Origin: a methanogenic archaeon mixed culture ISO4-G1
GTDB taxonomy: Archaea > Thermoplasmatota > Thermoplasmata > Methanomassiliicoccales > Methanomethylophilaceae
Assembly (NCBI GenBank): GCA_001563305.1
Contig: CP013703.1
Span: forward strand, 186,001 to 250,000
DNA: 64,000 nt
Direction of reading: 5' to 3'
Shown here: in pieces, positions 1 through 64,000 of the stretch
How positions within the stretch are numbered: position 1 is the stretch's first letter
How the letters are laid out: each line of letters starts with the position of its first letter
Notes under the pieces: model-generated
Databases searched by the model: none
The model's input: the letters and a program-made list of their open reading frames with translations, nothing else
What the model was told of the DNA's origin: nothing
Translations under genes and position numbers: made by a program

Positions 1-320
1 TCATCCATATTTTTTACCTAATAATGTATAAAAATATACATCACTATAGGAGGTTTAGAGAATTTTTTAAATATTTACTCAATCTTACTAGGATTATACA
101 TCCATCCATCATAGTTTCCGATAGAACTCCGATGAGATGTAGGGGCGGCGGACAATATTCCTCCTTTCCTTACCACTCCTGTCCGCCACCCCATTCCTTC
201 ATACTTTGCCATCACTCAGATATGCTGGCACTATCGAATTCCTGCCTCTTTTCATACACGGGCAACTGTGTCCACTCACACTGAATCGTTAAATATCGCA
301 ATCTGTTCCACATCCATAAC
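1..320. other. Intergenic region before tRNA-Val
   Basis: I see no convincing gene here. Short open frames exist, but they lack archaeal start signals, have poor composition and match no family I know. The first 100 bases are AT-rich. The only functional element I can support is a TATA-like box just upstream of the tRNA, listed separately. Whatever gene lies to the left ends outside the window. Confidence 0.6.
289..296 (+). promoter_or_regulatory. TATA box of tRNA-Val
   Basis: TTAAATAT lies 25-32 bases upstream of the first base of the tRNA, the usual archaeal TBP distance. Confidence 0.5.
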
Positions 321-396
321 GGACTCGTGGTCTAGGGGTTATGACGTCGCCTTCACACGGCGGAGGTCGCCGGTTCAAATCCGGCCGGGTCCACCA
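321..396 (+). tRNA. tRNA-Val (CAC)
   Basis: The gene folds as a complete cloverleaf. Acceptor arm GGACTCG pairs with CGGGTCC with one G-T wobble. The anticodon loop TTCACAC places CAC at the anticodon, reading GTG valine codons. The T loop is TTCAAAT. The discriminator is A393, and CCA is encoded at 394-396, unlike the two tRNA-Pro genes in this window. No intron is visible. Confidence 0.93.
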
Positions 397-544
397 TTTT
401 TTCCGATCTTTTCCGTCGATTCTCATTGTTTTTTCAGCTCCACTAGTGGTAACAGTTGCCTGGGTAGGAAAGTATGACCACCGCCTGAATCCATCCATTC
501 AGACCAACAACCTTTATTGGTCGGCCAACATATCATCACCCATC

Positions 545-1936
545 ATGGCAGAAGAACCCGATTTCCAGACGACCGAAGAAGGAAGGAAGTACGAGCAGGA
601 GATCATGCTCGTCCTCACCGGAGAGAAGAAGGACTATCCCAATTATTTCGGGGGCCTCAAGATCGCCTCCGGACACGAGTTCAGGATCTGCAGTCCCATC
701 GACCCCTCCATCCAGTACGGTATCTTCCAGGAGCCCGAGGAGGGCACGATGGCCGAGGCCGTCGGAGCGGCCCTGAAGGCTTTCGAGAAATGGGGAACAC
801 TGCCGATAGAGGAGAGGGCGAAGTACTTCCAGGCCCTGCCGGGAGTCCTCAAGGCCAGGAGGATGCATTACGCCGCATCCATAACAGTGTCTTCAGGAAT
901 GGTCCGCGAGGAGGCCCTGGCCGAGGTGGATGCCACGATCGAGAACCTCGAGAGGATACTCGAGGAGGCCAAGACCATCGGCAGGAAGAGGCCGACAGGG
1001 GTCTGGGCGATCATCTCTGCGCACAACTCCCCGTTCGCCTCGCCGATCTCTTTCGCCGTGGCGGCCATGATCGCGGGAAATACCATTGTCATGAATCCCT
1101 CGAAATACTGTCCCATGCCTGCCCATCTGTTCTACAACCTGATGGAGAAGTACGGGCTTCCCGACGGGGTGTTGAACCTCATAGTCGACAGGAAGGAGTA
1201 CACCACCGAGGACCTCGCCAACGACATGCGCGTGTCCGGCGTGGTCGCGACCGGATCCGGCGACAGGCTCGAGGACCTCATGTTCCTGCAGGTCGACGAC
1301 GAGATGAAGTTCATCAACGAGATCAAGGGGATGAACCCCGCGATCGTCTACAGACCGTCGGACATGAAGGCGGCCGCCAAGAACATCGCCGATTCCGCAT
1401 TCGCGTTCAGCGGACAGAGCCTGTTCTCGTGCTCCAAGGTCATCATCACACACGACGATCAGGCCAAGTTCACCTCCGCACTCACCGAGTACATGAAGGA
1501 CATCAAGATCGACGACCCGGTCAACGATACCGCCTATTCGGGACCTCTCATAAACGAGGTCAATGCGGTGAAATTCAAGAATCTGGCACTTGAGCTCATG
1601 CCCTTCACGGTGGCCAAGGCGATGCCCGTTTCCAAGGAGCTTCCCGAGAACTATGTGGCACCCATCGCGGTGTCCGGTCTGGATTTCGACAACGACCTGA
1701 ACTTCATGGATTCCGGGTTCCCGATCCTGAACATCGTCGTGGTCGATTCCGTGGATGCGATCTTCGAGGAGATGGACAATACCGAGTGCGGACTCAGCGC
1801 GGGACTGTTCTCCAAGGATGCGAAGGTCATCGAGCGCTTCGAGAACGAGGTGGACGTCCCGATGAGGTACGTCAACTGCAGCAGCCGCACCCTGAAGCCC
1901 GCATTCGCCGCGAAGCTCGAGAACTTCGTAAGATGA
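545..1936 (+). CDS. Aldehyde dehydrogenase superfamily protein lacking the catalytic Cys
   Basis: The 463-residue protein has the full length and layout of an NAD(P)-dependent aldehyde dehydrogenase, closest by eye to the pyrroline-5-carboxylate/succinate-semialdehyde type. Supporting motifs are the cofactor-domain stretch GNTIVMNPSKYCPMPA and the general-base region INEIKGMNP with Glu259. The nucleophile motif, normally GQ-x-C, reads GQSLFSCSK. Leu293 sits where the catalytic Cys belongs, exactly 34 residues after Glu259 as in canonical enzymes (268 and 302). Cys296 is three residues later. The protein may therefore be inactive or have altered chemistry. The start follows the tRNA; an in-frame upstream extension would overlap the tRNA and was rejected. 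It ends immediately next to the convergent operon on the other strand. The substrate is unknown. Confidence 0.8.
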   Translation: MAEEPDFQTTEEGRKYEQEIMLVLTGEKKDYPNYFGGLKIASGHEFRICSPIDPSIQYGIFQEPEEGTMAEAVGAALKAFEKWGTLPIEERAKYFQALPGVLKARRMHYAASITVSSGMVREEALAEVDATIENLERILEEAKTIGRKRPTGVWAIISAHNSPFASPISFAVAAMIAGNTIVMNPSKYCPMPAHLFYNLMEKYGLPDGVLNLIVDRKEYTTEDLANDMRVSGVVATGSGDRLEDLMFLQVDDEMKFINEIKGMNPAIVYRPSDMKAAAKNIADSAFAFSGQSLFSCSKVIITHDDQAKFTSALTEYMKDIKIDDPVNDTAYSGPLINEVNAVKFKNLALELMPFTVAKAMPVSKELPENYVAPIAVSGLDFDNDLNFMDSGFPILNIVVVDSVDAIFEEMDNTECGLSAGLFSKDAKVIERFENEVDVPMRYVNCSSRTLKPAFAAKLENFVR

Positions 1937-2497
1937 TCATATCGTCTTGATGTTCCATGTGCAGGCCTTGGCGGCCTTCATCAGCGGTTTCATCTCCTCT
2001 CTGGACAGGGGTTTCTTCCTGTCCTGCCTGAAGATGAACATCGAGCACCTGTCCGCCTTGGCTGCGATCGACGATATCGAATCCTCGGTATGGGACGCGG
2101 CATCGACCGTTATAGTGTACTTGCAGCCGTTGTACGTCAGGATCCCGATGCACTCCAGCTGCTCCTCCGTGAGGAATTCTCCGACGAGAATGTCCGCGGC
2201 ATGCACGTAACCGGCACCCACAAGGTCATCCAGGATGGCCGGGTCGCGGCCGTCCGTGATCAGCAGGGCCTTCATCCCGCGGGGCTTGAATCCCTTTATG
2301 GTACCGTAGAGGTCCTTGAAGGCCAGGGGGTCGTCGTCAGAAGATATGGCAACGTAATCGATGGAATCCTTGTCCTTCTCCAGAGTCTCGCGTATCTCCG
2401 CGGGATCGAGCCCCTCCCCTTCCGATGAGACGCGAACGACGGACATGTACCAGTCAGGCACGGTGACCGTGTCGATCCTGGTGAAACCGGAGATCAT
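1937..2497 (-). CDS. Radical-SAM activase-like protein without the CxxxCxxC motif
   Basis: This 186-residue protein has the look of an anaerobic activating enzyme (NrdG/PflA-like) barrel. It has an N-terminal GFTRIDTVTVPDW stretch, a region like YVAISSDDDPLAF, then RGMKALLITDG and an acidic helix. The cluster-binding CxxxCxxC that should follow the first strand is absent; this region reads PDWYMSVVRVSS. If the relationship is real, the protein cannot bind the SAM-cleaving cluster in the normal way. It is the last gene of a tight four-gene leftward operon, eight bases after the CdhE-like gene. ATG at 2497 follows GGTGAT at a good distance. Family assignment is tentative. Confidence 0.55.
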   Translation of the reverse strand: MISGFTRIDTVTVPDWYMSVVRVSSEGEGLDPAEIRETLEKDKDSIDYVAISSDDDPLAFKDLYGTIKGFKPRGMKALLITDGRDPAILDDLVGAGYVHAADILVGEFLTEEQLECIGILTYNGCKYTITVDAASHTEDSISSIAAKADRCSMFIFRQDRKKPLSREEMKPLMKAAKACTWNIKTI

Positions 2498-2504
2498 CAA
2501 CGGA

Positions 2505-3143
2505 TCACCTCACCGAGCCGATCAGGGCGCCGAGCGTCTCGCAGCTGTCCTGGTCCAGGTCGTCGGCTATCACCAGTGCATCGCATACGAGCAGGGACAC
2601 CGTGGCCATGGTCATCGCGTATTCGCCAGACCAGGTCCTGACCGCGACGGGATGGGCCGCCTCGGGGCACATCTCCGCCAGGCGGGCGAGTTCCGTGCAG
2701 GACTCCAGGCATTGCTTCATGTTCCTCAGCATCGGGTCCAGATAGATGTCGGCGACCTCCATGGACTCCGCTGTCCTAGATAGCTCGAGGAGTTCCTCTG
2801 TGGTCTCCGCGCTGATGCATAGCGGGCAGTCGAAGAGCTTCGAGACCATTGCGAATTGTTCCAGGTTGTTGGAGTTGGCCCCGATGATGATGGGTCTGCG
2901 GCCCATGATGTGGATGACCGCCTTGGAGATGTTGGACGGGTCCTCGGATTCCAGGATCATCTTCCCGTCCCAGAGGCCCCCGACCAGTTCGGTCATGGAT
3001 GCGAAAGGCTCCTCGGAGAAGCTGTCGTTTCTTATGCAAATCGCATCCGGAGCACCGAAGGATCCGGCCCTGGTTATGAGCTCGGACAGGCGCAGGCAGG
3101 CCGCGTTCGGTTCCATGAGGTCGGAGATCGACAGTGCTATCAT
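2505..3143 (-). CDS. CdhE-like (CFeSP large-subunit-type) barrel domain, standalone
   Basis: The 212-residue protein resembles the central TIM-barrel part of the corrinoid iron-sulfur protein gamma subunit (CdhE/AcsC). It has a strand-rich core with MGRRPIIIGANSNNLEQF, then CPLCISAET and VADIYLDPMLRN, in the order seen in CdhE. The C-terminal stretch SGEYAMTMATVSLLVCDAL resembles the late barrel of that family. The N-terminal [4Fe-4S] module and the C-terminal B12-binding domain of real CdhE are both missing. It overlaps the CdhD-like gene by four bases, so the two are probably translated together and may form a heterodimer, as CdhD and CdhE do. What it binds (a pterin or a corrinoid protein) is inference. 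Confidence 0.6.
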   Translation of the reverse strand: MIALSISDLMEPNAACLRLSELITRAGSFGAPDAICIRNDSFSEEPFASMTELVGGLWDGKMILESEDPSNISKAVIHIMGRRPIIIGANSNNLEQFAMVSKLFDCPLCISAETTEELLELSRTAESMEVADIYLDPMLRNMKQCLESCTELARLAEMCPEAAHPVAVRTWSGEYAMTMATVSLLVCDALVIADDLDQDSCETLGALIGSVR

Positions 3144-3970
3144 AGGTCAGCCAGCTCCTCCCCGTACACCCTGGCCATGTCGGCAGCTCCGGGTCCTTTC
3201 ATTATCAGCAGGTCCGCTCCGGACATCATAACGGACAGGGCCACCGTGGCCTCGTACATCGATGCCCTCCTTGCGGACACGTCGTTCCCATGGATGTCCC
3301 ACGTGGGGGTCACGTCGCACATGATTGTGTGGTTCCCGTCGGGAACGCCCATCAGTCCGGACATCCTGTAGTCGGTCATCCTCGAGCGGAGTCCTTTCAG
3401 ACCCTCGTCCATGGAGCCGTCGCCGAGGTCCACGATGACGTTCCTGGCACCTTTGGATATCATGATCTGGCACAGTTCCTTCGGGTCCGTGCCGTCGCAC
3501 CTTGCGGATACTATGTGATTCCCGGAACAATCTGCCATCTCCAGGCTCTGTTCCCTGTCTCTGCATTGGATGATCATGACCGAATCGTCTATCAGCGAGA
3601 CCGTCTCCTTCAGGATGTCCGTCTCCGCCGAAAGGATCACGGGGAGCCTGGTCCTGTCGATGATCCTCCTGACCAGTTGCGGCGAATCCCCGCGGGTCAG
3701 CCTGAGGCATACGCCGTCGGCGCCTAGCTCCTTCCACATGACCGCCCATTCCTCGACGTCGTTCTGACGTCCGGAGAACATGGATGCGGCGGATTCGTGG
3801 TATCCGTCGAGGGTGTCGAAGACCTCCCCGAATATGACCGGCCTCCTGTGCCTGGCGTTGTCCAGGTCCAGGAATGGCGGGCTGCGTGCACCGCCAAGAA
3901 CGTAATCTCCCCTGCCTATCACGAGCTCCTCGACGAAGGACCTGTACGCGCGGGATGCGCTGGGGAGCAT
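3140..3970 (-). CDS. CdhD-like (CFeSP small-subunit-type) protein
   Basis: The 276-residue protein resembles CdhD/AcsD, the small subunit of the corrinoid iron-sulfur protein of acetyl-CoA decarbonylase/synthase. Recognisable parts are RRPVIFGEVFDT near the N-terminus, WKELGADGVCLRL after an 'EWA' helix, TRLPVILSAETDI, and the C-terminal pattern MMSGADLLIMKGPGAAD. The last corresponds to the 'GAD-ILIM-HPEA' ending of CdhD. It is shorter than typical archaeal CdhD. It is preceded by the ACT-domain gene and overlaps the CdhE-like gene. No carbon monoxide dehydrogenase or acetyl-CoA synthase gene is nearby, so a role in that complex is not indicated here. Confidence 0.65.
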   Translation of the reverse strand: MLPSASRAYRSFVEELVIGRGDYVLGGARSPPFLDLDNARHRRPVIFGEVFDTLDGYHESAASMFSGRQNDVEEWAVMWKELGADGVCLRLTRGDSPQLVRRIIDRTRLPVILSAETDILKETVSLIDDSVMIIQCRDREQSLEMADCSGNHIVSARCDGTDPKELCQIMISKGARNVIVDLGDGSMDEGLKGLRSRMTDYRMSGLMGVPDGNHTIMCDVTPTWDIHGNDVSARRASMYEATVALSVMMSGADLLIMKGPGAADMARVYGEELADL

Positions 3971-3974
3971 GATA

Positions 3975-4883
3975 TCACATGAGCTCTACGAACTCTTTGA
4001 GCGTGAAGACCCCGTTCAGGTCACTCATGGCCTTGGGCAGGAGCTCCCTGAGCTCCCCCACGGTCTTACCGCTCTTGTGGATGTCCATGACAAGTTCCAG
4101 GGACATGGTCTCGTAGCAGATCTTGACCTTGCTGAAGACCGAGATCAGGTTGACGTTCCAGTCCGCGATGACGCTCAGCGACTGAGTTATGCTGCCGGGG
4201 CAGTCGGGGATCTCCATGGAGACCTTCACGAGCTTGGTCTCCTCCTTGAAAATGGTGATGGAGCAGACCCAGGAGTCGGCGTCCATGGTGATGAGAACGT
4301 TCTTTCCGTCGATGTTCGGCAGGATGTCCCCGTAGACCTCGGCGATGTCGAAGCATCCGTTCTTGATCGTGGTTGGATATCCGCGCCTGATCTCCTCCTT
4401 GCCGGATTCCTCGACCTTGCCCTTGAACAGCCTTCCGATGTCGGCGGGCTTGAGCTCGATCCTCTTGATCTTAGAGACCGACGGGTCGTTCTTCATCTTC
4501 AGTTCCTTGAACTGCTCGAGTATGAGCTCTCCCTCTCCGGCGAAGTTCATGTCGGCCATCAGCTTCCATACGATGACCGTGTCCGATATCCCGTTGAGGG
4601 ACACGGAGTTCAGGATGTTGATCTCCTTCTCGGCCAGGAAGTGCGCCGCCTGTGCGCTGGAACCGGGAACGTCATCCAGATACATTGTGAGGTGGGTTAG
4701 GGTGCGGTAGTTCTCCTGAGGGAACATCGAGAGCATGATCTCGTAGTCCTTGGGACCCTGTGTGGGGTGCTTGAAAAGCGTGCTGTACACGCAGCCGCCG
4801 TCGACGATACCGATGGTATCGGATATCCAGTTGTCCACCTTGATTGACGATCCGTTGACCTTTGCGAATTCCCAAATCTTCAT
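3975..4883 (-). CDS. ACT-domain protein heading the CdhD/CdhE-like operon
   Basis: The protein has about 302 residues and ends in a clear ACT domain: KLVKVSMEIPDCPGSITQ, then a helix, ISVFSKVKICYETMSLELV. A second ACT-like half lies near residues 60-130, with TLTHLTMYLDDVPGSSAQ followed by a helix and strand. Two ACT domains suggest a ligand-sensing regulatory protein, usually for amino acids. No DNA-binding or catalytic domain is evident. ATG at 4883 was chosen; TTG at 4901 is in frame but has no better start signal. It is the first gene of the leftward operon and could make the barrel proteins ligand-responsive; that role is inference. Confidence 0.65.
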   Translation of the reverse strand: MKIWEFAKVNGSSIKVDNWISDTIGIVDGGCVYSTLFKHPTQGPKDYEIMLSMFPQENYRTLTHLTMYLDDVPGSSAQAAHFLAEKEINILNSVSLNGISDTVIVWKLMADMNFAGEGELILEQFKELKMKNDPSVSKIKRIELKPADIGRLFKGKVEESGKEEIRRGYPTTIKNGCFDIAEVYGDILPNIDGKNVLITMDADSWVCSITIFKEETKLVKVSMEIPDCPGSITQSLSVIADWNVNLISVFSKVKICYETMSLELVMDIHKSGKTVGELRELLPKAMSDLNGVFTLKEFVELM

Positions 4884-4952
4884 CGGAGACCCTTCGGTCA
4901 AGGGTATAACTCAGGATGTTATAATTGTGACCTTTCCAGGCGGAGCCTGGGA

Positions 4953-5228
4953 TCAGTCCTTGCCCTCTCTGCCGGCGAGGTCGAACTGCTTCTTGGGGGA
5001 TGTGAGGGGCTGCGTCCAGACCGGCTGCTCCACTTCTTTGTAGTCCAGGTCCTCGGCGATGTTGTGCAGGCTGCCGGCATAATCCCTGTCGGAGGCTATC
5101 CTCCTGATGGTGGCCGAATCGTCACCGGAACGGGATTCCATCCCGGACATCCTCAGCGCCTCGTCCATGAGGTCCGCTGCCTGATTGAGAAGACGTTCCG
5201 CCTCCCTGAGTTTGTCAGCCCTGTCCAT
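4953..5228 (-). CDS. Small hypothetical protein
   Basis: This 91-residue protein is charged and mostly helical, with an N-terminal heptad-like segment (RADKLREAERLLNQAADLMD) suggesting a short coiled coil. The C-terminus is proline- and lysine-containing and probably flexible. I do not recognise a family. It starts one base after the stop codon of the zinc-ribbon gene upstream and is probably co-transcribed with it. Composition matches its neighbours, so it is likely a real gene. Confidence 0.6.
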   Translation of the reverse strand: MDRADKLREAERLLNQAADLMDEALRMSGMESRSGDDSATIRRIASDRDYAGSLHNIAEDLDYKEVEQPVWTQPLTSPKKQFDLAGREGKD

Positions 5229-5229
5229 G

Positions 5230-5622
5230 TCAGACCCTCCTGGAGATGATGTATCTGGCGGGTCTGCTGGTGTCGTTCTTCGCCGAGTATCCGCAGACCT
5301 TGCAGTCCCTGGAGAGCTCGACGGTCTTCCAGTCCAGCGTCCTGTTCCTCACGGATTCCAGCTTGGACCTGCACACGGGACATACGTCGTAGGGGACGGG
5401 TCCGTCCTTGTGGGCGTACCTGATCTCGAGGTTGAACAGTTTCCTCTGGATGCCCACCTTCCTTATGCGCTCCCCGCTGACGCGGAACGTCTCATCCACG
5501 CACATCAGTTCGGTCAGGACCAGCTCGTTGAGAGCTGTCTGGGACCTGACCTTCGGTGAACGTGAGAGGCAGTTCTCGATCGCCTTCGCGATCTCGTCAT
5601 CCTTGGGGATCCTGTAGGACAT
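5230..5622 (-). CDS. Zinc-ribbon hypothetical protein
   Basis: The 130-residue protein has an N-terminal helical region (MSYRIPKDDEIAKAIENCLS) that could be a small DNA-binding-like domain. A C-terminal zinc ribbon follows with CPVCRSKL and CKVCGYSA. The ATG at 5622 gives a sensible N-terminus; an in-frame extension to 5700 is unlikely because it would include the conserved intergenic motif. It is co-directional with the small gene downstream. Function is unknown; a nucleic-acid-binding role is inference from the ribbon. Confidence 0.65.
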   Translation of the reverse strand: MSYRIPKDDEIAKAIENCLSRSPKVRSQTALNELVLTELMCVDETFRVSGERIRKVGIQRKLFNLEIRYAHKDGPVPYDVCPVCRSKLESVRNRTLDWKTVELSRDCKVCGYSAKNDTSRPARYIISRRV

Positions 5623-5692
5623 CGCCAATGAATTGTGGTGCAGGTATTTGGTATGTTCCAACGTCCGCTGCCGTCGGATTCCCGATATGCAA

Positions 5693-5704
5693 TCTGGCAC
5701 ATCG
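5693..5704 (+). promoter_or_regulatory. Recurrent intergenic motif TCTGGCACATCG
   Basis: Copy 1 of an exact 12-base motif. It lies about 70 bases upstream of the zinc-ribbon gene and about 100 bases before tRNA-Leu. Exact copies occur at 11844-11855 (reverse strand) and 50297-50308, and a near copy at 43631. Function unknown. Confidence 0.4.
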
Positions 5705-5770
5705 CAATTTCCGATGAACGGAGGGATATTCTGTGCCCGTTTCCCATGAATGTTCGCGGTTAGAACACCA

Positions 5771-5780
5771 TTTATCTATC
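5771..5780 (+). promoter_or_regulatory. TATA box of tRNA-Leu
   Basis: TTTATCTATC lies 22-31 bases upstream of the tRNA-Leu start, at the spacing expected for an archaeal promoter. Confidence 0.45.
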
Positions 5781-5801
5781 CGAAGACGATAGACCCGTGC
5801 G

Positions 5802-5887
5802 GCGGGGGTAGCCGAGCTGGCCAAAGGCGCGGGACTTAAGATCCCGTACTTAGTGTTTCAAGGGTTCGAATCCCTTCCCCCGCACCA
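5802..5887 (+). tRNA. tRNA-Leu (TAA)
   Basis: Acceptor arm GCGGGGG pairs perfectly with CCCCCGC at 5877-5883. The anticodon loop CTTAAGA gives anticodon TAA (leucine TTA codons). A long variable arm (CGTACTTAGTGTTTCAAG region) marks a class II tRNA such as leucine. The T loop is TTCGAAT. CCA is encoded at 5885-5887. No intron is seen. Confidence 0.92.
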
Positions 5888-5937
5888 CTCCGGTTTCTCC
5901 GTTCACACCATTTACCAGTCAGTCGGCTCAGGTTCGG

Positions 5938-5950
5938 CTTTTTATATTAA
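5938..5950 (+). promoter_or_regulatory. TATA box upstream of 5983 gene
   Basis: A TTTTTATATTAATA-like AT-rich box lies about 35-45 bases before the TTG start at 5983. It probably drives that gene and the ATPase gene behind it. Confidence 0.45.
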
Positions 5951-5982
5951 TAGTCTATTCAAAGCCTAACGGAGTAATACAT

Positions 5983-6360
5983 TTGCCTGGTGAAATCAAG
6001 AAATCAAAGCCTGTTCAGAAAGCCGCATCCCAGTCCAACTCGTACGGTCCCGACAAGCAGGGTGCAGGAGCGAAGAAGAACAAGCCGGTTAGGACCAAGG
6101 AGTCCACGAAGAAGCAGGCGATGCTGAACACCCACAAACTGAGTCCCTTCAAGTATGACATGAACGAGATCCTGTCCGCATCCAGGATGGATCCCGCCAA
6201 GGCATCATCTTTCTTAGCGTCCGTCATCGCGAAGGCCTCACGCATCTCGACCAAGACCGCCAAGGAGTTCGTGAAGACGTTCCTTGACGCGGGAGACCTG
6301 ACCAAGGACGAATACGACAAGATTTGCAAGCTCCTGGACAGGTACAGCAAGTTCCGCTGA
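5983..6360 (+). CDS. Basic hypothetical protein preceding the ABC-class ATPase
   Basis: The 125-residue protein has a lysine-rich, low-complexity N-terminal half (about residues 1-45, no hydrophobic core). A compact helical C-terminal half follows, with LSASRMDPAKASSFLASVI and KDEYDKICKLLDRYSKFR. The start is TTG, preceded by GGAG at 5972-5975 at a normal Shine-Dalgarno distance. No ATG gives a better N-terminus. It ends 12 bases before the ATPase gene and is probably in one operon with it. I do not recognise the family; the basic tail suggests nucleic-acid binding, which is inference. Confidence 0.65.
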   Translation: MPGEIKKSKPVQKAASQSNSYGPDKQGAGAKKNKPVRTKESTKKQAMLNTHKLSPFKYDMNEILSASRMDPAKASSFLASVIAKASRISTKTAKEFVKTFLDAGDLTKDEYDKICKLLDRYSKFR

Positions 6361-6372
6361 AGGGGGCTTTCC

Positions 6373-8007
6373 ATGGCCTCCGAGGACGTTCTCCGCAAGA
6401 CCCTGAAGAACGTTGACGGGAAGCCGTTCCAGAAGTACAAGGGCATCCAGAACAACTTCGTCCTGGAGGATTACGAGATCATATTCGACGACGTCCAGAA
6501 CGACTGGGCCGGTCATACGTCTATGCGTGTCAGGGTGCCGCTGAAGAAGGCCGGGTTCCCGGACGACACGCACGACACCAAGGACAGGGAGATCGCTCTC
6601 AGGGACCTCATAGCCAGACGCTTCAGGGAGTCCGCACGCACCCATGCCCGTTCGCCTATCCCGAAGACCTCGGGAGGGGAGGTGTTCATCCCTCGTCCCG
6701 GACAGGAGATGATCGAGAGGTGGAGCATCGTGTTCTCCCCGTATTTCGTCGAGGCGCGTTTCACCGTCGACCTCCCCGCGGACGGGAACAAGGTCAGCGC
6801 CATGGCGATGGACCTCCTTCTGGAGAGGATCAGGACCATCGTGTCCGAATCGATGTACTACTCGTCATACAAGCCTTCCAAGGTCTACAACCACATACAG
6901 ACCTACGAGAACGCCGAGTTCATCAGGAGGAACCTGTCGGAGAAGGGATTGATCGCGTTTATCGCAGAGGGCTCGGTGCTCCCCAGGCGCGACGACGACC
7001 TCGCACCCATGGTGGATGCGGTCCCGTTCAGGTGCGACGACGCACTGAAGGTCAAGTTCGATGTCCCCTATGGGGAACCGATAGTCGGAATGGGGATCCC
7101 GAAAGGATTCACTGTCATCGCCGGAGCCGGAAGGTCTGGCAAGTCCACGCTTCTCGACGCCGTGTTCGCAGGCGTCTATAACCACATCTCGGGAGACGGG
7201 AGGGAGTACGTCATCTCATCGAGGGATGCCGCCTACATCATGGCCGAACCGGATCGTCCAGCAGATTCGGTGGACATTTCGATGTTTGCAATAGAATTGT
7301 TAGAGTTGAATGAAACTTCCAATGCGAAGACGGAGTTCGTCTCGTCCCCTGTCTCGGAGCTCCTTTCGATATCTGAAGCGGTCGAGATGGGTTCCGACCT
7401 GCTCCTGTTCGACGAGGAGTACTCCAACCCCGGAATCATCAGGAGGGGATTCCTTTCCGAGGACGAGAGGATTACGCCGGTCTCCGAGCTGGCCCACTCC
7501 ATGGGCGAGCAGGGGATATCCGTCATAGTGGTATCCGGTGACGAATCGGTCATCAGGCGCGCGGACAACGTGATCGTCGTGAAGGACTTCGGTGCGACCA
7601 AGCGCGATGTCGAGAGGTCCGGTTCGCATTCAGAGTACAGGAGGCCCTCCGAGAGGATGCCGGTCTCCAAGAGCATGGTGTTCGAGAAGGGCCGCAAGGA
7701 GGTCAGCGTGACCCCGCAGTCCATCAGGACCATCGAAATCGGGGAGTTCAAGGTCAACGTCCCGGTGTCCGCACTGTTCGATATGTGCCAGACGAGCACG
7801 GTTGCCGATGTCATCACCGTTATGAAGGATCTCATGGACGGCTCGAGGAGCATGTCCGCCGCATGCAACGAGGCGATAGAATTGATAAAGGCGGCCGACA
7901 ACGCGGACAACAGCACGACCGGTATGCATCACGGGACCGTCAGGGCAATGGATGTCGCAGCCGTTCTGAACAGGCACCCTCAGATGCTCGCAATAAGGAA
8001 GAGCTGA
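6373..8007 (+). CDS. ABC-class predicted ATPase (COG3044-type)
   Basis: The 544-residue protein matches the predicted 'ATPase of the ABC class' family of unknown physiological role. It has a long N-terminal domain (residues 1 to about 240), Walker A GAGRSGKSTLL at about residue 250, and a Walker B-like strand SDLLLFDEEYSNP at about 340. Near 385 is the strand GISVIVVSGDESVIRRADNVI, typical of this family. No membrane segment is present, so it is a soluble enzyme rather than a transporter component. ATG follows AGGGGG at 6361-6366. The partner 125-residue gene is immediately upstream. Confidence 0.8.
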   Translation: MASEDVLRKTLKNVDGKPFQKYKGIQNNFVLEDYEIIFDDVQNDWAGHTSMRVRVPLKKAGFPDDTHDTKDREIALRDLIARRFRESARTHARSPIPKTSGGEVFIPRPGQEMIERWSIVFSPYFVEARFTVDLPADGNKVSAMAMDLLLERIRTIVSESMYYSSYKPSKVYNHIQTYENAEFIRRNLSEKGLIAFIAEGSVLPRRDDDLAPMVDAVPFRCDDALKVKFDVPYGEPIVGMGIPKGFTVIAGAGRSGKSTLLDAVFAGVYNHISGDGREYVISSRDAAYIMAEPDRPADSVDISMFAIELLELNETSNAKTEFVSSPVSELLSISEAVEMGSDLLLFDEEYSNPGIIRRGFLSEDERITPVSELAHSMGEQGISVIVVSGDESVIRRADNVIVVKDFGATKRDVERSGSHSEYRRPSERMPVSKSMVFEKGRKEVSVTPQSIRTIEIGEFKVNVPVSALFDMCQTSTVADVITVMKDLMDGSRSMSAACNEAIELIKAADNADNSTTGMHHGTVRAMDVAAVLNRHPQMLAIRKS

Positions 8008-8008
8008 A

Positions 8009-8377
8009 TCATCTTCTGTTGTACGTGTCGCTCCAGCGGTCGAAGACGTTCTGACTGTACTGGGTCATGTGGATCTGATCCGCTTTCGCGCCGGGGTTGT
8101 TGTCCGGGACGATGAATCCCCTGATCGGATATTCCTTGTCACAGTAGGGGCACCTGACGTTGGGACAGTTCTGGGACGCCTGGGGGCAGTACTTGCAAGC
8201 GACCGCCCTGGACTGGAACAGGCTGAACTCGTGTCCGCAGTTGGGACAGAGGTATCTGCGCGCAGCCACCTTCAGGTCGTTGTTGACCCCTGCGGCCCTC
8301 TCCTCGGGCGTGTTCCAGATGAACTGGCGCGGGGAGATCGGCGTGTTGTAGCTGGGTTGATCGGGATCGTATGACAT
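8009..8377 (-). CDS. Zinc-ribbon protein, hypothetical
   Basis: The 122-residue protein contains several cysteine pairs: YLCPNCGHEF, CKYCPQASQNCPNVRCPYCD. They are arranged as one or two zinc ribbons between an N-terminal flexible part and a C-terminal tail with IHMTQYSQNVFDRWSD. It starts at ATG 8377, three bases after the stop of the GGGP synthase gene, and is co-transcribed with it. Its stop is next to the convergent ATPase stop. The function is unknown. Confidence 0.7.
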   Translation of the reverse strand: MSYDPDQPSYNTPISPRQFIWNTPEERAAGVNNDLKVAARRYLCPNCGHEFSLFQSRAVACKYCPQASQNCPNVRCPYCDKEYPIRGFIVPDNNPGAKADQIHMTQYSQNVFDRWSDTYNRR

Positions 8378-8379
8378 GT

Positions 8380-9117
8380 TCAGTTCCCTTTGGCCGCATC
8401 GACGACGGACTTGATGGTGTTGAAGTCCGCTCCCTTCTCGATGAAGGTTCCGGTGACGATGATGTCGGCTCCGGCCGCCCTTGCAGCTGCCGCTGCCTCG
8501 GGTGTCCTGATTCCTCCACCGATGATCAGCGGGAGGTCCACGTAGGTCTTGATCGCCTTGATCATCGCAGGGGGGATGGGCCTGTCGGCTCCGGATCCTG
8601 CTTCGAAGTAGATGAACTTGAATCCGAACATCTTGCATGCCATGGCGTATGCGACGGCCTTCTCGATCTCGTCCTGGCCTACGACCTTGGCGCTGCTCAC
8701 ACGTGCGACCGTCATTCCGGGCTCGACGATGACGTAACCCATGGAGATGGATTCGAGGCCCAGTTTGGCGATGATGGGTGCAGCCGCGACCTGTCCGAAG
8801 GTGACGAACCTGGGGTCGGCGGCGTTGACGATCTGCATAAAGAAGACGGCATCCAGCTCCTTGTTGAGGGAGTCGGGGGTGCCCCCGAACAGGATGACGG
8901 GGAGACCTGACTGCTCCTTGACGGCCTTGGAGGTCGCCGAGAGGTTCTCGGCCGTGATTCCGCTGGACCCGCCGACGAAAATGATGTCGGTACCGGCCTC
9001 CTTCATCATCTTCGCCATCTCTCCAGCCTTCTCCGCGGGCTGTTTGTCAGGGTCGATGAGGGCCGCGTGCATGGTCCCTTTTGCAATCTTGTCGAGCATG
9101 TACTGTTCCACTGTCAT
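8380..9117 (-). CDS. Geranylgeranylglyceryl phosphate synthase
   Basis: The 245-residue TIM barrel matches the PcrB/GGGP synthase family, which joins geranylgeranyl diphosphate to sn-glycerol-1-phosphate in the first committed step of archaeal ether lipid synthesis. Key signatures are HAALIDPDK at the N-terminus, DIIFVGGSSG, FKFIYFEAGSGADRPIP, and the phosphate-binding LIIGGGIRTPEAA and GADIIVTGTFIEK. The length is normal for the archaeal enzyme. It is the first gene of a two-gene leftward operon with the zinc-ribbon gene. Together with RadA and TrmG10 it marks the host as archaeal. Confidence 0.93.
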   Translation of the reverse strand: MTVEQYMLDKIAKGTMHAALIDPDKQPAEKAGEMAKMMKEAGTDIIFVGGSSGITAENLSATSKAVKEQSGLPVILFGGTPDSLNKELDAVFFMQIVNAADPRFVTFGQVAAAPIIAKLGLESISMGYVIVEPGMTVARVSSAKVVGQDEIEKAVAYAMACKMFGFKFIYFEAGSGADRPIPPAMIKAIKTYVDLPLIIGGGIRTPEAAAAARAAGADIIVTGTFIEKGADFNTIKSVVDAAKGN

Positions 9118-9264
9118 CGTAAATCACGTCATCGTATCGTGTGATACTGAAACTCACAATCGCGCGTACATATAAAAATAAGACGTGGGGGTCAGAGCAG
9201 GCTGTCTGGAAAATACGTACGATAAACTTAGTATAATGGCGAAGAAATTCTGATTATATTGCGA

Positions 9265-9278
9265 TATTAATATATAAG
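9265..9278 (+). promoter_or_regulatory. TATA box for membrane protein gene
   Basis: An ATTAATATATAAG-type box lies in the 163-base gap before 9341. The distance implies a short 5' leader carrying the Shine-Dalgarno AGGTGA at 9330-9335. The rest of the gap shows nothing I recognise. Confidence 0.45.
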
Positions 9279-9340
9279 TCAAACAAAAGTTTCGTCGATA
9301 GTCGCACAACAGTGCCACTTATGATTAAAAGGTGATAAAA

Positions 9341-9775
9341 ATGGACACGAAGAATGTCAATCTTCTGGCTCTCATCGGTATCCTTGGAGCGATTCTGATG
9401 GTCGTCGGAGTATTCCTTGACTGGGGAAGCTTCGACATTTACATTACAACATTGCACTGGTCCGGTTGGGATATCTTTTCCAACGGCGGTCTTGACTATA
9501 GCTATGTGCCTCTCGTGGCGTTGATAGCAGGAATCATCGCACTCGTGGCGTTGATCATCCCCACATTCGTCAACAATGAGGGATTCAAGAAGATCAACAA
9601 CATCCTCGGACTCGTTGTTCTCATTATTGCACTGGTTTCCGTTATCCTCGACCTCATGTTCTTCTCCAAGTATGGAGATGCCAGTCTTGCGATCGGATTC
9701 TGGCTCGTCCTCGTAGGTGGAATCATCACCCTCGTTGGCGGACTCATGCCTCTTGTCAAGAACAAGCTTGCCTGA
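9341..9775 (+). CDS. Four-TM small membrane protein
   Basis: The 144-residue protein has about four hydrophobic segments: near 9-29 (LLALIGILGAILMVVGVF), 55-75 (VPLVALIAGIIALVALII), 90-108 (ILGLVVLIIALVSVILDL) and 117-137. The first extracytoplasmic loop is rich in aromatic residues. ATG at 9341 was chosen because AGGTGA lies five bases upstream; an in-frame GTG at 9332 is less likely. Codon use is more AT-rich than its neighbours. I do not recognise the family. A similar style of membrane protein occurs at 43751. Confidence 0.7.
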   Translation: MDTKNVNLLALIGILGAILMVVGVFLDWGSFDIYITTLHWSGWDIFSNGGLDYSYVPLVALIAGIIALVALIIPTFVNNEGFKKINNILGLVVLIIALVSVILDLMFFSKYGDASLAIGFWLVLVGGIITLVGGLMPLVKNKLA

Positions 9776-9788
9776 ATCAAACTTCAAA

Positions 9789-9809
9789 AAGACGGGGTCT
9801 CCCCGTCTT
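9789..9809. terminator. Hairpin terminator between convergent genes
   Basis: A perfect 9-bp stem AAGACGGGG/CCCCGTCTT with a three-base loop is followed by a T-rich stretch. It separates the membrane protein gene from the convergent trmG10 gene and could serve both directions. Confidence 0.65.
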
Positions 9810-9818
9810 ACCTTTTCT

Positions 9819-10808
9819 TCAGTTCTTAAAAATGTGATAGTGCCTGGTCAGCGAACCGTGCACCCTCTGTTCGAACATGGCTTCCAGTTCCATACCGTCG
9901 ATGGTCAGCGGGTGGGGCAGCACGATGCCGGCCTTGTGGCCCTTCTTGAGGCATCTGGGTATGACCTCCCCGGCACGGCGGTAGATCTCGTCGATCTTCT
10001 CCCCCCCGGTCTTGGTGGACCTTCCGTAAGGGGGATCGGTGCAGATGACATCCATATCGGGGAAGCGTTCCGCTATGTCACCGATGTCCAGGATGTCGAA
10101 GTCGTACATCTTCAGTCCGTAGAAATCCAGGTTCTCCTGGCATCCGATGATCATGTCCTCGTCGAAGTCCGATGCGACGGCCTTCATCCCCATCTCGGCG
10201 GCCTCGATGACGATGCCCCCGGTGCCACAGAACGGATCCAGGACGGTATCGCCTTTCTTGGCCTCGGCCATGTTGATGAGCGCCCTGGCGTATTTGGGAT
10301 GGAGCGAGATCGGAGAGAAGAAGGGCCTCTCCGCGACCTTCCTCTTCTCAAGGAGATCCTTCTCGGTGACCTTCTCCTCGATGTAGAGATGGACCTTGTC
10401 GCACATCTGCATGCGGACGATGATGTCTGGGTCTTTGAGATCCACGTCGTTCTTCTTCGACAGGAGCGCTCCCGCATTGCGGATGAGCTTCTGGGAATCC
10501 ACGTCCTTCATCATGCCCTCGAACCTCTTCGCGCGGATGGCGAAGCTCCCCTCGGGGAGTTCGATGTCCGCAAGTCCCGAGATGTCGTCAGGGGTGTACT
10601 CGCCGAGATACCTCCCGATGCTGTGGGACATCGCTATGCGTTCCGCAACCGGGTCGAGATAGCTCTCGTCGAAGGATGCGATGGCATATCCGGGGCCGGT
10701 CGATACGATCTCGCAGGAACCGGTCTCCGCCCTCAGGCAGCCTTTGATCTCGGCCAGGGGCATGTCCTTTGATTCGCCGGACAGTTCGAAGAAGAATTGG
10801 GGGCTCAC
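9819..10808 (-). CDS. trmG10: tRNA (guanine(10)-N2)-dimethyltransferase
   Basis: The 329-residue protein has an N-terminal THUMP-containing half (to about residue 150) and a C-terminal Rossmann methyltransferase. The SAM-binding motif is VLDPFCGTGGIVIEAA. The catalytic DPPYG motif lies in VICTDPPYGRSTKTGG, characteristic of the Trm11/TrmG10 family, which modifies G10 of tRNA. The start is GTG at 10808, close behind the radA stop at 10824, so it is probably co-transcribed with radA. Length and motif order are normal. Confidence 0.88.
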   Translation of the reverse strand: MSPQFFFELSGESKDMPLAEIKGCLRAETGSCEIVSTGPGYAIASFDESYLDPVAERIAMSHSIGRYLGEYTPDDISGLADIELPEGSFAIRAKRFEGMMKDVDSQKLIRNAGALLSKKNDVDLKDPDIIVRMQMCDKVHLYIEEKVTEKDLLEKRKVAERPFFSPISLHPKYARALINMAEAKKGDTVLDPFCGTGGIVIEAAEMGMKAVASDFDEDMIIGCQENLDFYGLKMYDFDILDIGDIAERFPDMDVICTDPPYGRSTKTGGEKIDEIYRRAGEVIPRCLKKGHKAGIVLPHPLTIDGMELEAMFEQRVHGSLTRHYHIFKN

Positions 10809-10823
10809 GCCCCCGTTTAGCGT

Positions 10824-11765
10824 TTAGTCCTTAATACCGTCTTCGGTCACCATGAATACCGCCTCACCCTCCGGCAGGTTGGGTGAGTCGATGAGCCTGG
10901 CGATCCTCTTTCCCGCCTTTCCCTTCCTGAGGTAGATACGGAAGGTTGCGGTGTGTCCCACGATATGTCCACCGATGGGTCTGGTGGGGTCTCCGAAGAA
11001 CGCATCCGGCTTCGCCGCGACCTGGTTGGTGACGGCGATGACCGCGTTGTTGAGCGTCGCGAAGTTCAGCAGGTCGTGCATGTGGCGGTTGAGGATCTGC
11101 TGCCTCTCCGCCAGCGCGCCTCTGCCCACGTACTCCGCCCTGAAATGCGATGTCAGGGAGTCGACGATGAGCAGCTTGACCTTCAGCGTCTGCGCCAGCT
11201 CCAGCGCCTTGTCCACAAGGAGCACCTGGTGCTGCGAGTTGAATGCCCTGGCGACGTGGATCCTCTTGAGGGTCTCGTCGGGATCCACTCCCAGATAGTT
11301 GGCCATCTGGATGATCCTCTCGGGCCTGAACGTGTTCTCTGTGTCGATGATGATGACATCCGAGTCGAATCCGCCCTTCTCTTCCGGAAGGGTCGCGTTC
11401 ACCGCGAGCTGGAAGCAGACCTGCGTCTTGCAGCTTCCGAACTCACCGAACAGCTCCACGATGGACTGCGTCTCGAGTCCGCCGTTGAGCAGCTCGTCGA
11501 ACGCCTTCGATCCCGTCGTGAGCTTGGTGATTGCTTTACGTCTCTCTAGGATGTCCTCTCCTGTCTCGAAACCGCCAATGTCCGCGCAAAGCTTGGCACC
11601 CTCTATGATGTCCATTGCCTTCTTCTCTCCTATCTCGCATGCCTCTGCGAGTTCGGAAGGGGAAGCTACTGCGATGGCCATCAATTCGTTGTATCCTGCT
11701 TCACGGAGTTTTTCTGCTATGGCTGGTCCTACTCCTGGTATATCTTCAAGGGTTTTTGTGGCCAT
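10824..11765 (-). CDS. radA: DNA repair and recombination protein RadA
   Basis: The 313-residue archaeal RecA/Rad51 homologue forms nucleoprotein filaments for strand exchange. The N-terminal helix-hairpin-helix region ([20 protein letters not shown]) is followed by the RecA core with Walker [21 protein letters not shown] and the loop [19 protein letters not shown]. Walker A reads GEFGSCKTQ: Cys replaces the glycine before the invariant Lys, where RadA/Rad51 normally has GEFGSGKTQ or similar. The codon is TGC where GGC would give glycine. Everything else looks intact. Start ATG at 11765. Confidence 0.95.
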
Positions 11766-11797
11766 TGTGATTCCTCACATCTTCATCGTCCAATCCG

Positions 11798-11805
11798 TAT
11801 TTAAA
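11798..11805 (-). promoter_or_regulatory. TATA box of radA
   Basis: TTTAAATA on the reverse strand lies 33-40 bases before the radA ATG, so the leader should be very short. Confidence 0.5.
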
Positions 11806-11819
11806 GCTGAGAAGGGGGT

Positions 11820-11946
11820 GACCGAAAGTGGAAATCGACGATGCGATGTGCCAGACTAGGGTTCTTAGTCTGCAGAGAACCGCTGGGTAGAAAGATGTCC
11901 GGGCATCCGGAGATTAAGGTCCTTAGAATGCCCGGACCGAAAGTGG
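11820..11946. repeat. Intergenic hairpins and 12-bp direct repeat between dapL and radA
   Basis: The 184-base gap holds structured sequence. There is a 7-bp hairpin CAGACTA/TAGTCTG at 11852-11872 and a 9-bp inverted repeat TCCGGGCAT/ATGCCCGGA at 11898-11906 and 11928-11936. The direct repeat GACCGAAAGTGG occurs at 11820-11831 and 11935-11946. The larger hairpin could terminate the dapL operon read from the right. I could not fold the region into a tRNA. Confidence 0.5.
11844..11855 (-). promoter_or_regulatory. Recurrent intergenic motif TCTGGCACATCG
   Basis: Copy 2 of the 12-base motif, on the reverse strand, about 80 bases upstream of the radA start and overlapping the CAGACTA hairpin. Confidence 0.4.
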
Positions 11947-11949
11947 GTT

Positions 11950-13116
11950 TCACTCGATGTATTTGTTCTGCTTCATCCTCTCGAGCGCGAGTTTGATGCG
12001 CTCGACAGGCTCGGTGATGGCCATCCTGATGTAGCCCTCGGCGGATTCCCCGAATCCGGAACCGGGGGTGACGATCACACCGATGTCGACCATCTTCTGG
12101 GTGAACTCGAACGAGGACATGCCGCAGTCGAACCAGACGTAGAAGGTTCCCTTGGGCATGTTGACCTTGTACCCGAGCTCCCTGAGGCCCTCGACGAGGA
12201 CCTTCCTCCTCTCCGCGTAGGTCTCCATGTTCTTGGCGACCTCCTTGGGAATCTCGCCGTTGGGGCCGTAGAGCTCCAGCGCCTTGATTCCGGCCTTCTG
12301 GATGAAGATGGGTGCTCCGGAATCGATCTGTCCCTTGCACTTCTTCAGTCCGGCGACGAGGTCGGGGTGTCCCACGGCGTAACCGAGTCTGAACCCGGTC
12401 ATGTTGAACGTCTTGGAGAACGAACCGAACTCGATGGCGTCCGGTCCGGCCTGCAGGATCGAGGGTGCGACGTATCCGTCGAACACCATCTCTCCGTACG
12501 CGTTGTCGAAGCACAGGATGGTGTCGTTCTCCTGGCACCAGTTGTAGACTTTCTTGAGATACTCCAGGTCGCAGGTGGCGCCCGTGGGGTTGTTCGGATA
12601 GTTTAGATACATCATGCGTGCGTTCTTGGGGCACTCGTCCACGTCCAGGAGCCAGTCCTTCTCGGCCCTCAGAGGGATCTTCACGCAGTTGGCGTTGTTG
12701 AATATGGACGCCGCACCGGAGTACACGGGGTATCCGGGCGAGGGTGCGATGATCGTCTCCCCTTCGTTGACGAAGGCCTGGGCGATGTTGAATATGCCCT
12801 CCTTGGAACCGATCGTGATGCACACCTGGGTGTCGGGATCGATGTCCAGCCCGTACCTTTTCTTGTACCATTTGGCGACGGCGACGCGGAGATCCCTCTC
12901 TCCTGCCGACGACGAGTACTTCTGGTTGGAGTTGATCCTGGCCTCCTTGGCCATCTCCTCGACGATGCACGGGGGCACCTCAAGGTCGGGGTCTCCGATA
13001 CCGAAGGTGATCATGTCCCATCCCTGTGCCTTCTTCTCCGCCGAGAGCTGCTCCAGCCTGACGAATAGGTAAGGCGGGATCTTCTTGAGCCTCTCTGCCT
13101 GCTCGTAACTTGTCAT
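11950..13116 (-). CDS. dapL: LL-diaminopimelate aminotransferase
   Basis: The 388-residue class I/II PLP aminotransferase makes LL-diaminopimelate directly from tetrahydrodipicolinate, bypassing the succinylase and acetylase branches. Signatures are MITFGIGDPDLEVP, YLNYPNNPTGA and the PLP-lysine motif GSFSKTFNMTGFRLGY. Placement immediately after dapF, lysA, lysC and dapA supports the DapL assignment over other aminotransferases of this fold. It starts seven bases after the dapF stop. It is the last gene of the lysine operon. Confidence 0.9.
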   Translation of the reverse strand: MTSYEQAERLKKIPPYLFVRLEQLSAEKKAQGWDMITFGIGDPDLEVPPCIVEEMAKEARINSNQKYSSSAGERDLRVAVAKWYKKRYGLDIDPDTQVCITIGSKEGIFNIAQAFVNEGETIIAPSPGYPVYSGAASIFNNANCVKIPLRAEKDWLLDVDECPKNARMMYLNYPNNPTGATCDLEYLKKVYNWCQENDTILCFDNAYGEMVFDGYVAPSILQAGPDAIEFGSFSKTFNMTGFRLGYAVGHPDLVAGLKKCKGQIDSGAPIFIQKAGIKALELYGPNGEIPKEVAKNMETYAERRKVLVEGLRELGYKVNMPKGTFYVWFDCGMSSFEFTQKMVDIGVIVTPGSGFGESAEGYIRMAITEPVERIKLALERMKQNKYIE

Positions 13117-13122
13117 TTCCTC

Positions 13123-13965
13123 TCACTCCGAATATTCCTCTGGAAGGTCTCCCTCGAACACCAGGTCCGCCGGACCCTCCATGCGGACGAAGGCGAGGTC
13201 CTTGTTCACGGTAATCTTGAGCCATCCGCCGGGCAGATGCACGTCGACGGGCTCGTCGAACGGAACCAGTTTGTTGATGGCGGCCGCGACGGTACTGGCA
13301 CATGCGCCCGTACCGCAGGCGAGGGTCCATCCCGCGCCTCTCTCGAAGACCCTGATGTAGATCTTGCCGTCGATCACCTTGCAGAACTCCACGTTGGTCC
13401 TCTTGGGGAACAGCCTGTGGCATTCCAGCATGGGTCCGAGCCTGTCTATGGTGGCGTCGTCCATTTCCTGGAAAGTGATGAAGTGCGGGTTGCCCATGGA
13501 CACCGCGTTGGCCTTGAAGAAGTACCTGACGATGGCGAAGTCCTCGTCGATGTACTGTCCGTCCCAGTCTATGGGGATGGACCTCCCGTCGAGGATGGGG
13601 GCACCCATGTCGATGGTCGCCGCTACCGCCTTGTCGCCGTCCAGTGTGACGGTGGCCTCCTTGATCCCGGCCATGGTGTTGATCGTGAATGTCGTCTTCT
13701 TGACGATGCCGTAGTTGAACGCGTGGACCGCGACGCACCTGATGCCGTTGCCGCACATCTCCGCCTCCGATCCGTCGGCGTTGATGACCCTCATGGTGAT
13801 ATCGGTCCCTTCGCCGGGCATTATGTACAGCACGCCGTCCGCTCCGATCCCGAAGTGGCGGTCGCAGGCGCACCTGCACCATTCGGTGTCGATCTCCAGG
13901 TCTCCTTTCGATCCGTCGAGAACGACGAAGTCGTTTCCAATTCCTTGATATTTCCAGAAATGCAC
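13123..13965 (-). CDS. dapF: Diaminopimelate epimerase
   Basis: The 280-residue protein converts LL- to meso-diaminopimelate by a two-cysteine proton-shuttle mechanism. Both active-site cysteine motifs are present: SEAEMCGNGIRC near residue 70 and TLACGTGACAS near residue 215. The N-terminus FWKYQGIGNDFVVLDG is typical. The gene abuts lysA with no gap and precedes dapL. Length is normal for the family. Confidence 0.95.
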   Translation of the reverse strand: MHFWKYQGIGNDFVVLDGSKGDLEIDTEWCRCACDRHFGIGADGVLYIMPGEGTDITMRVINADGSEAEMCGNGIRCVAVHAFNYGIVKKTTFTINTMAGIKEATVTLDGDKAVAATIDMGAPILDGRSIPIDWDGQYIDEDFAIVRYFFKANAVSMGNPHFITFQEMDDATIDRLGPMLECHRLFPKRTNVEFCKVIDGKIYIRVFERGAGWTLACGTGACASTVAAAINKLVPFDEPVDVHLPGGWLKITVNKDLAFVRMEGPADLVFEGDLPEEYSE

Positions 13966-15222
13966 TTACATCAGCCTCTTGGGTATGATCTGGTGTCTCC
14001 AGAGCTCCTCGATCGTCTCCGGTTCGCGGATGAGTTCCGCCTTGCCGTCGTTCACGAGGACCTCTGCGCACAGCGGTCTTGAGTTGTAGTTGCTAGACAT
14101 CGAGAATCCGTATGCACCGGCGTTGTAGACGGCGACGATGTCCCCGACCTGCGGCTCGGGGAGCACACGGTCATGTGCCAGATAGTCACCGGATTCGCAT
14201 ATGGGCCCGACGACGTCGTATCTGCTGACGCATGCCTTGCCGAACTTGTTCGCGATCGTGACGTAGTGGAACGAGTCGTAGAAGGCGGGCCTGATGAGGG
14301 TGTTGAATCCCGCGTCGCATCCGATGTACTTCTTGGTGCCCGCGTCCTTGACGTCGTTGACCCTGGTGAGGAGCACCACGGCATCGCACACGATGTACCT
14401 TCCGGGTTCCAGGACGAGCTTCCTGATGTCGGTCTGCTGCTCGATCATGTCGGTGATCTCGGATGCAAGCTCCTCGACGTTCATCTCGTCCTCCTGGGGC
14501 TTGTACGGGACTCCGATTCCTCCTCCCATGTCGATGAACTCCAGGTCGATTCCGAGCTCGCTGATCTCGTTGACCAGGTTGATCAGGACCTGGATCATGT
14601 CCATGAACGGTCCGACGGACTGTCCGCCGGATCCTATGTGGGCGTGTATGCCCCTGATGTCGAATCCCAGGTCCTTGGCCCTGGCGTACGTGTCGATGAC
14701 CTGGTTGAGGGGGATACCGAACTTGGCCCCCTTGGAACCGGTGATGACCTTGTCGCTGTGTCCGGAGCCGACCCCGGGCGTGATACGGAAAGAGATCTTG
14801 TGTCCGGGCGAGATCCTGGCCAGCCTCTCCATCTCGCAGATGGAGTCGACGTTGATCATCACTCCCAGCTCGGCGACCTCCTTGAGCTCCTTATCGCTGA
14901 CGTTGACGCCGGTGTACATGATCCTGTCAGGCGTGAATCCTGCCTTCAGGCATGTCCTGACCTCCCCGATGGAGACCGCGTCTATCCCCGCGCCCTCCTG
15001 CTCGAGTATCCTCAGAATCGCGAGGTTCGTGTTGGCCTTGCATGCGTAGTGGACGCTGGTGTCCATGAACCTGTTGAACGCGTCGTGCACGGTGCGGTAG
15101 TTCTCCCTGATCCTGGCCTCGTCGCAGACGTAGACCGGAGTGCCGAACTCCTCCGCAATCTTGGAAGCGGGGACTCCCGCGATGTACATCTGTCCGTCCT
15201 TGCATTCGAAGTCGCGCATCAT
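13966..15222 (-). CDS. lysA: Diaminopimelate decarboxylase
   Basis: The 418-residue fold-type III PLP enzyme decarboxylates meso-diaminopimelate to lysine. Signatures are VHYACKANTNLAILR (PLP lysine), GIHAHIGSGGQSV, FIDMGGGIGVPY, LEPGRYIVCDAVVLL and the C-terminal GPICESGDYLAHDR motif carrying the other-subunit active-site Cys, followed by AGAYGFSMSSNYN. Its ATG overlaps the lysC stop codon by four bases, indicating translational coupling. Confidence 0.95.
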   Translation of the reverse strand: MMRDFECKDGQMYIAGVPASKIAEEFGTPVYVCDEARIRENYRTVHDAFNRFMDTSVHYACKANTNLAILRILEQEGAGIDAVSIGEVRTCLKAGFTPDRIMYTGVNVSDKELKEVAELGVMINVDSICEMERLARISPGHKISFRITPGVGSGHSDKVITGSKGAKFGIPLNQVIDTYARAKDLGFDIRGIHAHIGSGGQSVGPFMDMIQVLINLVNEISELGIDLEFIDMGGGIGVPYKPQEDEMNVEELASEITDMIEQQTDIRKLVLEPGRYIVCDAVVLLTRVNDVKDAGTKKYIGCDAGFNTLIRPAFYDSFHYVTIANKFGKACVSRYDVVGPICESGDYLAHDRVLPEPQVGDIVAVYNAGAYGFSMSSNYNSRPLCAEVLVNDGKAELIREPETIEELWRHQIIPKRLM

Positions 15223-16574
15223 TGGGCATCACCGCTGATGTACTTCGAATGGAGGGATGCCACGACGTCCATGACCATGTTCATCGGTACCACGAAGTTC
15301 AGTGAGACCTCGGAGGCACCCTCCGAGATCATCTCCACGTTCGCACCGACGTCCTTCACCGCAGTGAATATGTCACCGGTGACGCCGCACCTGGAAAGGA
15401 GGTCGTCCCCGACGCAGCACACGAGGGACACGCCGTTGTTGACGTCGATCCTCTCGATCTCCCCGTTGGAGAACTCGTTGAGGCGCCTGATGACCGTGGT
15501 GACGTCATCGTTGCCCAGAAGGATAGCCACGGTGGACAGCGATGTCGAGATGGAATAGATGATGATGTTGTTCTCGGCGATCTTGTTGATGATCTGCGCG
15601 ACCATCTCCGGCTTGTATGCGATCTCCGCGGAACTGATGGTGAGGATCGCCAGGTCGTTCTTGGTGGCGACGCTCTTGAGCAGTCCTTTTCCTTTTTTCC
15701 TGAGGCTGTGGATCAGGGTACCTGGCTCTTCCGGCCTGAAGGAGTTCCTGACCTTGAGCGGGATGCGCTTGATCCTCACGGGCTCGATGGTCCTGGGGTG
15801 CAGGACCTTCGCACCGAAGTATGCGAGCTCGGCGGCCTCGCCGAACGTCATCTCCTCGATCTTGATGGCATCCTTGATGATCCTGGGGTCGGCGGTCATG
15901 AAACCGTCAACGTCGGTCCAGATCTCCAGCATGTCGGCGTCTAGTGCGTTCGCGACGACCGCAGCGGAATAATCCGAACCTCCCCTTCCGAATGTGAGGG
16001 GAGCTCCGTCCTTGATGCCGTAGAATCCGGTGATGACCGGGATGATGCCCTTGGACAGCAGGGGCCTGACCTTCATGGTCATGCCGTTCGCGGTTGCGAT
16101 GAGGTCTGCCGATCCGGAGAGCGGGAGTCCTACAGCCGCGATCCCGGCGGTCTCCGCCGTGAGGGCGATGGACTCGTGTCCCATCTTCTTCAGATAGAAC
16201 GAGAGCATGAGGGTGGAGAACCTCTCACCCTGGGATGTGACCAGATCCTTGTAGTAGGCGTCGTTCGGGTCGCTCATGATGGCCTCCTTGAAAGATGCCA
16301 GCCTCTTGTCGAACTCCTTGCGGAACTCCGCCATGATCTCGCCGTCGAACATCTGCTCGGCGGCCATGATGTGCTTGTCTGCGAAGGCCTTAACGACCTC
16401 GTCCACGTCCTGGGTCGGATTGTCGACGACTCCTACCAGGAAGTTCGTGATGCCGGACATGGCGGAGGCCACTATGACCTTGTCGCCTTTGGTGTTGATG
16501 ATGATGTTGGCAACCCTCTGGATCGCCTCTGCGGAACCAACGCTGGTCCCTCCGAATTTCATGACAGTGATCAT
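15219..16574 (-). CDS. lysC: Aspartate kinase
   Basis: The 451-residue protein phosphorylates aspartate, the first step toward lysine, threonine and methionine. It starts MITVMKFGGTSVGSAEA (ATP-binding KFGGTS) and has FGRGGSDYSAAVVANALDA, EIWTDVDGFMTADPR and AAELAYFGAKVLHPRT. The C-terminal quarter has tandem ACT domains for allosteric control (LAILTISSAEI; GVSLVCCVGDDLL). Upstream in-frame sequence is the antisense shadow of dapA and is not part of the gene. The start overlaps the dapA stop by four bases. The operon context suggests the lysine-responsive isozyme. Confidence 0.95.
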   Translation of the reverse strand: MITVMKFGGTSVGSAEAIQRVANIIINTKGDKVIVASAMSGITNFLVGVVDNPTQDVDEVVKAFADKHIMAAEQMFDGEIMAEFRKEFDKRLASFKEAIMSDPNDAYYKDLVTSQGERFSTLMLSFYLKKMGHESIALTAETAGIAAVGLPLSGSADLIATANGMTMKVRPLLSKGIIPVITGFYGIKDGAPLTFGRGGSDYSAAVVANALDADMLEIWTDVDGFMTADPRIIKDAIKIEEMTFGEAAELAYFGAKVLHPRTIEPVRIKRIPLKVRNSFRPEEPGTLIHSLRKKGKGLLKSVATKNDLAILTISSAEIAYKPEMVAQIINKIAENNIIIYSISTSLSTVAILLGNDDVTTVIRRLNEFSNGEIERIDVNNGVSLVCCVGDDLLSRCGVTGDIFTAVKDVGANVEMISEGASEVSLNFVVPMNMVMDVVASLHSKYISGDAQ

Positions 16575-17452
16575 TTTCGCAACACCAGCTTGTCCAGAAT
16601 GGGGTCGAGCAGGGCCTTGCCCTTGTCGCTCAGCTCGGTGAGCGGGAGCCTGGGGACTCCGTTGCCGTATCCCATGCGGCCCATCGCGTGCTGGATGGGG
16701 ATGGGGTTGGATTCGCAGAACAGTGCGGAGAAGAGCGGGAGCAGCTTCTCGTGGATGTCCCTGGCGGTCACGACGTCGCCCTCCATGGCGGCCCTGACCA
16801 TCTTGCTCATAAGTCCGGGACAGCAGTTGGACGCGACGGATATGACGCCGTCCCCTCCGAGGCTGAGCAGTCCCATGGTGAGGCTGTCGTCCCCGCTGAG
16901 GACCTCGAAGTCGTCGGGCTTGTTGGCCAGGATCTCCATGATCTGGGAGAAGTTCCCGCTGGCCTCCTTGACACCCCCGATCCCGTCGAGCTCCGCGAGC
17001 CTGAGGATCGTCTGGGTGTTGACGTTGGTCCCGGTCCTTCCCGGGACGTTGTAGACTATGACCGGTATGTTGATGGCATCCTGGATGGCCTTGTAGTGCT
17101 GATAGAGCCCTTCCTGGGTGGGCTTCACGTAATAGGGTGAGATCGAGAGTATACCATCCGCCCCGAGGTCCTCCGCGCCCTTGCTGAGCTTGATGGCCTC
17201 GGAGGTGCAGTTGCTCCCCGCGCCGGCCAGGATCTTGGCCCTCTTGGCCTCGTCCCTGACGATCTCGATGACATGTATGTGCTCCTCGTGCGACATCATG
17301 GCCGATTCTCCGGTCGATCCGCACGGTACGAGGACGTCCACTCCGTTCTCCTCCTGGAAGTTGACGAGCCTCCTCAATGCCTCTTCGTCGATGGATCCGT
17401 CCTTCGCGAAGGGTGTGATCAATGCTGTTCCTGTTCCCCTGAACATGTTCAT
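16571..17452 (-). CDS. dapA: 4-Hydroxy-tetrahydrodipicolinate synthase
   Basis: The 293-residue TIM-barrel aldolase condenses pyruvate and aspartate semialdehyde. Motifs are VPCGSTGESAMMSHEEH near the N-terminus, SISPYYVKPTQEGLYQHY, NVPGRTGTNV with the Tyr/Arg region, and the Schiff-base lysine in GIGGVKEASGNF. It lies between the Lrp regulator (4-base overlap) and lysC (4-base overlap). dapB, the next pathway enzyme, is not in this window. Confidence 0.95.
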   Translation of the reverse strand: MNMFRGTGTALITPFAKDGSIDEEALRRLVNFQEENGVDVLVPCGSTGESAMMSHEEHIHVIEIVRDEAKRAKILAGAGSNCTSEAIKLSKGAEDLGADGILSISPYYVKPTQEGLYQHYKAIQDAINIPVIVYNVPGRTGTNVNTQTILRLAELDGIGGVKEASGNFSQIMEILANKPDDFEVLSGDDSLTMGLLSLGGDGVISVASNCCPGLMSKMVRAAMEGDVVTARDIHEKLLPLFSALFCESNPIPIQHAMGRMGYGNGVPRLPLTELSDKGKALLDPILDKLVLRK

Positions 17453-17871
17453 GCCTCCCCGAAATGTTCCTTCAGGATGATGCGGGTACGCGTGCTGAGG
17501 ATGTTGTCGTAGCGCCTGATGCGCTCGATGATATCGTTCAGATACTGAGATGACTCAACATCCACGATGGCGACGATGTCCTGATCCCCTGTGACCTCGA
17601 ACACCTCGGTCACGCCGTCGTAGCTTGCAAGCTCGTTGGCGATGCCCTGCGTGTCGGTGTTCACGTCGATCCTGATCTCCACCAGGGCCTTGACGTTCCT
17701 AGAACTGGTCTTGATGGTGAATCCGCGGATGATTCCCTCGTCTGTCATTCTGTGGACCCTGCTGCGGATGGTCCCCTCCGAGACGCCCAGCTGGTTCGCT
17801 ATCTCCACGAACGGGCATCTGGAGTCCTTCTTCATGATCTCGATGATCTTCTTATCCAGGTTGTCGATCAT
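17449..17871 (-). CDS. Lrp/AsnC-family regulator at the head of the lysine operon
   Basis: The 140-residue protein has the family layout. An N-terminal helix-turn-helix (NLDKKIIEIMKKDSRCPFV, IANQLGVSEGTIRSRVHRM) is joined to a C-terminal RAM/ligand-sensing domain (ALVEIRIDV, GVTEVFEVTGDQDIVAIVD). It is the first gene of lrp-dapA-lysC-lysA-dapF-dapL and overlaps dapA by four bases, so it very likely regulates its own operon in response to lysine. The archaeal regulator LysM is a known parallel. ATG 17871 is preferred over in-frame GTG 17880. The TATA box lies so close that the mRNA is probably leaderless. Confidence 0.85.
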   Translation of the reverse strand: MIDNLDKKIIEIMKKDSRCPFVEIANQLGVSEGTIRSRVHRMTDEGIIRGFTIKTSSRNVKALVEIRIDVNTDTQGIANELASYDGVTEVFEVTGDQDIVAIVDVESSQYLNDIIERIRRYDNILSTRTRIILKEHFGEA

Positions 17872-17902
17872 ATCAGTCACTCTGGACAGGTTATTTTCTC
17901 AT

Positions 17903-17912
17903 ATTATATAAA
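17903..17912 (-). promoter_or_regulatory. TATA box of the lysine operon
   Basis: TTTATATAAT on the reverse strand sits about 28 bases before 17880, pointing to transcription starting at or next to the Lrp start codon. Confidence 0.6.
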
Positions 17913-18007
17913 ATAGGGACAGGATTCCGCAGAAATAATGCGGATTTCGTATAATTATTGATGAAAATAGTAGTAAAGGGTTTTCAAGACTGTTCCTTTT
18001 CGAAAAA

Positions 18008-19615
18008 TCAGTCCTCTACGGTGTCCCCCGGCCTCTTCTCCCTGAAGCAGTCGTTGAGCATGGTGACCTCCAGTCTGTTGTAGGGGATTTCGATGTCGTT
18101 GTCGATGAAAGCCTGCAGGACCGCGGCCCTGATCTGGCCCGCCGCCAGGCTGCTGTCGTCGAAGTTGTGGACGAACACTCCGAGCCTGAGCTCTATTCCG
18201 GAGTCCAGGAAGTTTGTGAGCCTGACGCTGGGTGCGCTGTGCTTCTCGTCGATGATGATCAGGTCGCTCTTGAAAGCCGCCTCGATCATGACCTTCTCGG
18301 CCTTGGCGATGTCCGTGCCGTATGCGACGCTGAAGTAGATGTACTGCTTGTGGGCGATATCGTCCTTGGTCAGGTTGAGGATCGTAGCCGAGCTCACCGC
18401 GTTGTTGGGCATGGTGATGACGGAGTCCCTGTCCCAGTTGTAGAACTCGGTGTACATGACCTTGACCTTCTTTACGATGCGGACCTCGTCGTTGATCTTC
18501 AGGAAGTCCCCAGCCTTGAACGGCCTGCTCATGAGCAGGACGATACCGCTGAAGAACTGCGACAGGACGTTCTGGGCACCCATGGTGATTCCCAAGGATA
18601 TGATTCCCGCGCTGACCAGGATCCCTCCCAGGTCCACTCCGAACGAACCGAGGATTATCGTGGCGCCAGCGATCCAGAAGATCATCTTCCCCAGCATCCT
18701 CATCAGCGGCATGAGCGTCATGTCGACGACCGAGGTCTGGTCGGATTCCTCGATGCCCTTCAGGATGGATTCCATGATGAACAGGTAGATCCTCCACGCG
18801 ATGATCGATCCGATGACCACGTACAGGATGTTGGACAGGGCCTCGATGTTGGAGATGACCCCTGGGTCCGCCCCTATGATCTTCAGGTCCAGGTTGATGG
18901 AGAAGACCAGTGCGAATGCCAGCGCCATGTGCATGAACCCCTTCTTGAGGGTCTTCCTGTCGTAGGTCGATGCGACCTTGGAGTACTTGCCGAGGAGCGG
19001 GATAATCAGGAGGCTGAGCAGGGCGGCGATGATCAGGATGATGACGGTGGTCACGGCCGCAGGGATCAGCGGGGTGTTGAAGGGAGGGTCCAGCGGGTTA
19101 TCGAAGATCCCCAGGAACTTGTTGTACTGTCCGGAGGTATCGTAGTAAGAGCTCACGTCGATGTCGAATATCACGTGATTCTCCACTGTCTGGCTCTTAT
19201 CCTCCTGATCGAACACCGCGACCTTGATGTCGGCCGTCAGGTCGTCGTAGGATTTCGAAAGGTTGTTGACCGATATGGTGATGGTCCCGACGATGTTAAA
19301 GCTGGAACCGGTGCTGCGGGGATACAGGAATCCCACTTCGGGATCGGTCGATATCGCGACGTCCGCGTCCGAGATCGTCGAGCTTATCGTGACGTTCAGG
19401 TTCTTCTCGGAGTCGTTGATGACGTGGAGCTTCCAGCTCTTCGTCTCGCCGTTGCGGATCTCCACGGGGATGTGCTGTTCGGGGGCATAGGTTCCCTCGA
19501 CGACTATGATGAAGTCATCGTTATCCAACGCATCCGCCGTCTCTGCGAACAGCGGGCTTACGGCGCAGAGCATTAGCATGAACAATGCTGCTACGGCCGC
19601 AATCCTTCCTTTCAT
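18008..19615 (-). CDS. MscS-family mechanosensitive channel with extracytoplasmic N-terminal domain
   Basis: The 535-residue protein starts with a signal peptide (residues 1 to about 28, ending LFAETADA). A beta-rich extracytoplasmic domain of about 150 residues follows (WKLHVINDSEKNLNVTIS, GTITISVNNLS), then about four to five membrane helices. The MscS core has the pore helix GGILVSAGIISLGITMGAQN, then FSGIVLLMSRPFKAGDFLKI and VITMPNNAVSSATILN. It should act as a pressure-release channel in the cytoplasmic membrane. The added outer domain resembles the beta-sandwich modules of archaeal surface proteins and is not part of minimal MscS. Confidence 0.85.
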   Translation of the reverse strand: MKGRIAAVAALFMLMLCAVSPLFAETADALDNDDFIIVVEGTYAPEQHIPVEIRNGETKSWKLHVINDSEKNLNVTISSTISDADVAISTDPEVGFLYPRSTGSSFNIVGTITISVNNLSKSYDDLTADIKVAVFDQEDKSQTVENHVIFDIDVSSYYDTSGQYNKFLGIFDNPLDPPFNTPLIPAAVTTVIILIIAALLSLLIIPLLGKYSKVASTYDRKTLKKGFMHMALAFALVFSINLDLKIIGADPGVISNIEALSNILYVVIGSIIAWRIYLFIMESILKGIEESDQTSVVDMTLMPLMRMLGKMIFWIAGATIILGSFGVDLGGILVSAGIISLGITMGAQNVLSQFFSGIVLLMSRPFKAGDFLKINDEVRIVKKVKVMYTEFYNWDRDSVITMPNNAVSSATILNLTKDDIAHKQYIYFSVAYGTDIAKAEKVMIEAAFKSDLIIIDEKHSAPSVRLTNFLDSGIELRLGVFVHNFDDSSLAAGQIRAAVLQAFIDNDIEIPYNRLEVTMLNDCFREKRPGDTVED

Positions 19616-19664
19616 AGTAACGTGATGTGCACCATATTAAAAAGATTAAGCGGATGTGTAACCA

Positions 19665-20462
19665 ATGGACGTACAGGTTGCAATATTCGTAGCGGTTTCT
19701 GTCATCATGGCATACGCTTCTTTCCATGACCTGAGGTCTAGGAAGGTCCCGGACATCTGTCCGAAGCTGATGTTCCTCCTTGCCGCCGTCCAGCTGTTCC
19801 TGGTATACGACTGGCTGCCTGCTGTGGTCGCTGCTTTCGGCTATCTGATGATCTACATGTTCGTGTTCACACGCTAGCTGGAGGGCCGCATCCTGTATGT
19901 CGTTTTGGCCGCGGGCGTCCTGGTGCTGATATTAGCATGGTTCTGCTTCGGGACGGTAGGTCCGCTCATCACGGCGGTTCTGTTCATGCTGTTCCTGTTC
20001 ATGTTCACCGCAGGTTTCATGATCGGCGGAGGGGACGTGAAGGTCCTCATCGGACTCTCCATGCTCTATCCGACCTATCCGGACTTCGGAGGGATGATCT
20101 GGATGAACATCGCGCCGTACGATCTGGTGTTCAACCCTGTTCTGGCGACTATGATCCCGGCATTGCTCCTCACGGTGATCTGGATGATCCCGGTGTGGGC
20201 GATCAACATCAGGACCGGAACGGGAACGATCAGCTCCTGCATGATGGACGTACAGGTTGCGAAGCACTCCTTCGTCTATCCGGCCGTCGGCAGGCGTTAC
20301 ATGTTCCGCAAGGAGGAGGACATCAGGGCCTACTTCAACCTCATGGAGAAATCAGGGGAGAAAATGGTGGCCGTGACGCCGATGATACCGTTCGTGGTGC
20401 CGCTGACGATGGCGTTCCTTCTGACGATGATATTGGGCAGCCCATTCTTCGCCCTCATCTGA
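19665..20462 (+). CDS. A24 prepilin-type peptidase with in-frame TAG (predicted pyrrolysine 71)
   Basis: Read through one TAG at 19875-19877, this frame encodes 265 residues of an A24-family aspartic membrane peptidase (FlaK/PibD/TadV type), which cleaves class III signal peptides of pilin- or archaellin-like proteins. Both catalytic motifs are present, one on each side of the TAG: the first Asp in SFHDLRSRKVPD (about residue 22) and the GxGD motif in MIGGGDVKVL (about residue 125). Hydrophobic segments continue in the same frame on both sides. The codon after TAG continues in frame as LEGRILYVVLAAG. No normal gene in the window ends in TAG, so I predict pyrrolysine insertion rather than decay. 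The 3' end overlaps convergent amrS by eight bases. Confidence 0.8.
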
Positions 20463-21462
20463 CGATGTTGAGCTCGCGCTTGCATCTGGCACATCTGTTC
20501 CCGTCGAGGGATATGGGATGAGAGGAGTATCCGAGACGCCTGATCACCACCTCTCCGCACTCGGGGCATATCGTGTCGTCCGCGTCGTCGATGAGCGTGT
20601 TGCCGACGTACACGAAGTTCAGCCCGCAGTCCATCCCGATGTCCCTGCAGTGGAGCAGCGATTCCACCGGCGTCAGCGGTATGTCGCGCATCTCGTAATC
20701 CGGCTGGAACCTGCTGAAATGGACCGGCAGGTCAGGCGACTGCTCGCAGGCCCACCTGCAGAATGCCGAGATCTCATCGTCGGAGTCGTTGACACCGGGG
20801 ATGACAAGGTAGTTCAGCTCTGTGTGGATGCCCCTGGCGAGTATCCTGCGTGTGGTGTTCAGGACGTCCCTGAGGTCCGCATCGCAGACCCTCTTGCAGG
20901 TGTCCTGGTTGAACGATTTGATGTCGACGCTTATGGCGTCCACGACATCGCATAACTCCTTGAGCGGGCCGTCGTTGATCAGCCCGTTGGTCATCAGGAC
21001 GATCCTGATGTCCGGGGCCGCCTTAGCCACGTCCAGGATGTACTCGAACCATACCATGGGCTCGTTGTACGTGAACGCTATGGTGTCCATGTCCTCGTCG
21101 CGGCACATCTGCAGCAGCTCCTCCGGGCTTTTGTAGGTGGCACGCTTCTTCCCGATGGTCAGCTTCGCGATGGGATAGTTCTTGCAGAACCTGCAGTTCA
21201 TGTTGCACCCGACGCTCCCCACCGAGAGGCACTTGGTGTGCGGCCTGTAGTGGTAGAGGTTGGTCTTCTCGATCGGATCCACGCAGAGTGATGATATCTT
21301 ACCGTAGGAATTGGACGCGAGGATGTCGTCGTCCGCCCTGCGGGTACCGCAGTAACCGAACTCCCCCTTCCTGATGAAACACTTCTGCTGGCACAGTTCG
21401 CAGATGTAGGAATCTCCCTCGCGGCGGTAGTATCTCGCCTCGACCCTGTCAGTACTCGCCAT
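20455..21462 (-). CDS. amrS: AmmeMemoRadiSam-system radical SAM enzyme
   Basis: The 335-residue protein matches the AmrS family (formerly annotated PflA-like). The N-terminal cysteine motif CELCQQKCFIRKGEFGYCGTR is followed by the radical SAM cluster motif GCNMNCRFCKNYP. Further motifs are FTYNEPMVWFEYILD and the strand VDAISVDIKSFN. A C-terminal zinc ribbon (CPECGEVVIR, CARCKREL) closes the protein. The AMMECR1 and Memo partners are not in this window. It overlaps the thiL 3' end by 14 bases, so the two are co-transcribed. The exact reaction of this family is not settled to my knowledge. Confidence 0.85.
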   Translation of the reverse strand: MASTDRVEARYYRREGDSYICELCQQKCFIRKGEFGYCGTRRADDDILASNSYGKISSLCVDPIEKTNLYHYRPHTKCLSVGSVGCNMNCRFCKNYPIAKLTIGKKRATYKSPEELLQMCRDEDMDTIAFTYNEPMVWFEYILDVAKAAPDIRIVLMTNGLINDGPLKELCDVVDAISVDIKSFNQDTCKRVCDADLRDVLNTTRRILARGIHTELNYLVIPGVNDSDDEISAFCRWACEQSPDLPVHFSRFQPDYEMRDIPLTPVESLLHCRDIGMDCGLNFVYVGNTLIDDADDTICPECGEVVIRRLGYSSHPISLDGNRCARCKRELNIVR

Positions 21463-22381
21463 AGGGGATCACACTCCTCTTGCCCTCGCGGACCAGCTCG
21501 GGATGCCCCGCGTCGTTGACCGCGCCGATTATGTGGAATTCGATCTCGGAATCGTACAGCTTCTTGAGGCGGTTGGGATCCGCGGTGAACATCAGTTCGT
21601 ATTCCCCTCCCCAGCCGATGAGGAGCTTCTCCAGTGGGATTCCTGATTCCTCGGACACGGTCTCGACGTACTCCTCGTGGGGGAGGAAGCTGAATTCGAT
21701 GTCGATGCCGACGCCGGATGCCTCGCAGACGGTGTTGAGGGCGGTCCCCAGCCCGTCGGAGAGGTCGATGCAGGATGTCACGATGCCCGAGGAGGCGAGT
21801 TTCACTCCCTCGGTCACCCTCGGGATGGGCATGTACAGCGCATCCTTCGCATCCTGGCAGTCTATCCCCTTGTCGATGGCGGCATAGCCTGCGGCCGGTC
21901 CCCCAAGAGGTCCTGTGACCGCCACGATGTCGCCGGGCCTGGCCCCAGATCTGAGCATCGGCGCTCTCCTGTCCATGGTTCCGATGGCAGTTCCTGCCAC
22001 GAGACCGGGGCCGTTCTTGGTGTCCCCTCCGACGATCCCGGTGCCGCAGAACTCTGCGCATTGGTCGATGCCGCTCATGATGTCGTAGGCGTGCTGTACG
22101 TCCAATGTAGGGGGAAGTGCCAGCGCTGCCGTGAAGCCTATCGGTCTCGCACCCATGGCGGCGAGGTCGCTGAAGTTCACCGCCGCCGCATACCATCCGA
22201 ACTGCTCGTAGGTCATGCCCGCGGGGAAGTGCCTGTCGAAGGTAACGACATCCGTCGTGACCACGATGTCCTTCCCGATCACAGCCGCGTCATCTCCGGG
22301 ACCCACGCGGCCTTCCGGCCGTATGAACGATTTGAAGTCCTGAATGAGCTGGCGCTCGCCGATGTCGCCGATCGTGACCAT
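21449..22381 (-). CDS. thiL: Thiamine-monophosphate kinase
   Basis: The 310-residue protein phosphorylates thiamine monophosphate to the diphosphate cofactor. Family motifs are the N-terminal GDDAAVIG, TTDVVTFDRHF, NFSDLAAMGARP and GGDTKNGPGLVAGTAIG, and the C-terminal CIDLSDGLGTAL with GWGGEYELMFTA. ATG at 22381 gives the standard MVTIGDIGERQLIQDF start; the in-frame upstream extension overlaps the divergent gene and is rejected. Confidence 0.93.
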   Translation of the reverse strand: MVTIGDIGERQLIQDFKSFIRPEGRVGPGDDAAVIGKDIVVTTDVVTFDRHFPAGMTYEQFGWYAAAVNFSDLAAMGARPIGFTAALALPPTLDVQHAYDIMSGIDQCAEFCGTGIVGGDTKNGPGLVAGTAIGTMDRRAPMLRSGARPGDIVAVTGPLGGPAAGYAAIDKGIDCQDAKDALYMPIPRVTEGVKLASSGIVTSCIDLSDGLGTALNTVCEASGVGIDIEFSFLPHEEYVETVSEESGIPLEKLLIGWGGEYELMFTADPNRLKKLYDSEIEFHIIGAVNDAGHPELVREGKRSVIPYGEY

Positions 22382-22446
22382 TACGATAACTGAATGGGTT
22401 GGGCAGTAAAGAATGTGTCGAACATCGGAACGGCGTTCAGGTCCCC

Positions 22447-22457
22447 AGATAGTTTTA
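22447..22457 (+). promoter_or_regulatory. Likely TATA box of the 22548 gene
   Basis: ATAGTTTTATT lies in the 166-base gap between divergent thiL and the 22548 gene. Its distance implies a leader of about 65 bases containing a strong Shine-Dalgarno (GGGGAGGG, 22535-22542). Confidence 0.35.
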
Positions 22458-22547
22458 TTCTCCGCCATGCCGTTGATGGTTTGATGTCGCTTCAGAGTAC
22501 TCCTGAGGTTTTTCCGGTTTCTAAGGCATTTGACGGGGAGGGACTGC

Positions 22548-23297
22548 ATGGTTGGCATCGATACGGATTTCGATTTCACCACCGATACCGTGGATTTCTG
22601 GGATGGATTCTGGGACCGTAAGGACGGACTCGGTTACTGCGGCAACGATCCGGACACCCACAGCGCCACACTCAGGAGGTACCATAGCATCCTCTGGAGC
22701 AGGGATCTGCCTAACGGACAGACGATGGAACTCGAGGAATGGTACGCACCGGATTATCTGAAGTGGAACGGGATGAGGTTCGCCAGCGATTCCATCACCA
22801 CCGGTTTCAGATACCAGCGCTGCAGGCCCCTGATCGAACAGGTCGCCGCATCAATGGACGACTACCACGGATGGATGGAATCCTTCATCAGAAGGACATA
22901 CACCATCGGAGGTTCGATAATATTCCCGAAGCATGTCAACAGTATCAACCAGTGCAGGGGGAGTAACGCACGGATCAGGGACAGGTGGGATCTTACCCTC
23001 GAATGCATCAGGAGGTTCTACGAAGGGGAGGAAAGTCCAATGATCCAGTGCTTGGAAACGGATAGGGATTTCTTTGACCTTTTCATCGATTTCAAGGGCT
23101 ATGTCGACTTCTTCCTTCTGCAGGATTGTGTTTCCAATGATTACAGAAAGGTCAAGTTTTGGATAGACACGGAGCCCTTCGATAAGGATCCCTTTCCAAA
23201 GGATGTCGACCAGTACATGAAGTGGATCGGATCCAACTTGGATTTCGTTTCCCGGAGGAACCGGAGGATTGCCGCCCTCATGGGCGCGCGCCTCTGA
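22548..23297 (+). CDS. Hypothetical protein, DUF6994-like
   Basis: The 249-residue soluble protein carries the block DPDTHSATLRRYHSILWSR and then LPNGQTMELEEW, which I recall from the DUF6994 family (recollection, not checked). It is rich in Trp, Tyr, Asp and Arg and has no membrane segment or signal peptide. The C-terminal half is helical with WDLTLECIRRFYEG and FIDFKGYVDFFLLQDC. ATG 22548 has a near-perfect Shine-Dalgarno five bases upstream. Third-position base use is more AT-rich than its neighbours, a possible sign of transfer. The function is unknown. Confidence 0.6.
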   Translation: MVGIDTDFDFTTDTVDFWDGFWDRKDGLGYCGNDPDTHSATLRRYHSILWSRDLPNGQTMELEEWYAPDYLKWNGMRFASDSITTGFRYQRCRPLIEQVAASMDDYHGWMESFIRRTYTIGGSIIFPKHVNSINQCRGSNARIRDRWDLTLECIRRFYEGEESPMIQCLETDRDFFDLFIDFKGYVDFFLLQDCVSNDYRKVKFWIDTEPFDKDPFPKDVDQYMKWIGSNLDFVSRRNRRIAALMGARL

Positions 23298-23341
23298 TAG
23301 TTTTTATTTAGTAGGCGTGGGTTAGCAGTAATCTGGTCCAA

Positions 23342-24586
23342 ATGATAATCGATGTGAAGTACGGCAAGGACGGAGTACAGAAGGTCGACATACCCGAAGA
23401 GAACTATGTCGGGACCTACTATCCCAAGGACGTCGAGTGCGGCAACCCCGATGAGGTCATCGGAAAGTCCATCGACAACCCCATCGGATACGGCTCCATG
23501 GACGAGTTCCTCGCAGGCGGCGAGGACATAGTCTTCATAGTCAACGATGGAACGCGCCCCACGCCCACGGCGAAGGTGCTCGACGCACTGTCCAAGAGGA
23601 TGGACCTGAAGAAGGCCAGATACCTCGTTGCCACCGGAACGCACAGGGACATGACCGAGGAGGAGTACAACTTCGTCTTCGGCAAGCACTACGGATACCT
23701 GAAGGACCGCATCATCTGCCACGATGCCAAGAACTCCGAGTGCGTATTCCTCGGTACATCCAAGAACGGCACCCCCATGGAGGTCAACAAGATCGCCGTG
23801 GACGCGGACCGTCTGGTGATCATCACATCGGTCGAACCCCACTACTTCGCAGGATACACCGGAGGAAGGAAGTCGTTCCTCCCCGGAGTCGCATCATTCA
23901 AGACCGTTGAGACCAACCACAAGCTGGCGATGAAGAAGGAGGCCCAGGCGCTGGCACTGGAGGGCAACCCCGTCCACGAGGATATGATGGACGCCCTCGA
24001 GGTCGTCAAGGGCAAGAAGATCTTCTCGATCCAGATGGTCCTCGACAGGCACCAGAACATCTACAAGGCGGTATCGGGAGAGCTCAACGCGTCCTTCGAC
24101 GAGGCCGTCAAGTACGCAAACGAGGTGTTCTCCGTCCCGATCCCGGAGAAGGCGGACATAGTCATCTCCGTCGCGCCCTACCCTATGGACGTCGACCTGT
24201 ACCAGTCACAGAAGGCGCTGGACAACGGAAAGTGGGCCCTCAAGGAAGGCGGGACCATAATCATGGTCTCCAAGTGCAGGGAGGGCATCGGACATCCGAC
24301 CTTCCTGAACCAGCTCTCGTCCTCCAGCGACCCCAACGAGGTCCTGGAGAACCTCAGGAAGGAGTACAAGCTGGGTTATCACAAGGCAGCCAAGATGGCG
24401 GAGATCGCCACTTGGGCATCCATCTGGGCCGTCACTGACCTGGACCCCGAGATCCTCAGGAAGGCCAACATCAGACCCTTCCCCAGTGTCGCGGAGGCGT
24501 TCGCCGAGGCCATGAAGAAGAACCCCAAGTCCCGCGTCATCGTCCTGATGGACGGAAGCGTGACCATACCGAAGGTGAGTCAATGA
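23342..24586 (+). CDS. LarA-family (nickel-pincer racemase-like) protein
   Basis: The 414-residue protein matches the lactate racemase LarA family, whose founding member racemises lactate with a nickel-pincer nucleotide cofactor. Expected residues are visible: His in VATGTHRDMTEEE, His and the cofactor-linked Lys region in EPHYFAGYTGGRKSFLPG, and a further His in VETNHKLAM. The cofactor-making larB, larC and larE genes are not in the window. The family also includes members acting on other 2-hydroxy acids, so the substrate is open. It overlaps the HdrD-like gene by four bases, and a TATA-like TTTTTATTTA lies about 35 bases upstream. Confidence 0.8.
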   Translation: MIIDVKYGKDGVQKVDIPEENYVGTYYPKDVECGNPDEVIGKSIDNPIGYGSMDEFLAGGEDIVFIVNDGTRPTPTAKVLDALSKRMDLKKARYLVATGTHRDMTEEEYNFVFGKHYGYLKDRIICHDAKNSECVFLGTSKNGTPMEVNKIAVDADRLVIITSVEPHYFAGYTGGRKSFLPGVASFKTVETNHKLAMKKEAQALALEGNPVHEDMMDALEVVKGKKIFSIQMVLDRHQNIYKAVSGELNASFDEAVKYANEVFSVPIPEKADIVISVAPYPMDVDLYQSQKALDNGKWALKEGGTIIMVSKCREGIGHPTFLNQLSSSSDPNEVLENLRKEYKLGYHKAAKMAEIATWASIWAVTDLDPEILRKANIRPFPSVAEAFAEAMKKNPKSRVIVLMDGSVTIPKVSQ

Positions 24587-25680
24587 CGTTCAAGACGGAT
24601 GCTCTGGAAGAGGTAAGGAAGGCGGTCAACGTCTGTACCATGTGCGGTTTCTGCAAGAGCGTGTGCCCCTCGTTCAAGGCGATCGGATGGGACACCGCGC
24701 TGTCCAGGGGACGTATCACGCTCACGTACGGTCTGCTCAACGGCGACCTTGAGGCGGACGACTCCCTTGTGGAGAACATGTACACCTGCACCACCTGCGC
24801 GGACTGTGTCAGGAGATGTCCGTCCAAGGTCAAGATCGTGGACATCATCGAGCTCTGCCGCTCGGACCTCGTGAAGAACGGTAAGATCCTCCCGAAGCAC
24901 AAGGCAATGTGCGACAACATCATGGAGTGCGGCAACCCGTTCGGGGACAAGACCCCCAGGGACGAGATGCTCGGAAGGAAGCCCCACAAGGCCAAGGTCG
25001 GCTACTACGTGGGATGCACCGCAACATACAGGTCCAAGAAGACCGCCCAGGCCACGCTGTCCATCCTGGACAAGCTCGGAGAGGACTTCACCACCATCGA
25101 CGAGGTCTGCTGCGGTTCCGTCGCCCAGAGGGTCGGATGGCCCCAGGAGGAGGTCACGGAGCTCTTCAGGAAGAACGTCGAGGCCATCAAGGCCCTCGGC
25201 GTCGAGACCCTGGTCCTGGCCTGCGCCGGATGCTACAGGATGTTCAAGATCGAGTACCCCAAGTACGTGGACGTACCGTTCGAGGTCCTCCACATCACCG
25301 AGTACCTTGCCAAGAAGGACCTGAAGCTCAAGCCTATGGAGGGCGTCGTCGCCACATACCACGACCCGTGCCACCTCGGAAGGCACTGCGAGGTCTTCGA
25401 GCCCCCAAGAGAGGTCATCAAGAAGATCCCCAAGCTGGACTTCAGGGAGATGGAGTACAACCGCAAGACCAGCCACTGCTGCGGAGGCGGCGGAGGAGTC
25501 AGGGCGGCGTATCCGGAGGTCTCCAAGGAGATAGCGGAGACCAGGCTGGACGAGGCATCGTTCGCCGACCTCATCATCACGACCTGCCCGTTCTGCGTGA
25601 ACAACCTCCAGGCGGCCGCAGGGGACCGCAAGGTCCAGGTCAGGGACCTCGTCGAGATCATCGACGAGCTGATGGAATGA
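24583..25680 (+). CDS. HdrD/GlpC/LldE-like iron-sulfur oxidoreductase subunit
   Basis: The 365-residue protein has two N-terminal [4Fe-4S] motifs (CTMCGFCKSVCP and CTTCADCVRRCP). Two CCG domains follow, as in heterodisulfide reductase HdrD and the 2-hydroxyacid dehydrogenase subunits GlpC and LldE. The first CCG domain includes VGCTATY, CCGS and CAGCYRMF; the second includes DPCHLGRH, HCCGGGGGVR and CPFCVNNL. It is encoded between larA and folP with ATG/stop overlaps on both sides. Methanomassiliicoccales are known to carry several HdrD homologues. Pairing with LarA suggests electron transfer from a hydroxy-acid oxidation, but no flavoprotein partner is seen here. Confidence 0.82.
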   Translation: MTFKTDALEEVRKAVNVCTMCGFCKSVCPSFKAIGWDTALSRGRITLTYGLLNGDLEADDSLVENMYTCTTCADCVRRCPSKVKIVDIIELCRSDLVKNGKILPKHKAMCDNIMECGNPFGDKTPRDEMLGRKPHKAKVGYYVGCTATYRSKKTAQATLSILDKLGEDFTTIDEVCCGSVAQRVGWPQEEVTELFRKNVEAIKALGVETLVLACAGCYRMFKIEYPKYVDVPFEVLHITEYLAKKDLKLKPMEGVVATYHDPCHLGRHCEVFEPPREVIKKIPKLDFREMEYNRKTSHCCGGGGGVRAAYPEVSKEIAETRLDEASFADLIITTCPFCVNNLQAAAGDRKVQVRDLVEIIDELME

Positions 25681-26462
25681 GATTCCCGTTCGGAAGGCAG
25701 GCCCCGCTCGTAATGGGGATACTGAACGTCACGCCCGATTCTTTCTCGGACGGAGGCAGATGGGATTCAGCGGACGCTGCGTTGAACCATGCCATCGAGA
25801 TGGTCGATCAGGGAGCCGACATCATCGACGTCGGTGCGGAATCCACCCGTCCCGGATGCACCCCCGTATCTGAGGAGGAGGAGTGGGCCCGCTTGGGTCC
25901 GGTCCTCAGGGAACTGGTCGGTTCTATCGATGTGCCAGTATCCGTGGATACGATGAAGGCCGAAGTGGCTCGGAAAGCGGTATCCTCGGGTGTCTCCATC
26001 ATCAACGACGTCAACGGGTTCCGCGGGGAGGGCATGTTCGAGGCCTGCTCCGGATCCGACGTGTCCATAGTAATCAGCCACATGGCGGGAGAGTACTCCG
26101 ACATGCATTCCGTCGTGATGGGGGACGATTACAAAGAGGTCATCAGGTCGTTCCTGGACGGTCAGTGCGCGAAGGCGGTCGATGCGGGCATCGACGATTC
26201 CAGGATCATCATAGATCCCGGTCTGGGATTCGGCAAGACCCCTGAGCAGAACCTGGCGATAGCGAAGGACTGCTCGTTCCTGGGCGATTCGCATCCAATC
26301 CTCGTAGGGGCATCCCGCAAGAGGTTCGTGAAGCAGTTCTATTCCGACATGGATATCGATGATGCAACCGCAAGGATCAGTGCGGAGGCCGTCAGGTCCG
26401 GTGCATCGATCGTGAGGGTCCACGACGTGGCCAGGACGGTCAGCGCGTTAAGGCCCTTATGA
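25677..26462 (+). CDS. folP: Dihydropteroate synthase family protein
   Basis: The 261-residue pterin-binding TIM barrel matches dihydropteroate synthase: GILNVTPDSFSDGG, DIIDVGAESTRPG, VPVSVDTMKAEVA, IIDPGLGFGKTPEQN and the C-terminal GASRKRF. All substrate-binding signatures look intact, so p-aminobenzoate condensation in folate synthesis is plausible. Its ATG overlaps the stop of the HdrD-like gene (ATGA). An in-frame upstream extension is the shifted-frame shadow of that gene and is rejected. Its C-terminal end overlaps the convergent zinc-ribbon gene by 23 bases. Confidence 0.88.
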   Translation: MRFPFGRQAPLVMGILNVTPDSFSDGGRWDSADAALNHAIEMVDQGADIIDVGAESTRPGCTPVSEEEEWARLGPVLRELVGSIDVPVSVDTMKAEVARKAVSSGVSIINDVNGFRGEGMFEACSGSDVSIVISHMAGEYSDMHSVVMGDDYKEVIRSFLDGQCAKAVDAGIDDSRIIIDPGLGFGKTPEQNLAIAKDCSFLGDSHPILVGASRKRFVKQFYSDMDIDDATARISAEAVRSGASIVRVHDVARTVSALRPL

Positions 26463-26643
26463 CGAACAGGATGAGGATAGTGGCTGCGGCGATGCCGTAG
26501 AAGATGTAATCCCTCCTCTTCTCCTTCGAGACCCTTTCCGCCTCCATCCTCCTGCATTCGTCGTCGCAGTAATCCTCTCCGAACGGGACCGGATCGCCGC
26601 AGAACTTGCAGTGGGAATGGTCGGGCAGCCTGATGTTCGCCAT
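26440..26643 (-). CDS. DUF2116-type zinc-ribbon membrane-anchored small protein
   Basis: The 67-residue protein has an N-terminal zinc ribbon (HCKFCGDPVPFGEDYCDDEC), then a charged helix and a single C-terminal membrane helix (YGIAAATILILFVIRAL). This architecture is typical of the archaeal DUF2116 family. The role is unknown. It probably sits in the cytoplasmic membrane with the ribbon in the cytoplasm. Confidence 0.8.
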   Translation of the reverse strand: MANIRLPDHSHCKFCGDPVPFGEDYCDDECRRMEAERVSKEKRRDYIFYGIAAATILILFVIRALTR

Positions 26644-26724
26644 GCCAGGTATTATGGATGAGCACCTTAAAAAACCAGGGTATCGTTAAAAAGGGGAAAT
26701 CGGAATCCTTTCCCGGTGACCGAT

Positions 26725-26961
26725 ATGACCGTCAAGCTGACGCTCACAGATGCACTTACGAGGAACAGCATAAGGATGGAGATGAACGGCGACGAGAGGA
26801 TCCGCGAGATCGTCGATATAGTCCGCGAATACTGGGGACAGCAGGATATAATCCTGGTGGAGGGATACAGGATATTGGACGTCTCCAAGACGGTGAGTGA
26901 GTCGGTCTCGGACGGCGACGAGCTCGTGGCGATACCTGACATCGGGGAGATCACGACTTAA
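26725..26961 (+). CDS. Ubiquitin-like (beta-grasp) small protein
   Basis: The 78-residue protein looks like a beta-grasp domain: MTVKLTLTDALTRNSIRME as the first hairpin, a central helix REIVDIVREYW, DIILVEGYRIL, and SVSDGDELVAIPDIGE at the end, where ubiquitin-like proteins carry their last strand. It ends in GEITT with no C-terminal diglycine, so conjugation like ubiquitin is unlikely unless it is processed. ATG 26725 follows GGTGA. The next gene, 32 bases downstream, looks like a JAB/MPN domain, the usual partner of ubiquitin-like proteins. Confidence 0.6.
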   Translation: MTVKLTLTDALTRNSIRMEMNGDERIREIVDIVREYWGQQDIILVEGYRILDVSKTVSESVSDGDELVAIPDIGEITT

Positions 26962-26993
26962 TCTTCTTTATCGTGCAACGGTTACGGGTGCCC

Positions 26994-27359
26994 ATGGTCG
27001 GAAGGCTAGGCACCTCTGCGGACGTCGTGATGTCGGAGTCCGTGCTGAGCAGCATCCTCGACACGATGGATTCGATGCTGATAGAGAGCCCGATGGCCGG
27101 AGTGCTCCTGGACGGCGACAGGCTGTCCGACGGGAACGGCGAATTCTTCCATATCAAAGGCATGTGCCAGCAGTCCTCGGTAGGTGTGTGCGTCGCATCA
27201 TCCGAGGGGGGCCTGGAGCCTACCGATGCGGACCTCGCCCTCCTCAAGAAGCACATGCCCGCGGGGATTATGATGAAGGCGGATGTGTACGCGCATCAGT
27301 TCTCCCTGTACAAGGTCACGGACAAGGTCGAGGACGCGACCGTGGTTTTCATAGAATGA
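26994..27359 (+). CDS. JAB/MPN-like domain protein lacking the metal-binding motif
   Basis: The 121-residue protein follows the JAB1/MPN pattern. An opening helix (VMSESVLSSILDTMDSML) and IESPMAGVLLDGDR correspond to the conserved 'E-x-G-G-L-L-G' strand. VGVCVASSEGGLEPTDADL corresponds to the JAMM stretch, and a final strand HQFSLYKVTD follows. The zinc ligands HxH of an active JAMM protease are replaced by SSEGG, although the downstream Asp (PTDADL) is kept. It would therefore be a catalytically dead MPN-like domain. ATG 26994 follows GGGTG; an in-frame GTG lies at 26973. It pairs with the ubiquitin-like gene upstream. Confidence 0.5.
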   Translation: MVGRLGTSADVVMSESVLSSILDTMDSMLIESPMAGVLLDGDRLSDGNGEFFHIKGMCQQSSVGVCVASSEGGLEPTDADLALLKKHMPAGIMMKADVYAHQFSLYKVTDKVEDATVVFIE

Positions 27360-27908
27360 TCAGACCCAGATGGCGTGCCTGCTGCGCATCTCCTCTTCGG
27401 TGATGCCTTTCTTCGACATGATGTCGCGGACGACGCACTCGAAGAACATGTGCGCGGAATCTTCGAATATGGTACCGAGCGGGGCGATCCTCTTGGTCTC
27501 CTCGTTCTCGGGGATGTCGAAGACGATGGCCACATCGGATGTCTTTGCGAGATTGCTGTTCCCGACCCCTGTCAGCGAGACGACCTTCGAGCCTACGATG
27601 TTCTTCGCGATCTCGGCGGTCTGGACCACGGAGGATGTCTTTCCCGTGAACGATATGAGAAGCGTGAGGTCGTCCTTGGTGATGATCGGCGTGGTCATCT
27701 CTCCGACGAAGTGGACATCGAATCCGAGCTGGACCAGGCGCACCGCGAAAAGCTGTCCGACCAGTCCGGACCTTCCGGAACCGTAGATGAACGTCCTCCT
27801 GCTGGACAGGATGGAATCGATGAGCTCGTTCTCCAGCGATCCGTCCACCGAAGCGATGGCTTTCTCGCAGTAGGATATGAGGTCCGTAGGTGCCTTCAAT
27901 TCACTCAC
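27360..27908 (-). CDS. hxlB: 6-Phospho-3-hexuloisomerase
   Basis: The 182-residue SIS-domain isomerase interconverts hexulose-6-phosphate and fructose-6-phosphate in the ribulose monophosphate pathway, which archaea use for ribose-5-phosphate supply and formaldehyde handling. Motifs are FIYGSGRSGLVGQLFAVRL, LISFTGKTSSVVQTAEIAK and APLGTIFEDSAHMFFECV. The start is GTG at 27908, overlapping the upstream TIM-barrel gene by eight bases. The partner hexulose-phosphate synthase is not in this window. Confidence 0.92.
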   Translation of the reverse strand: MSELKAPTDLISYCEKAIASVDGSLENELIDSILSSRRTFIYGSGRSGLVGQLFAVRLVQLGFDVHFVGEMTTPIITKDDLTLLISFTGKTSSVVQTAEIAKNIVGSKVVSLTGVGNSNLAKTSDVAIVFDIPENEETKRIAPLGTIFEDSAHMFFECVVRDIMSKKGITEEEMRSRHAIWV

Positions 27909-28938
27909 CGGCGGCAGCGAGCTCTGCCTTCTTCCTCTCCTTCATGTCCTTTGCCACCTTCTTGGCGAGGACCCTCTCGTGGATGATCTTCATGTACATC
28001 GCGTCATGTTCCAGGAGAGGCGAGGACGAGATGACCGTTGCGTTGGGCTTCATCTCGATGAGGGCTTCTGCCAGAGGCTCGAACTTCAGGTCCCCTTTCT
28101 TGATGGGGGTGAGTCTCCTCTCATTGCCGTCCGTGTACTCCACGCCGGCGAATGCCGTGTGGATCCTTCCGTCGCTGTAGGGCTCGACGTTCTCGAGCAG
28201 GTCGAGGAAATCGTCGACCTCCAGGAGCGAGCCGTTGGTACGGGAGTGGTGGTGTGAGAAGTTGACGACGGGGATGACTCCGGGGATCTGGTCGCAGACG
28301 TCGAGTACCTGTTCGAGCGATCCGAACACATCCTCCTGGCCGGTGATCTCGATACCGAGCCTGGGCGTGAGGCCGTTGTCCTGCCACCATCCCATGATGT
28401 CCTCGAGGTTGGCCATGATGTTGCCGTCGATCTCCTCGCGGTCCGTCTTTCCGTCGTAGAGTCCCAGACTGGTGACGACGACATCACCCTCCAGGGCGTT
28501 GAGAATGAGTGCTGCATGCCTGATCGAGTTGATGCAGTTCTCGGTCAGGTCCGTGTTGGAACCCAGGTCCATGTAGTAGGGTGTGTGGATGGAGAGGTTG
28601 ACGTCGAGTCTCTTCGCCATCTCGCTGGTCCAGAACAGGTCCCCGTAGGTCTCGGAGACTCCCGAGGGCATGTAGATGAGGTCGTCGTCCTCCTCGATGG
28701 GCTCTTCGGGGTCGATGATCTCCTCGCCGTCCCTGAAGATCTCGATGACGAAACCCTCCTCGATGTCCTTCAGGGTCATGCCGACCTCTTCGTCGTCCGG
28801 CGCTCTCGCATAGGCGTTGGACCTTACCATCTGTATCTCCAGTGCGCTGAGGCTGAGGTTGTGGACATCCTCGATGCCGTCCTGGAGCGTGCGTCCTTTG
28901 CATGAGAGCGGTATTCCTGCCGGACCGAATCTTATCAT
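27901..28938 (-). CDS. Endonuclease IV/sugar-phosphate-isomerase-like TIM barrel
   Basis: The 345-residue protein has the xylose isomerase/AP endonuclease barrel pattern: MIRFGPAGIPLSC, VNLSIHTPYYMDL, GIEITGQEDVFGSLEQ, IPVVNFSHHHSRTNGS and a C-terminal ATVISSSPLLEHDAMYM. An acidic insertion (residues about 60-90, EEIIDPEEPIEEDDD) is absent from simple family members. Candidate metal ligands (His and Glu/Asp residues) are present. It may be an archaeal deoxyribonuclease IV-like protein or an epimerase. The eight-base overlap with hxlB suggests coupling and perhaps a sugar role. The start is ATG 28938. Confidence 0.7.
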   Translation of the reverse strand: MIRFGPAGIPLSCKGRTLQDGIEDVHNLSLSALEIQMVRSNAYARAPDDEEVGMTLKDIEEGFVIEIFRDGEEIIDPEEPIEEDDDLIYMPSGVSETYGDLFWTSEMAKRLDVNLSIHTPYYMDLGSNTDLTENCINSIRHAALILNALEGDVVVTSLGLYDGKTDREEIDGNIMANLEDIMGWWQDNGLTPRLGIEITGQEDVFGSLEQVLDVCDQIPGVIPVVNFSHHHSRTNGSLLEVDDFLDLLENVEPYSDGRIHTAFAGVEYTDGNERRLTPIKKGDLKFEPLAEALIEMKPNATVISSSPLLEHDAMYMKIIHERVLAKKVAKDMKERKKAELAAAGE

Positions 28939-29045
28939 GAGATCACTCGCGACGACATCTGTCCCATCATATAAAAATAAAATACGTGCCGCGGGGGCGC
29001 GTTCTAGGAGAATAAAGGCGGAGCGGGGGAGTCCCGCCCCGGGTT

Positions 29046-29843
29046 TCACTGTTCCAGGGAGTCCTTCAGATGCCTCAGGAAGAGACACTGGAACGGCCTG
29101 TGCTCCCCGAGTCCCTCGAGGAAGCACTCGACGTCGCATCCGGCGGCGATGAACCTGGATTTGAGCGAGTCCTCGTCGTCCCCGGCCATGTCGTTCGTGG
29201 CGTGGTCTCCGGCGACGATCATGAACGGGATCAGGTAGACCTTGGAGTACTTGTGGCCGGACATGGACCTCATGGTGTCGTCCAGTGTCGGGAATCCCTC
29301 GACAGTGGTGACGTACACATGCTCGTATCCCAGCGACCAGAGCTTCATCTGGAGTTCGCAGTAGGATGCGTTGGCGTAGTGGACGGTGCCGTGCCCCATG
29401 AGCACGACGGCGGAACCGTCGGAGGAGCCCTTGAAGATCCTCTTGAGATAGGCCTCGTCGACCGCTTCGATGACTGCGTCGTAGTCCTCCTCGGACGTGA
29501 GCAGGGGCTTGCTTATGTGGACCTTCTCGAACCTGTCCGCGAAGGATGCGGTGATACGTGCCACATCGTCGAATTCGATGCCGTTCATGATGTGCGTAGG
29601 GAGCACCGCGACCTCCTGGAAACCGTCGTCGACGAGTCTCTGGAGGGCCTCCGTGATGTAGTCGATGAAGAGTCCGTCGCGTTCCTTCAGCTTCTTGATG
29701 ATCATCTTGCTGGTGAACGCCCTCCTGACCTCCCAGTCGGGATACCTCTTGGCGACTGCGTTCTCCAGGGCGTCGATGGTCTTCTCGCGGGTCTCCTTGT
29801 AGCTGGTACCGAAGCTGACGACCAGGATGGCTTTCTTCGTCAT
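29046..29843 (-). CDS. cbiK: Sirohydrochlorin cobaltochelatase, CbiK type
   Basis: The 265-residue protein inserts cobalt into sirohydrochlorin, the first committed step of anaerobic cobalamin synthesis. The long, two-domain CbiK form is indicated by length, by KKAILVVSFGTSYKETREK at the N-terminus, by the His motif VVLMGHGTVHYAN and by the second His in PFMIVAGDHATNDMAG. ATG 29843 is preferred to the adjacent GTG. It is the last gene of the leftward cbiL-F-H-C-K operon, following cbiC by four bases. Confidence 0.9.
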   Translation of the reverse strand: MTKKAILVVSFGTSYKETREKTIDALENAVAKRYPDWEVRRAFTSKMIIKKLKERDGLFIDYITEALQRLVDDGFQEVAVLPTHIMNGIEFDDVARITASFADRFEKVHISKPLLTSEEDYDAVIEAVDEAYLKRIFKGSSDGSAVVLMGHGTVHYANASYCELQMKLWSLGYEHVYVTTVEGFPTLDDTMRSMSGHKYSKVYLIPFMIVAGDHATNDMAGDDEDSLKSRFIAAGCDVECFLEGLGEHRPFQCLFLRHLKDSLEQ

Positions 29844-29847
29844 CACA

Positions 29848-30477
29848 TCATCCCTTGTAGTACATCATCGCGTTGCAGATGGTGGCGGCAATGTTGGATC
29901 CGCCCTTCCTTCCCGCGGGGACGATGAACGGTATGTCCCTGTCCATGATCAGTTCCTTGGACTCGACGACGTTGACGAATCCCACGGGTGCGCCGATGAT
30001 CAGTGCCGGTTTCACCTCTCCCGCATCGATCATCTCGGCCAGCCTGACCAGCGCAGTGGGTGCGTTGCCGATCGCGAATATGACCGGGTGGTCCTTAGCG
30101 ATCTCCGCTCCCTTCTCCATGCAGATGGTGGCGCGGGTGCATCCCCTCTCCTTGGCCGCCTTCGCGACATCGTCGTCGCTGATGAAGCAGTGGACCTGTC
30201 CGCCGTACTCCGCGAGCTTGTTCTTGTTGATCCCGGCGGCGGCCATCTTGGTGTCCGTGACTATGTGGGCACCGCTCCTGATCGCCTTGACACCGATGTT
30301 CTCCGCATCGGGGGAGAACCTCAGATTGTCGGCGTAGTCGAAATCCGCTGATGTGTGTATGCATCTCTTCACGATCGAGAATTGGGGCTCGGGCCATGTC
30401 CTGCCGTTGAGCTCGGACGTGATGATCTCCATGCTCCTCTTCTCGATGTCCTCTGGTTTCACTATGGTTATTGCCAT
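29848..30477 (-). CDS. cbiC: Cobalt-precorrin-8 methylmutase
   Basis: The 209-residue protein moves the C11 methyl to C12, giving cobyrinic acid. The catalytic His region RCIHTSADFDYADNLRFS is clear. GVKAIRSGAHIVTDTKMAAAGI and AIGNAPTALVRLAE also match the family, and VGFVNVVESKELI follows. It lies between cbiH and cbiK in the leftward operon. Length is normal. Confidence 0.95.
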   Translation of the reverse strand: MAITIVKPEDIEKRSMEIITSELNGRTWPEPQFSIVKRCIHTSADFDYADNLRFSPDAENIGVKAIRSGAHIVTDTKMAAAGINKNKLAEYGGQVHCFISDDDVAKAAKERGCTRATICMEKGAEIAKDHPVIFAIGNAPTALVRLAEMIDAGEVKPALIIGAPVGFVNVVESKELIMDRDIPFIVPAGRKGGSNIAATICNAMMYYKG

Positions 30478-30488
30478 TCTATCATTCC

Positions 30489-31223
30489 TCAGATTCTGTA
30501 TCCTCTGGGTGTGATCATGCGTCCGTTGGACACGTAGGTCTGCGAGTTACCGATGATGACCATGCAGAACATGTCCACGTCCGCATTGTGGAGCTCACCG
30601 AGGGTGGTGATCTCCTTCCGCTCGTCGTCACGTCCGGCGTTGCGGACGATCCCGACAGGTGTGTCTGGCGAGCGGTGTTTCAACAATATCTGTTGAGCCT
30701 GATTGAGGTATTCCGTCCTACCCTTGCTCTTGGGGTTGTAGAGGCAGACGATCATGTCCCCGATGCCTGCGCAGTCGACGCGCTTCATGATGAGGTCGAT
30801 GGGGGTCATGAGGTCGGACAGGCTTATGATGGCGAGATCGTGCATCAGGGGTGCCCCGAGGACAGATGCCGCGGTGGATGCGGCTGTGATGCCTGGCACT
30901 GTGTCGATCTCGATGTCGGCGTTCATCTCGTCGGCGAGCTGGTAGATGATCCCCGCCATGCCGTAGATACCGGAGTCGCCGGAGGAGATCATGGCGACGT
31001 CCTTGCCTTCCATGGCGTCCTCGATCGCCATCCTGCAGCGGTCGACCTCCTTCATCATCCCGGTGGCCTTATAGGTCTTGTCCGGGAAGTAGGGTTTGAT
31101 GATGTTCACGTATGTGGTGTATCCCGTGACGACATCGGCGTTCTGGATGACCTCCGCCGCCTTGAACGTCATATGCTCCTTGCCGCCGGGTCCGAACCCG
31201 ACGACGTGCAGCCTGCCCTTCAT
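30489..31223 (-). CDS. cbiH: Cobalt-precorrin-3 C17-methyltransferase
   Basis: The 244-residue SAM-dependent tetrapyrrole methylase contracts the ring and methylates C17. Motifs are LHVVGFGPGGKEHMTFKAAEVI at the N-terminus (about residues 3-24), the glycine loop MISSGDSGIYGMAGI, IDTVPGITAASTAASVLGAPL and DLAIISLSDLMTP. The CbiH/CobJ assignment rests on the SSGDSGIYGM motif and operon position. The start overlaps the cbiF stop by four bases. Confidence 0.92.
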   Translation of the reverse strand: MKGRLHVVGFGPGGKEHMTFKAAEVIQNADVVTGYTTYVNIIKPYFPDKTYKATGMMKEVDRCRMAIEDAMEGKDVAMISSGDSGIYGMAGIIYQLADEMNADIEIDTVPGITAASTAASVLGAPLMHDLAIISLSDLMTPIDLIMKRVDCAGIGDMIVCLYNPKSKGRTEYLNQAQQILLKHRSPDTPVGIVRNAGRDDERKEITTLGELHNADVDMFCMVIIGNSQTYVSNGRMITPRGYRI

Positions 31224-31984
31224 TCATCCACCGCCTTGCGGAACTCGGTGGTGAAGTGCTTGTCGTACAGCTTGGAGAGGTTGTAGTCCCCTTCCAGGAA
31301 GTTTCCGACGACGGTCAGTGCGGTCTTGGTGATCCCCGCGTCCTTGACCTTCTTCTCGATGTCCGCCAGCGTACCGATGACGATCTTCTGGTCGGGCCAT
31401 GTGGCCTTGTAAACCACTGCGACCGGGGTCTCAGGGGGATATCCTCCCTCGATGCATTCCGCAGAGAGCTTGTCCAGGAATCCGACGGAGAGGAAGATGA
31501 CCATGGTGGCCCTGTGCCTGGCGAGGTCCACGAGCTTCTCTCCGGGAGGCATGGGGGTCCTTCCCTCCATCCTCGTGAAGATGACGGTCTGGCTCTGGTT
31601 CTCTCCGGGGAGGGTGTACTCCTTCTTGAGGACGGCGGCGGTTCCGAACGCGGAGCTGACACCGGGGATGACCTCGTAGTCGATACCGAGCTCGTCCAGC
31701 CTGTCCATCTGCTCCCTGTGGGCGCCGTAGATGGCCGGGTCACCGGTGTGGACGCGGACGCACTTCTTGCCTGCGTCCTCCGCCTTCTTCATGACGTCGA
31801 TGACCTCGTCCAGGTGCATGTAGGCGCTGTCGTAGATCTCCGCGCCCTCCTTGTGGCATGCGAGGACCTCCGGGTTGACCAGCGATCCGGCGTAGATGAT
31901 GACGTCGGCCTCCGCGATCTTCTTGTGTCCTTTGATTGTGATGAGCTCGGGGTCTCCAGGACCCGCACCGATGAATGTGATCAT
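31220..31984 (-). CDS. cbiF: Cobalt-precorrin-4 C11-methyltransferase
   Basis: The 254-residue methylase has TFIGAGPGDPELITIKGHK, VRVHTGDPAIYGAHREQ, EVIPGVSSAFGTAAVLKKE and TRMEGRTPMPPGEKL, the last characteristic of CbiF/CobM. ATG 31984 overlaps the cbiL stop by four bases. The in-frame extension beyond this start is shadow. It belongs to the cbiL-F-H-C-K operon. Confidence 0.93.
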   Translation of the reverse strand: MITFIGAGPGDPELITIKGHKKIAEADVIIYAGSLVNPEVLACHKEGAEIYDSAYMHLDEVIDVMKKAEDAGKKCVRVHTGDPAIYGAHREQMDRLDELGIDYEVIPGVSSAFGTAAVLKKEYTLPGENQSQTVIFTRMEGRTPMPPGEKLVDLARHRATMVIFLSVGFLDKLSAECIEGGYPPETPVAVVYKATWPDQKIVIGTLADIEKKVKDAGITKTALTVVGNFLEGDYNLSKLYDKHFTTEFRKAVDE

Positions 31985-32691
31985 TCTTTCTCCTCCGATT
32001 TGATTAAAAGCGTTGTGAAATAGCCGTACTTGCGGCCCTTTACGACGGGTCCGATGTACTGGTCCTCCATACCCACGTTGCTGAGGACCGTTATGCATGA
32101 GATGTCGCGTCCCTTGGCGGCGACCATGTCGGCGATCCTGTCGACCGATTTGAACGCCTTCATGACGACGATGTTCTCGTAGTTCTCCAGCGCGTTCTCC
32201 AGTTTCTCCGACTGGTCCTGGTTGAACGGGATCACGACAAGAGACTCCTCGCCCATGGTCAGCGGGATGCCGGCCAGGCTGGCGCCGTGGCAGAACGACG
32301 GGACACCGGGGACGAGTTCCGTCTGGTATCCTTTGGATTTGATCATCGCGTCTATGCGCATGTAGGTGCTGAATATGCTGAGGTCCCCCAGGGTGATCAT
32401 CGCGATGCTCTTTCCTGAGTCCAGAGTCGCCATGATGTCGTCGAAGGCCTTCTTCCAGCCCTGTTCCCTCACGGCGTAGTCCACGGCCATGGAGAACACG
32501 TACTCCCTGACCTCCTTCCTGGACAGGTCCACGTTGGGCCTGATGATGTTAAGTGCGACACTCTCCTCTCCAGCTGTCTTCACGGGATAGGCGATGACGT
32601 CGCACGAGTCCAAGATGGACTTCGCCTTCAAGGTCAGCAGACCGGGGTCGCCTGGCCCTACACTGATTCCATACAATTTTCCTGTCGTCAC
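31981..32691 (-). CDS. cbiL: Cobalt-precorrin-2 C20-methyltransferase
   Basis: The 236-residue protein is the first methylase of the leftward cobalamin operon. Motifs are KLYGISVGPGDPGLLTLKAK, DVIAYPVKTAGEESVALNI (typical of CbiL/CobI), ITLGDLSIFSTYMRI and LVPGVPSFCHGASLAGIPL. The start is GTG at 32691, directly before KLYGISVGPGD; no ATG gives a complete N-terminus without a spurious extension. The 78-base gap to cbiD is a divergent promoter region. Confidence 0.92.
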   Translation of the reverse strand: MTTGKLYGISVGPGDPGLLTLKAKSILDSCDVIAYPVKTAGEESVALNIIRPNVDLSRKEVREYVFSMAVDYAVREQGWKKAFDDIMATLDSGKSIAMITLGDLSIFSTYMRIDAMIKSKGYQTELVPGVPSFCHGASLAGIPLTMGEESLVVIPFNQDQSEKLENALENYENIVVMKAFKSVDRIADMVAAKGRDISCITVLSNVGMEDQYIGPVVKGRKYGYFTTLLIKSEEKE

Positions 32692-32769
32692 GATACCGTC
32701 AGTTGGATAGGTAAACCAAAGAGAAATAAATAGTGTAGTATATTCATTCCGAGAACGGATTTTGAAACC
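32692..32769. promoter_or_regulatory. Divergent promoter region between cbiL and cbiD
   Basis: This 78-base AT-rich gap must drive both cobalamin operons. AAATAAATAG (about 32724-32733) can act as a TATA-like element in either direction, and GTATATTC lies about 30 bases before the cbiD start. No long conserved cobalamin riboswitch-like structure fits in this space. Confidence 0.45.
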
Positions 32770-33903
32770 ATGTCGGAAGATTCCTTCGTCGTAGTCAACA
32801 ACAAGAAGCTCAGGCGCGGCCACACTACTGGCACATGTGCAGCTGCGGCAACCAAGGCCGCAGTGGAGGCCCTGTTGACCGGGAAGGAGGTCCCGATGGT
32901 GAGGATAAACACACCCAAGGGGATCGTCCTGGACCTCCCGGTGGAGGACATGCAGTTCGGCGACGGTTTTGTGTCATGCGCCGTCAGGAAGGACGGCGGG
33001 GATGACATCGACGCCACCCACGGTACGCTGGTCTATTCGAAGGTGTCGAAGGCTGCCGAAGGCATCAACATCGACGGCGGGGTCGGTGTCGGCAGGGTCA
33101 CGAGAAGAGGGTTGGACCAGCCGCCGGGGAACGCCGCCATAAACCGCGTACCGAGGTCGATGATCAAGGAAGCGGTGGAGGACGTCAGGTTCTCCAGCGA
33201 CTACAAGGGCGGATTCGACATCGTGATCTCCGTTCCCAAGGGCGAGGAGATCGCCGTCAAGACATTCAACCCCCGCCTCGGGATTGAGGGCGGGATTTCG
33301 ATACTGGGGACCAGCGGCATCGTGGAACCGATGAGCGAGAAGGCCCTGGTGGACACGATCAAGGTGGAGATGAACATGCGCTCCCAAGGCAACCAGGTGC
33401 TCCTGGTGGTCCCCGGCAACTACGGGAAGGAGTTCTCCCAGAGCATCCCAGGGGTGGATCCGGAGAAGGCGGTGAAGTGCAGCAACTTCATCGGCGAGAT
33501 GCTGGACTACGCATGCGACCTGAAGAGGGACATCGTCCTCGTCGGGAACCTGGGCAAGCTGGTGAAGCTGGCGGGAGGGATTATGAACACCCATTCCCGC
33601 AACGCGGACGCGAGGATGGAGATTCTTGCCGCGAACGCAGCCGTGGCGGGAGCGAGCCTTCCGCTGGTCCAGAGGATAATGGACTGCATCTCCACGGATG
33701 ATGCGTTGGACGTGATCAACGAGGAGAACCTGATCCCGGACGTTTCGAAACTTTTGATTGAGAAGATCGAGTACCACATGAATCACCGCACGGAAGGTAA
33801 CATACGCACCGCGGCGGTACTGTTCTCTTCGGTGTACGGGCTCCTGGGGAAAACCAGCCTGGCCGATGAGATGCTCGACGAGATAAGGGGGGAGGACCTG
33901 TGA
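32770..33903 (+). CDS. cbiD: Cobalt-precorrin-5B C1-methyltransferase
   Basis: The 377-residue protein has the family opening LRRGHTTGTCAAAATKAA, then GGVGVGRVTRRGLDQPPGN, NPRLGIEGGISILGTSGIVEPMSE and LVGNLGKLVKLAGGIMNTHS. This is the unusual C1-methyltransferase of the anaerobic route, unrelated in fold to the other methylases. It is the first gene of the rightward operon and overlaps cbiG by four bases (GTGA). Confidence 0.95.
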   Translation: MSEDSFVVVNNKKLRRGHTTGTCAAAATKAAVEALLTGKEVPMVRINTPKGIVLDLPVEDMQFGDGFVSCAVRKDGGDDIDATHGTLVYSKVSKAAEGINIDGGVGVGRVTRRGLDQPPGNAAINRVPRSMIKEAVEDVRFSSDYKGGFDIVISVPKGEEIAVKTFNPRLGIEGGISILGTSGIVEPMSEKALVDTIKVEMNMRSQGNQVLLVVPGNYGKEFSQSIPGVDPEKAVKCSNFIGEMLDYACDLKRDIVLVGNLGKLVKLAGGIMNTHSRNADARMEILAANAAVAGASLPLVQRIMDCISTDDALDVINEENLIPDVSKLLIEKIEYHMNHRTEGNIRTAAVLFSSVYGLLGKTSLADEMLDEIRGEDL

Positions 33904-34928
33904 GGATCAATGTTATAGCGTTCTCTACGAACGGATGCAGGACCGCGAAGAGGCTTAAGGAGGCATTCCCGGAAGAGGACATGAGGATATTCGCAAAGAC
34001 CCAGTGCGACACTTTGGGAGTCGAGCGCGTCGAGGAGAAGGCCAGCGAATGGACCAGGAAATCCTTCGAGGAATGTGACGCGATCGTCTACATCGGGGCG
34101 ATCGGCATCGCGGTCAGATACATAGCGCCGTACATCAAGGCCAAGACAGTGGACCCGGCGATCATCGGGATGGACGAGCACGGCAAATGGGCCGTGGCGT
34201 TGCTGGCGGGACACATCGGAGGAGCGAACGCTCTCACCGCCAGGATAGCTGAGAGGATGGGCTCCGAGCCGATCATCACGACGGCCACTGACCTTAATGG
34301 GAAGTTCTCCGTGGACACCTTCGCGACCGTCAACGGTCTGAGGATAATGGGCCTCAGGACCGCCCAGGACGTCTCGGTCAGGGTACTGGACGGGGCGTTC
34401 GTGGGATTCACATCCGACATCCCAGTGCAGGGCGATCTGCCCGCAGGGCTGACGCTGGCGGATTCCGGGGAGTTCGGGGTCAGCATCTCCACCGACGTGG
34501 AGAAGCAGCCGTTCGGCACCACCATGCGCCTGGTGCCCATGGACATCGTCCTCGGGATAGGCTGCAAGCGCGACACCGATCCGGAGGCAATGCTGGAATT
34601 CGTGTCCGGCATCCTCAGGGAGGACGGCATCCCCCAGCAGAGGGTCGCGGCGGTCTGCAGCATCGACCTCAAGAAGGACGAGCAGGCGATCCTGTCGCTG
34701 GCCAAGGCGTTCCGCGTTCCGGCCAAGTTCTACACCTCCGGAGAGCTGATGGAGCTCGAGGGGGAGTTCACCAAATCCGATTTCGTCAAGTCGGTCACGT
34801 CCGTGGACTGCGTCTGCGAGCGTTCGTCCGTGAGGCCGTTCGGCGGGGAGATCATCAGGAGGAAGACCGCCAAGGACGGCATGACGATAGCGATTTGCCG
34901 TAGGCCCATGGAGGTCAAATTCCTATGA
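33900..34928 (+). CDS. cbiG: Cobalt-precorrin-5A hydrolase
   Basis: The 342-residue protein opens the delta-lactone and releases acetaldehyde in the anaerobic pathway. Domains in order are the N-terminal RINVIAFSTNGCRTAKRL, the central VYIGAIGIAVRYIAPYIK and WAVALLAGHIGGANALTARI, and the C-terminal VLGIGCKRDTDPEAML with SVDCVCERSSV. GTG start overlapping the cbiD stop. All regions of full-length CbiG are present. Confidence 0.93.
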   Translation: MRINVIAFSTNGCRTAKRLKEAFPEEDMRIFAKTQCDTLGVERVEEKASEWTRKSFEECDAIVYIGAIGIAVRYIAPYIKAKTVDPAIIGMDEHGKWAVALLAGHIGGANALTARIAERMGSEPIITTATDLNGKFSVDTFATVNGLRIMGLRTAQDVSVRVLDGAFVGFTSDIPVQGDLPAGLTLADSGEFGVSISTDVEKQPFGTTMRLVPMDIVLGIGCKRDTDPEAMLEFVSGILREDGIPQQRVAAVCSIDLKKDEQAILSLAKAFRVPAKFYTSGELMELEGEFTKSDFVKSVTSVDCVCERSSVRPFGGEIIRRKTAKDGMTIAICRRPMEVKFL

Positions 34929-36907
34929 CTGGCATATTCATATTCTCGGGCACGACGGAGGGCAGGAGGCTGTCCAAGCAGCTCGCCGAGGCGGGAGCCG
35001 ACGTCCATGTCAGGGTGGCCACCGAATACGGCGCCGAGGTCATGGGATACGACCCAAACATCGACGTGCAGGTCGGGAGCTGCGGCGGCGCCGAGGGCAT
35101 AGCCGACCAGATCAGGAAGAACGGTTACGGCATCGTCGTGGATGCCACGCACCCTTACGCCCTGAACATAACCGAGCACATCAGGCAGGCCTGCGAGGCC
35201 ACCGGTGCCGAGTACATCAGGCTCAAGAGGTCCGAATCGGACACGGGTTCGTCCAACATCGTCAAGGTGTCCTCCGTCCAGGAGGCGGTGGACTATCTCA
35301 AGGACAAGGAGGGGAACATCCTCGCATCCACCGGATCCAAGGACATCGCCCTCTACACCCAGATCCCCGACTACAAGGAGAGGGTCACCGCCAGGGTGCT
35401 GTCCACCATGGAATCGGTGCAGAAGTGCGCCGAATACGGATTCTCGGGAAAGAACCTCATCTGCGCACAGGGCCCGTTTTCCGAGGAGACCAACTACGCC
35501 ACGCTGAAACAGATAGACGCCAGGTATCTGGTGACCAAGGACTCCGGGACGGCCGGAGGCTACGAGGACAAGGTGCGTGCCGCCATGAGGGCGGGCGCCA
35601 CGGTGATCCTCATCGAGAGGCCCAAGGAAGAGGGCTCGACCTACGACCAGGTCGTGGAACAACTCAATTTGAAGCTGGGATTGAACATGGAAGTTTCTAG
35701 ATCCGCCGGGAAGAGGACGGTCAACGTCATCGGCATAGGCATGGGGGGCAGCGGTCTCACGCTGTCGGCCAAGAACAGGATAGACGGCTCCGATCTGGTG
35801 ATCGGCGCCAGGAGGATGGTGGAATCCGTCGCCGCGGGCAAGGTCATCCTGGAGGAGTACAAGGCCGACGAGATCGTGAAGTACCTCAGGGAGAACCCCC
35901 AGTACACTGACGTGTCGGTCCTGATGTCCGGGGACATAGGCTTCTACAGCGGGGCCAAAAAGCTGCTGCTGGCACTTGATGCGGACGAGTTCGATGTGAA
36001 CACGGAGCCGGGTATATCATCGGCGGTCTACCTATGCGCCAAGATGGGGACATCGTGGCAGGACGTGTACATGACGAGCGCCCACGGAAGGGAGGCCAAC
36101 CTGGTTGGTCTGAGCAGGGTCCACGCGAAGGTGTTCACGCTGCTCTCCGACGAGTCAACGGTCCATGCTATGGCCAAGCAGTTCATCGACTACCAGATGG
36201 ATGTGAGCATCACGGTCGGCCAGGACTTCGGATACGATTCTGAGAAGATATTCACCGGCACGCCGGAGGAGGTCCTGAAGGAGCCGTTCGGGAAGCTGTG
36301 CGTCGCACTAATCCAGAATGATTCCCCCGTGACATCGAACCCGGTCAGCATCCCCGATGAGGATTTCATCAGGGGCGACGCCCCGATGACCAAGAGCGAG
36401 GTCAGGGCGCTGTCCGTGGCCAAGCTCAAGCTCTCGGACGATTCCGTCGTCTACGACATAGGCGCCGGCACGGGCTCCGTGTCGATCGAGATGGCGCTGG
36501 TCGCCCTCAACGGGAACGTGTTTGCGATAGAGAAGGAGGATCCCGCTGCGGACCTTATAGAGACCAACAAGATCAAGTTCAAGACCCCCAACGTGCAGGT
36601 CGTCAGGGGACTGGCGCCCGAGGCCATGGCCGACCTCCCGGTCCCGACTCATGCGTTCATCGGGGGTTCGTCCGGCAATCTCAAGGACATCGTGAGATGC
36701 CTGCTGGACAAGAACCCCGACATAAGGATCGTGATCAACTCGGTGACCATCGAGACCCTGGAGGAGACCACGCAGGCCATCAGGGAGTTCGGACTGGTCG
36801 AGGAGGACTTCTCCTGCATCAACGTCTCGAAGGCCAGGAAGCTGGGCAAATACCATCTCATGACGGCCCAGAATCCAGTGTACATTGCAGTGGTGAGAGG
36901 AAGATGA
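34925..36907 (+). CDS. cbiJET: Fusion protein CbiJ-CbiE-CbiT
   Basis: This 660-residue protein joins three cobalamin enzymes. Residues 1 to about 258 are cobalt-precorrin-6A reductase CbiJ (IFIFSGTTEGRRLSKQLAE, VVDATHPYALNITEHI, LICAQGPFSEETN, TKDSGTAGGYEDKV). Residues about 265-455 are the CbiE C5-methylase (VNVIGIGMGGSGLTLSAKN, LMSGDIGFYSGAKKLL). Residues about 470-660 are the CbiT C15-methyltransferase/decarboxylase (DDAPMTKSEVRA-like start, YDIGAGTGSVSIEMALVA, HAFIGGSSGNLKDIV). CbiE-CbiT fusions are well known (CobL); adding CbiJ at the N-terminus is less common. It overlaps cbiG and cbiA by four bases. Confidence 0.92.
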   Translation: MTGIFIFSGTTEGRRLSKQLAEAGADVHVRVATEYGAEVMGYDPNIDVQVGSCGGAEGIADQIRKNGYGIVVDATHPYALNITEHIRQACEATGAEYIRLKRSESDTGSSNIVKVSSVQEAVDYLKDKEGNILASTGSKDIALYTQIPDYKERVTARVLSTMESVQKCAEYGFSGKNLICAQGPFSEETNYATLKQIDARYLVTKDSGTAGGYEDKVRAAMRAGATVILIERPKEEGSTYDQVVEQLNLKLGLNMEVSRSAGKRTVNVIGIGMGGSGLTLSAKNRIDGSDLVIGARRMVESVAAGKVILEEYKADEIVKYLRENPQYTDVSVLMSGDIGFYSGAKKLLLALDADEFDVNTEPGISSAVYLCAKMGTSWQDVYMTSAHGREANLVGLSRVHAKVFTLLSDESTVHAMAKQFIDYQMDVSITVGQDFGYDSEKIFTGTPEEVLKEPFGKLCVALIQNDSPVTSNPVSIPDEDFIRGDAPMTKSEVRALSVAKLKLSDDSVVYDIGAGTGSVSIEMALVALNGNVFAIEKEDPAADLIETNKIKFKTPNVQVVRGLAPEAMADLPVPTHAFIGGSSGNLKDIVRCLLDKNPDIRIVINSVTIETLEETTQAIREFGLVEEDFSCINVSKARKLGKYHLMTAQNPVYIAVVRGR

Positions 36908-38259
36908 GCCTGCCAAGGTTCCTCATAGCTGCCCCTTCCAGCGGAAGCGGGAAGACGCTCATAACATGCGGTATTCTCCAGGCATTGGTCAACCGCGGTC
37001 TTAAGGTAGCATCGTTCAAGTGCGGGCCAGATTACATCGATCCCATGTTCCACAGCAGGGTCATCGGGACCAGGTCCAAGAATCTGGATGCCTACTTTGT
37101 TGGAACAGATACGCTCAGATATCTCTTCGTCAGGACAGCATCCGAGAACGATATCTCGGTCATCGAGGGTGTAATGGGATTCTACGACGGTAACAGTGTC
37201 CTCAGCATGGAGGCCAGTTCCCATGACGTGTCCAGGAAGCTCGATGCCCCTGTGATACTCCTTATCAACAGCAAGGGCGCCAGCATCTCCAACCTGGCCA
37301 CGCTGAAGGGATTCCTGAACTTCACCGAGAATAACATTAAGGGCGTGATCTTCAACCAGATGTCGCAGAAGGTCTTCGACATGATCAAACCGGAGGTCGA
37401 GAAGCTGGGTATCAAGGCGATCGGATACGTCCCGAAGGTCAGCCATCTGATCCTGGAGAGTAGGCATCTCGGACTGGTCCTACCCAATGAGATCGAAGAG
37501 CTCAAGGACAAGCTCAACCAGCTTGCAGAGGTCCTCGAGGGATCCTTGGACATTGACCTGCTGATGGAGTTGGCATCGTCCGCACCAGATCTGGAATACA
37601 CTGTGCCAGAGGTGAAGAAGCTCGAAACACCGGTCAGGATCGGTCTTGCCCAGGACGATGTGTTCTGCTTCACCTATGAGGACAACATCGAGATGATGAC
37701 GAGGATGGGCGCGGAGATCGTCGAATTCTCTCCTTTGAATGACAGTAAACTGCCCGATGTCGATGCCATAGTTCTTTCTGGAGGATATCCGGAACTCCAT
37801 GCAGACAAACTCTGCTCGAACAAGCCCATGCTCGAGGCCATCCGCAGGAAGGTCCAAGGAGGTATGCCCTGTCTTGCGGAATGCGGCGGTTTCATGTACC
37901 TACATGAGAGGCTCGAGGATGCTGACGGCAACATGCACGACTCATGCGGTGTCATCAAAGGGGAGGTCAGGAACACCGGGAAGCTATCCAGATTCGGTTA
38001 CATCACTGTGTCCTCGGACGATCCCAGATCCATTCTGAAGGATGGGTCAGTCAAGGGACACGAGTTCCACTATTGGGACAGCGACAACTGCGGATCCTCC
38101 TGGAAGGCAGTGAAGACCAATGGGAAGGAGTACACATGCATGCATGAGGAAGGCAATCTTATCGCAGGATATCCTCATCTGTACTTCTATTCGAATCCTA
38201 GTGCCGCTTACAATTTCCTTTTGAAAGTCGCGGACTACAAGAAGAAAGGAAAACCCTGA
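36904..38259 (+). CDS. cbiA: Cobyrinic acid a,c-diamide synthase
   Basis: The 451-residue ATP- and glutamine-dependent amidase has the N-terminal P-loop FLIAAPSSGSGKTLITCGIL, then FKCGPDYIDPMFH and VMGFYDGNS. The C-terminal class I-like glutamine amidotransferase half carries VLSGGYPELHAD, the nucleophile in PCLAECGGFMYL and the His in KGHEFHYWD. Start ATG overlaps the fusion gene stop. Its third codon positions are visibly richer in A and T than in cbiD-cbiG-cbiJET, so it may have a different history or expression level. It ends within a strong hairpin. Confidence 0.94.
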   Translation: MSLPRFLIAAPSSGSGKTLITCGILQALVNRGLKVASFKCGPDYIDPMFHSRVIGTRSKNLDAYFVGTDTLRYLFVRTASENDISVIEGVMGFYDGNSVLSMEASSHDVSRKLDAPVILLINSKGASISNLATLKGFLNFTENNIKGVIFNQMSQKVFDMIKPEVEKLGIKAIGYVPKVSHLILESRHLGLVLPNEIEELKDKLNQLAEVLEGSLDIDLLMELASSAPDLEYTVPEVKKLETPVRIGLAQDDVFCFTYEDNIEMMTRMGAEIVEFSPLNDSKLPDVDAIVLSGGYPELHADKLCSNKPMLEAIRRKVQGGMPCLAECGGFMYLHERLEDADGNMHDSCGVIKGEVRNTGKLSRFGYITVSSDDPRSILKDGSVKGHEFHYWDSDNCGSSWKAVKTNGKEYTCMHEEGNLIAGYPHLYFYSNPSAAYNFLLKVADYKKKGKP

Positions 38260-38298
38260 GACACTGATTATCAGATACTTTACCCGTGTGTCTCAGGG
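38254..38298. terminator. Long inverted repeat over the cbiA stop codon
   Basis: A perfect 11-bp stem CCCTGAGACAC (38254-38264) / GTGTCTCAGGG (38288-38298) encloses a 23-base loop that itself contains TGAT/ATCA. The 5' arm includes the cbiA stop. It probably ends the cobalamin transcript; no long T run follows. Confidence 0.5.
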
Positions 38299-38367
38299 AA
38301 TGGGCGGATACTCCAAGGACGCAATGATATGATCAGATGCCAAGCCGCCCTCTCGGCATTTGAGCGT

Positions 38368-38697
38368 TCAAGCAGTTTCTGTGGTAGGCATTTCGATGCT
38401 TACCCTGTTGGCAATGAAGACCATGATTGCCCAGATGGCCAAGATTATCAGAAGCATCGGTACCCCGATCTCTCCCATTTCGGCAAGCATTTCTGCTGTG
38501 TCCTCAGGGTCTGACATGGCTGTCAGGAAGGGAGGCCAGGGCACAATCTCTCCATGCCAGATGTGCTCTACAAGAAGTGCTAGCACACCTCCCCAAATCA
38601 TTATGTTCAACCAACCAATATGATATTTCTCAGGAATCTTATTCCTGAATGCTGTGGTAAAGACTCCGACTGTGGCGGCGACCAAGAAACATGCCAT
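38368..38697 (-). CDS. Small three-TM membrane protein, subunit 2 of a pair
   Basis: The 109-residue protein has three hydrophobic segments: 1-18 (MACFLVAATVGVFTTAF), 28-45 (IGWLNIMIWGGVLALLVEH) and 77-97 (GVPMLLIILAIWAIMVFI). An EHIWHGE motif ends the second helix, and an acidic loop (MSDPEDTAEMLAEMGE) follows. Its ATG overlaps the stop of the upstream gene (TAATG). The two proteins have the same size and layout and share the acidic-His motif after helix two, so they may form a complex. I recognise no family. Composition is lower in GC than the cobalamin genes. Confidence 0.65.
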   Translation of the reverse strand: MACFLVAATVGVFTTAFRNKIPEKYHIGWLNIMIWGGVLALLVEHIWHGEIVPWPPFLTAMSDPEDTAEMLAEMGEIGVPMLLIILAIWAIMVFIANRVSIEMPTTETA

Positions 38698-39014
38698 TAC
38701 TGTGCCTCCTCTGTTGTATTCTTGTTTTTATTGTCTGTTTTAGTGATTTTTACTCTGTCCAGGATGACTGCAATCTCCCAGACCATGAAGACTGGAATTA
38801 TCATGCATAGACTGAGCATGAACGGATCTACTCCAACCTCCAAGAAGTCTCCCTCAGCACCCTCTAGGAACCAACCGATCACATGATCCACGAATATCAT
38901 GGCAGTGAGCGCCCAAAAAGCGAGTGCGAGATGACCATAACGATTCACTCCCGGTTTATTGATCCAAGCGAAGGTCGCTACTAAAGCGCAAATCGCTGCT
39001 ATAACTAGCCACAT
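38697..39014 (-). CDS. Small three-TM membrane protein, subunit 1 of a pair
   Basis: The 105-residue protein has helices at about 1-18 (MWLVIAAICALVATFAWI), 26-45 (GHLALAFWALTAMIFVDHV) and 63-83 (FMLSLCMIIPVFMVWEIAV). Helix two ends in DHVIGWFLEG, paralleling the EHIWHGE of its partner. A Lys/Asn-rich tail (KTDNKNKNTTEEAQ) follows. A GGAGG Shine-Dalgarno lies about 12 bases before the ATG, and a TATA-like TTTTATATATTG is further upstream on the reverse strand. No family is recognised. Confidence 0.65.
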   Translation of the reverse strand: MWLVIAAICALVATFAWINKPGVNRYGHLALAFWALTAMIFVDHVIGWFLEGAEGDFLEVGVDPFMLSLCMIIPVFMVWEIAVILDRVKITKTDNKNKNTTEEAQ

Positions 39015-39340
39015 TTTTGCTTAGTCCTCCATAGTGTTACTTTTTGTAAAAAAGTATGCAATATATAAAATTTACCAAAAAATAGCATTAAAAACTGAGT
39101 GTTTTAACATGATTATTGCACTTTTTATCCAATCATATATAAATATATCTAATTTAACAGAGAGCAAGAAAAAGGCAGATATGATGTCAAATAATATGTC
39201 GGTATGTCGTGTCTTTCAAACGTTACTTTGATAATCCTCTTCTCCTTCTTCCATATATTACGCGCACGTAAACCCGTAGATATCTTTATATTAAGGACCA
39301 GTATACAACGGCTTACCCAAATGTCGGGAGAGTCAGAAAT
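39015..39340. other. AT-rich divergent intergenic region
   Basis: This 326-base AT-rich gap separates the leftward membrane pair from the rightward ribosomal operon. It contains the leftward TATA-like TTTTATATATTG near 39057-39070 and the rightward TTTATATTA at 39285-39293. A 7-codon frame ATG-TCG-GGA-GAG-TCA-GAA-ATA-TGA at 39321-39344 overlaps the L18e start as ATGA. A 65-codon open frame at 39034-39231 looks like AT-rich noise and is not called. Confidence 0.55.
39285..39293 (+). promoter_or_regulatory. TATA box of the ribosomal protein/RpoN operon
   Basis: TTTATATTA lies about 50 bases before the L18e ATG. Transcription would begin near 39318, giving a leader of about 20-25 bases. Confidence 0.5.
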
Positions 39341-39700
39341 ATGACAACAGCAAAGACGAACCCCCAGCTGGTCGCCCTCATCGACAACCTGAAGGCAATC
39401 ACAAGGGACAACAACGCTGCTATCTGGCGAGACATCGCGCTTAGGCTCGAGAAACCCAAGAGGAACTGGGCCGAAGCGAATCTCAGCAAAATCGAGAGGT
39501 ACGCCAAGGACGGGGAGACGATCCTCGTTCCTGGTAAGGTTCTCGCAGCAGGTAGCATCAGCAAGAAGGTAACAGTAGCCGCATACAGCTTCTCCGATGC
39601 TGCCGCGAAAGCAATCGTAGCCGCAGGCGGAAAAGTTCTGTCCATCGAGGATCTCGCAAAGGAGAACCCCAACGGAACAGGCGTCAGGATCATGAGGTGA
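39341..39700 (+). CDS. rpl18e: 50S ribosomal protein L18e
   Basis: The 119-residue protein matches archaeal/eukaryotic L18e, with LDN-helix start LIDNLKAITRDNNAAIWRD, SKIERYAKDGETILVPGKVL, VAAYSFSDAAAKAI and ending NPNGTGVRIMR. It begins the conserved archaeal order L18e-L13-S9-RpoN. The stop overlaps an upstream alternative start of L13. A short leader frame overlaps its start codon. Confidence 0.95.
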   Translation: MTTAKTNPQLVALIDNLKAITRDNNAAIWRDIALRLEKPKRNWAEANLSKIERYAKDGETILVPGKVLAAGSISKKVTVAAYSFSDAAAKAIVAAGGKVLSIEDLAKENPNGTGVRIMR

Positions 39701-39705
39701 TTTGG

Positions 39706-40131
39706 ATGGTTACAGTTATCGACGGAAGGAACCTCATTCACGGCAGGCTCGCAGCCATCGTCGCGAAGAGGATCATGAACGGCGAGGAGATCGTCGTTGT
39801 CAACGCGGAAGCCATTATCATCACCGGTAAGAAAGAGAACACCTTCGCCGACTTCAAGGCAAAGGTCGACCGCGGAGACACAACCAAGAGGAAAGGACCG
39901 TTCTACCCCCGCAGGGCAGATCTCCTGTTCAAGAGGTGCGTCAGAGGAATGATCCCCTGGACATCCACCAGCGGAAGGGACGCCTACAGGAGACTCCACG
40001 TGTTCGTTGGAACCCCCAAACAGTTCCAGGAATCCGAGATGGAGAGGCCTGAGGGAGCAGTCAAGAAGATCGGCGGTTATTACACAACCCTGGGTACCGT
40101 ATCCAAATTCCTGGGTTCAAAAGTGAGATGA
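39706..40131 (+). CDS. rpl13: 50S ribosomal protein L13
   Basis: The 141-residue protein starts MVTVIDGRNLIHGRLAAIVA, contains VVNAEAIIITGKKENTF and RGMIPWTSTSGRDAYRRL, and has the family's length. ATG 39706 is used because GGTGAT lies just upstream; an in-frame GTG at 39697 would overlap L18e. It sits between L18e and S9, as in many archaea. Confidence 0.95.
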   Translation: MVTVIDGRNLIHGRLAAIVAKRIMNGEEIVVVNAEAIIITGKKENTFADFKAKVDRGDTTKRKGPFYPRRADLLFKRCVRGMIPWTSTSGRDAYRRLHVFVGTPKQFQESEMERPEGAVKKIGGYYTTLGTVSKFLGSKVR

Positions 40132-40135
40132 TTCC

Positions 40136-40537
40136 ATGGTCGAGTGCGTAAACACAAGTGGAAAGAGGAAGACCGCCATCGCAAGGGCCGTTGTTAAGGC
40201 TGGTACCGGAAAGGTCACCATCAACAAGGTCCCCCTTGACGTCTTCACACCCGAACTCGCAAGGCTCAAGATCGAGGAACCCCTCGGACTTGTACCCGAG
40301 AAGGCAGAGAAGGTCGACATCGCCGTCAACGTCAGCGGCGGAGGTGTCATGGGACAGGCAGCAGCCGCCAGGACCGCCATCGCCAGAGGACTTGTGCAGT
40401 TCTACAAGGACGATGAGCTCGAGGCCGTGTTCAGGGCTTACGACAGGACTCTTATCATCAACGATGACAGGAGGAAGCTGCCTAAGAACCCCCAGGGACC
40501 CGGTGCCCGTGCCAAGAAGCAGAAGTCATACCGTTGA
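40136..40537 (+). CDS. rps9: 30S ribosomal protein S9
   Basis: The 133-residue protein has the family start NTSGKRKTAIARAVVKAGTG, the central VNVSGGGVMGQAAAARTAI and the conserved C-terminus GPGARAKKQKSYR. It begins four bases after the L13 stop. Confidence 0.96.
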   Translation: MVECVNTSGKRKTAIARAVVKAGTGKVTINKVPLDVFTPELARLKIEEPLGLVPEKAEKVDIAVNVSGGGVMGQAAAARTAIARGLVQFYKDDELEAVFRAYDRTLIINDDRRKLPKNPQGPGARAKKQKSYR

Positions 40538-40546
40538 AGTGATAGC

Positions 40547-40738
40547 ATGATAATTCCAGTGAGATGTTTCACATGCGGAAAGGTCGTGGGCTCCGCCTAC
40601 CCTGAGTACGCAAAGCGTGTGAAGGCAGGGGAGAACCCCAAGGACGTCCTCGACGACCTGGGATTCGAGAGATACTGCTGCCGCAGGATGATCGTCTCCC
40701 ATGCTGATCTGATCGGCGAGATCGCGCCTCTAGGATGA
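40547..40738 (+). CDS. rpoN: DNA-directed RNA polymerase subunit N
   Basis: The 63-residue subunit corresponds to eukaryotic Rpb10. The zinc-binding pattern [16 protein letters not shown] and the [11 protein letters not shown] motif are both complete. It follows S9 by nine bases and is the last gene before a strong terminator. Confidence 0.97.
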
Positions 40739-40747
40739 AACTTCATA

Positions 40748-40771
40748 CCCGTCTGGATTTCTCCAGACGGG
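40748..40771 (+). terminator. Terminator of the ribosomal operon
   Basis: A perfect 10-bp stem CCCGTCTGGA/TCCAGACGGG with a four-base loop lies ten bases after the rpoN stop. Confidence 0.75.
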
Positions 40772-40819
40772 TCCTTAATACAAAACGCTTTAAACAGAAA
40801 CAGATTACCCCGAAATGTC

Positions 40820-40892
40820 GGGCCCGTGGGGTAGCTTGGTATCCTTCGTGCTTGGGGTGCACGTAACTCCAGTTCAAATCTGGGCGGGCCCA
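40820..40892 (+). tRNA. tRNA-Pro (GGG)
   Basis: Acceptor GGGCCCG pairs perfectly with CGGGCCC. Anticodon stem CGTGC/GCACG encloses loop TTGGGGT, giving anticodon GGG. T loop TTCAAAT. The discriminator is A and no CCA is encoded. A low-GC segment with a broken Fic gene follows, consistent with integration beside a tRNA. Confidence 0.92.
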
Positions 40893-40910
40893 CTCTTGTA
40901 CCCTCTTGTT

Positions 40911-41344
40911 TTAGAATGTCAATAAGTCAGAGATCAGCAGTTCCATCTCCGTATAGTTGCAGGTCATGGAGTCAGATGCGGCCTTGATCATCCTTTCTGA
41001 GTTAAGGTTCTCAAATGATAACGCGTGACCAGATTCAGATACAAGTTGTTGTATGAATTTGCGCTGGGCACGTCCATTGCTTTCCCGAAGCGGGTGGGCT
41101 GCATCGATCTCTCCCAAGTAGTATGCAATCCTGGAGATATACTGGGCTCTGTCGTCACCATCTTTCAGATTCGAACTTTCCTTTGATCGGATTCTTGTCC
41201 AATTCGTCCATCTTGATAACAGTGATGATACCTTCAATGGATGCAAGCTTATTGTAATCTGTAATCCCAAGTTTGTTGCGGAGGACTAGAGTCTGGATAG
41301 CAATAAGTATCGTCCTCGATGGAGAAATATGGCTCGATAGGCAT
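40911..41344 (-). pseudogene. Decayed Fic-domain toxin (VbhT-like)
   Basis: Reading leftward, ATG 41344 opens a frame with the Fic N-terminus (MPIEPYFSIEDDTYCYP). The reading then breaks near 41290. The +1/-1 frame continues with LRNKLGITDYNKLA and ITVIKMDELDKNPIK, and a third frame holds RIAYYLGEIDAAHPL plus the Fic motif HPLRESNGRAQR (41040-41110 region). About 50-60 residues normally lying between KGKFE and the next helix are missing. The Fic motif also has Phe to Leu and Gly to Ser changes. One frameshift plus an internal deletion means this is a remnant. Confidence 0.75.
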
Positions 41345-41349
41345 AGTTT

Positions 41350-41502
41350 TCAAGATCTGGATACAATAATGTCTATAGCGTCTTGGACTGAGATTTCGCC
41401 TCTGTAACAGCGAAGAGCTATCTGTCTGTCTTCATCTGAAATATGGAAGCCTTCAGCTTCTACAGAGCTGATGTTACTATTCAGGATAGACGCCTCATCC
41501 AT
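41350..41502 (-). CDS. VbhA-like antitoxin of the Fic remnant
   Basis: The 50-residue protein starts MDEASILNSNISSVEAEGFH and contains SVEAEG, which fits the inhibitory pattern [S/T]xxxE[G/N] of class I Fic antitoxins that blocks the ATP site of the partner. Two helices follow (SDEDRQIALRCYRG, VQDAIDIIV), as in VbhA. The frame is intact even though the adjacent toxin gene, five bases downstream, is broken. It may now be a relic without a partner, or act on another Fic protein. Confidence 0.65.
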   Translation of the reverse strand: MDEASILNSNISSVEAEGFHISDEDRQIALRCYRGEISVQDAIDIIVSRS

Positions 41503-41621
41503 GCTGTGAAGTATACAAACTAATCAGTTAAATGTATTATTTGGGCGTCATAGAATGTGTATGTAGGACCCTGAGCGACAGATCTCCGGAAGTATGTATA
41601 TGGATGGATGTCGCCGCAGTG

Positions 41622-43358
41622 TCATTCTTTGGAAGGCTTCTTCTCTTCCAGGCCCTTGGGTGCGGGACGTGCCTTTCCGGTCTTCATCTTCCACACCTGC
41701 GTCAGTCCGACCAGGATGGCCAGGCAGAGGAATATCACGATATGGTGCGGCTTCTCCAGCCCGTTGGGCGTTATGAGAAGGATCAGGAGGTCCAAGAGGG
41801 CCGCGATGGTCAGCGGGTTCATGACCTCGTAGAAACTGGATTTGAACTTGGAGCTGTTCTTGTTGGGTTTCAGGACGAACATGATGAGACGCAGGCTGCT
41901 GGCGATGACGTAGCAGGGCATCAGGAGGGCACCGAAGTTGAGCAGGATCACCACGAATCCCCATTGGTCGTACGTGAGCCTTCCGATGTTCTCGCTCAGC
42001 CACCACGTCAGGGGGTCGAATATGAGGAAGAACAGGGCCTGCACGACGAACACCACGACTATGTTGATGTAGGTGTTGCCGAGCCCCTTCTCGAATGCGC
42101 TGTGCGTCATCGACGAGACGGATCCGAGCACGCCGTAGGTCCTGTTGCGGGCACCGTTGAGACGCTCGATGAACCTCCTGAGGAAATTGGGTTGATGCTT
42201 CTCGATGGAATCGAACACCTTGTCGCTGCGGCCGGTGAGAAGCGGGAGCATGATCATCGATATGAGTGCGGCCCCGATGACCGACGAGTAGAACGACTGG
42301 TCCACTACGCCACAGTCCAGGGCCTGTTTGGAGATGATGAATGCGAATTCTCCCATCGCGCACAGTCCCAGTGCCGAGGCGAATCCGCAACGCGCGTCCC
42401 CGTTGCCTATCCAGTATCCCAGATAGACGGTGAACGACTTGCATGCGGCGAAGACGCCGTAGAAGATCAGGATCAGCACGATGTTCTCCCTGAGGCTGTC
42501 CAGAGCGACCTCCATTCCGACGGATATGAAGAACATGGCCATGAACATGGTCTTCATCGGTTCCACGAAGTGCTCCACGGCCTCTTTCGGCCTGGACGTT
42601 CCCACGATGACTCCCATCAGGAACGCTCCGATAGCGACGGACAGTCCCATGGAGTGGGCGGCCCAGGACAGGGTGAACAGCGCTCCAATGCACAGGAGCG
42701 AAATGAGCTCGTCGTTGGACCTCTCGTAGAACCAGTCTATGATGCGGGGCACTATGAACAGGCCCAGCGTGAAACACGAGATCATGAAGATGGCGATGCC
42801 CAGAATTAGGATTATCAGCGCATCCCCGCTCATCTCCGATCCGGAGAGCATGGGGGTCAGCATGGAAAGCATGATGACCTGTCCGATATCCTCCATGATC
42901 GTGATCAGGACGAGCATCTCGATGTGCTCCTTGTCCATCTTCCCCTGGGAGTTCAGGACGGCCAGGACGACCGCTGTGCTCGAACCGGAGATGATGGCGC
43001 CCAGAGTGATGCTCTGGAGGAATGTGAATCCGAGCAGGGTACCGGCGATGAGTCCTCCCGCCACCATGAGCGGAAGCTGCACGCACGACACGATAAGGGC
43101 GAACCTGCCTTGGCTCCTCAGCTTGCGTATGTCGATCTCCATTCCGATGGAGAACATCAGCATGATCAAACCGAGGTTCGAGAAGATGTCCAGGATGGTC
43201 TCGGCATCCTCCGAGAGCGTGGTGATGTTCGCGATGACGATACCTGCTGCCAGGAATCCGATGAGCGGAGGCATCCTGAGCTTTCCCAGTACTATCGACA
43301 GGAATGCTGCCAGGATGATCAGCATCGCCATGCTTGAAATGAGGACGATTTCTTCCAT
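41622..43358 (-). CDS. CPA2-family cation:proton antiporter (paralogue A)
   Basis: The 578-residue protein has about 12 N-terminal membrane helices typical of KefB/NapA-like sodium or potassium/proton exchangers. Examples are KLRMPPLIGFLAAGIVIAN, FSNLGLIMLMFSIGMEID, LGAIISGSSTAVVLAVLN and ALGLCAMGEFAFIISKQAL. A less conserved C-terminal region (from about residue 395) has several more hydrophobic helices instead of the usual TrkA-N nucleotide domain. It is a monocistronic gene and a clear paralogue of the antiporter at 48395-50248, with which it shares order and motifs. The transported ion cannot be told from sequence. Confidence 0.85.
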   Translation of the reverse strand: MEEIVLISSMAMLIILAAFLSIVLGKLRMPPLIGFLAAGIVIANITTLSEDAETILDIFSNLGLIMLMFSIGMEIDIRKLRSQGRFALIVSCVQLPLMVAGGLIAGTLLGFTFLQSITLGAIISGSSTAVVLAVLNSQGKMDKEHIEMLVLITIMEDIGQVIMLSMLTPMLSGSEMSGDALIILILGIAIFMISCFTLGLFIVPRIIDWFYERSNDELISLLCIGALFTLSWAAHSMGLSVAIGAFLMGVIVGTSRPKEAVEHFVEPMKTMFMAMFFISVGMEVALDSLRENIVLILIFYGVFAACKSFTVYLGYWIGNGDARCGFASALGLCAMGEFAFIISKQALDCGVVDQSFYSSVIGAALISMIMLPLLTGRSDKVFDSIEKHQPNFLRRFIERLNGARNRTYGVLGSVSSMTHSAFEKGLGNTYINIVVVFVVQALFFLIFDPLTWWLSENIGRLTYDQWGFVVILLNFGALLMPCYVIASSLRLIMFVLKPNKNSSKFKSSFYEVMNPLTIAALLDLLILLITPNGLEKPHHIVIFLCLAILVGLTQVWKMKTGKARPAPKGLEEKKPSKE

Positions 43359-43469
43359 CGGATTCTTGCTCCGAGGAGGGGGTTATCCTCCGTCCTATTT
43401 TAATTGTGTTAATATCAGAAAGGAAGAATCACCATCTGAAACTGTTCACGATGGCCATCCACCCCTCTG

Positions 43470-43607
43470 ATGTGCGAATGTCCGCCGCTCAAGAATTGGC
43501 TCATGTACGCAGCGTACATCCCGCTCATCGGTGCGGATACCTACAGGTTCGCGTACGGGGACGAGGCCGACGGGATCCATGACATAGACGAGGGCTTCAA
43601 GACCTGA
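43470..43607 (+). other. Possible gene remnant or 45-residue peptide
   Basis: A 45-codon frame beginning MCECPPLKNWLMYAAYIPLI and ending DEADGIHDIDEGFKT has coding-like composition, unlike the AT-rich DNA on either side. It has no Shine-Dalgarno or recognised family. It looks like a preserved gene end. The rest of the gap 43359-43750 holds one near copy of the recurrent motif, an inverted repeat and a TATA box. Confidence 0.3.
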
Positions 43608-43630
43608 TTGCATGCAATCGATATGTCACA

Positions 43631-43641
43631 TCTGGCACATC
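43631..43641 (+). promoter_or_regulatory. Near copy of recurrent intergenic motif
   Basis: TCTGGCACATC followed by CG rather than G directly. It lies 110-120 bases upstream of the membrane protein gene at 43751. Confidence 0.35.
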
Positions 43642-43669
43642 CGAGTTGGATGGGTCCTGTAATCAAAAT

Positions 43670-43696
43670 AGTGCCATTTTTGATGTATTTGGCACT
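43670..43696 (+). promoter_or_regulatory. Inverted repeat operator candidate
   Basis: AGTGCCA (43670-43676) and TGGCACT (43690-43696) form perfect arms separated by 13 bases, 25 bases upstream of the TATA box TTATATATA (43721-43729) of the next gene. The spacing suits a dimeric regulator. The arms share the core GGCAC with the recurrent motif. Confidence 0.45.
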
Positions 43697-43720
43697 AAAA
43701 TCGTGCATTTTTGGGCATTA

Positions 43721-43729
43721 TTATATATA
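43721..43729 (+). promoter_or_regulatory. TATA box of 43751 membrane protein gene
   Basis: TTATATATA lies 22 bases before the ATG, which implies a leaderless transcript. Confidence 0.55.
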
Positions 43730-43750
43730 TCCAGTAACAGATTTGTCATT

Positions 43751-44374
43751 ATGTCATTCTTTGACAACACAAAAACACTCGGTCTCGTACTGCTGATCGT
43801 GGGAATACTCTACGTTATTGGAGCAATCCTCGTCATCGCAGCGGGATTCGTGGATCTCGGTTCCATAGTTCAACCCCCTGAGGGAGTGGACCCCAGTGTT
43901 CTCTCGACGTACTGCATCATCGCAGGAATCGGAGCACTTCTCGCAGCAATCGTCTACATGAAGAACGCAATGGCCGTTAGGTCCGGAGCAATCTCTGCAA
44001 AGATCGATGTCCTCGCATGCTACGTGCAGACAGTCGGTCTCGCCTTCCTCATCAGCGGAGTCTTCGATGCAATCGCAGTCGGAGTCGCCGTAGGTGGAGC
44101 TGAGGGTATCATCGGAGCGATCATCGGAGCTATCTTCATCATCATCATTGCGCTCATCATCATGTTCATCGGAAGGAAGATCAACGACGGAAAGCAGACC
44201 ACCGGAGACAAGATCATTTGGGTCATTCTCCTGCTCGCCTTCCTCATCATGCTCGTCCTCAACATCCTTGGAATCCTCGCGGATCCCATTGGAGGCATCG
44301 CTGGAATCCTCATCAGCTTGTTCATGCTCGGATTCCTGTTCGATTCCGATGTCAAGAGACAGATGGGAATGTGA
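43751..44374 (+). CDS. Multi-TM small membrane protein
   Basis: The 207-residue protein has about five to six hydrophobic helices: GLVLLIVGILYVIGAILVI near 11-30, then segments near 55, 92, 115-137 (GAIIGAIFIIIIALIIMFI) and 155-190. The loops are short and charged. Codon use leans to ATC/CTC/GGA, suggesting good expression. It has its own promoter with an inverted repeat. No family is recognised; in style it resembles the 144-residue protein at 9341. Confidence 0.7.
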   Translation: MSFFDNTKTLGLVLLIVGILYVIGAILVIAAGFVDLGSIVQPPEGVDPSVLSTYCIIAGIGALLAAIVYMKNAMAVRSGAISAKIDVLACYVQTVGLAFLISGVFDAIAVGVAVGGAEGIIGAIIGAIFIIIIALIIMFIGRKINDGKQTTGDKIIWVILLLAFLIMLVLNILGILADPIGGIAGILISLFMLGFLFDSDVKRQMGM

Positions 44375-44517
44375 TTTTGAGATCCAACAAACCCCTTAAC
44401 AAACCCCTTCCCTTCTACTTTCGATGATTGATTCCGACTGCTGGCTGCCGTTCCGGTGCAATGCTGTTCGGCCACCCCCTTTGAAGCTTCTTAAACACCT
44501 CTCCGTTAAGGCGCACC
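44375..44517. other. Intergenic gap with short tandem repeat
   Basis: This 143-base gap contains two tandem copies of AACAAACCCCTT near 44386-44410 and a TATA-like TTCTTAAAC about 35 bases before the next gene. No other gene is visible. Confidence 0.4.
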
Positions 44518-45039
44518 GTGTCGCGCCGGGAAAGCATACGGGACCTGATGGTATGGTCCCTCCATCAGCTGGATTCCAGTTTCGGGAGGTATAACGCAGG
44601 CAGGGTCATAGCCGGCAACAAGGTCCCCTCGTACAAGGATGTCCTGGACAGGGAGGATCCTCTCAGGTTGACGCAGAGGGTGCTCGTTAACCCGATGATG
44701 TCCATTCTCGACTATGACGGGCTGATAGCATACGATGTGTATGAGGGCAGGGCCCCGGGCGTATCCCTGGCGACGGTGTCCATGAACTCCGTTCTGTCCG
44801 CGGCATCTTCGCGCGTGCTGTGCGCCATGAACGCGGACGACGCTCCAAGAGGGATAGCCACCGACGGTTTCAGATGGGCGTTGGCCGTCCGTGTGGGCGA
44901 CATCAACAGAATATGCGCCCTGGTGGACCTCAGACCGTATTATATAGAGGTGCTGGACAGGGACAGGTTCCGCGTTGCCGAAAGGGAGGACGATGCGGTG
45001 CTGGACGATTTCATAAGGATCTTCCTGAACGTCCGATAA
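44518..45039 (+). CDS. Hypothetical protein
   Basis: The 173-residue soluble protein has mixed alpha/beta composition. Notable stretches are YNAGRVIAGNKVPSYKDVL, a Met/Ser-rich middle (NSVLSAASSRVLCAMNAD) and GIATDGFRWALAVRVGDIN followed by LVDLRPYYIEVLDRDRF. The last part recalls the strand order of PD-(D/E)xK-type or HsdR-N-terminal-like domains, but catalytic residues are not clear enough to assign it. The start is GTG 44518. The next gene begins 31 bases downstream. Confidence 0.55.
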   Translation: MSRRESIRDLMVWSLHQLDSSFGRYNAGRVIAGNKVPSYKDVLDREDPLRLTQRVLVNPMMSILDYDGLIAYDVYEGRAPGVSLATVSMNSVLSAASSRVLCAMNADDAPRGIATDGFRWALAVRVGDINRICALVDLRPYYIEVLDRDRFRVAEREDDAVLDDFIRIFLNVR

Positions 45040-45070
45040 GGTTATCAGACCCGCAGGCATTCGATATCAC

Positions 45071-46168
45071 ATGGGCAGAGGTTATCTGATTATCGCCATC
45101 ATCGGTATCGGTGCAGCGATGGCGGTAGTCGCGGCCCTTCTGCTGATGGGGATGCCCGGTCAGGACGTCATCCCTGACGATCCGGGGGAGACGTTCGACG
45201 TGAAATGCCCCGAGGGTGTGACATTCAATGCCGACACGGGGACGCTGATGTCGGAGGATGAGATCACATGGAACGTCACCGACATGCTGATCCCGTTCGA
45301 GACGTCGGAGGGCAAACGCACCCCGTTCGAGACGGTCGGTAAGGAACTGAAGCTGAAACCGGGCTACTACAAGGTGGTGGCGGGGGACAGCGACCCCTTC
45401 GACGTCGCGATCGCCGGGAAGAAGACGTTCACGGCCTCATGGGAGTACTACGACGGCGAGGACGTCAGGGATGTCCAGGTCTCGTACGACATAAGCTACA
45501 TTGAGCTGGCCAAGACGATGATCGAGAATGCCGACTGGAACGTCTACGGTACCAGATACTTCGACAACCTTCCCAAGATCGTGGTCGTCGACAAGACCAT
45601 CAGGTCCATAGAGTCGCAGCTGTCCGAGAGATACGAGGAGATGGGAGGCAGCAAGGAGGACAGGCAGGCCTACGCCGATTTCCTGGTATCGTTCGCCCAG
45701 ATGACCATATCCTATCCCACCGGACATTCAGGGGAGTACGATTACGGTGTCTGGGGAGTCAAGGAGTACTGGGCCAGGCCTTTGGAGACCCTCTTCTTCG
45801 GGATAGGTGACTGCGAGGACTCGTCCGCAGTGGCCTGTGCTCTGTTCAAGGCCGCAGGGTTCAAGACGGCCATGGTAGGTGTCCCCGGACACGTGACCGC
45901 AGGTCTTGTTTTGGAAACGTTCACGCCGCGCGACATCAGCGAATACAAGGATTATTGCGAGGGCTACTCCTCGATGACCGAGGCCGCGGGATATGCGGTC
46001 GCGGACAGCGGGAAGACCGGGGATTACTACCACGGTGTGGACACGATCAGGAAGCAGGTCCCGACAGGATACATGCTGAAGGGACACGTGCAGTCCTTCG
46101 GCAAGACCGTGATGAACTGGGAGACCATGATCCCGTACGGTACCGCCGGTTTCTATCCGGTCGATTAA
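45071..46168 (+). CDS. Membrane-anchored transglutaminase-like protein
   Basis: The 365-residue protein starts with a signal-anchor helix (YLIIAIIGIGAAMAVVAALL). A short beta-rich region (to about residue 130) and a transglutaminase-like cysteine protease fold follow. The nucleophile is in FFGIGDCEDSSAVACALFKA and the His in MVGVPGHVTAGLVLE. The third triad residue should lie in the following strand region. The active domain would face outside the cell and could hydrolyse or crosslink peptides. It shares four terminal bases with the convergent MBL gene. Confidence 0.75.
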   Translation: MGRGYLIIAIIGIGAAMAVVAALLLMGMPGQDVIPDDPGETFDVKCPEGVTFNADTGTLMSEDEITWNVTDMLIPFETSEGKRTPFETVGKELKLKPGYYKVVAGDSDPFDVAIAGKKTFTASWEYYDGEDVRDVQVSYDISYIELAKTMIENADWNVYGTRYFDNLPKIVVVDKTIRSIESQLSERYEEMGGSKEDRQAYADFLVSFAQMTISYPTGHSGEYDYGVWGVKEYWARPLETLFFGIGDCEDSSAVACALFKAAGFKTAMVGVPGHVTAGLVLETFTPRDISEYKDYCEGYSSMTEAAGYAVADSGKTGDYYHGVDTIRKQVPTGYMLKGHVQSFGKTVMNWETMIPYGTAGFYPVD

Positions 46169-46998
46169 GGCGACGTATCGGGGATCCATTCCTCGTCGGT
46201 GGTCTCGGCATCCGATAGTTCCAGTTCCCTGCCGACATCCAGCACCATGAGGTCGTGGCCGGCTATCGTCCTGATGCCCGTGGCCTTTTCCGTCATGGCA
46301 GCTTCGTTTTCAGCCCCCCTGCGTATGATGACCACCCCGAGGTGGATGAATATCGCCAGCTCTGGTCTCACGATGTCGATGAAACTTATGGCATCGTCCG
46401 TGCACAGGTGGTACTTGATGCGATTGCCCATTGGCGTGGTGACCGGAAGGATGAGGACACGGGATCCGATGTACTGTTCGGCAATCTCCTTGGTGAACTC
46501 GGTGTCGCTGACGTACGATACGATGCCGTTATCCGTATGGAACTTGAACCCGACGTTGGTGGGGTCGCTGTGCTTCGCTTTGGTGATGTCGATCTTCAGG
46601 CCGTCGACGTCGAGGACGTCACCGGGCCTGAACACCGTGCACTCCTTCACGATCTTCTGGTGGTAGGGGGATATGCAGGGTCCGAGACCGTCCTGGCCGA
46701 GAAGCACCGTGGGCGAGCCGTAGATGTGGCCCTTCTTCTCCCATCCGCCCCTGGACATACCTTCCGCGACGCATTCCGCATCGGAATAGTGGTCGGGATG
46801 GCAGTGGGACACGATCATCGACTTGGTACTGCACACGTCGTAGTGGATGCGGTGCATCTGCACGAGGGCGCCCGGACCGGGGTCCACGTTGAGCATCCCT
46901 CCGTCATGCTTGATCAGCATTCCGCCCGTGGATCTCACCTGATACATGGTGGAATGCCTTCCACCGCCGGTCCCCAGGAACGTGATGCGGAACACCAT
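46165..46998 (-). CDS. MBL-fold metallo-hydrolase
   Basis: The 277-residue protein is a metallo-beta-lactamase fold hydrolase. It has FRITFLGTGGGRHS at the N-terminus, the metal site MIVSHCHPDHYSDAE (HxHxDH), GFKFHTDNGIVSYVSDTEF supplying the next Asp, and a C-terminal RTIAGHDLMVLDVG with a late His. The layout is close to the RNase Z/PhnP-like branch; the substrate cannot be told. Start ATG 46998. Confidence 0.82.
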   Translation of the reverse strand: MVFRITFLGTGGGRHSTMYQVRSTGGMLIKHDGGMLNVDPGPGALVQMHRIHYDVCSTKSMIVSHCHPDHYSDAECVAEGMSRGGWEKKGHIYGSPTVLLGQDGLGPCISPYHQKIVKECTVFRPGDVLDVDGLKIDITKAKHSDPTNVGFKFHTDNGIVSYVSDTEFTKEIAEQYIGSRVLILPVTTPMGNRIKYHLCTDDAISFIDIVRPELAIFIHLGVVIIRRGAENEAAMTEKATGIRTIAGHDLMVLDVGRELELSDAETTDEEWIPDTSP

Positions 46999-47078
46999 GC
47001 ACCCTGTAACGGCATACTTCGATATCTTTTTGATGCCGACTGCAACCGTTAAATCGGTACCAAGGGATACGGCAGAAC

Positions 47079-48368
47079 ATGATTACAGCAATCCGCAACG
47101 CATGGATCGTCACACAGGACGCATCCAGGAGGATCATCCGTGGCGATGTCGTCGTAGACGGCGAGAAGATCGTCTCCGTCGGTCCCGAATACAACGGGAC
47201 GGCCGACAGGGAGATCGACGCGACGGGCGACATAGTCATGCCCGGTATGATCAACACGCACACGCATGTGGCCATGTCGGTCATGAAGGGTGTCGTGGAC
47301 GATCTGACCTTCCCCGATTTCCTCGACAAGGTCTTCAAGATTGATTCCGACAGGACGGATTTCGACCTGGACATCGGAACGAAGATCGGATGCATGGAGA
47401 TGATCCGCAGCGGAACCACCACGTTCATGGACCTCTACTATTCGGAGAACGTGATCGCGAAGGCCACCTAGGCCGCGGGCATCAGGGGTGTGCTGTGCTG
47501 GTGCTGTCTGGACGAGGACAAGACCACCCAGAAGGGGAATCCCGTTCAGAACTGCAAGAACTTCTATTCCAAGTTCAAGAACGAGAGGAAGATCGTCCCC
47601 GGGGTCGGACTGCAGGGAGTGTACGTCTGCAACGAGGAGACCTGTGTGCAGGCCAAGGAGTTCTCCGACGAGGTCGGGGCACCCATGAACTTCCATCTTT
47701 CCGAGACGAGGGGCGAGGTCGCGGACCACAAGAAGAAGACCGGCATGAGGCCGGCCGAGTGGCTGTCCGAGATCGGTGCGCTGTCCCCCAGGGGCGTCGC
47801 GGCCCATTCGGCATGGCTCACCAAGAGGGAGGTCATGCTCATGGGACAGGCAGGCATGTCCATATCGTCATGCCCCGTCTCCAACATGAAGCTGGCCACG
47901 GGAGGCGTCGCACCGGTGCCGGAGTTCATCGAGGCCGGGGTCAACGTCTCGTTCGGTACCGACGGGAATACCACCAACAACACGCTGGACATGTTCGCGG
48001 AGATGAAGTCCCTCGGGCTCCTCCAGAAATCCAGCAGATGGGATCCCGTGGTGTGCGGCGCTCAGCAGCTGCTGGACTTCGCCACCATCAACGGAGCGAA
48101 GGCGGTCGGCATGGCGGACAAGATCGGATCGATCGAGCCTGGGAAGTACGCCGACCTGATAATCCTGGACGGGAAGGCTCCCAACATGAGGCCCCTCCTC
48201 CCGGACAACATGGTCGCCAACATAGTGTACTCCGGGAACGGGCTCAACACCAAGACCGTCATGTGCCAGGGAGACCTGGTCATGCAGGACGGCAACATCC
48301 TGACCCTGGACAAGGACGACATCCTGTCCAAGTCAGAGGACATCTGGAAGCAGCTCTGCATCAGGTGA
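47079..48368 (+). CDS. dadD: DadD/MtaD-type deaminase with in-frame TAG (predicted pyrrolysine 131)
   Basis: Read through TAG at 47469-47471, this encodes a 429-residue amidohydrolase of the 5'-deoxyadenosine / methylthioadenosine / S-adenosylhomocysteine deaminase family. All metal and substrate motifs are intact across the amber codon: GMINTHTHVAMSVMKG (HxH), MNFHLSETRGEVAD (His, Glu), AAHSAWLTKRE, and the Asp in SFGTDGNTTNNTLDMF. The TAG falls in a helix (VIAKAT-TAG-AAGIRGV) where a charged or polar residue would be normal. The enzyme would recycle by-products of SAM-dependent reactions, which are plentiful in this organism. A pseudogene reading is unlikely because both halves are otherwise perfect. 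Confidence 0.85.
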
Positions 48369-48376
48369 AAATCCTT

Positions 48377-48394
48377 ACCGGGGGAGACCCCGGT
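48377..48394. terminator. Hairpin between convergent genes
   Basis: Stem ACCGGGG/CCCCGGT with a four-base loop, followed by T-rich TCATTTCTT. It separates the deaminase and the convergent antiporter. Confidence 0.55.
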
Positions 48395-50248
48395 TCATTT
48401 CTTAGAGAAGTCGCCGGTGTCGATGGACACGGATGTGTTGTGCTCCTCGGCCATGTTCTGCAGAACCTTGATGCGTATGAGCTCCTTGAAGGTCTCCGTG
48501 TCGATGTCGAACGAGTTGTCGTCGTCGTATGATTTGACCTCGTACTTCCTGGTGAGCGACCTCTTGTTGACGAATAACAGTATGACCAGGGCGATGAACA
48601 GGACGACGAAGTGCTCCCATATCCCCAGGTCGTTGGGGACGATGATGAGTATGCTGATCCCCAGCATGAGGGAGAGCAGGGTGGTATCGGTGTCGATGAT
48701 CCTGTCCAGGAAATCCTTGTTGCCTTTGTTCTCGGAATAACCGAAACGCTTGATGTCCCTCTCCGACTTGCTGTCGATGATCTTCAGGTTGCTGATGAGC
48801 ACCGAGATCGGGATGTACAGCGCGAAGAGGTTCAGCAGGAGAATGATGGAGCTCCAGAACACGTTGTCTCCGCCGAAGTACGTGACGCCCCACGCCCTCA
48901 GCGGCGGTGTGATCAGGACGAACACGATCTCGATGATGATCGTGAGCGTGATGCAGAAGTACGAACTGGTGAGGGTGTAGTTGATCTCCTTCATGGTCCT
49001 CTTGGACGAGGAGATGAGCCTTCCGTAGAACGAGGTCTTGATGTCCGCGATGCCGTAGAAGACCTTCAGTATGGGCTCCGGCAGGCGTTCCGATGCGGTA
49101 TCCCAGAGGGGCACCGCGAATCTGGACAGTATCGGGAGCATGATCATGGACATCAGGGCGGCCCCGATGATGGCGGTGTAGAACGCCTCGTCGATGACGT
49201 TGTAGGTCAGCGCCTGCTTGGCGATGATGAATGCGAACTCTCCCATGGCCAGCAGGCTGATGGCCGTCAGGAAGCTGATACGGGCCGAGGCGTTACCGAG
49301 CCAATATCCCATGAACACGGCGAATGCCATGAGGGTGCTGAAGAGTCCCCAGAGGATGATGATCATCGGGATATTGTCTAGCAGAGTCTCCAGACCGATC
49401 TCCATTCCTACCGAGATGAAGAACATGGCCATGAAGATGTTCTTCATGGGCTCGATGTCGTGGGTGATCTCCTTGCTCTTCCTGCTCGAAGCGATCATCA
49501 TTCCCATCAGGAACGAACCGATGGCGACGGACAGCCCCACATAGCTGGACAGCAGGGCCATACCGAATGCGAGACCGACGGAGAATATGACGACGACCTC
49601 GGACGTGACGTTATCGGACACCCAGTTGATGACACGGGGCATGAACCTGAGTCCAACCAGGATGCATGCTGCCATAAACAGTATGATGCTCAGGATCATG
49701 GCTGCCAGTCCTCCGGCGTCCAGATCGTTGCCGGCCATCATGGGGGTGAGTATGGAGAGTATGGTGACCTGTCCGATGTCCTCCATGATCATGATGAGGA
49801 TGATGGTGTCGAACTGGTCCTTGTCGGCACGTTTCTGAGTCTTCAGCACGGCCGTCACGACCGCGGTACTGGATCCCGAGAGGACGGCTCCTAGACAGAT
49901 ACACTGCAGGGGGTTCAGACCTAAGGCCCCTCCTGCGATGACCCCACCCAGTATCATCACTGGCAGTAGGATCGTCGTGACCTTCATCGCGAACACTCCT
50001 TGCTTACGTATCTTCTTCAGGTTGATCTCCAATCCCAGGCAGAACATGAGCATGATCAGTCCCATGTTCGACAGCATCTCCACGACGTCCTCACCCGTCT
50101 CGGTGATGTCGACGAAGTTGTTCACGATGATACCGGCGATCAGATAACCCACCAGGGGCGGGAGCGAGATCTTGTTGAACACTATGGAGCAGACTGCCGC
50201 TAGTAGCAAGAATAATGCTAGACTGGTCAGTAGGACAATCTCATCCAT
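48395..50248 (-). CDS. CPA2-family cation:proton antiporter (paralogue B)
   Basis: The 617-residue membrane protein is a paralogue of the antiporter at 41622-43358. It shares KISLPPLVGYLIAGIIVNN, LSNMGLIMLMFCLGLEINL, LGAVLSGSSTAVVTAVLK, LIMIMEDIGQVTILSIL and ISLLAMGEFAFIIAKQAL. The C-terminal part (from about residue 410) carries extra hydrophobic helices and a soluble tail ending in an acidic/polar segment, rather than a KTN domain. ATG 50248 was chosen; a small in-frame extension to 50266 has no support. The upstream gap carries one copy of the recurrent motif. Confidence 0.85.
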   Translation of the reverse strand: MDEIVLLTSLALFLLLAAVCSIVFNKISLPPLVGYLIAGIIVNNFVDITETGEDVVEMLSNMGLIMLMFCLGLEINLKKIRKQGVFAMKVTTILLPVMILGGVIAGGALGLNPLQCICLGAVLSGSSTAVVTAVLKTQKRADKDQFDTIILIMIMEDIGQVTILSILTPMMAGNDLDAGGLAAMILSIILFMAACILVGLRFMPRVINWVSDNVTSEVVVIFSVGLAFGMALLSSYVGLSVAIGSFLMGMMIASSRKSKEITHDIEPMKNIFMAMFFISVGMEIGLETLLDNIPMIIILWGLFSTLMAFAVFMGYWLGNASARISFLTAISLLAMGEFAFIIAKQALTYNVIDEAFYTAIIGAALMSMIMLPILSRFAVPLWDTASERLPEPILKVFYGIADIKTSFYGRLISSSKRTMKEINYTLTSSYFCITLTIIIEIVFVLITPPLRAWGVTYFGGDNVFWSSIILLLNLFALYIPISVLISNLKIIDSKSERDIKRFGYSENKGNKDFLDRIIDTDTTLLSLMLGISILIIVPNDLGIWEHFVVLFIALVILLFVNKRSLTRKYEVKSYDDDNSFDIDTETFKELIRIKVLQNMAEEHNTSVSIDTGDFSKK

Positions 50249-50296
50249 AGCATCCCCGTAAAGCAAGCACCTTAACAGAATATAAAATAATAGCCA

Positions 50297-50308
50297 TCTG
50301 GCACATCG
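50297..50308 (+). promoter_or_regulatory. Recurrent intergenic motif TCTGGCACATCG
   Basis: Copy 3, exact, in the divergent gap between the antiporter and the ferredoxin-like gene, about 50 bases from the antiporter start. A TATA-like TTTATAGTTTATA follows at about 50329-50342 in the rightward direction. Confidence 0.4.
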
Positions 50309-50404
50309 AATACTTACTATTTTTTCAAGTTTATAGTTTATAAGACCGTAAATCGTCGATTGTCGAATGGAATGTTTATCAACTATACGACGTTCAACTT
50401 AACG

Positions 50405-51265
50405 ATGAAAGTCGTCCCCCGTATCTCCGTGAGACTCATGAAGTACGTTTTCAACACCAGATACAGACTGGCAGCTTTCACACGCAAATCCAAGACCTTC
50501 AACAAGGTCGTCAGGAAGACGCTTTTCGATGGTGACGACATGATCGTTATCCCCAAGGACAAGGTCGTCACCAGGACCATCGAGACCAACATCGAGATCA
50601 GCGATCCCGGCGATTCCACCGTGCTTCCGAGCGATGTCGTCAAGACGCTGATATCCCGTGCGGATGACATCTTCATCATGAACTTCTGCCTGTGCAGGAG
50701 GTCGAACAAGTGCGAGGATTTCCCCGTCGATCACGGCTGCGTGTTCATGGGCAAGGGCGTGCACAGGATCCCCCTGGAATTCGGCCATCTGGCGACGCCC
50801 GAGGAGGCCATCAGGTACATCGACGAGTGCAGCGACCTGGGATTGGTCCACATCATCGGCAGGAACAAGCTGGACAGCATATGGCTGAGCACCGGGAAGA
50901 AGAACGACCTGATGACGATCTGTAACTGCTGCCCGTGCTGCTGTCTGTGGAACATGACTCGCAGCATCTCTGACGACTTGGGCAGCGTCTTCAAGCGCAT
51001 GGACGGGGTCACCGTCTCCCTGGACCAGGGCAAATGCGTAGGGTGCGGCTCGTGCAGCGAGATATGCTTCACCAAGGCGGTCGAGATCCACGACGGCGTG
51101 TTCTCGATAGACCAGACGAAATGCAGAGGGTGCGGCAGATGTGCGGAGGAATGCCCTTCTGACGCGATCACCATAACCTACGACGAAGGCGCCATCGACG
51201 GAATCGTGGACAGGATAGGCTCCCTCGTGAACCTGTCCGAAGAAAAGACGAAGGAAGAGGTTTGA
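50405..51265 (+). CDS. 4Fe-4S ferredoxin-domain protein with additional cysteine motifs
   Basis: The 286-residue protein ends in two [4Fe-4S] ferredoxin motifs: CVGCGSCSEICF (near 215) and CRGCGRCAEECPSDAI (near 245). Before these are two further cysteine patches, IMNFCLCRRSNKC near 95 and MTICNCCPCCCLWN near 175. They are typical of a conserved ferredoxin-like family found in anaerobes and may bind another cluster or metal. An N-terminal basic segment precedes them. The role is electron transfer, partners unknown. ATG 50405 is preferred; ATG 50372 and TTG 50360 are in-frame alternatives, the former close to the promoter. Confidence 0.7.
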   Translation: MKVVPRISVRLMKYVFNTRYRLAAFTRKSKTFNKVVRKTLFDGDDMIVIPKDKVVTRTIETNIEISDPGDSTVLPSDVVKTLISRADDIFIMNFCLCRRSNKCEDFPVDHGCVFMGKGVHRIPLEFGHLATPEEAIRYIDECSDLGLVHIIGRNKLDSIWLSTGKKNDLMTICNCCPCCCLWNMTRSISDDLGSVFKRMDGVTVSLDQGKCVGCGSCSEICFTKAVEIHDGVFSIDQTKCRGCGRCAEECPSDAITITYDEGAIDGIVDRIGSLVNLSEEKTKEEV

Positions 51266-51272
51266 GGAAGCC

Positions 51273-51665
51273 TCAGAACGAGGCTATGAACTTGTCGATC
51301 TGTTCGGGGTTCTCCTTGACCAGCTTCTTCCCCTTGTTGAAGAACGTGTGGTTGGAGATACCGAGCTCGGCCGCGAGCTTGTCGCTCTGATTCTGGCCCT
51401 TCTCGTCGTTGTACATGCAACAGTCGTAGAATGCGCTCTTCTTCTGGGAGATGGCATCCTTGTTCTTGCCGACGAACTCGACGAGCTCCTTGGGCAGTTT
51501 TCCCGCCCAGACCCTTCCGCCGATGACGATTGTGTCGTACTGCGAGAGGTCCTCGGACGCTGCCTTGGATACGTCCACTGCCTTCCCGTTAGTTTTGGTC
51601 GCTATGTATTCGGCCACGGCTTTCGTGTTACCGTTGGTCGACGCGTATACGATTATCGTTGCCAT
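51273..51665 (-). CDS. Flavodoxin
   Basis: The 130-residue flavodoxin has the FMN phosphate loop YASTNGNTKAVAEYIA (T-x-G-N-T), then YDTIVIGGRVWAGKLPKEL and a C-terminal helix. The length fits a short-chain flavodoxin. It converges on the ferredoxin-like gene, seven bases away, but is on the other strand. It likely serves as a low-potential electron carrier. Confidence 0.88.
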   Translation of the reverse strand: MATIIVYASTNGNTKAVAEYIATKTNGKAVDVSKAASEDLSQYDTIVIGGRVWAGKLPKELVEFVGKNKDAISQKKSAFYDCCMYNDEKGQNQSDKLAAELGISNHTFFNKGKKLVKENPEQIDKFIASF

Positions 51666-51793
51666 AGTGATGCCAGTACATTCGTTTTACAAAAAATATA
51701 CCATCTGCCCTTCTGCGAGGACGTTCAATCAGGTTATCTACGAGTTCGACGATTTCCCATCAGTTCTACCGGCACGGGCCGGCGGTGATCACA

Positions 51794-53263
51794 ATGTACT
51801 CGGACAACAGCATCTGGATTGCAAGCAGCGACAAGAAGGTGTACCTATATCCTGAGATGGCCAACAGGCATGGTCTCATAACAGGGGCGAGCGGTACGGG
51901 AAAGACCGTCACCCTCAGGGTGCTGGCCGAATCCTTCAGCGATGCGGGCATACCCGTCTTCTTCGCGGATATGAAGGGAGACGTCGGAGGGATCTGCCGT
52001 CCGGGCGAGGATACCGAGAAGATGCGCAAGCGCGCGGCCAAGTTCGGTATCGACGATTTCAAGTTCAAAGAGTTCCCCACAAGGTTCTGGGACGTGTTCG
52101 GGGAGACCGGACACCCCGTGAGGACCACGGTCGCCTCTATGGGGCCCGCGCTCCTGGGAAGGCTGCTCGGTCTCTCAGACGTCCAGTCCGACGTGGTGAC
52201 CGTGGTGTTCAGGATCTGCAAGGACGAGGGCTGGGACCTCATCGACACGAAGGACCTGAGGGCCGTCCTCCAGTATCTGAGCGACAACAAGGATGATTAC
52301 ATCTCCGAGTACGGGAACATGTCCACGCAGAGTCTCGGTGCCGTCCAGAGGGCCATCCGTGCATTGGAGGACGAGGGCGGTGACATCTTCTTCGGAGAGC
52401 CAGCCATCGACATCGACGACTGGATGCAGACCGACAAGAACGGAAGGGGGATCATCAACGTCCTGAACTCCGAGAAGCTGTCCAGGAGCCCCAAGCTGTA
52501 CGCCACGTTCATGATGTGGCTGATGCAGGAGCTCTTCGAGAGGCTGCCGGAGGCGGGGGACATCGAGAAGCCGAAGCTGGTGTTCTTCTTCGACGAGGCC
52601 CACATGCTGTTCTCCGACGCCCCCAAGGCATTGGTCCAGAAGGTCGAGCAGATGGTCAAGCTGATAAGGTCCAAAGGGGTCGGAATCTACTTCGTCTCAC
52701 AGAGCCCGTCGGACATCCCGGATTCTGTGCTGGCACAGCTGAGCAACCGTATCCAGCACGCACTGCGCGCGTACACGCCCGCAGAGCAGAAGGCCGTGAA
52801 GGCCGCCGCCAGTGCATTCCGTCCCAACAAGGCGTTCAAGACCGAGGAGGTCATCACCGAGCTTGGTGTGGGAGAGGCACTGGTATCCTGTCTCGACGAG
52901 AACGGGAGCCCGTCCGTCGTCGAGAGGGCGTTCATACTTCCGCCCCAGAGTTCGCTGAAAGCACTGGACAAGGCGGGTTACGACAAGGCCGTCAAGGAAT
53001 CCCCGTTGGACAAGAAGTACAGGGACCGTGTGGACCGCACATCCGCATACGAGATGATCCAGAAGCTCAGCGAATCCAAGAAGAAGGAGGAAGCGAAGGA
53101 GGCCAAGAAGGAGGAGAAGAAATCATCCTCCAGCAAATCATCGTCCTCCAAGAAGTCCTCGTCTACCATTTCCAAGACCACCCAGAAGGCGATTGGCCGT
53201 GCCGCGTCGTCCGCAGGGCGCGAGATCGGAAAGGGGATCGTGAGGAGTCTGTTCAAGAAGTGA
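51794..53263 (+). CDS. HerA-like ATPase of the DUF853 family
   Basis: The 489-residue P-loop ATPase has Walker A LITGASGTGKTVTLRVLAE near residue 30, FFADMKGDVGGI (DUF853 signature) near 55, Walker B KLVFFFDEAHMLFSDAP near 265 and a sensor/Arg-finger region YFVSQSPSDIPDSVLAQLSNRIQ. The C-terminal 60 residues are a Lys/Ser/Glu-rich low-complexity tail (KKEEAKEAKKEEKK and poly-Ser). HerA family members translocate DNA in repair and defence contexts, but this branch has no settled role. ATG 51794 follows GGTGAT; GTG 51785 is an alternative. Confidence 0.82.
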   Translation: MYSDNSIWIASSDKKVYLYPEMANRHGLITGASGTGKTVTLRVLAESFSDAGIPVFFADMKGDVGGICRPGEDTEKMRKRAAKFGIDDFKFKEFPTRFWDVFGETGHPVRTTVASMGPALLGRLLGLSDVQSDVVTVVFRICKDEGWDLIDTKDLRAVLQYLSDNKDDYISEYGNMSTQSLGAVQRAIRALEDEGGDIFFGEPAIDIDDWMQTDKNGRGIINVLNSEKLSRSPKLYATFMMWLMQELFERLPEAGDIEKPKLVFFFDEAHMLFSDAPKALVQKVEQMVKLIRSKGVGIYFVSQSPSDIPDSVLAQLSNRIQHALRAYTPAEQKAVKAAASAFRPNKAFKTEEVITELGVGEALVSCLDENGSPSVVERAFILPPQSSLKALDKAGYDKAVKESPLDKKYRDRVDRTSAYEMIQKLSESKKKEEAKEAKKEEKKSSSSKSSSSKKSSSTISKTTQKAIGRAASSAGREIGKGIVRSLFKK

Positions 53264-53279
53264 ATTCGAAACCATAACG

Positions 53280-53315
53280 CGGTCTCCCTGTGGACAGGGG
53301 GACCGTCCTTTTTTT
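53280..53315 (+). terminator. Strong terminator of the HerA-like gene
   Basis: An 11-bp imperfect stem GGTCTCCCTGT/ACAGGGGGACC is followed by a seven-T run. This is one of the clearest terminators in the window. Confidence 0.75.
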
Positions 53316-53338
53316 CAGGTCACGAGGCGGAACAGGGT

Positions 53339-53869
53339 TCAGTATCCGTTCTTTCTCAGGACCTCTTCCTTGATCATCTTCACCGCTTCGGTGGCGCGCA
53401 GCGAGAACACATCGCATCCCGCCTGTTTCGCGATCTCTTCCGTCACGGCGAATCCGCCCGCGTTGTAGACGATGCGGTCGCGGATGACCTCCTCTTTCAG
53501 CCTCTCGGCGAGGTTGATCGCACTGCGGCATTCGTGGATCATCTGGATGGATATGCAGACGGCCTTGACCTCGGGGTCCCTGCACAGGTCGACGATGCCC
53601 TCCAGGGGGAGGTCTATGTCGGTGACGACGACGTCGAACCCCACGATGTCCAAGAGGCAGGCCATGAGGTCCCTGCCGCCGGTGTGCCTCTCCATGGAGG
53701 CCACCACCGCCTTCCCGAGCCTGGAATCCCTGGTGAATCCGCCGTATTTGTCGCGGATCTCATGGGCCCTGTGCATGAAGAGCATCAGGGGCAGGCGTCT
53801 GGAATCGAACTCCTCGAGGAGATCGCCGATCTCCTTCTCGAGGCCTTCCTTCGGGACCTCTCCGGTCAT
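53339..53869 (-). CDS. Corrinoid (B12)-binding protein, MtbC/MttC-like
   Basis: The 176-residue protein resembles the small corrinoid proteins that shuttle methyl groups in methylotrophic methanogens. A helical cap (LEKEIGDLLEEFDSRRLP, residues 5-45) is followed by a Rossmann-type B12 domain. The lower-ligand motif DxHxxG appears as ERHTGG, with Asp changed to Glu. Then come FDVVVTDIDLP, VKAVCISIQMIHECRSAI and the dinucleotide-like VYNAGGFAVTEEIAKQ. It is shorter than MtbC. No methyltransferase gene is adjacent; instead it follows and overlaps (ATGA) an SPFH protein gene. ATG 53869. Cobalamin binding is inferred from the motif only. Confidence 0.6.
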   Translation of the reverse strand: MTGEVPKEGLEKEIGDLLEEFDSRRLPLMLFMHRAHEIRDKYGGFTRDSRLGKAVVASMERHTGGRDLMACLLDIVGFDVVVTDIDLPLEGIVDLCRDPEVKAVCISIQMIHECRSAINLAERLKEEVIRDRIVYNAGGFAVTEEIAKQAGCDVFSLRATEAVKMIKEEVLRKNGY

Positions 53870-55191
53870 ACTATGTCCTCGTCGCCGAACGGGTCCCCGC
53901 ACTCCGGACAGAACTTGGGGGGCTTGGTGGGGTCGGAGGGCTGCCATCCGCATTTGTCGCAGCGGTACTGGGGGACGCCTGCGGGTTTCTTCGCACCGCA
54001 TTCCTGGCAGAACTTGCCCTTGTTCATGGCACCGCACTTTGTGCAGGACCATGCGTCATCGGGCTTCTTCGATCCGCACTCGGGGCAGAACTTCCCGGTG
54101 GCCATGTATCCGCAGGAGCACTTCCATCCTCCCTCGGGGGCCTGCTGGACAGGCTGTGCCTGGGGCTGGGCCTGCTGCTGGTTCTGCATGTTGTAGTATC
54201 CCTGTGCGCCCATGCCGGAGCCGGACACCTGGCCGACGAACCCCATCCCCATGAGTCCCGTCATCGCACCGGCCTCGTTGCTGGCCGCCGATTTGAGGGC
54301 CTCGGCCTGGGCCTCCACGAGGGTCGCACCTGCCATGGACGGGTCGCGGAGGATGGCCGCCTTCTGCGCGTTCTTGATGAGCTCCGCATCCTCGGGGGGA
54401 AGGCTGACGGAGCCCAGTGCCACGCTGACCACGGACAGACCGCGGAGCTCGGACCATTTCCTTGACAGGGCCTCGTCCATGGCCTCCTGGAGGTCCTCGC
54501 AGTGGTTCATGATCTGGTTGGGACGCAGGCCCATGTCGGAGAGCCTTCCGAATCCGGGTTGCAGTGATGCGATGAACTCGGTCTTCAGCTGTCCGTCCAG
54601 TTCGCTCCTGGAGTAGCTGTCCTTGACGTTACCGCACACGTTGGTGTAGAACAGGATGGGATCGGTGATCTTGTAGGAGAACGTTCCGAAACAGCGGACG
54701 GCCACATCGATGTCCAGTCCGATGTTCCTGTCGACGACGCGGAACGGGATAGGCGTGGGGGTCCCGAACTTGTTGTCGATGAGCTCCTTCAGGTTGATGT
54801 AGTAGACGCGCTGGTCCCTTCCGGTGTCGCCGCCGTAGGTGATACGCCTGCCCATCGTCTTGAAGGTGTTGATGACGCTGGAACCGAGGTTCCCGGCGAA
54901 GATGCTGGGTTCTGCGGAGGTGTCGAAGGTGTAGAGTCCGGGTTCGGAGCTCATCGCGACGACTTTCCCCTGATCGACGATTATCATGCACTGTCCGTCC
55001 GCGACGGATATGCCTGAACCGTTGGAGATGATGTTGTCGTTGCCCTTCGTGTTGGTGGAACGTCCGCTGACACGCTTCTGTCCTTTGACCAACAGTACGT
55101 CCTTCGGCATCGCCTCGCAGTAGAAGAACTCCTTCCACTGGTCAGCCAGCGTACCGCCTACAGACCCGCTGATCGCCTTGATTAATCCCAT
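53866..55191 (-). CDS. SPFH-domain protein with C-terminal zinc ribbons
   Basis: The 441-residue protein has an SPFH/band-7-like core (residues about 20-270) of the YdjI or 'virion core' type: LLVKGQKRVSGRSTNTKG, GQCMIIVDQGKVVAM, LGSVSLPPEDAELIKNAQ. A glycine/methionine/glutamine-rich linker (about 300-345, low complexity NQQQAQPQAQPVQQ) follows. Three zinc ribbons come next: CSCGY-CPECGS, CTKCGA-CQECGA and CDKCGW-CPECGDPFGDED. No obvious membrane helix is seen, so it may associate with membranes through the core or be a scaffolding protein. It is the first gene of an operon with the corrinoid protein. Confidence 0.75.
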   Translation of the reverse strand: MGLIKAISGSVGGTLADQWKEFFYCEAMPKDVLLVKGQKRVSGRSTNTKGNDNIISNGSGISVADGQCMIIVDQGKVVAMSSEPGLYTFDTSAEPSIFAGNLGSSVINTFKTMGRRITYGGDTGRDQRVYYINLKELIDNKFGTPTPIPFRVVDRNIGLDIDVAVRCFGTFSYKITDPILFYTNVCGNVKDSYSRSELDGQLKTEFIASLQPGFGRLSDMGLRPNQIMNHCEDLQEAMDEALSRKWSELRGLSVVSVALGSVSLPPEDAELIKNAQKAAILRDPSMAGATLVEAQAEALKSAASNEAGAMTGLMGMGFVGQVSGSGMGAQGYYNMQNQQQAQPQAQPVQQAPEGGWKCSCGYMATGKFCPECGSKKPDDAWSCTKCGAMNKGKFCQECGAKKPAGVPQYRCDKCGWQPSDPTKPPKFCPECGDPFGDEDIV

Positions 55192-55299
55192 GAGCGGATT
55201 GATGGGAATCTCGATATAACAATATGACGACAGACGGACTGGGGCGTCGATCGGGCATCATATTATACCCTACAAACGGATGTTCTTCTTGGTGACCCA
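55192..55299. promoter_or_regulatory. Divergent promoter between SPFH and coiled-coil genes
   Basis: The gap contains a TATA-like TTATATCG on the reverse strand near 55212 and CATATTATACC rightward near 55258-55268. Each is at about 25-35 bases from its start codon or likely transcription start. Confidence 0.45.
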
Positions 55300-55959
55300 A
55301 TGGGATTCCTCGATAAGGTGAAGTCGTCCGTCGGAGACATGGGAAAGGCCGTCAACAACGCCATAGACAACCAGAAGTTGGACATGAAGATCAGGGAGGA
55401 GCAGAGGAACCTCGAGGAGATCTCCAAGGAGATCGGCGGTATCGTCGCCGAGGCCATCCTGTCCGGGCAGGGTTTCGACGAGACCATGATCGCCGAGCAG
55501 TATTCCAAATACATCGAGACGAAGCAGAGGATCGAGGACCTCCAGGCCGAGAGGGGCGACAAGGATCCGGATTCCGAACCGGAGGAGGTCGTGATCGAGC
55601 AGCCTCAGGAAGAGGATGTGCCAGTCATCGCCGCGCCGTCCAAAGAGGTGCAGATCGAGATCCCCAAGGAGGAACCGGTCCAAAAGAAACCAGATGTCCC
55701 GGAACCCTCGGTCGAGGCAGAGGGCGCATCCGTCTGGAACGAGACAGACACATCCGGTTGGGTGGAGGTCAAGGACGAGGTGTTCTGGACAGAGCCGGAG
55801 CCCGCGGTGCAGGAGGAGGCGTCTACTGCGGAACCCGCACCTGTCCAGGAGGCATCGGCAGAGGATAACGAGCGCAGGATCGAGGAGCCGGACGACGACT
55901 CCCCTCTCTCCAGGATCAAGTCCTACCGCTCTCAGAACTATTCCGGCGGAAAACTCTGA
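55300..55959 (+). CDS. Coiled-coil protein with long acidic disordered tail
   Basis: The 219-residue protein starts with a short amphipathic stretch (MGFLDKVKSSVGDMGKAVNN). A coiled coil (residues about 20-90, KLDMKIREEQRNLEEISKEI) and a long Glu/Pro-rich disordered tail follow. The N-terminal half resembles coiled-coil partners of SPFH/zinc-ribbon systems. It is divergent from the SPFH gene and may act with it. The promoter is shared with the divergent gene. Confidence 0.6.
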   Translation: MGFLDKVKSSVGDMGKAVNNAIDNQKLDMKIREEQRNLEEISKEIGGIVAEAILSGQGFDETMIAEQYSKYIETKQRIEDLQAERGDKDPDSEPEEVVIEQPQEEDVPVIAAPSKEVQIEIPKEEPVQKKPDVPEPSVEAEGASVWNETDTSGWVEVKDEVFWTEPEPAVQEEASTAEPAPVQEASAEDNERRIEEPDDDSPLSRIKSYRSQNYSGGKL

Positions 55960-55963
55960 AACC

Positions 55964-55997
55964 ATGATCCGGCACATTATGTGCCAGGATCATTTTT
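55964..55997 (+). terminator. Terminator of the coiled-coil protein gene
   Basis: Near-perfect inverted repeat ATGATCCGGCACAT/ATGTGCCAGGATCAT with one bulged A, followed by TTTTT. The stem contains the GGCACAT core also found in the recurrent intergenic motif. Confidence 0.75.
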
Positions 55998-56009
55998 GAT
56001 AAAGGTGAT

Positions 56010-56029
56010 GGACGGGCCTGGGCCCGTCC
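56010..56029 (-). terminator. Hairpin after the CobS-like gene
   Basis: A 9-bp palindromic stem GGACGGGCC/GGCCCGTCC lies just beyond the stop of the leftward 56037-56828 gene. Confidence 0.55.
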
Positions 56030-56036
56030 TGGTTCT

Positions 56037-56828
56037 TCATAACAGGAAGAAGAGAACGATTATCACGAGGAACAGCAGGGGCCTGCAGACCTCGATGAAT
56101 CCCATGGTGATGTCCTCATCCATGTTCCCCAGGAACCTGTCGGAGATCTTACCGAGAAGGATCCCGATGACCAGCGATATGACGATCGTCAGCACTCCCA
56201 TCAGGAGGAACATCGTCTCGAAGTAGCCTCCCGCGACCATGAAGATGCTCACGATGATCGCCATGAACACGATGCCGAAGATAAGGGACATCACGATATC
56301 CGTGATGTCGGGCTTGGGCATGCTGACGATGTTGCTGAAGCCGAACGCGGCACCGGCCACGAGGGCGACGGCGGCACTGATCTCGATCGTCGGCAGGACG
56401 ACGAGTGCCAGGTTGGGTCCGATCATCGAATACATGCTGTACATGAACACGATCATCGCGATGATCCCCGCGATGCCGGCGATGCCGAGACCGTCCCCGC
56501 GCTTCTGGTCGGGGAACAGTCTGTCGAAGGTCCTGGCGAAGCCACCGAGGGTGGAGAACCCGTATATCGCTATGGGCACCAGGGCGCAGATGATGGCGTT
56601 CAGGGGCTCGCACCTGTCGAAGAATCCCTCGATCGTCAGCGCTATGAAGAGCAGCAGTGCGGTAACGAGTCCGGACACCGCTCCCACGGCGGTGATCAGG
56701 TAGAACTTCCCTCCGGGGGTGAAGCGGTCGCTGCCAGATACCATCTTGAATACTGTGTAATGCGAAATGAACGGTATCAGAAATCCGTTCGAGTTGTGTG
56801 GTCTGTCGTTTTGTTCTGCATCAGACAT
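56037..56828 (-). CDS. Divergent CobS-like (cobalamin synthase-like) membrane protein
   Basis: The 263-residue membrane protein has about eight hydrophobic helices. The first half aligns by eye with CobS (adenosylcobinamide-GDP ribazoletransferase). After FTPGGKFYLITAVGAVSGL comes a helix ending GFSTLGGFARTFDRLF, which matches the position of CobS LHLDGLADTADGL, then DQKRGDGLGIAGIAG where CobS has DSRIG. The catalytic acidic residues differ: the first Asp is Gly and the second is Arg, with only the last Asp kept. It may have lost the transferase activity or be a distant relative. ATG 56828 (after GGGATGG) is preferred to ATG 56840. Confidence 0.5.
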   Translation of the reverse strand: MSDAEQNDRPHNSNGFLIPFISHYTVFKMVSGSDRFTPGGKFYLITAVGAVSGLVTALLLFIALTIEGFFDRCEPLNAIICALVPIAIYGFSTLGGFARTFDRLFPDQKRGDGLGIAGIAGIIAMIVFMYSMYSMIGPNLALVVLPTIEISAAVALVAGAAFGFSNIVSMPKPDITDIVMSLIFGIVFMAIIVSIFMVAGGYFETMFLLMGVLTIVISLVIGILLGKISDRFLGNMDEDITMGFIEVCRPLLFLVIIVLFFLL

Positions 56829-56907
56829 TTTCCATCCCATCCAATGTTCGATTGTAGGGGTGGAATGACCTTAACTTAATAATACCGCTTACGGTGCCGC
56901 CGATCGG

Positions 56908-57459
56908 TCATCGGTTGTGGTCCTTCGCCTGGCCGTCGTAGATGAACTTGTAGGATTCCGCATCGATCAGCGGGATGTTGAAAAGATACATGAACCACTT
57001 CTTGAGCGGCGGTATCTCGCTGAGCGGCGGGGTGTAGTACTTCCTCACCGAAGGCAGGAACATGATGATGTCGACCAGCACGACGATGATGCCGACGTAC
57101 TCGATCCTGAACACGATGCCCGTGGAGATGAGTCCCATGTCCTCCAGGAACCCGTAGATGAAGTTGGTGATGAACAGGATCACCGATGCGCGGACCACGA
57201 CCCTCCAGGACTGGGGTCTGGCCGACGGGATTCCCAGGATCGAGTTGACGGTGAGGATCGTCAGCATGAGTGACAGCACGATCGAGATCAAATTCACCGC
57301 GACCTTTAGCCACGACCCCTCTATGGGGGAGACCATCGATGTGAAGTTCAGGAGGTAGCGGAACAGGACTACGGCCAGCAGGAATTCGCCTATGAGCAGT
57401 ATCTTCGGCGTCTTCCTTCCGACGTGGGCTACGTTCTCGCCTCCTTCTCTGCCGACCAT
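56908..57459 (-). CDS. Four-TM hypothetical membrane protein
   Basis: The 183-residue protein has hydrophobic helices near residues 18-38 (KILLIGEFLLAVVLFRYLL), 52-75 (VAVNLISIVLSLMLTILTV), 85-110 and 118-135 (YVGIIVVLVDIIMFLPSV), with a soluble C-terminus containing IPPLKKWFMYLFNIP. Not recognised. It lies between the CobS-like gene and a divergent membrane gene. Confidence 0.65.
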   Translation of the reverse strand: MVGREGGENVAHVGRKTPKILLIGEFLLAVVLFRYLLNFTSMVSPIEGSWLKVAVNLISIVLSLMLTILTVNSILGIPSARPQSWRVVVRASVILFITNFIYGFLEDMGLISTGIVFRIEYVGIIVVLVDIIMFLPSVRKYYTPPLSEIPPLKKWFMYLFNIPLIDAESYKFIYDGQAKDHNR

Positions 57460-57500
57460 GAACGTGCAAATGGTTTATTAAATAAAATCTATGCCCAAGC

Positions 57501-58424
57501 ATGGGAGACGAAAGTGCGGACAGATTCCTTACGTGCGTCGTGAAACGCTCGGAGAACGACCTCATCATCCGCATAGGCGCATTGATCCTGATCATGCTAG
57601 TAGTCCCGCTGGTGGCGATCCTGCTTCTGCTCGATGCGATCTGGGTCTACAACACGTACTTCGCCGACCCTACCAAGGTTATCGATCTGCCGGTTTTCAT
57701 CTTCGATCACCTCGATCATTTCGCCGGCGCCCATTTGATGGAGTATACGGTGGGCACGTTCCTGATGTACATGATAATCAAGGCGTACGTGGACCACGAG
57801 AAGCGCGACCTGGTCTGGATGGACTCTCTGATCGATTACGCAGAGTACCGTGGGCACGATGCCGGCAAGATGAAGGGGATCCGCGACAACGTACGTTCCA
57901 AGAGCGCGAGGAAGGTCAAGAAGGCGTTCCTCATCTGGTTCATACTGGTCATCGTGGCGACCGCCTGTCAGGCGCTGTTCATCAGCCTGAGGGACATGGA
58001 TCCGCAGTCAGCGGTCCTGGTCATCAATGTCCTGATCTTCGAGATCATGGTCCAGATTATTTTCACGGGAGCGTATCTCCAGAGGAAGACCGTCAAACTC
58101 ACGGACCTGCAGTGCAGGTTCTCCGAGGCTTTCCACGAGTCCATGAAGGGAGATTTCCCCGAGATGGAGCCTATGAGGCTGGAGGTCAAGGAGATCAAGG
58201 TAATCTACACGATCATCCTGAACATCGTGACCCTGGGAATCTTCGGACTGTTCCATCTGTTCTGGGCCGTATCGGAGCTCAACCTCCACATCAGGACCCA
58301 ATGGATGTACGAGCTGGCACTTGTGAGGGCGGTCGGCAAGAACGAGAAGGTCGCCGGCGTTGAGAAGGTTCCTCCCGTGGACGAGTCCAGGCTTCAGGCG
58401 CTGGTCAGACGCATATTGTCCTGA
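57501..58424 (+). CDS. Four-TM hypothetical membrane protein
   Basis: The 307-residue protein has helices near 28-48 (LILIMLVVPLVAILLLLDA), 75-95 (YTVGTFLMYMIIKAYV), 145-165 (AFLIWFILVIVATACQALF) and 178-200. A cytoplasmic domain and a final hydrophobic stretch (IIL-NIVTLGIFGLFHLFW, near 235) follow. The C-terminal tail is charged. I do not recognise the family. It may have a divergent promoter shared with the 56908 gene in the 41-base gap. Confidence 0.65.
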   Translation: MGDESADRFLTCVVKRSENDLIIRIGALILIMLVVPLVAILLLLDAIWVYNTYFADPTKVIDLPVFIFDHLDHFAGAHLMEYTVGTFLMYMIIKAYVDHEKRDLVWMDSLIDYAEYRGHDAGKMKGIRDNVRSKSARKVKKAFLIWFILVIVATACQALFISLRDMDPQSAVLVINVLIFEIMVQIIFTGAYLQRKTVKLTDLQCRFSEAFHESMKGDFPEMEPMRLEVKEIKVIYTIILNIVTLGIFGLFHLFWAVSELNLHIRTQWMYELALVRAVGKNEKVAGVEKVPPVDESRLQALVRRILS

Positions 58425-58439
58425 GAATTCGGAAATGAG

Positions 58440-58512
58440 TGGGCCTACCCGGATTTGAACCGGGGTCAATGGCTCCCAAAGCCACAAGTATACCAAGCTA
58501 GCCCATAGGCCC
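58440..58512 (-). tRNA. tRNA-Pro (TGG)
   Basis: On the reverse strand, acceptor GGGCCTA pairs with TAGGCCC. Anticodon stem GTGGC/GCCAT (one mismatch-type end pair) encloses loop TTTGGGA with anticodon TGG. T loop TTCAAAT. Discriminator A; CCA is not encoded. The CCA-adding enzyme gene follows on the same strand upstream. Confidence 0.9.
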
Positions 58513-58564
58513 ACTGGTCATTGGGATTTATCCTCCGTATATAAAATGTGGTTCAGGTCCCGAT

Positions 58565-59899
58565 TCAGTTCTCCCAGGGGTATCTGGGATCCAGGAGCTG
58601 CGTCAGGAGGCCGAGGTCGATGGCGGACATCGTCTGGAAGTGGTCGTAGACCATCTTGGTGTCGGGGTCGACGTTCTTGCCGATCCCGGAGATGCCCGCC
58701 TCCTTCTCGAGGAACTCCGCCGCAGTGCGGATAGGCCTCACGGATTCGACGTACCAGTAGCCGTCCTTCTGGAACGGTTCCCCGTAAGGGTTGCCCTTCC
58801 AGTACTCCAGGAAGTTCTCGGACGCCTGCTTCACCCTCGTCGGGGGGCCCCTGTGCTTGTGCGTCTCGGAAAGGACGTCCTTCTCGAGCTCGAATGCTAC
58901 GGTCATCGTGAGGTCGGTCATCATGTGCTCGGCGTTCAGCACGTTGAAGTCGAACTCGCCGAACTTCTTGACCAACCCGTACTGTGTCCTCCAGAGCTGT
59001 GCCTGGAGATTGTCCTCGTTGACGTCCGGCCTGTCGAAGGATATGGCGGCGAGCCTGCTCCTCTTCTTGGCGCAGATCCACTCCAGTTCCTCGGGCGTCA
59101 GGGGCGTCCTCGGCCTCGGGAAGAAGAACCTCTCGTTGGGTTCGGAGAGGTATTCCGAAGCGGCTTTGCGCAACAGTGCCAGCGTATCCTTGTGAACGGA
59201 TGACGATGCGTTCCTGTTCCTGTCGACGGGATCGTAGATCACGAGGGCCGATTTGAAGTGAGGGCCCTTCTCCTCGATGACTATCTCCTCGCCGTCCTTC
59301 CATCCGACGGCGGCCTCGAGGACCTTCCTGAACGTGCCGTATTTCACCACGAGGATCTCGCAGAGGTATCCGGAGAATCCTCTGGAGTCCTGCTCGGCAC
59401 CGTATGCCCCGATCCCTTTCATGAATCTCTTCAGCAGGCGCACCTGGTCCTTGCCTTCCTCATCCAGATGCGAGTTTATGTATTCCGTGTGGAACGGCGT
59501 GCGGTCCACGGCGGTCTTGATGTGCTCCGGCGATGAGAGGCGGTAGCATGGGACCATGTCGACCTCGATCCCTTCGAAATATCCTGTCGTGTACGGGTGC
59601 TCGGAATAGACCAGCTCCCCGCCGATGATGTCCTTCCCGGCCTGGAGGCCGATCCTGACCATGTCCTCCCGGGATATGTCCTCGGGGAACAGCATGAACA
59701 GGTCGAAGTCCTGGTCGGTGAGATATGTGCCCTTGGCGTAGGACCCGGCGAGCCTGACATCCACGTCCAGACCCTTCTCCGAGAAGTAGTCCCTTACCGT
59801 TTTCAGGAGCCTGTCGGCCACGCCGTCGATGAAGGCAATCTCCTCCTTGGTGGGGACGATCTCGCCGAGAACAGACAGTTCGACCAGCTCAGCATCCAT
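58565..59899 (-). CDS. cca: CCA tRNA nucleotidyltransferase (class I, archaeal)
   Basis: The 444-residue enzyme adds CCA to tRNA 3' ends. The archaeal class I layout is clear: nucleotidyltransferase motif RLAGSYAKGTYLTDQDFD with its two Asp residues, YFEGIEVDMVPCYRLSSP, then VRLLKRFMKGIGAYG and a tail domain with RFFFPRPRTPLTPEEL. ATG 59899 gives MDAELVELSVLGEIVP; the much longer upstream frame is a shadow of the ABC permease gene. Fits the tRNA-Pro genes here that lack CCA. Confidence 0.93.
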   Translation of the reverse strand: MDAELVELSVLGEIVPTKEEIAFIDGVADRLLKTVRDYFSEKGLDVDVRLAGSYAKGTYLTDQDFDLFMLFPEDISREDMVRIGLQAGKDIIGGELVYSEHPYTTGYFEGIEVDMVPCYRLSSPEHIKTAVDRTPFHTEYINSHLDEEGKDQVRLLKRFMKGIGAYGAEQDSRGFSGYLCEILVVKYGTFRKVLEAAVGWKDGEEIVIEEKGPHFKSALVIYDPVDRNRNASSSVHKDTLALLRKAASEYLSEPNERFFFPRPRTPLTPEELEWICAKKRSRLAAISFDRPDVNEDNLQAQLWRTQYGLVKKFGEFDFNVLNAEHMMTDLTMTVAFELEKDVLSETHKHRGPPTRVKQASENFLEYWKGNPYGEPFQKDGYWYVESVRPIRTAAEFLEKEAGISGIGKNVDPDTKMVYDHFQTMSAIDLGLLTQLLDPRYPWEN

Positions 59900-59979
59900 G
59901 GTGGTACCTGTACGTACTCGATGGCGATACGTATTAAAAAAATCGTCCCGGAAGGAGGACCCTCCGGGACTGGATGGTT

Positions 59980-60996
59980 TCAGAACTCCCTTCTCACGAA
60001 CCTTATCCAAGCGATGAAGTATCCGACGAGGCCCCACACGAGGAGAACGAGGATCTCCTTGGCGATGTCGGGGTTCTCGATGGGTGCCAGGATGGAGGCG
60101 TTGCACATCGCCTTGAGGACGGCGACCATGCCGGGAAGGTATTCGGAAGGTACGTTGCTCATGAACCCGGATACGGTCAGCATCGCCGTCTGGACATTCA
60201 CATCCAGACTCCAGAACTCCGGTGTCTGTATGAAGGCGTTGATCGCATCCACGGATGCGCGCACCTGCTCGTCGGTGAACCCTCCGAGGATCTCCGCCGC
60301 GCTGGCCACGACCTCGCGGAATGAGTCTATCGTCTTGTTCGTCTGCTCTACGTATTCGGGGACGCAGGTGATGATGGTGTCGCCGGCCTTGTCCAGCATG
60401 TACCAGGTCTCGCCGTCGATCATCGAGCTGACGATCGGGATGACCACAAGGAGGACGAGCAGCGAGATGATGGTGCACACGCTGCCCTTCTTGAAGAACG
60501 CGCTGATGACGAACGCTATCCCCGACGCGGCGAAGGCGTACAGGACTGCCATGAGGAACGATGTCGCCATGTGTTCCGAGACGGATCCCACATGGATGAG
60601 GGACACGGCTGAGACCAGCACGTAGTATACTAGGATGATCATCGCTTCAATCAGAAGGCATGACAGGATCTTTCCGAGCAGGATTGTGGTGCGCCTCACC
60701 GGTCTCGTGAATAGGATGAGCGCGGTCCTCTCCTCGAACTCCGACACGATGGCGATCGAGGACAGCAATGCCACGACCAGCAGGATGATGACTGTCATCG
60801 TCGTCATGTATGTGGTCAAGATATCGCTGGTCGTCTTGATGTTGTCCCATCCGCCCGACACGATGGTCTGCATCAGGGTGATAAGCGCGAACACGATGAG
60901 GACTATGGCCAGGCTCACCAGGAACTTCTTGCCGCGCATCGATTTGATCATCTCGTTTTTTGCGACGACCCAGATCTGAGAAATGTCGTTCATCAT
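59980..60996 (-). CDS. ABC transporter permease (ABC-2 type)
   Basis: The 338-residue protein has an N-terminal amphipathic region and a first helix (LVSLAIVLIVFALITLMQTI). A long extracytoplasmic loop (between helices five and six, about residues 205-310, FREVVASAAEILGGF) and about six helices in all follow. The pattern 'SEFEERTALILFTRPVRR' is typical of ABC-2/natriuretic (NatB/YhaP-like) permeases. It overlaps the ATPase gene by four bases (ATGA), and the pair forms an exporter. Substrate unknown. Confidence 0.85.
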   Translation of the reverse strand: MMNDISQIWVVAKNEMIKSMRGKKFLVSLAIVLIVFALITLMQTIVSGGWDNIKTTSDILTTYMTTMTVIILLVVALLSSIAIVSEFEERTALILFTRPVRRTTILLGKILSCLLIEAMIILVYYVLVSAVSLIHVGSVSEHMATSFLMAVLYAFAASGIAFVISAFFKKGSVCTIISLLVLLVVIPIVSSMIDGETWYMLDKAGDTIITCVPEYVEQTNKTIDSFREVVASAAEILGGFTDEQVRASVDAINAFIQTPEFWSLDVNVQTAMLTVSGFMSNVPSEYLPGMVAVLKAMCNASILAPIENPDIAKEILVLLVWGLVGYFIAWIRFVRREF

Positions 60997-61931
60997 CTCG
61001 ACTCCTTGATGAGGTCCAGATAGGTCTCCTCGAGGGCATCCTCCTCGACCAATCCGTAGCATTGGATGTTCATGTCCGCCAGTTCCTTGTAGAGCTTGGC
61101 CCTGAGCGACGCGTCGGAGTCCATGGATACGACGATGTCGTTGCCCTGGCGGTAGGCGGTTATGACATAGTCCAGATCGTCGATCTGCTGGATGGCCTCG
61201 TCGGTCGGCATTCCGTCGACCTTGGCCACGAAGTTCCTCGTCCCGTTGTGGGATTCGAACGCCGAGATGTCGTCGTCCTTCAGGAGCGTTCCGTGGTTGA
61301 TGAAAGCGATCCTGTCGCAGAGGTCCTGGACCTCAGGCAGTATGTGCGAGCTCATCACGATGGTGAGGTCGTTGGAGTCGTTCCTCAGGTTCTTGAGGAC
61401 CTCCCTGATCTCCGCCATCCCCCTCGGGTCCAATCCGGAGGTGGGCTCGTCGAGGATGATGATCTTCGGGTCGTTGAGGAGCGACTGTCCCAGCGCGATT
61501 CTCTGCCTCATTCCCTTGGAGAACGTCCCGAGCCTCTTGTCGGCCCAGTCGGTCATCTTGACCTTCTCGAGGATGCTCTCGGTCTCTGCCGCGATCTGCT
61601 CCTTCCTCATGCCTATGAGCTCCCCCACGTATCTGAACGTCTCCCTGGGGGTCAGATAGGGGTAGAACTCGGGAGTCTCGATGACCGTCCCGACGTCCGT
61701 GAGCGCACCCTTGGGGTTCTTGGTCACGTCCACGCCGTTGAGGTAGGCTTCCCCGGATGTGGCGTTGATGAGGTGCGTGAGGATCTTCAGGGTGGTGCTC
61801 TTTCCGGCACCGTTCGGTCCAAGGAGCCCCGTGAAGCTGTTCTTCTTGATGGTCAGGTTCAGGTCGTTGACGGCGACGAACTTGCCGTACTCCTTCCTGA
61901 GATCGACTATCTCGATGGGGTTCTCTCTCAT
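60993..61931 (-). CDS. ABC transporter ATP-binding protein
   Basis: The 312-residue ATPase is complete: Walker A GLLGPNGAGKSTTLKILTH, Q-loop region VGTVIETPEFYPYLT, signature RLGTFSKGMRQRIALGQSL, Walker B IIILDEPTSGLDP and the H-loop MSSHILPEVQDLCD. A C-terminal extension of about 90 residues follows (YVITAYRQGNDIVVSMD). ATG 61931 is chosen; the extension to 62015 is unsupported. It encodes the upstream subunit of the two-gene exporter operon. Confidence 0.92.
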   Translation of the reverse strand: MRENPIEIVDLRKEYGKFVAVNDLNLTIKKNSFTGLLGPNGAGKSTTLKILTHLINATSGEAYLNGVDVTKNPKGALTDVGTVIETPEFYPYLTPRETFRYVGELIGMRKEQIAAETESILEKVKMTDWADKRLGTFSKGMRQRIALGQSLLNDPKIIILDEPTSGLDPRGMAEIREVLKNLRNDSNDLTIVMSSHILPEVQDLCDRIAFINHGTLLKDDDISAFESHNGTRNFVAKVDGMPTDEAIQQIDDLDYVITAYRQGNDIVVSMDSDASLRAKLYKELADMNIQCYGLVEEDALEETYLDLIKESR

Positions 61932-62104
61932 TTGTCTCACTTTCCTATCGGCCGTACCTACGGTACGCCGGATCTCTGAGCACGTCAACGTGCGGTCCGA
62001 TATAGACGTTTTCACGCCGTATTCAATCCGTCCGTAACAACGTTAGGCACCCAGTCGCGATAGTTTATTATGGACCAGCACGATGCCCCGAGTAGGTTAT
62101 CATC
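61932..62104. other. Divergent gap between ABC exporter and GAPDH gene
   Basis: The 173-base gap holds a TATA-like AGTTTATTATGG near 62060-62071, suited to the GAPDH gene. GC-rich sequence follows on the exporter side. Nothing else is recognised. Confidence 0.4.
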
Positions 62105-63121
62105 ATGGCGAAGATCAGGGTCGGAGTCAACGGTTTCGGAACCATCGGAAAGAGGGTCGCAACGGCTGTTGCGGCGCAGGACGACATGGAATTGGTTGGG
62201 GTCACAAAGACCAGACCTTCGTTCGAGGCGAGATCCGCCATCGAGAAGGGATACGGTCTGTACGTCCCCGCGGAGAGCGTCCAGGCATTCAAGGATGCCG
62301 GCATCGAGGTCAGCGGAACCATAGATGACCTGCTCAAGAAGGTCGACATCGTCGTGGACTGCACCCCCGGTAACGTGGGCGAGGAGTACAAGGCGAAGTA
62401 CCAGGCCGCAGGCGTCAAGGCAATCTTCCAGGGAGGAGAGGACCACGCGCTCACAGGCATATCCTTCAATTCCACAGCGAACTACTCCGAGTCCTGGGGA
62501 GCTCAGCTCTCCCGTGTGGTGTCATGCAACACGACCGGACTCCTGAGGACCCTGAACCCGCTGGACAAGAAGTTCAAGATCAAGAACGCCTTCGTCACCA
62601 TCGTAAGGCGTGCGGCCGACCCCGGCGACGCGAAGACCGGACCCATCAACGCACTCGAGCCTTCGGTCAAGCTCCCGACCCACCACGGACCGGATGTCCA
62701 GAGCATCATGCCCTGGCTGAACATCAGCACCATGGCGGTCAAGGCATCCACTACCCTCATGCACCTGCACACGGTGGTCGTACAGCTCTCCACCGAGGTC
62801 AAGACAGAGGATGTCCTGGAGGTATTAAGGAACGCACCCCGCGTCAGGCTGGTCAAGAGCAAGGACGGCATCAAGAGCACCGCCAACATCATGGAGCTGG
62901 CGAGGGAGCTCGGGCGCGACAGGTCAGACATGTACGAGATCGTGGTGTGGGAGGACGGCGTCAAGGTCGTCGGTAACACACTGTACTACTACCAGGCGGT
63001 CCACCAGGAATCCGATGTGATCCCCGAGAACGTGGACTGCATCAGGTCCATGTGCAAGCTCGAGCAGGACGCGGCAGCATCCCAGGCCAAGACGAACAAG
63101 GCGATGGGAATCCTTCACTGA
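62105..63121 (+). CDS. gap: Glyceraldehyde-3-phosphate dehydrogenase, archaeal type II
   Basis: The 338-residue enzyme has the NAD(P) motif VGVNGFGTIGKRVATAV, VDCTPGNVGEEYKAKYQAAG, the catalytic Cys in VSCNTTGLLRTL (about residue 140) and the His-containing PTHHGPDVQSIMPWLNI. It matches archaeal type II GAPDH rather than bacterial type I in length and motif spelling. It precedes pgk by ten bases, so the two glycolytic/gluconeogenic genes form an operon. Confidence 0.95.
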   Translation: MAKIRVGVNGFGTIGKRVATAVAAQDDMELVGVTKTRPSFEARSAIEKGYGLYVPAESVQAFKDAGIEVSGTIDDLLKKVDIVVDCTPGNVGEEYKAKYQAAGVKAIFQGGEDHALTGISFNSTANYSESWGAQLSRVVSCNTTGLLRTLNPLDKKFKIKNAFVTIVRRAADPGDAKTGPINALEPSVKLPTHHGPDVQSIMPWLNISTMAVKASTTLMHLHTVVVQLSTEVKTEDVLEVLRNAPRVRLVKSKDGIKSTANIMELARELGRDRSDMYEIVVWEDGVKVVGNTLYYYQAVHQESDVIPENVDCIRSMCKLEQDAAASQAKTNKAMGILH

Positions 63122-63131
63122 AGGTCGGAAG

Positions 63132-64000
63132 ATGTCCAAGGACTTCAACACGCTCGAGGATTTCAACTACAGGGACAAGACCGTCCTCCTGAGGGTGGAC
63201 ATCAACTGTCCCCTCGACAAGCAGACCCTGAAGATCGTCAACGATTCGAGGATCAGGAGGGTCGTCCCCACCATCAGGGAACTGATGGGGAAGAAGGCCA
63301 AGCTGGTCATCCTGGCACATCAGAGCAGGAAGGACAAGTGGGACTTCATCAACCTCGAACAGCACGCGGAGCACCTCTCCAAGCATCTCAACGCCGCTGT
63401 CAAGTACGTCGACGATGTGCTCGGGGACGAGGCCGTGAAGGCGATCAAGGCGCTCCAGCCGGGAGAGGTCCTTCTCCTCGGCAACGTCAGGGCGATCGAC
63501 AGCGAGACCGCCAAGGGCGACATGCAGATGCATTCCCAGGGAGAGATCGTCCAGAAGCTTGCGCCGCTCATCGATTACTACGTCTGCGATGCGTTCGGAG
63601 CATCCCACAGGTCGCAGTGCTCCCTGGTCGGATTCCCCGCCAGGATCCCTTCCGCATCCGGAAGGCTCATGGCCAAGGAGATGTCCGCGCTGAAGTCAAT
63701 CTTCGAGAACCCCCGCCGGCCCTCGGTGTTCATACTGGGAGGGGCCAAGTTCGGGGACGTGTCCATCATGATTGACAGGGTGCTCGGCAACAACACCGCC
63801 GACACCGTCATACTCACGGGTCTCGCAGGCAACGCGTTCCTCCTCGCGAGGGGCGTCGACATCGGTGAGGCCAGTTCTCAGATCCTGTCGGAGGAGCTCA
63901 CACCCGAGAACCTCCAGGCCGCCAAGGATGTGATGTCCAAGTACGGACAGAGGATCCTCCTCCCCGTGGACGTCGCGGTCGAAAGGGACGGCAAGCGCGT
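63132..64000 (+). CDS. pgk: Phosphoglycerate kinase (3' end outside window)
   Basis: The gene begins ATG at 63132 (MSKDFNTLEDFNYRDKTVLL), ten bases after gap, and is open to the window end (289 codons). Family motifs are VLLRVDINCPLD, NDSRIRRVVPTIRELM, DYYVCDAFGASHRSQCSLVGF and VFILGGAKFGDVSIMI. The archaeal pattern 'LLENVR' reads LLLGNVRAIDSE. The ATP-binding C-terminal end is cut off, so completeness cannot be judged. Confidence 0.93.
   Translation, partial: MSKDFNTLEDFNYRDKTVLLRVDINCPLDKQTLKIVNDSRIRRVVPTIRELMGKKAKLVILAHQSRKDKWDFINLEQHAEHLSKHLNAAVKYVDDVLGDEAVKAIKALQPGEVLLLGNVRAIDSETAKGDMQMHSQGEIVQKLAPLIDYYVCDAFGASHRSQCSLVGFPARIPSASGRLMAKEMSALKSIFENPRRPSVFILGGAKFGDVSIMIDRVLGNNTADTVILTGLAGNAFLLARGVDIGEASSQILSEELTPENLQAAKDVMSKYGQRILLPVDVAVERDGKR

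Follow-up and report, generated by a model that had tools for sequence, protein, structure and literature searches.

Pyrrolysine (Pyl) is conserved and catalytic in the methylamine methyltransferases MtmB, MtbB and MttB. In-frame TAG codons outside the methyltransferases are also an established feature of Methanomassiliicoccales. Sixteen putative non-methyltransferase Pyl proteins were described in 'Ca. M. alvus', with drift offered as an explanation (PMC4153887), and 46 amber-containing genes were reported in ISO4-H5 (PMC5011839). For ISO4-G1, a methanogen from the rumen, 25 Pyl genes were counted, 9 encoding methylamine methyltransferases and 16 other proteins, in a paper from which the gene list is absent (PMC4824259). 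The A24 prepilin peptidase gene described here resembles the non-methyltransferase cases: its TAG is lineage-specific, relatives carry a sense codon, the genome encodes pyl genes and TAG terminators are very few. It differs from the published sets in the gene itself, since no prepilin peptidase appears in the printed lists, that of ISO4-G1 being unprinted. The peptidase may be among the 25 genes already counted and represents a new or uncredited case. To our knowledge no Pyl has been described in the A24/FlaK family, and a literature search yielded no report of a prepilin peptidase with Pyl. The peptidase shares with MtmB, MtbB and MttB the in-frame amber codon and, as predicted, its decoding by the same tRNA-Pyl and PylS, but its TAG is unique to one species and falls in a loop and not in the active site. 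The earlier note on this DNA stressed that Pyl would here lie outside the methylamine methyltransferases; this stands as a prediction but is less unusual than implied, many such cases having already been published.

The window, i.e. the whole stretch of 64,000 nucleotides that was analysed, carries on its forward strand an A24 (FlaK-like) prepilin peptidase gene at 19665-20462. The frame runs from an ATG at 19665 to a TGA at 20460-20462. With TAG read through it comprises 265 codons, and its sole internal stop is a TAG at codon 71 (19875-19877, forward strand), predicted to encode Pyl. Both hallmark aspartates of A24 peptidases, one at the end of the first helix and the other in a GxGD-type motif, are present and invariant in 28 aligned orthologues. 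The codon of Asp22 (HDLRSRKVPD; 19728-19730, forward strand) precedes the TAG and that of Asp124 (IGGGDVK, GGGD motif; 20034-20036, forward strand) follows it. The earlier description of a complete gene whose catalytic motifs lie on opposite sides of one TAG is thus confirmed.

In GC-rich sequence the frame after the TAG would be open by chance in 0.4% of cases, and one other frame is open too; taken alone, the open frame is weak evidence. Homology on both sides of the TAG is, at the level of sequence comparison, decisive evidence for one gene interrupted by TAG. Residues 1-70 match Peptidase_A24 (PF01478, E 4e-4), and the 194 residues beyond the TAG match the archaeal A24 C-terminus type II profile (PF06847, E 1e-4). 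Both matches are weak and under the curated cut-offs, and they fall on either side of the TAG in the expected domain order. The FlaK_Arch model gives E 1.5e-9, again under its cut-off, and a search with a family profile retrieves FlaK (PDB 3s0x) at E = 2.9e-17. Like FlaK, the window protein belongs to the A24 family, carries two catalytic aspartates and is a multi-helix membrane protein. It is unlike FlaK in its predicted Pyl, and its identity even to the closest congeners is only about 38%. A search of PDB structures with the AlphaFold2 model of the peptidase, built with the TAG read as Lys, returned nothing at E <= 0.001, although the model is confident (mean pLDDT 90.6). The peptidase is single copy in the ISO4-G1 genome, where Pilin_N has no match anywhere. 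A split protein with an internal start was considered and rejected: the next in-frame start is a TTG at 19905, without a well-placed ribosome-binding site by eye, and catalysis needs both halves.

The pyl genes, for which the earlier note proposed a search, are all present, pylT, S, B, C and D forming a complete cluster at G000:C1:657602-661543. In the surrounding region (L007, G000:C1:650000-667000) the order is mtmB, tRNA-Pyl(CUA) (7603-7673 of L007), pylS, pylB, pylC and pylD, and the mtmB directly upstream of the cluster itself includes an in-frame amber codon. PylS, PylB, PylC and PylD all score above the NCBIfam cut-offs. PylS is 100% identical over 273 residues to PDB 8ifj (entry name: Pyrrolysyl-tRNA synthetase PylS) and exceeds its cut-off in 27 of the 31 genomes of the genus.

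TAG usage was examined in a 281-kb sample composed of the 64-kb window, the region around the pyl genes and ten segments of 20 kb, in which genes were called with a codon-usage gene finder under the standard code or with TAG as sense. The standard code yields 245 calls, three of them ending in TAG: mtmB, the window gene at 47079 and an ORF of 100 residues that runs antisense to a gene for an ABC transporter. With TAG as sense there are 238 calls (218 TGA, 20 TAA and no TAG), which limits TAG termination in the sample to less than about 1.3% (rule-of-three 95% bound). This bound is similar to the 1.6% of TAG termination in 'Ca. M. alvus' (PMC4153887). Other in-frame TAGs produced by the TAG-as-sense calls were excluded, most of them lying in low-scoring upstream extensions. 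UAG therefore behaves as a sense codon, since no credible gene in the 281 kb terminates in TAG.

The window gene at 47079-48368 (forward strand, 429 codons) encodes an amidohydrolase/5'-deoxyadenosine-deaminase-like protein which matches two NCBIfam models, metal-dependent hydrolase and 5'-deoxyadenosine deaminase, at scores under their cut-offs. Its in-frame TAG (47469-47471, forward strand) is codon 131, where congeners have Gln, encoded by CAG or CAA, except for three that have Lys or Arg. The protein is up to 93% identical to that of congeners with Gln at this site.

Peptidase matches, most of them full length, occur in 57 of the 60 genomes searched (ISO4-G1 included), and all 30 congeners have an orthologue. 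No copy in the 56 other genomes with a match contains an internal TAG, or indeed an internal stop of any kind. Alignment with relatives, another check put forward by the earlier note, shows a sense codon at site 71, mostly for a basic residue: among 29 relatives, 16 have Arg, 6 have Lys (always AAG) and 7 have another residue. The nearest seven (G030, G018, G003, G024, G012, G008 and G011) have Lys AAG in four cases and Arg in three; AAG is one base change away from TAG. Judged by this alignment, the TAG is not conserved among orthologues and does not appear to mark a conserved or catalytic Pyl site of the MtmB type. Within the species of ISO4-G1, the comparisons cover one strain.

In the predicted structure, residue 71 belongs to a loop (69-74) joining predicted membrane helices 3 (50-68) and 4 (75-95). 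This agrees with the position between hydrophobic segments and outside the active site given in the earlier note. According to the model, the residue is outside the active site and apart from the catalytic aspartates. By helix count, this loop would share its side of the membrane with Asp22 and Asp124.

We regard it as very probable that a lysine codon of the peptidase gene mutated to TAG, is decoded as Pyl and is tolerated without a catalytic role. The UAG in the peptidase mRNA would be translated as Pyl by tRNA-Pyl(CUA) and PylS, yielding a full-length A24 prepilin peptidase. The TAG would have arisen by a single substitution of a basic codon, most simply AAG (Lys), where UAG had already ceased to terminate translation. 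The change would then amount to replacement of Lys by a lysine derivative and not to a knock-out. However, Pyl lacks the charge of Lys, so that the replacement would not be fully conservative. Because the site lies in a short loop and is not among the catalytic aspartates, the TAG most likely represents tolerated drift. The suggestion that it is tolerated rather than functional is further supported by the lack of TAG at this site in every congener and by the Lys or Arg of the relatives. We infer all four elements of this reading: that Pyl is inserted, how efficiently, from which codon the TAG arose and that the enzyme works.

A second component of the putative pilus-like machine also carries a TAG. 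This platform-like gene (T2SSF/TadC-like; L084:5985-7367, about G000:C1:889985-891367) lies downstream of a T2SSE ATPase gene (G000:C1:888288-889985) and encodes a 460-residue membrane protein, the congener homologue of which matches T2SSF. Its TAG is at codon 161. The gene occurs in all 30 congeners without an internal stop, and the TAG site is variable among them (Gln, Gly, Ser, Glu and others). Judging from their protein families, peptidase, platform and ATPase would form one machine, two of whose three conserved parts (peptidase and platform) carry a TAG in ISO4-G1, a pattern spotted post hoc. The T2SSE ATPase gene of two relatives (G018 and G030; L106 and L107) has an in-frame TAG about nine codons past the first ATG, in a stretch (KIASF) resembling the N-terminus of the ISO4-G1 ATPase. 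This TAG is near the N-terminus and a later start codon could bypass it.

An alternative that we consider improbable is that selection on the pilus-like machine has relaxed and that the TAG is an early step of function loss, partly suppressed by chance. Of the 30 peptidase copies in the genus, that of ISO4-G1 diverges most (mean identity 0.29); it also lacks 4 of 20 near-invariant residues, the largest loss in any copy. For the platform gene, which bears a TAG, the terminal branch exceeds those of all relatives (1.43 versus a median of 0.38). As seen in the alignments, this divergence and the lost near-invariant residues favour some relaxation of constraint on the ISO4-G1 peptidase. However, the peptidase is fast-evolving in every congener and its terminal branch in ISO4-G1 (1.22) is close to that of the sister (1.10). 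Genome pairs that are 92-94% identical in the deaminase-like protein are mostly about 37-63% identical in the peptidase, with one pair at 73%. Moreover, the catalytic and other invariant residues beyond the TAG are retained (nine of nine invariant residues in the whole protein, of which six follow the TAG). The portions on either side of the TAG diverge equally strongly; the ratio of post-TAG to pre-TAG identity is 1.30, the third-largest value among 30, and the downstream portion is no less conserved. TAA, TGA and frameshifts are absent from the peptidase, platform and ATPase genes, and the other disruptions that the earlier note proposed to look for were found neither in the ISO4-G1 peptidase nor in the copies of congeners. 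A separate argument, that only TAG and never TAA or TGA interrupts these genes, was set aside as weak: TAG accounts for 47-66% of one-step stop mutations there.

Less probable still is a conditional stop, in which full-length peptidase would be made only when methylamines keep Pyl-tRNA high, the TAG acting as a nutrient-responsive switch for surface structures. With a TAG in two of the three conserved machine components, a shortage of Pyl would indeed shut the machine off. However, site 71 is TAG in no congener, and the almost complete lack of TAG terminators suggests that decoding is constant and efficient. Nor is the RNA structure following the peptidase TAG unusual: a PYLIS-like hairpin or other unusual structure is unsupported there (z = 1.0), and the same test at the other two TAGs gave z = 0.3 and 0.2. 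A single-base sequencing or assembly error, Lys AAG being misread as TAG, is barely credible: AAG differs from TAG by one substitution and occurs in four of the seven nearest relatives, but the published genome combined 454, MiSeq and Sanger data (PMC4824259) and further in-frame TAGs exist in it.

The peptidase read with a tolerated Pyl is a well-supported example of UAG serving gut Methanomassiliicoccales as a normal sense codon, and suggests that genes can drift to Pyl at sites whose chemistry does not require it. Standard gene callers split or miss such TAG-containing genes. More tentatively, assembly of a pilus-like surface structure in ISO4-G1 might depend on Pyl, both peptidase and platform needing UAG decoding; we hold this to be possible but rather doubtful. 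Chance or relaxed constraint explains the TAG in two machine parts as well as a functional link does, since the pattern was recognised in hindsight and rapid evolution is a feature of both genes. Were two machine parts to require Pyl, a cell that lost its pyl genes would forfeit more than growth on methylamines. Such a dependence would be one way in which code expansion gets locked in, a surface structure becoming tied to a methylamine-linked code.

The peptidase gene also contains an exact 17-base repeat in the same frame (19665-19681 and 20244-20260, forward strand), beyond chance expectation. The opening codons of the gene (MDVQVA) thereby occur again at residues 194-199.
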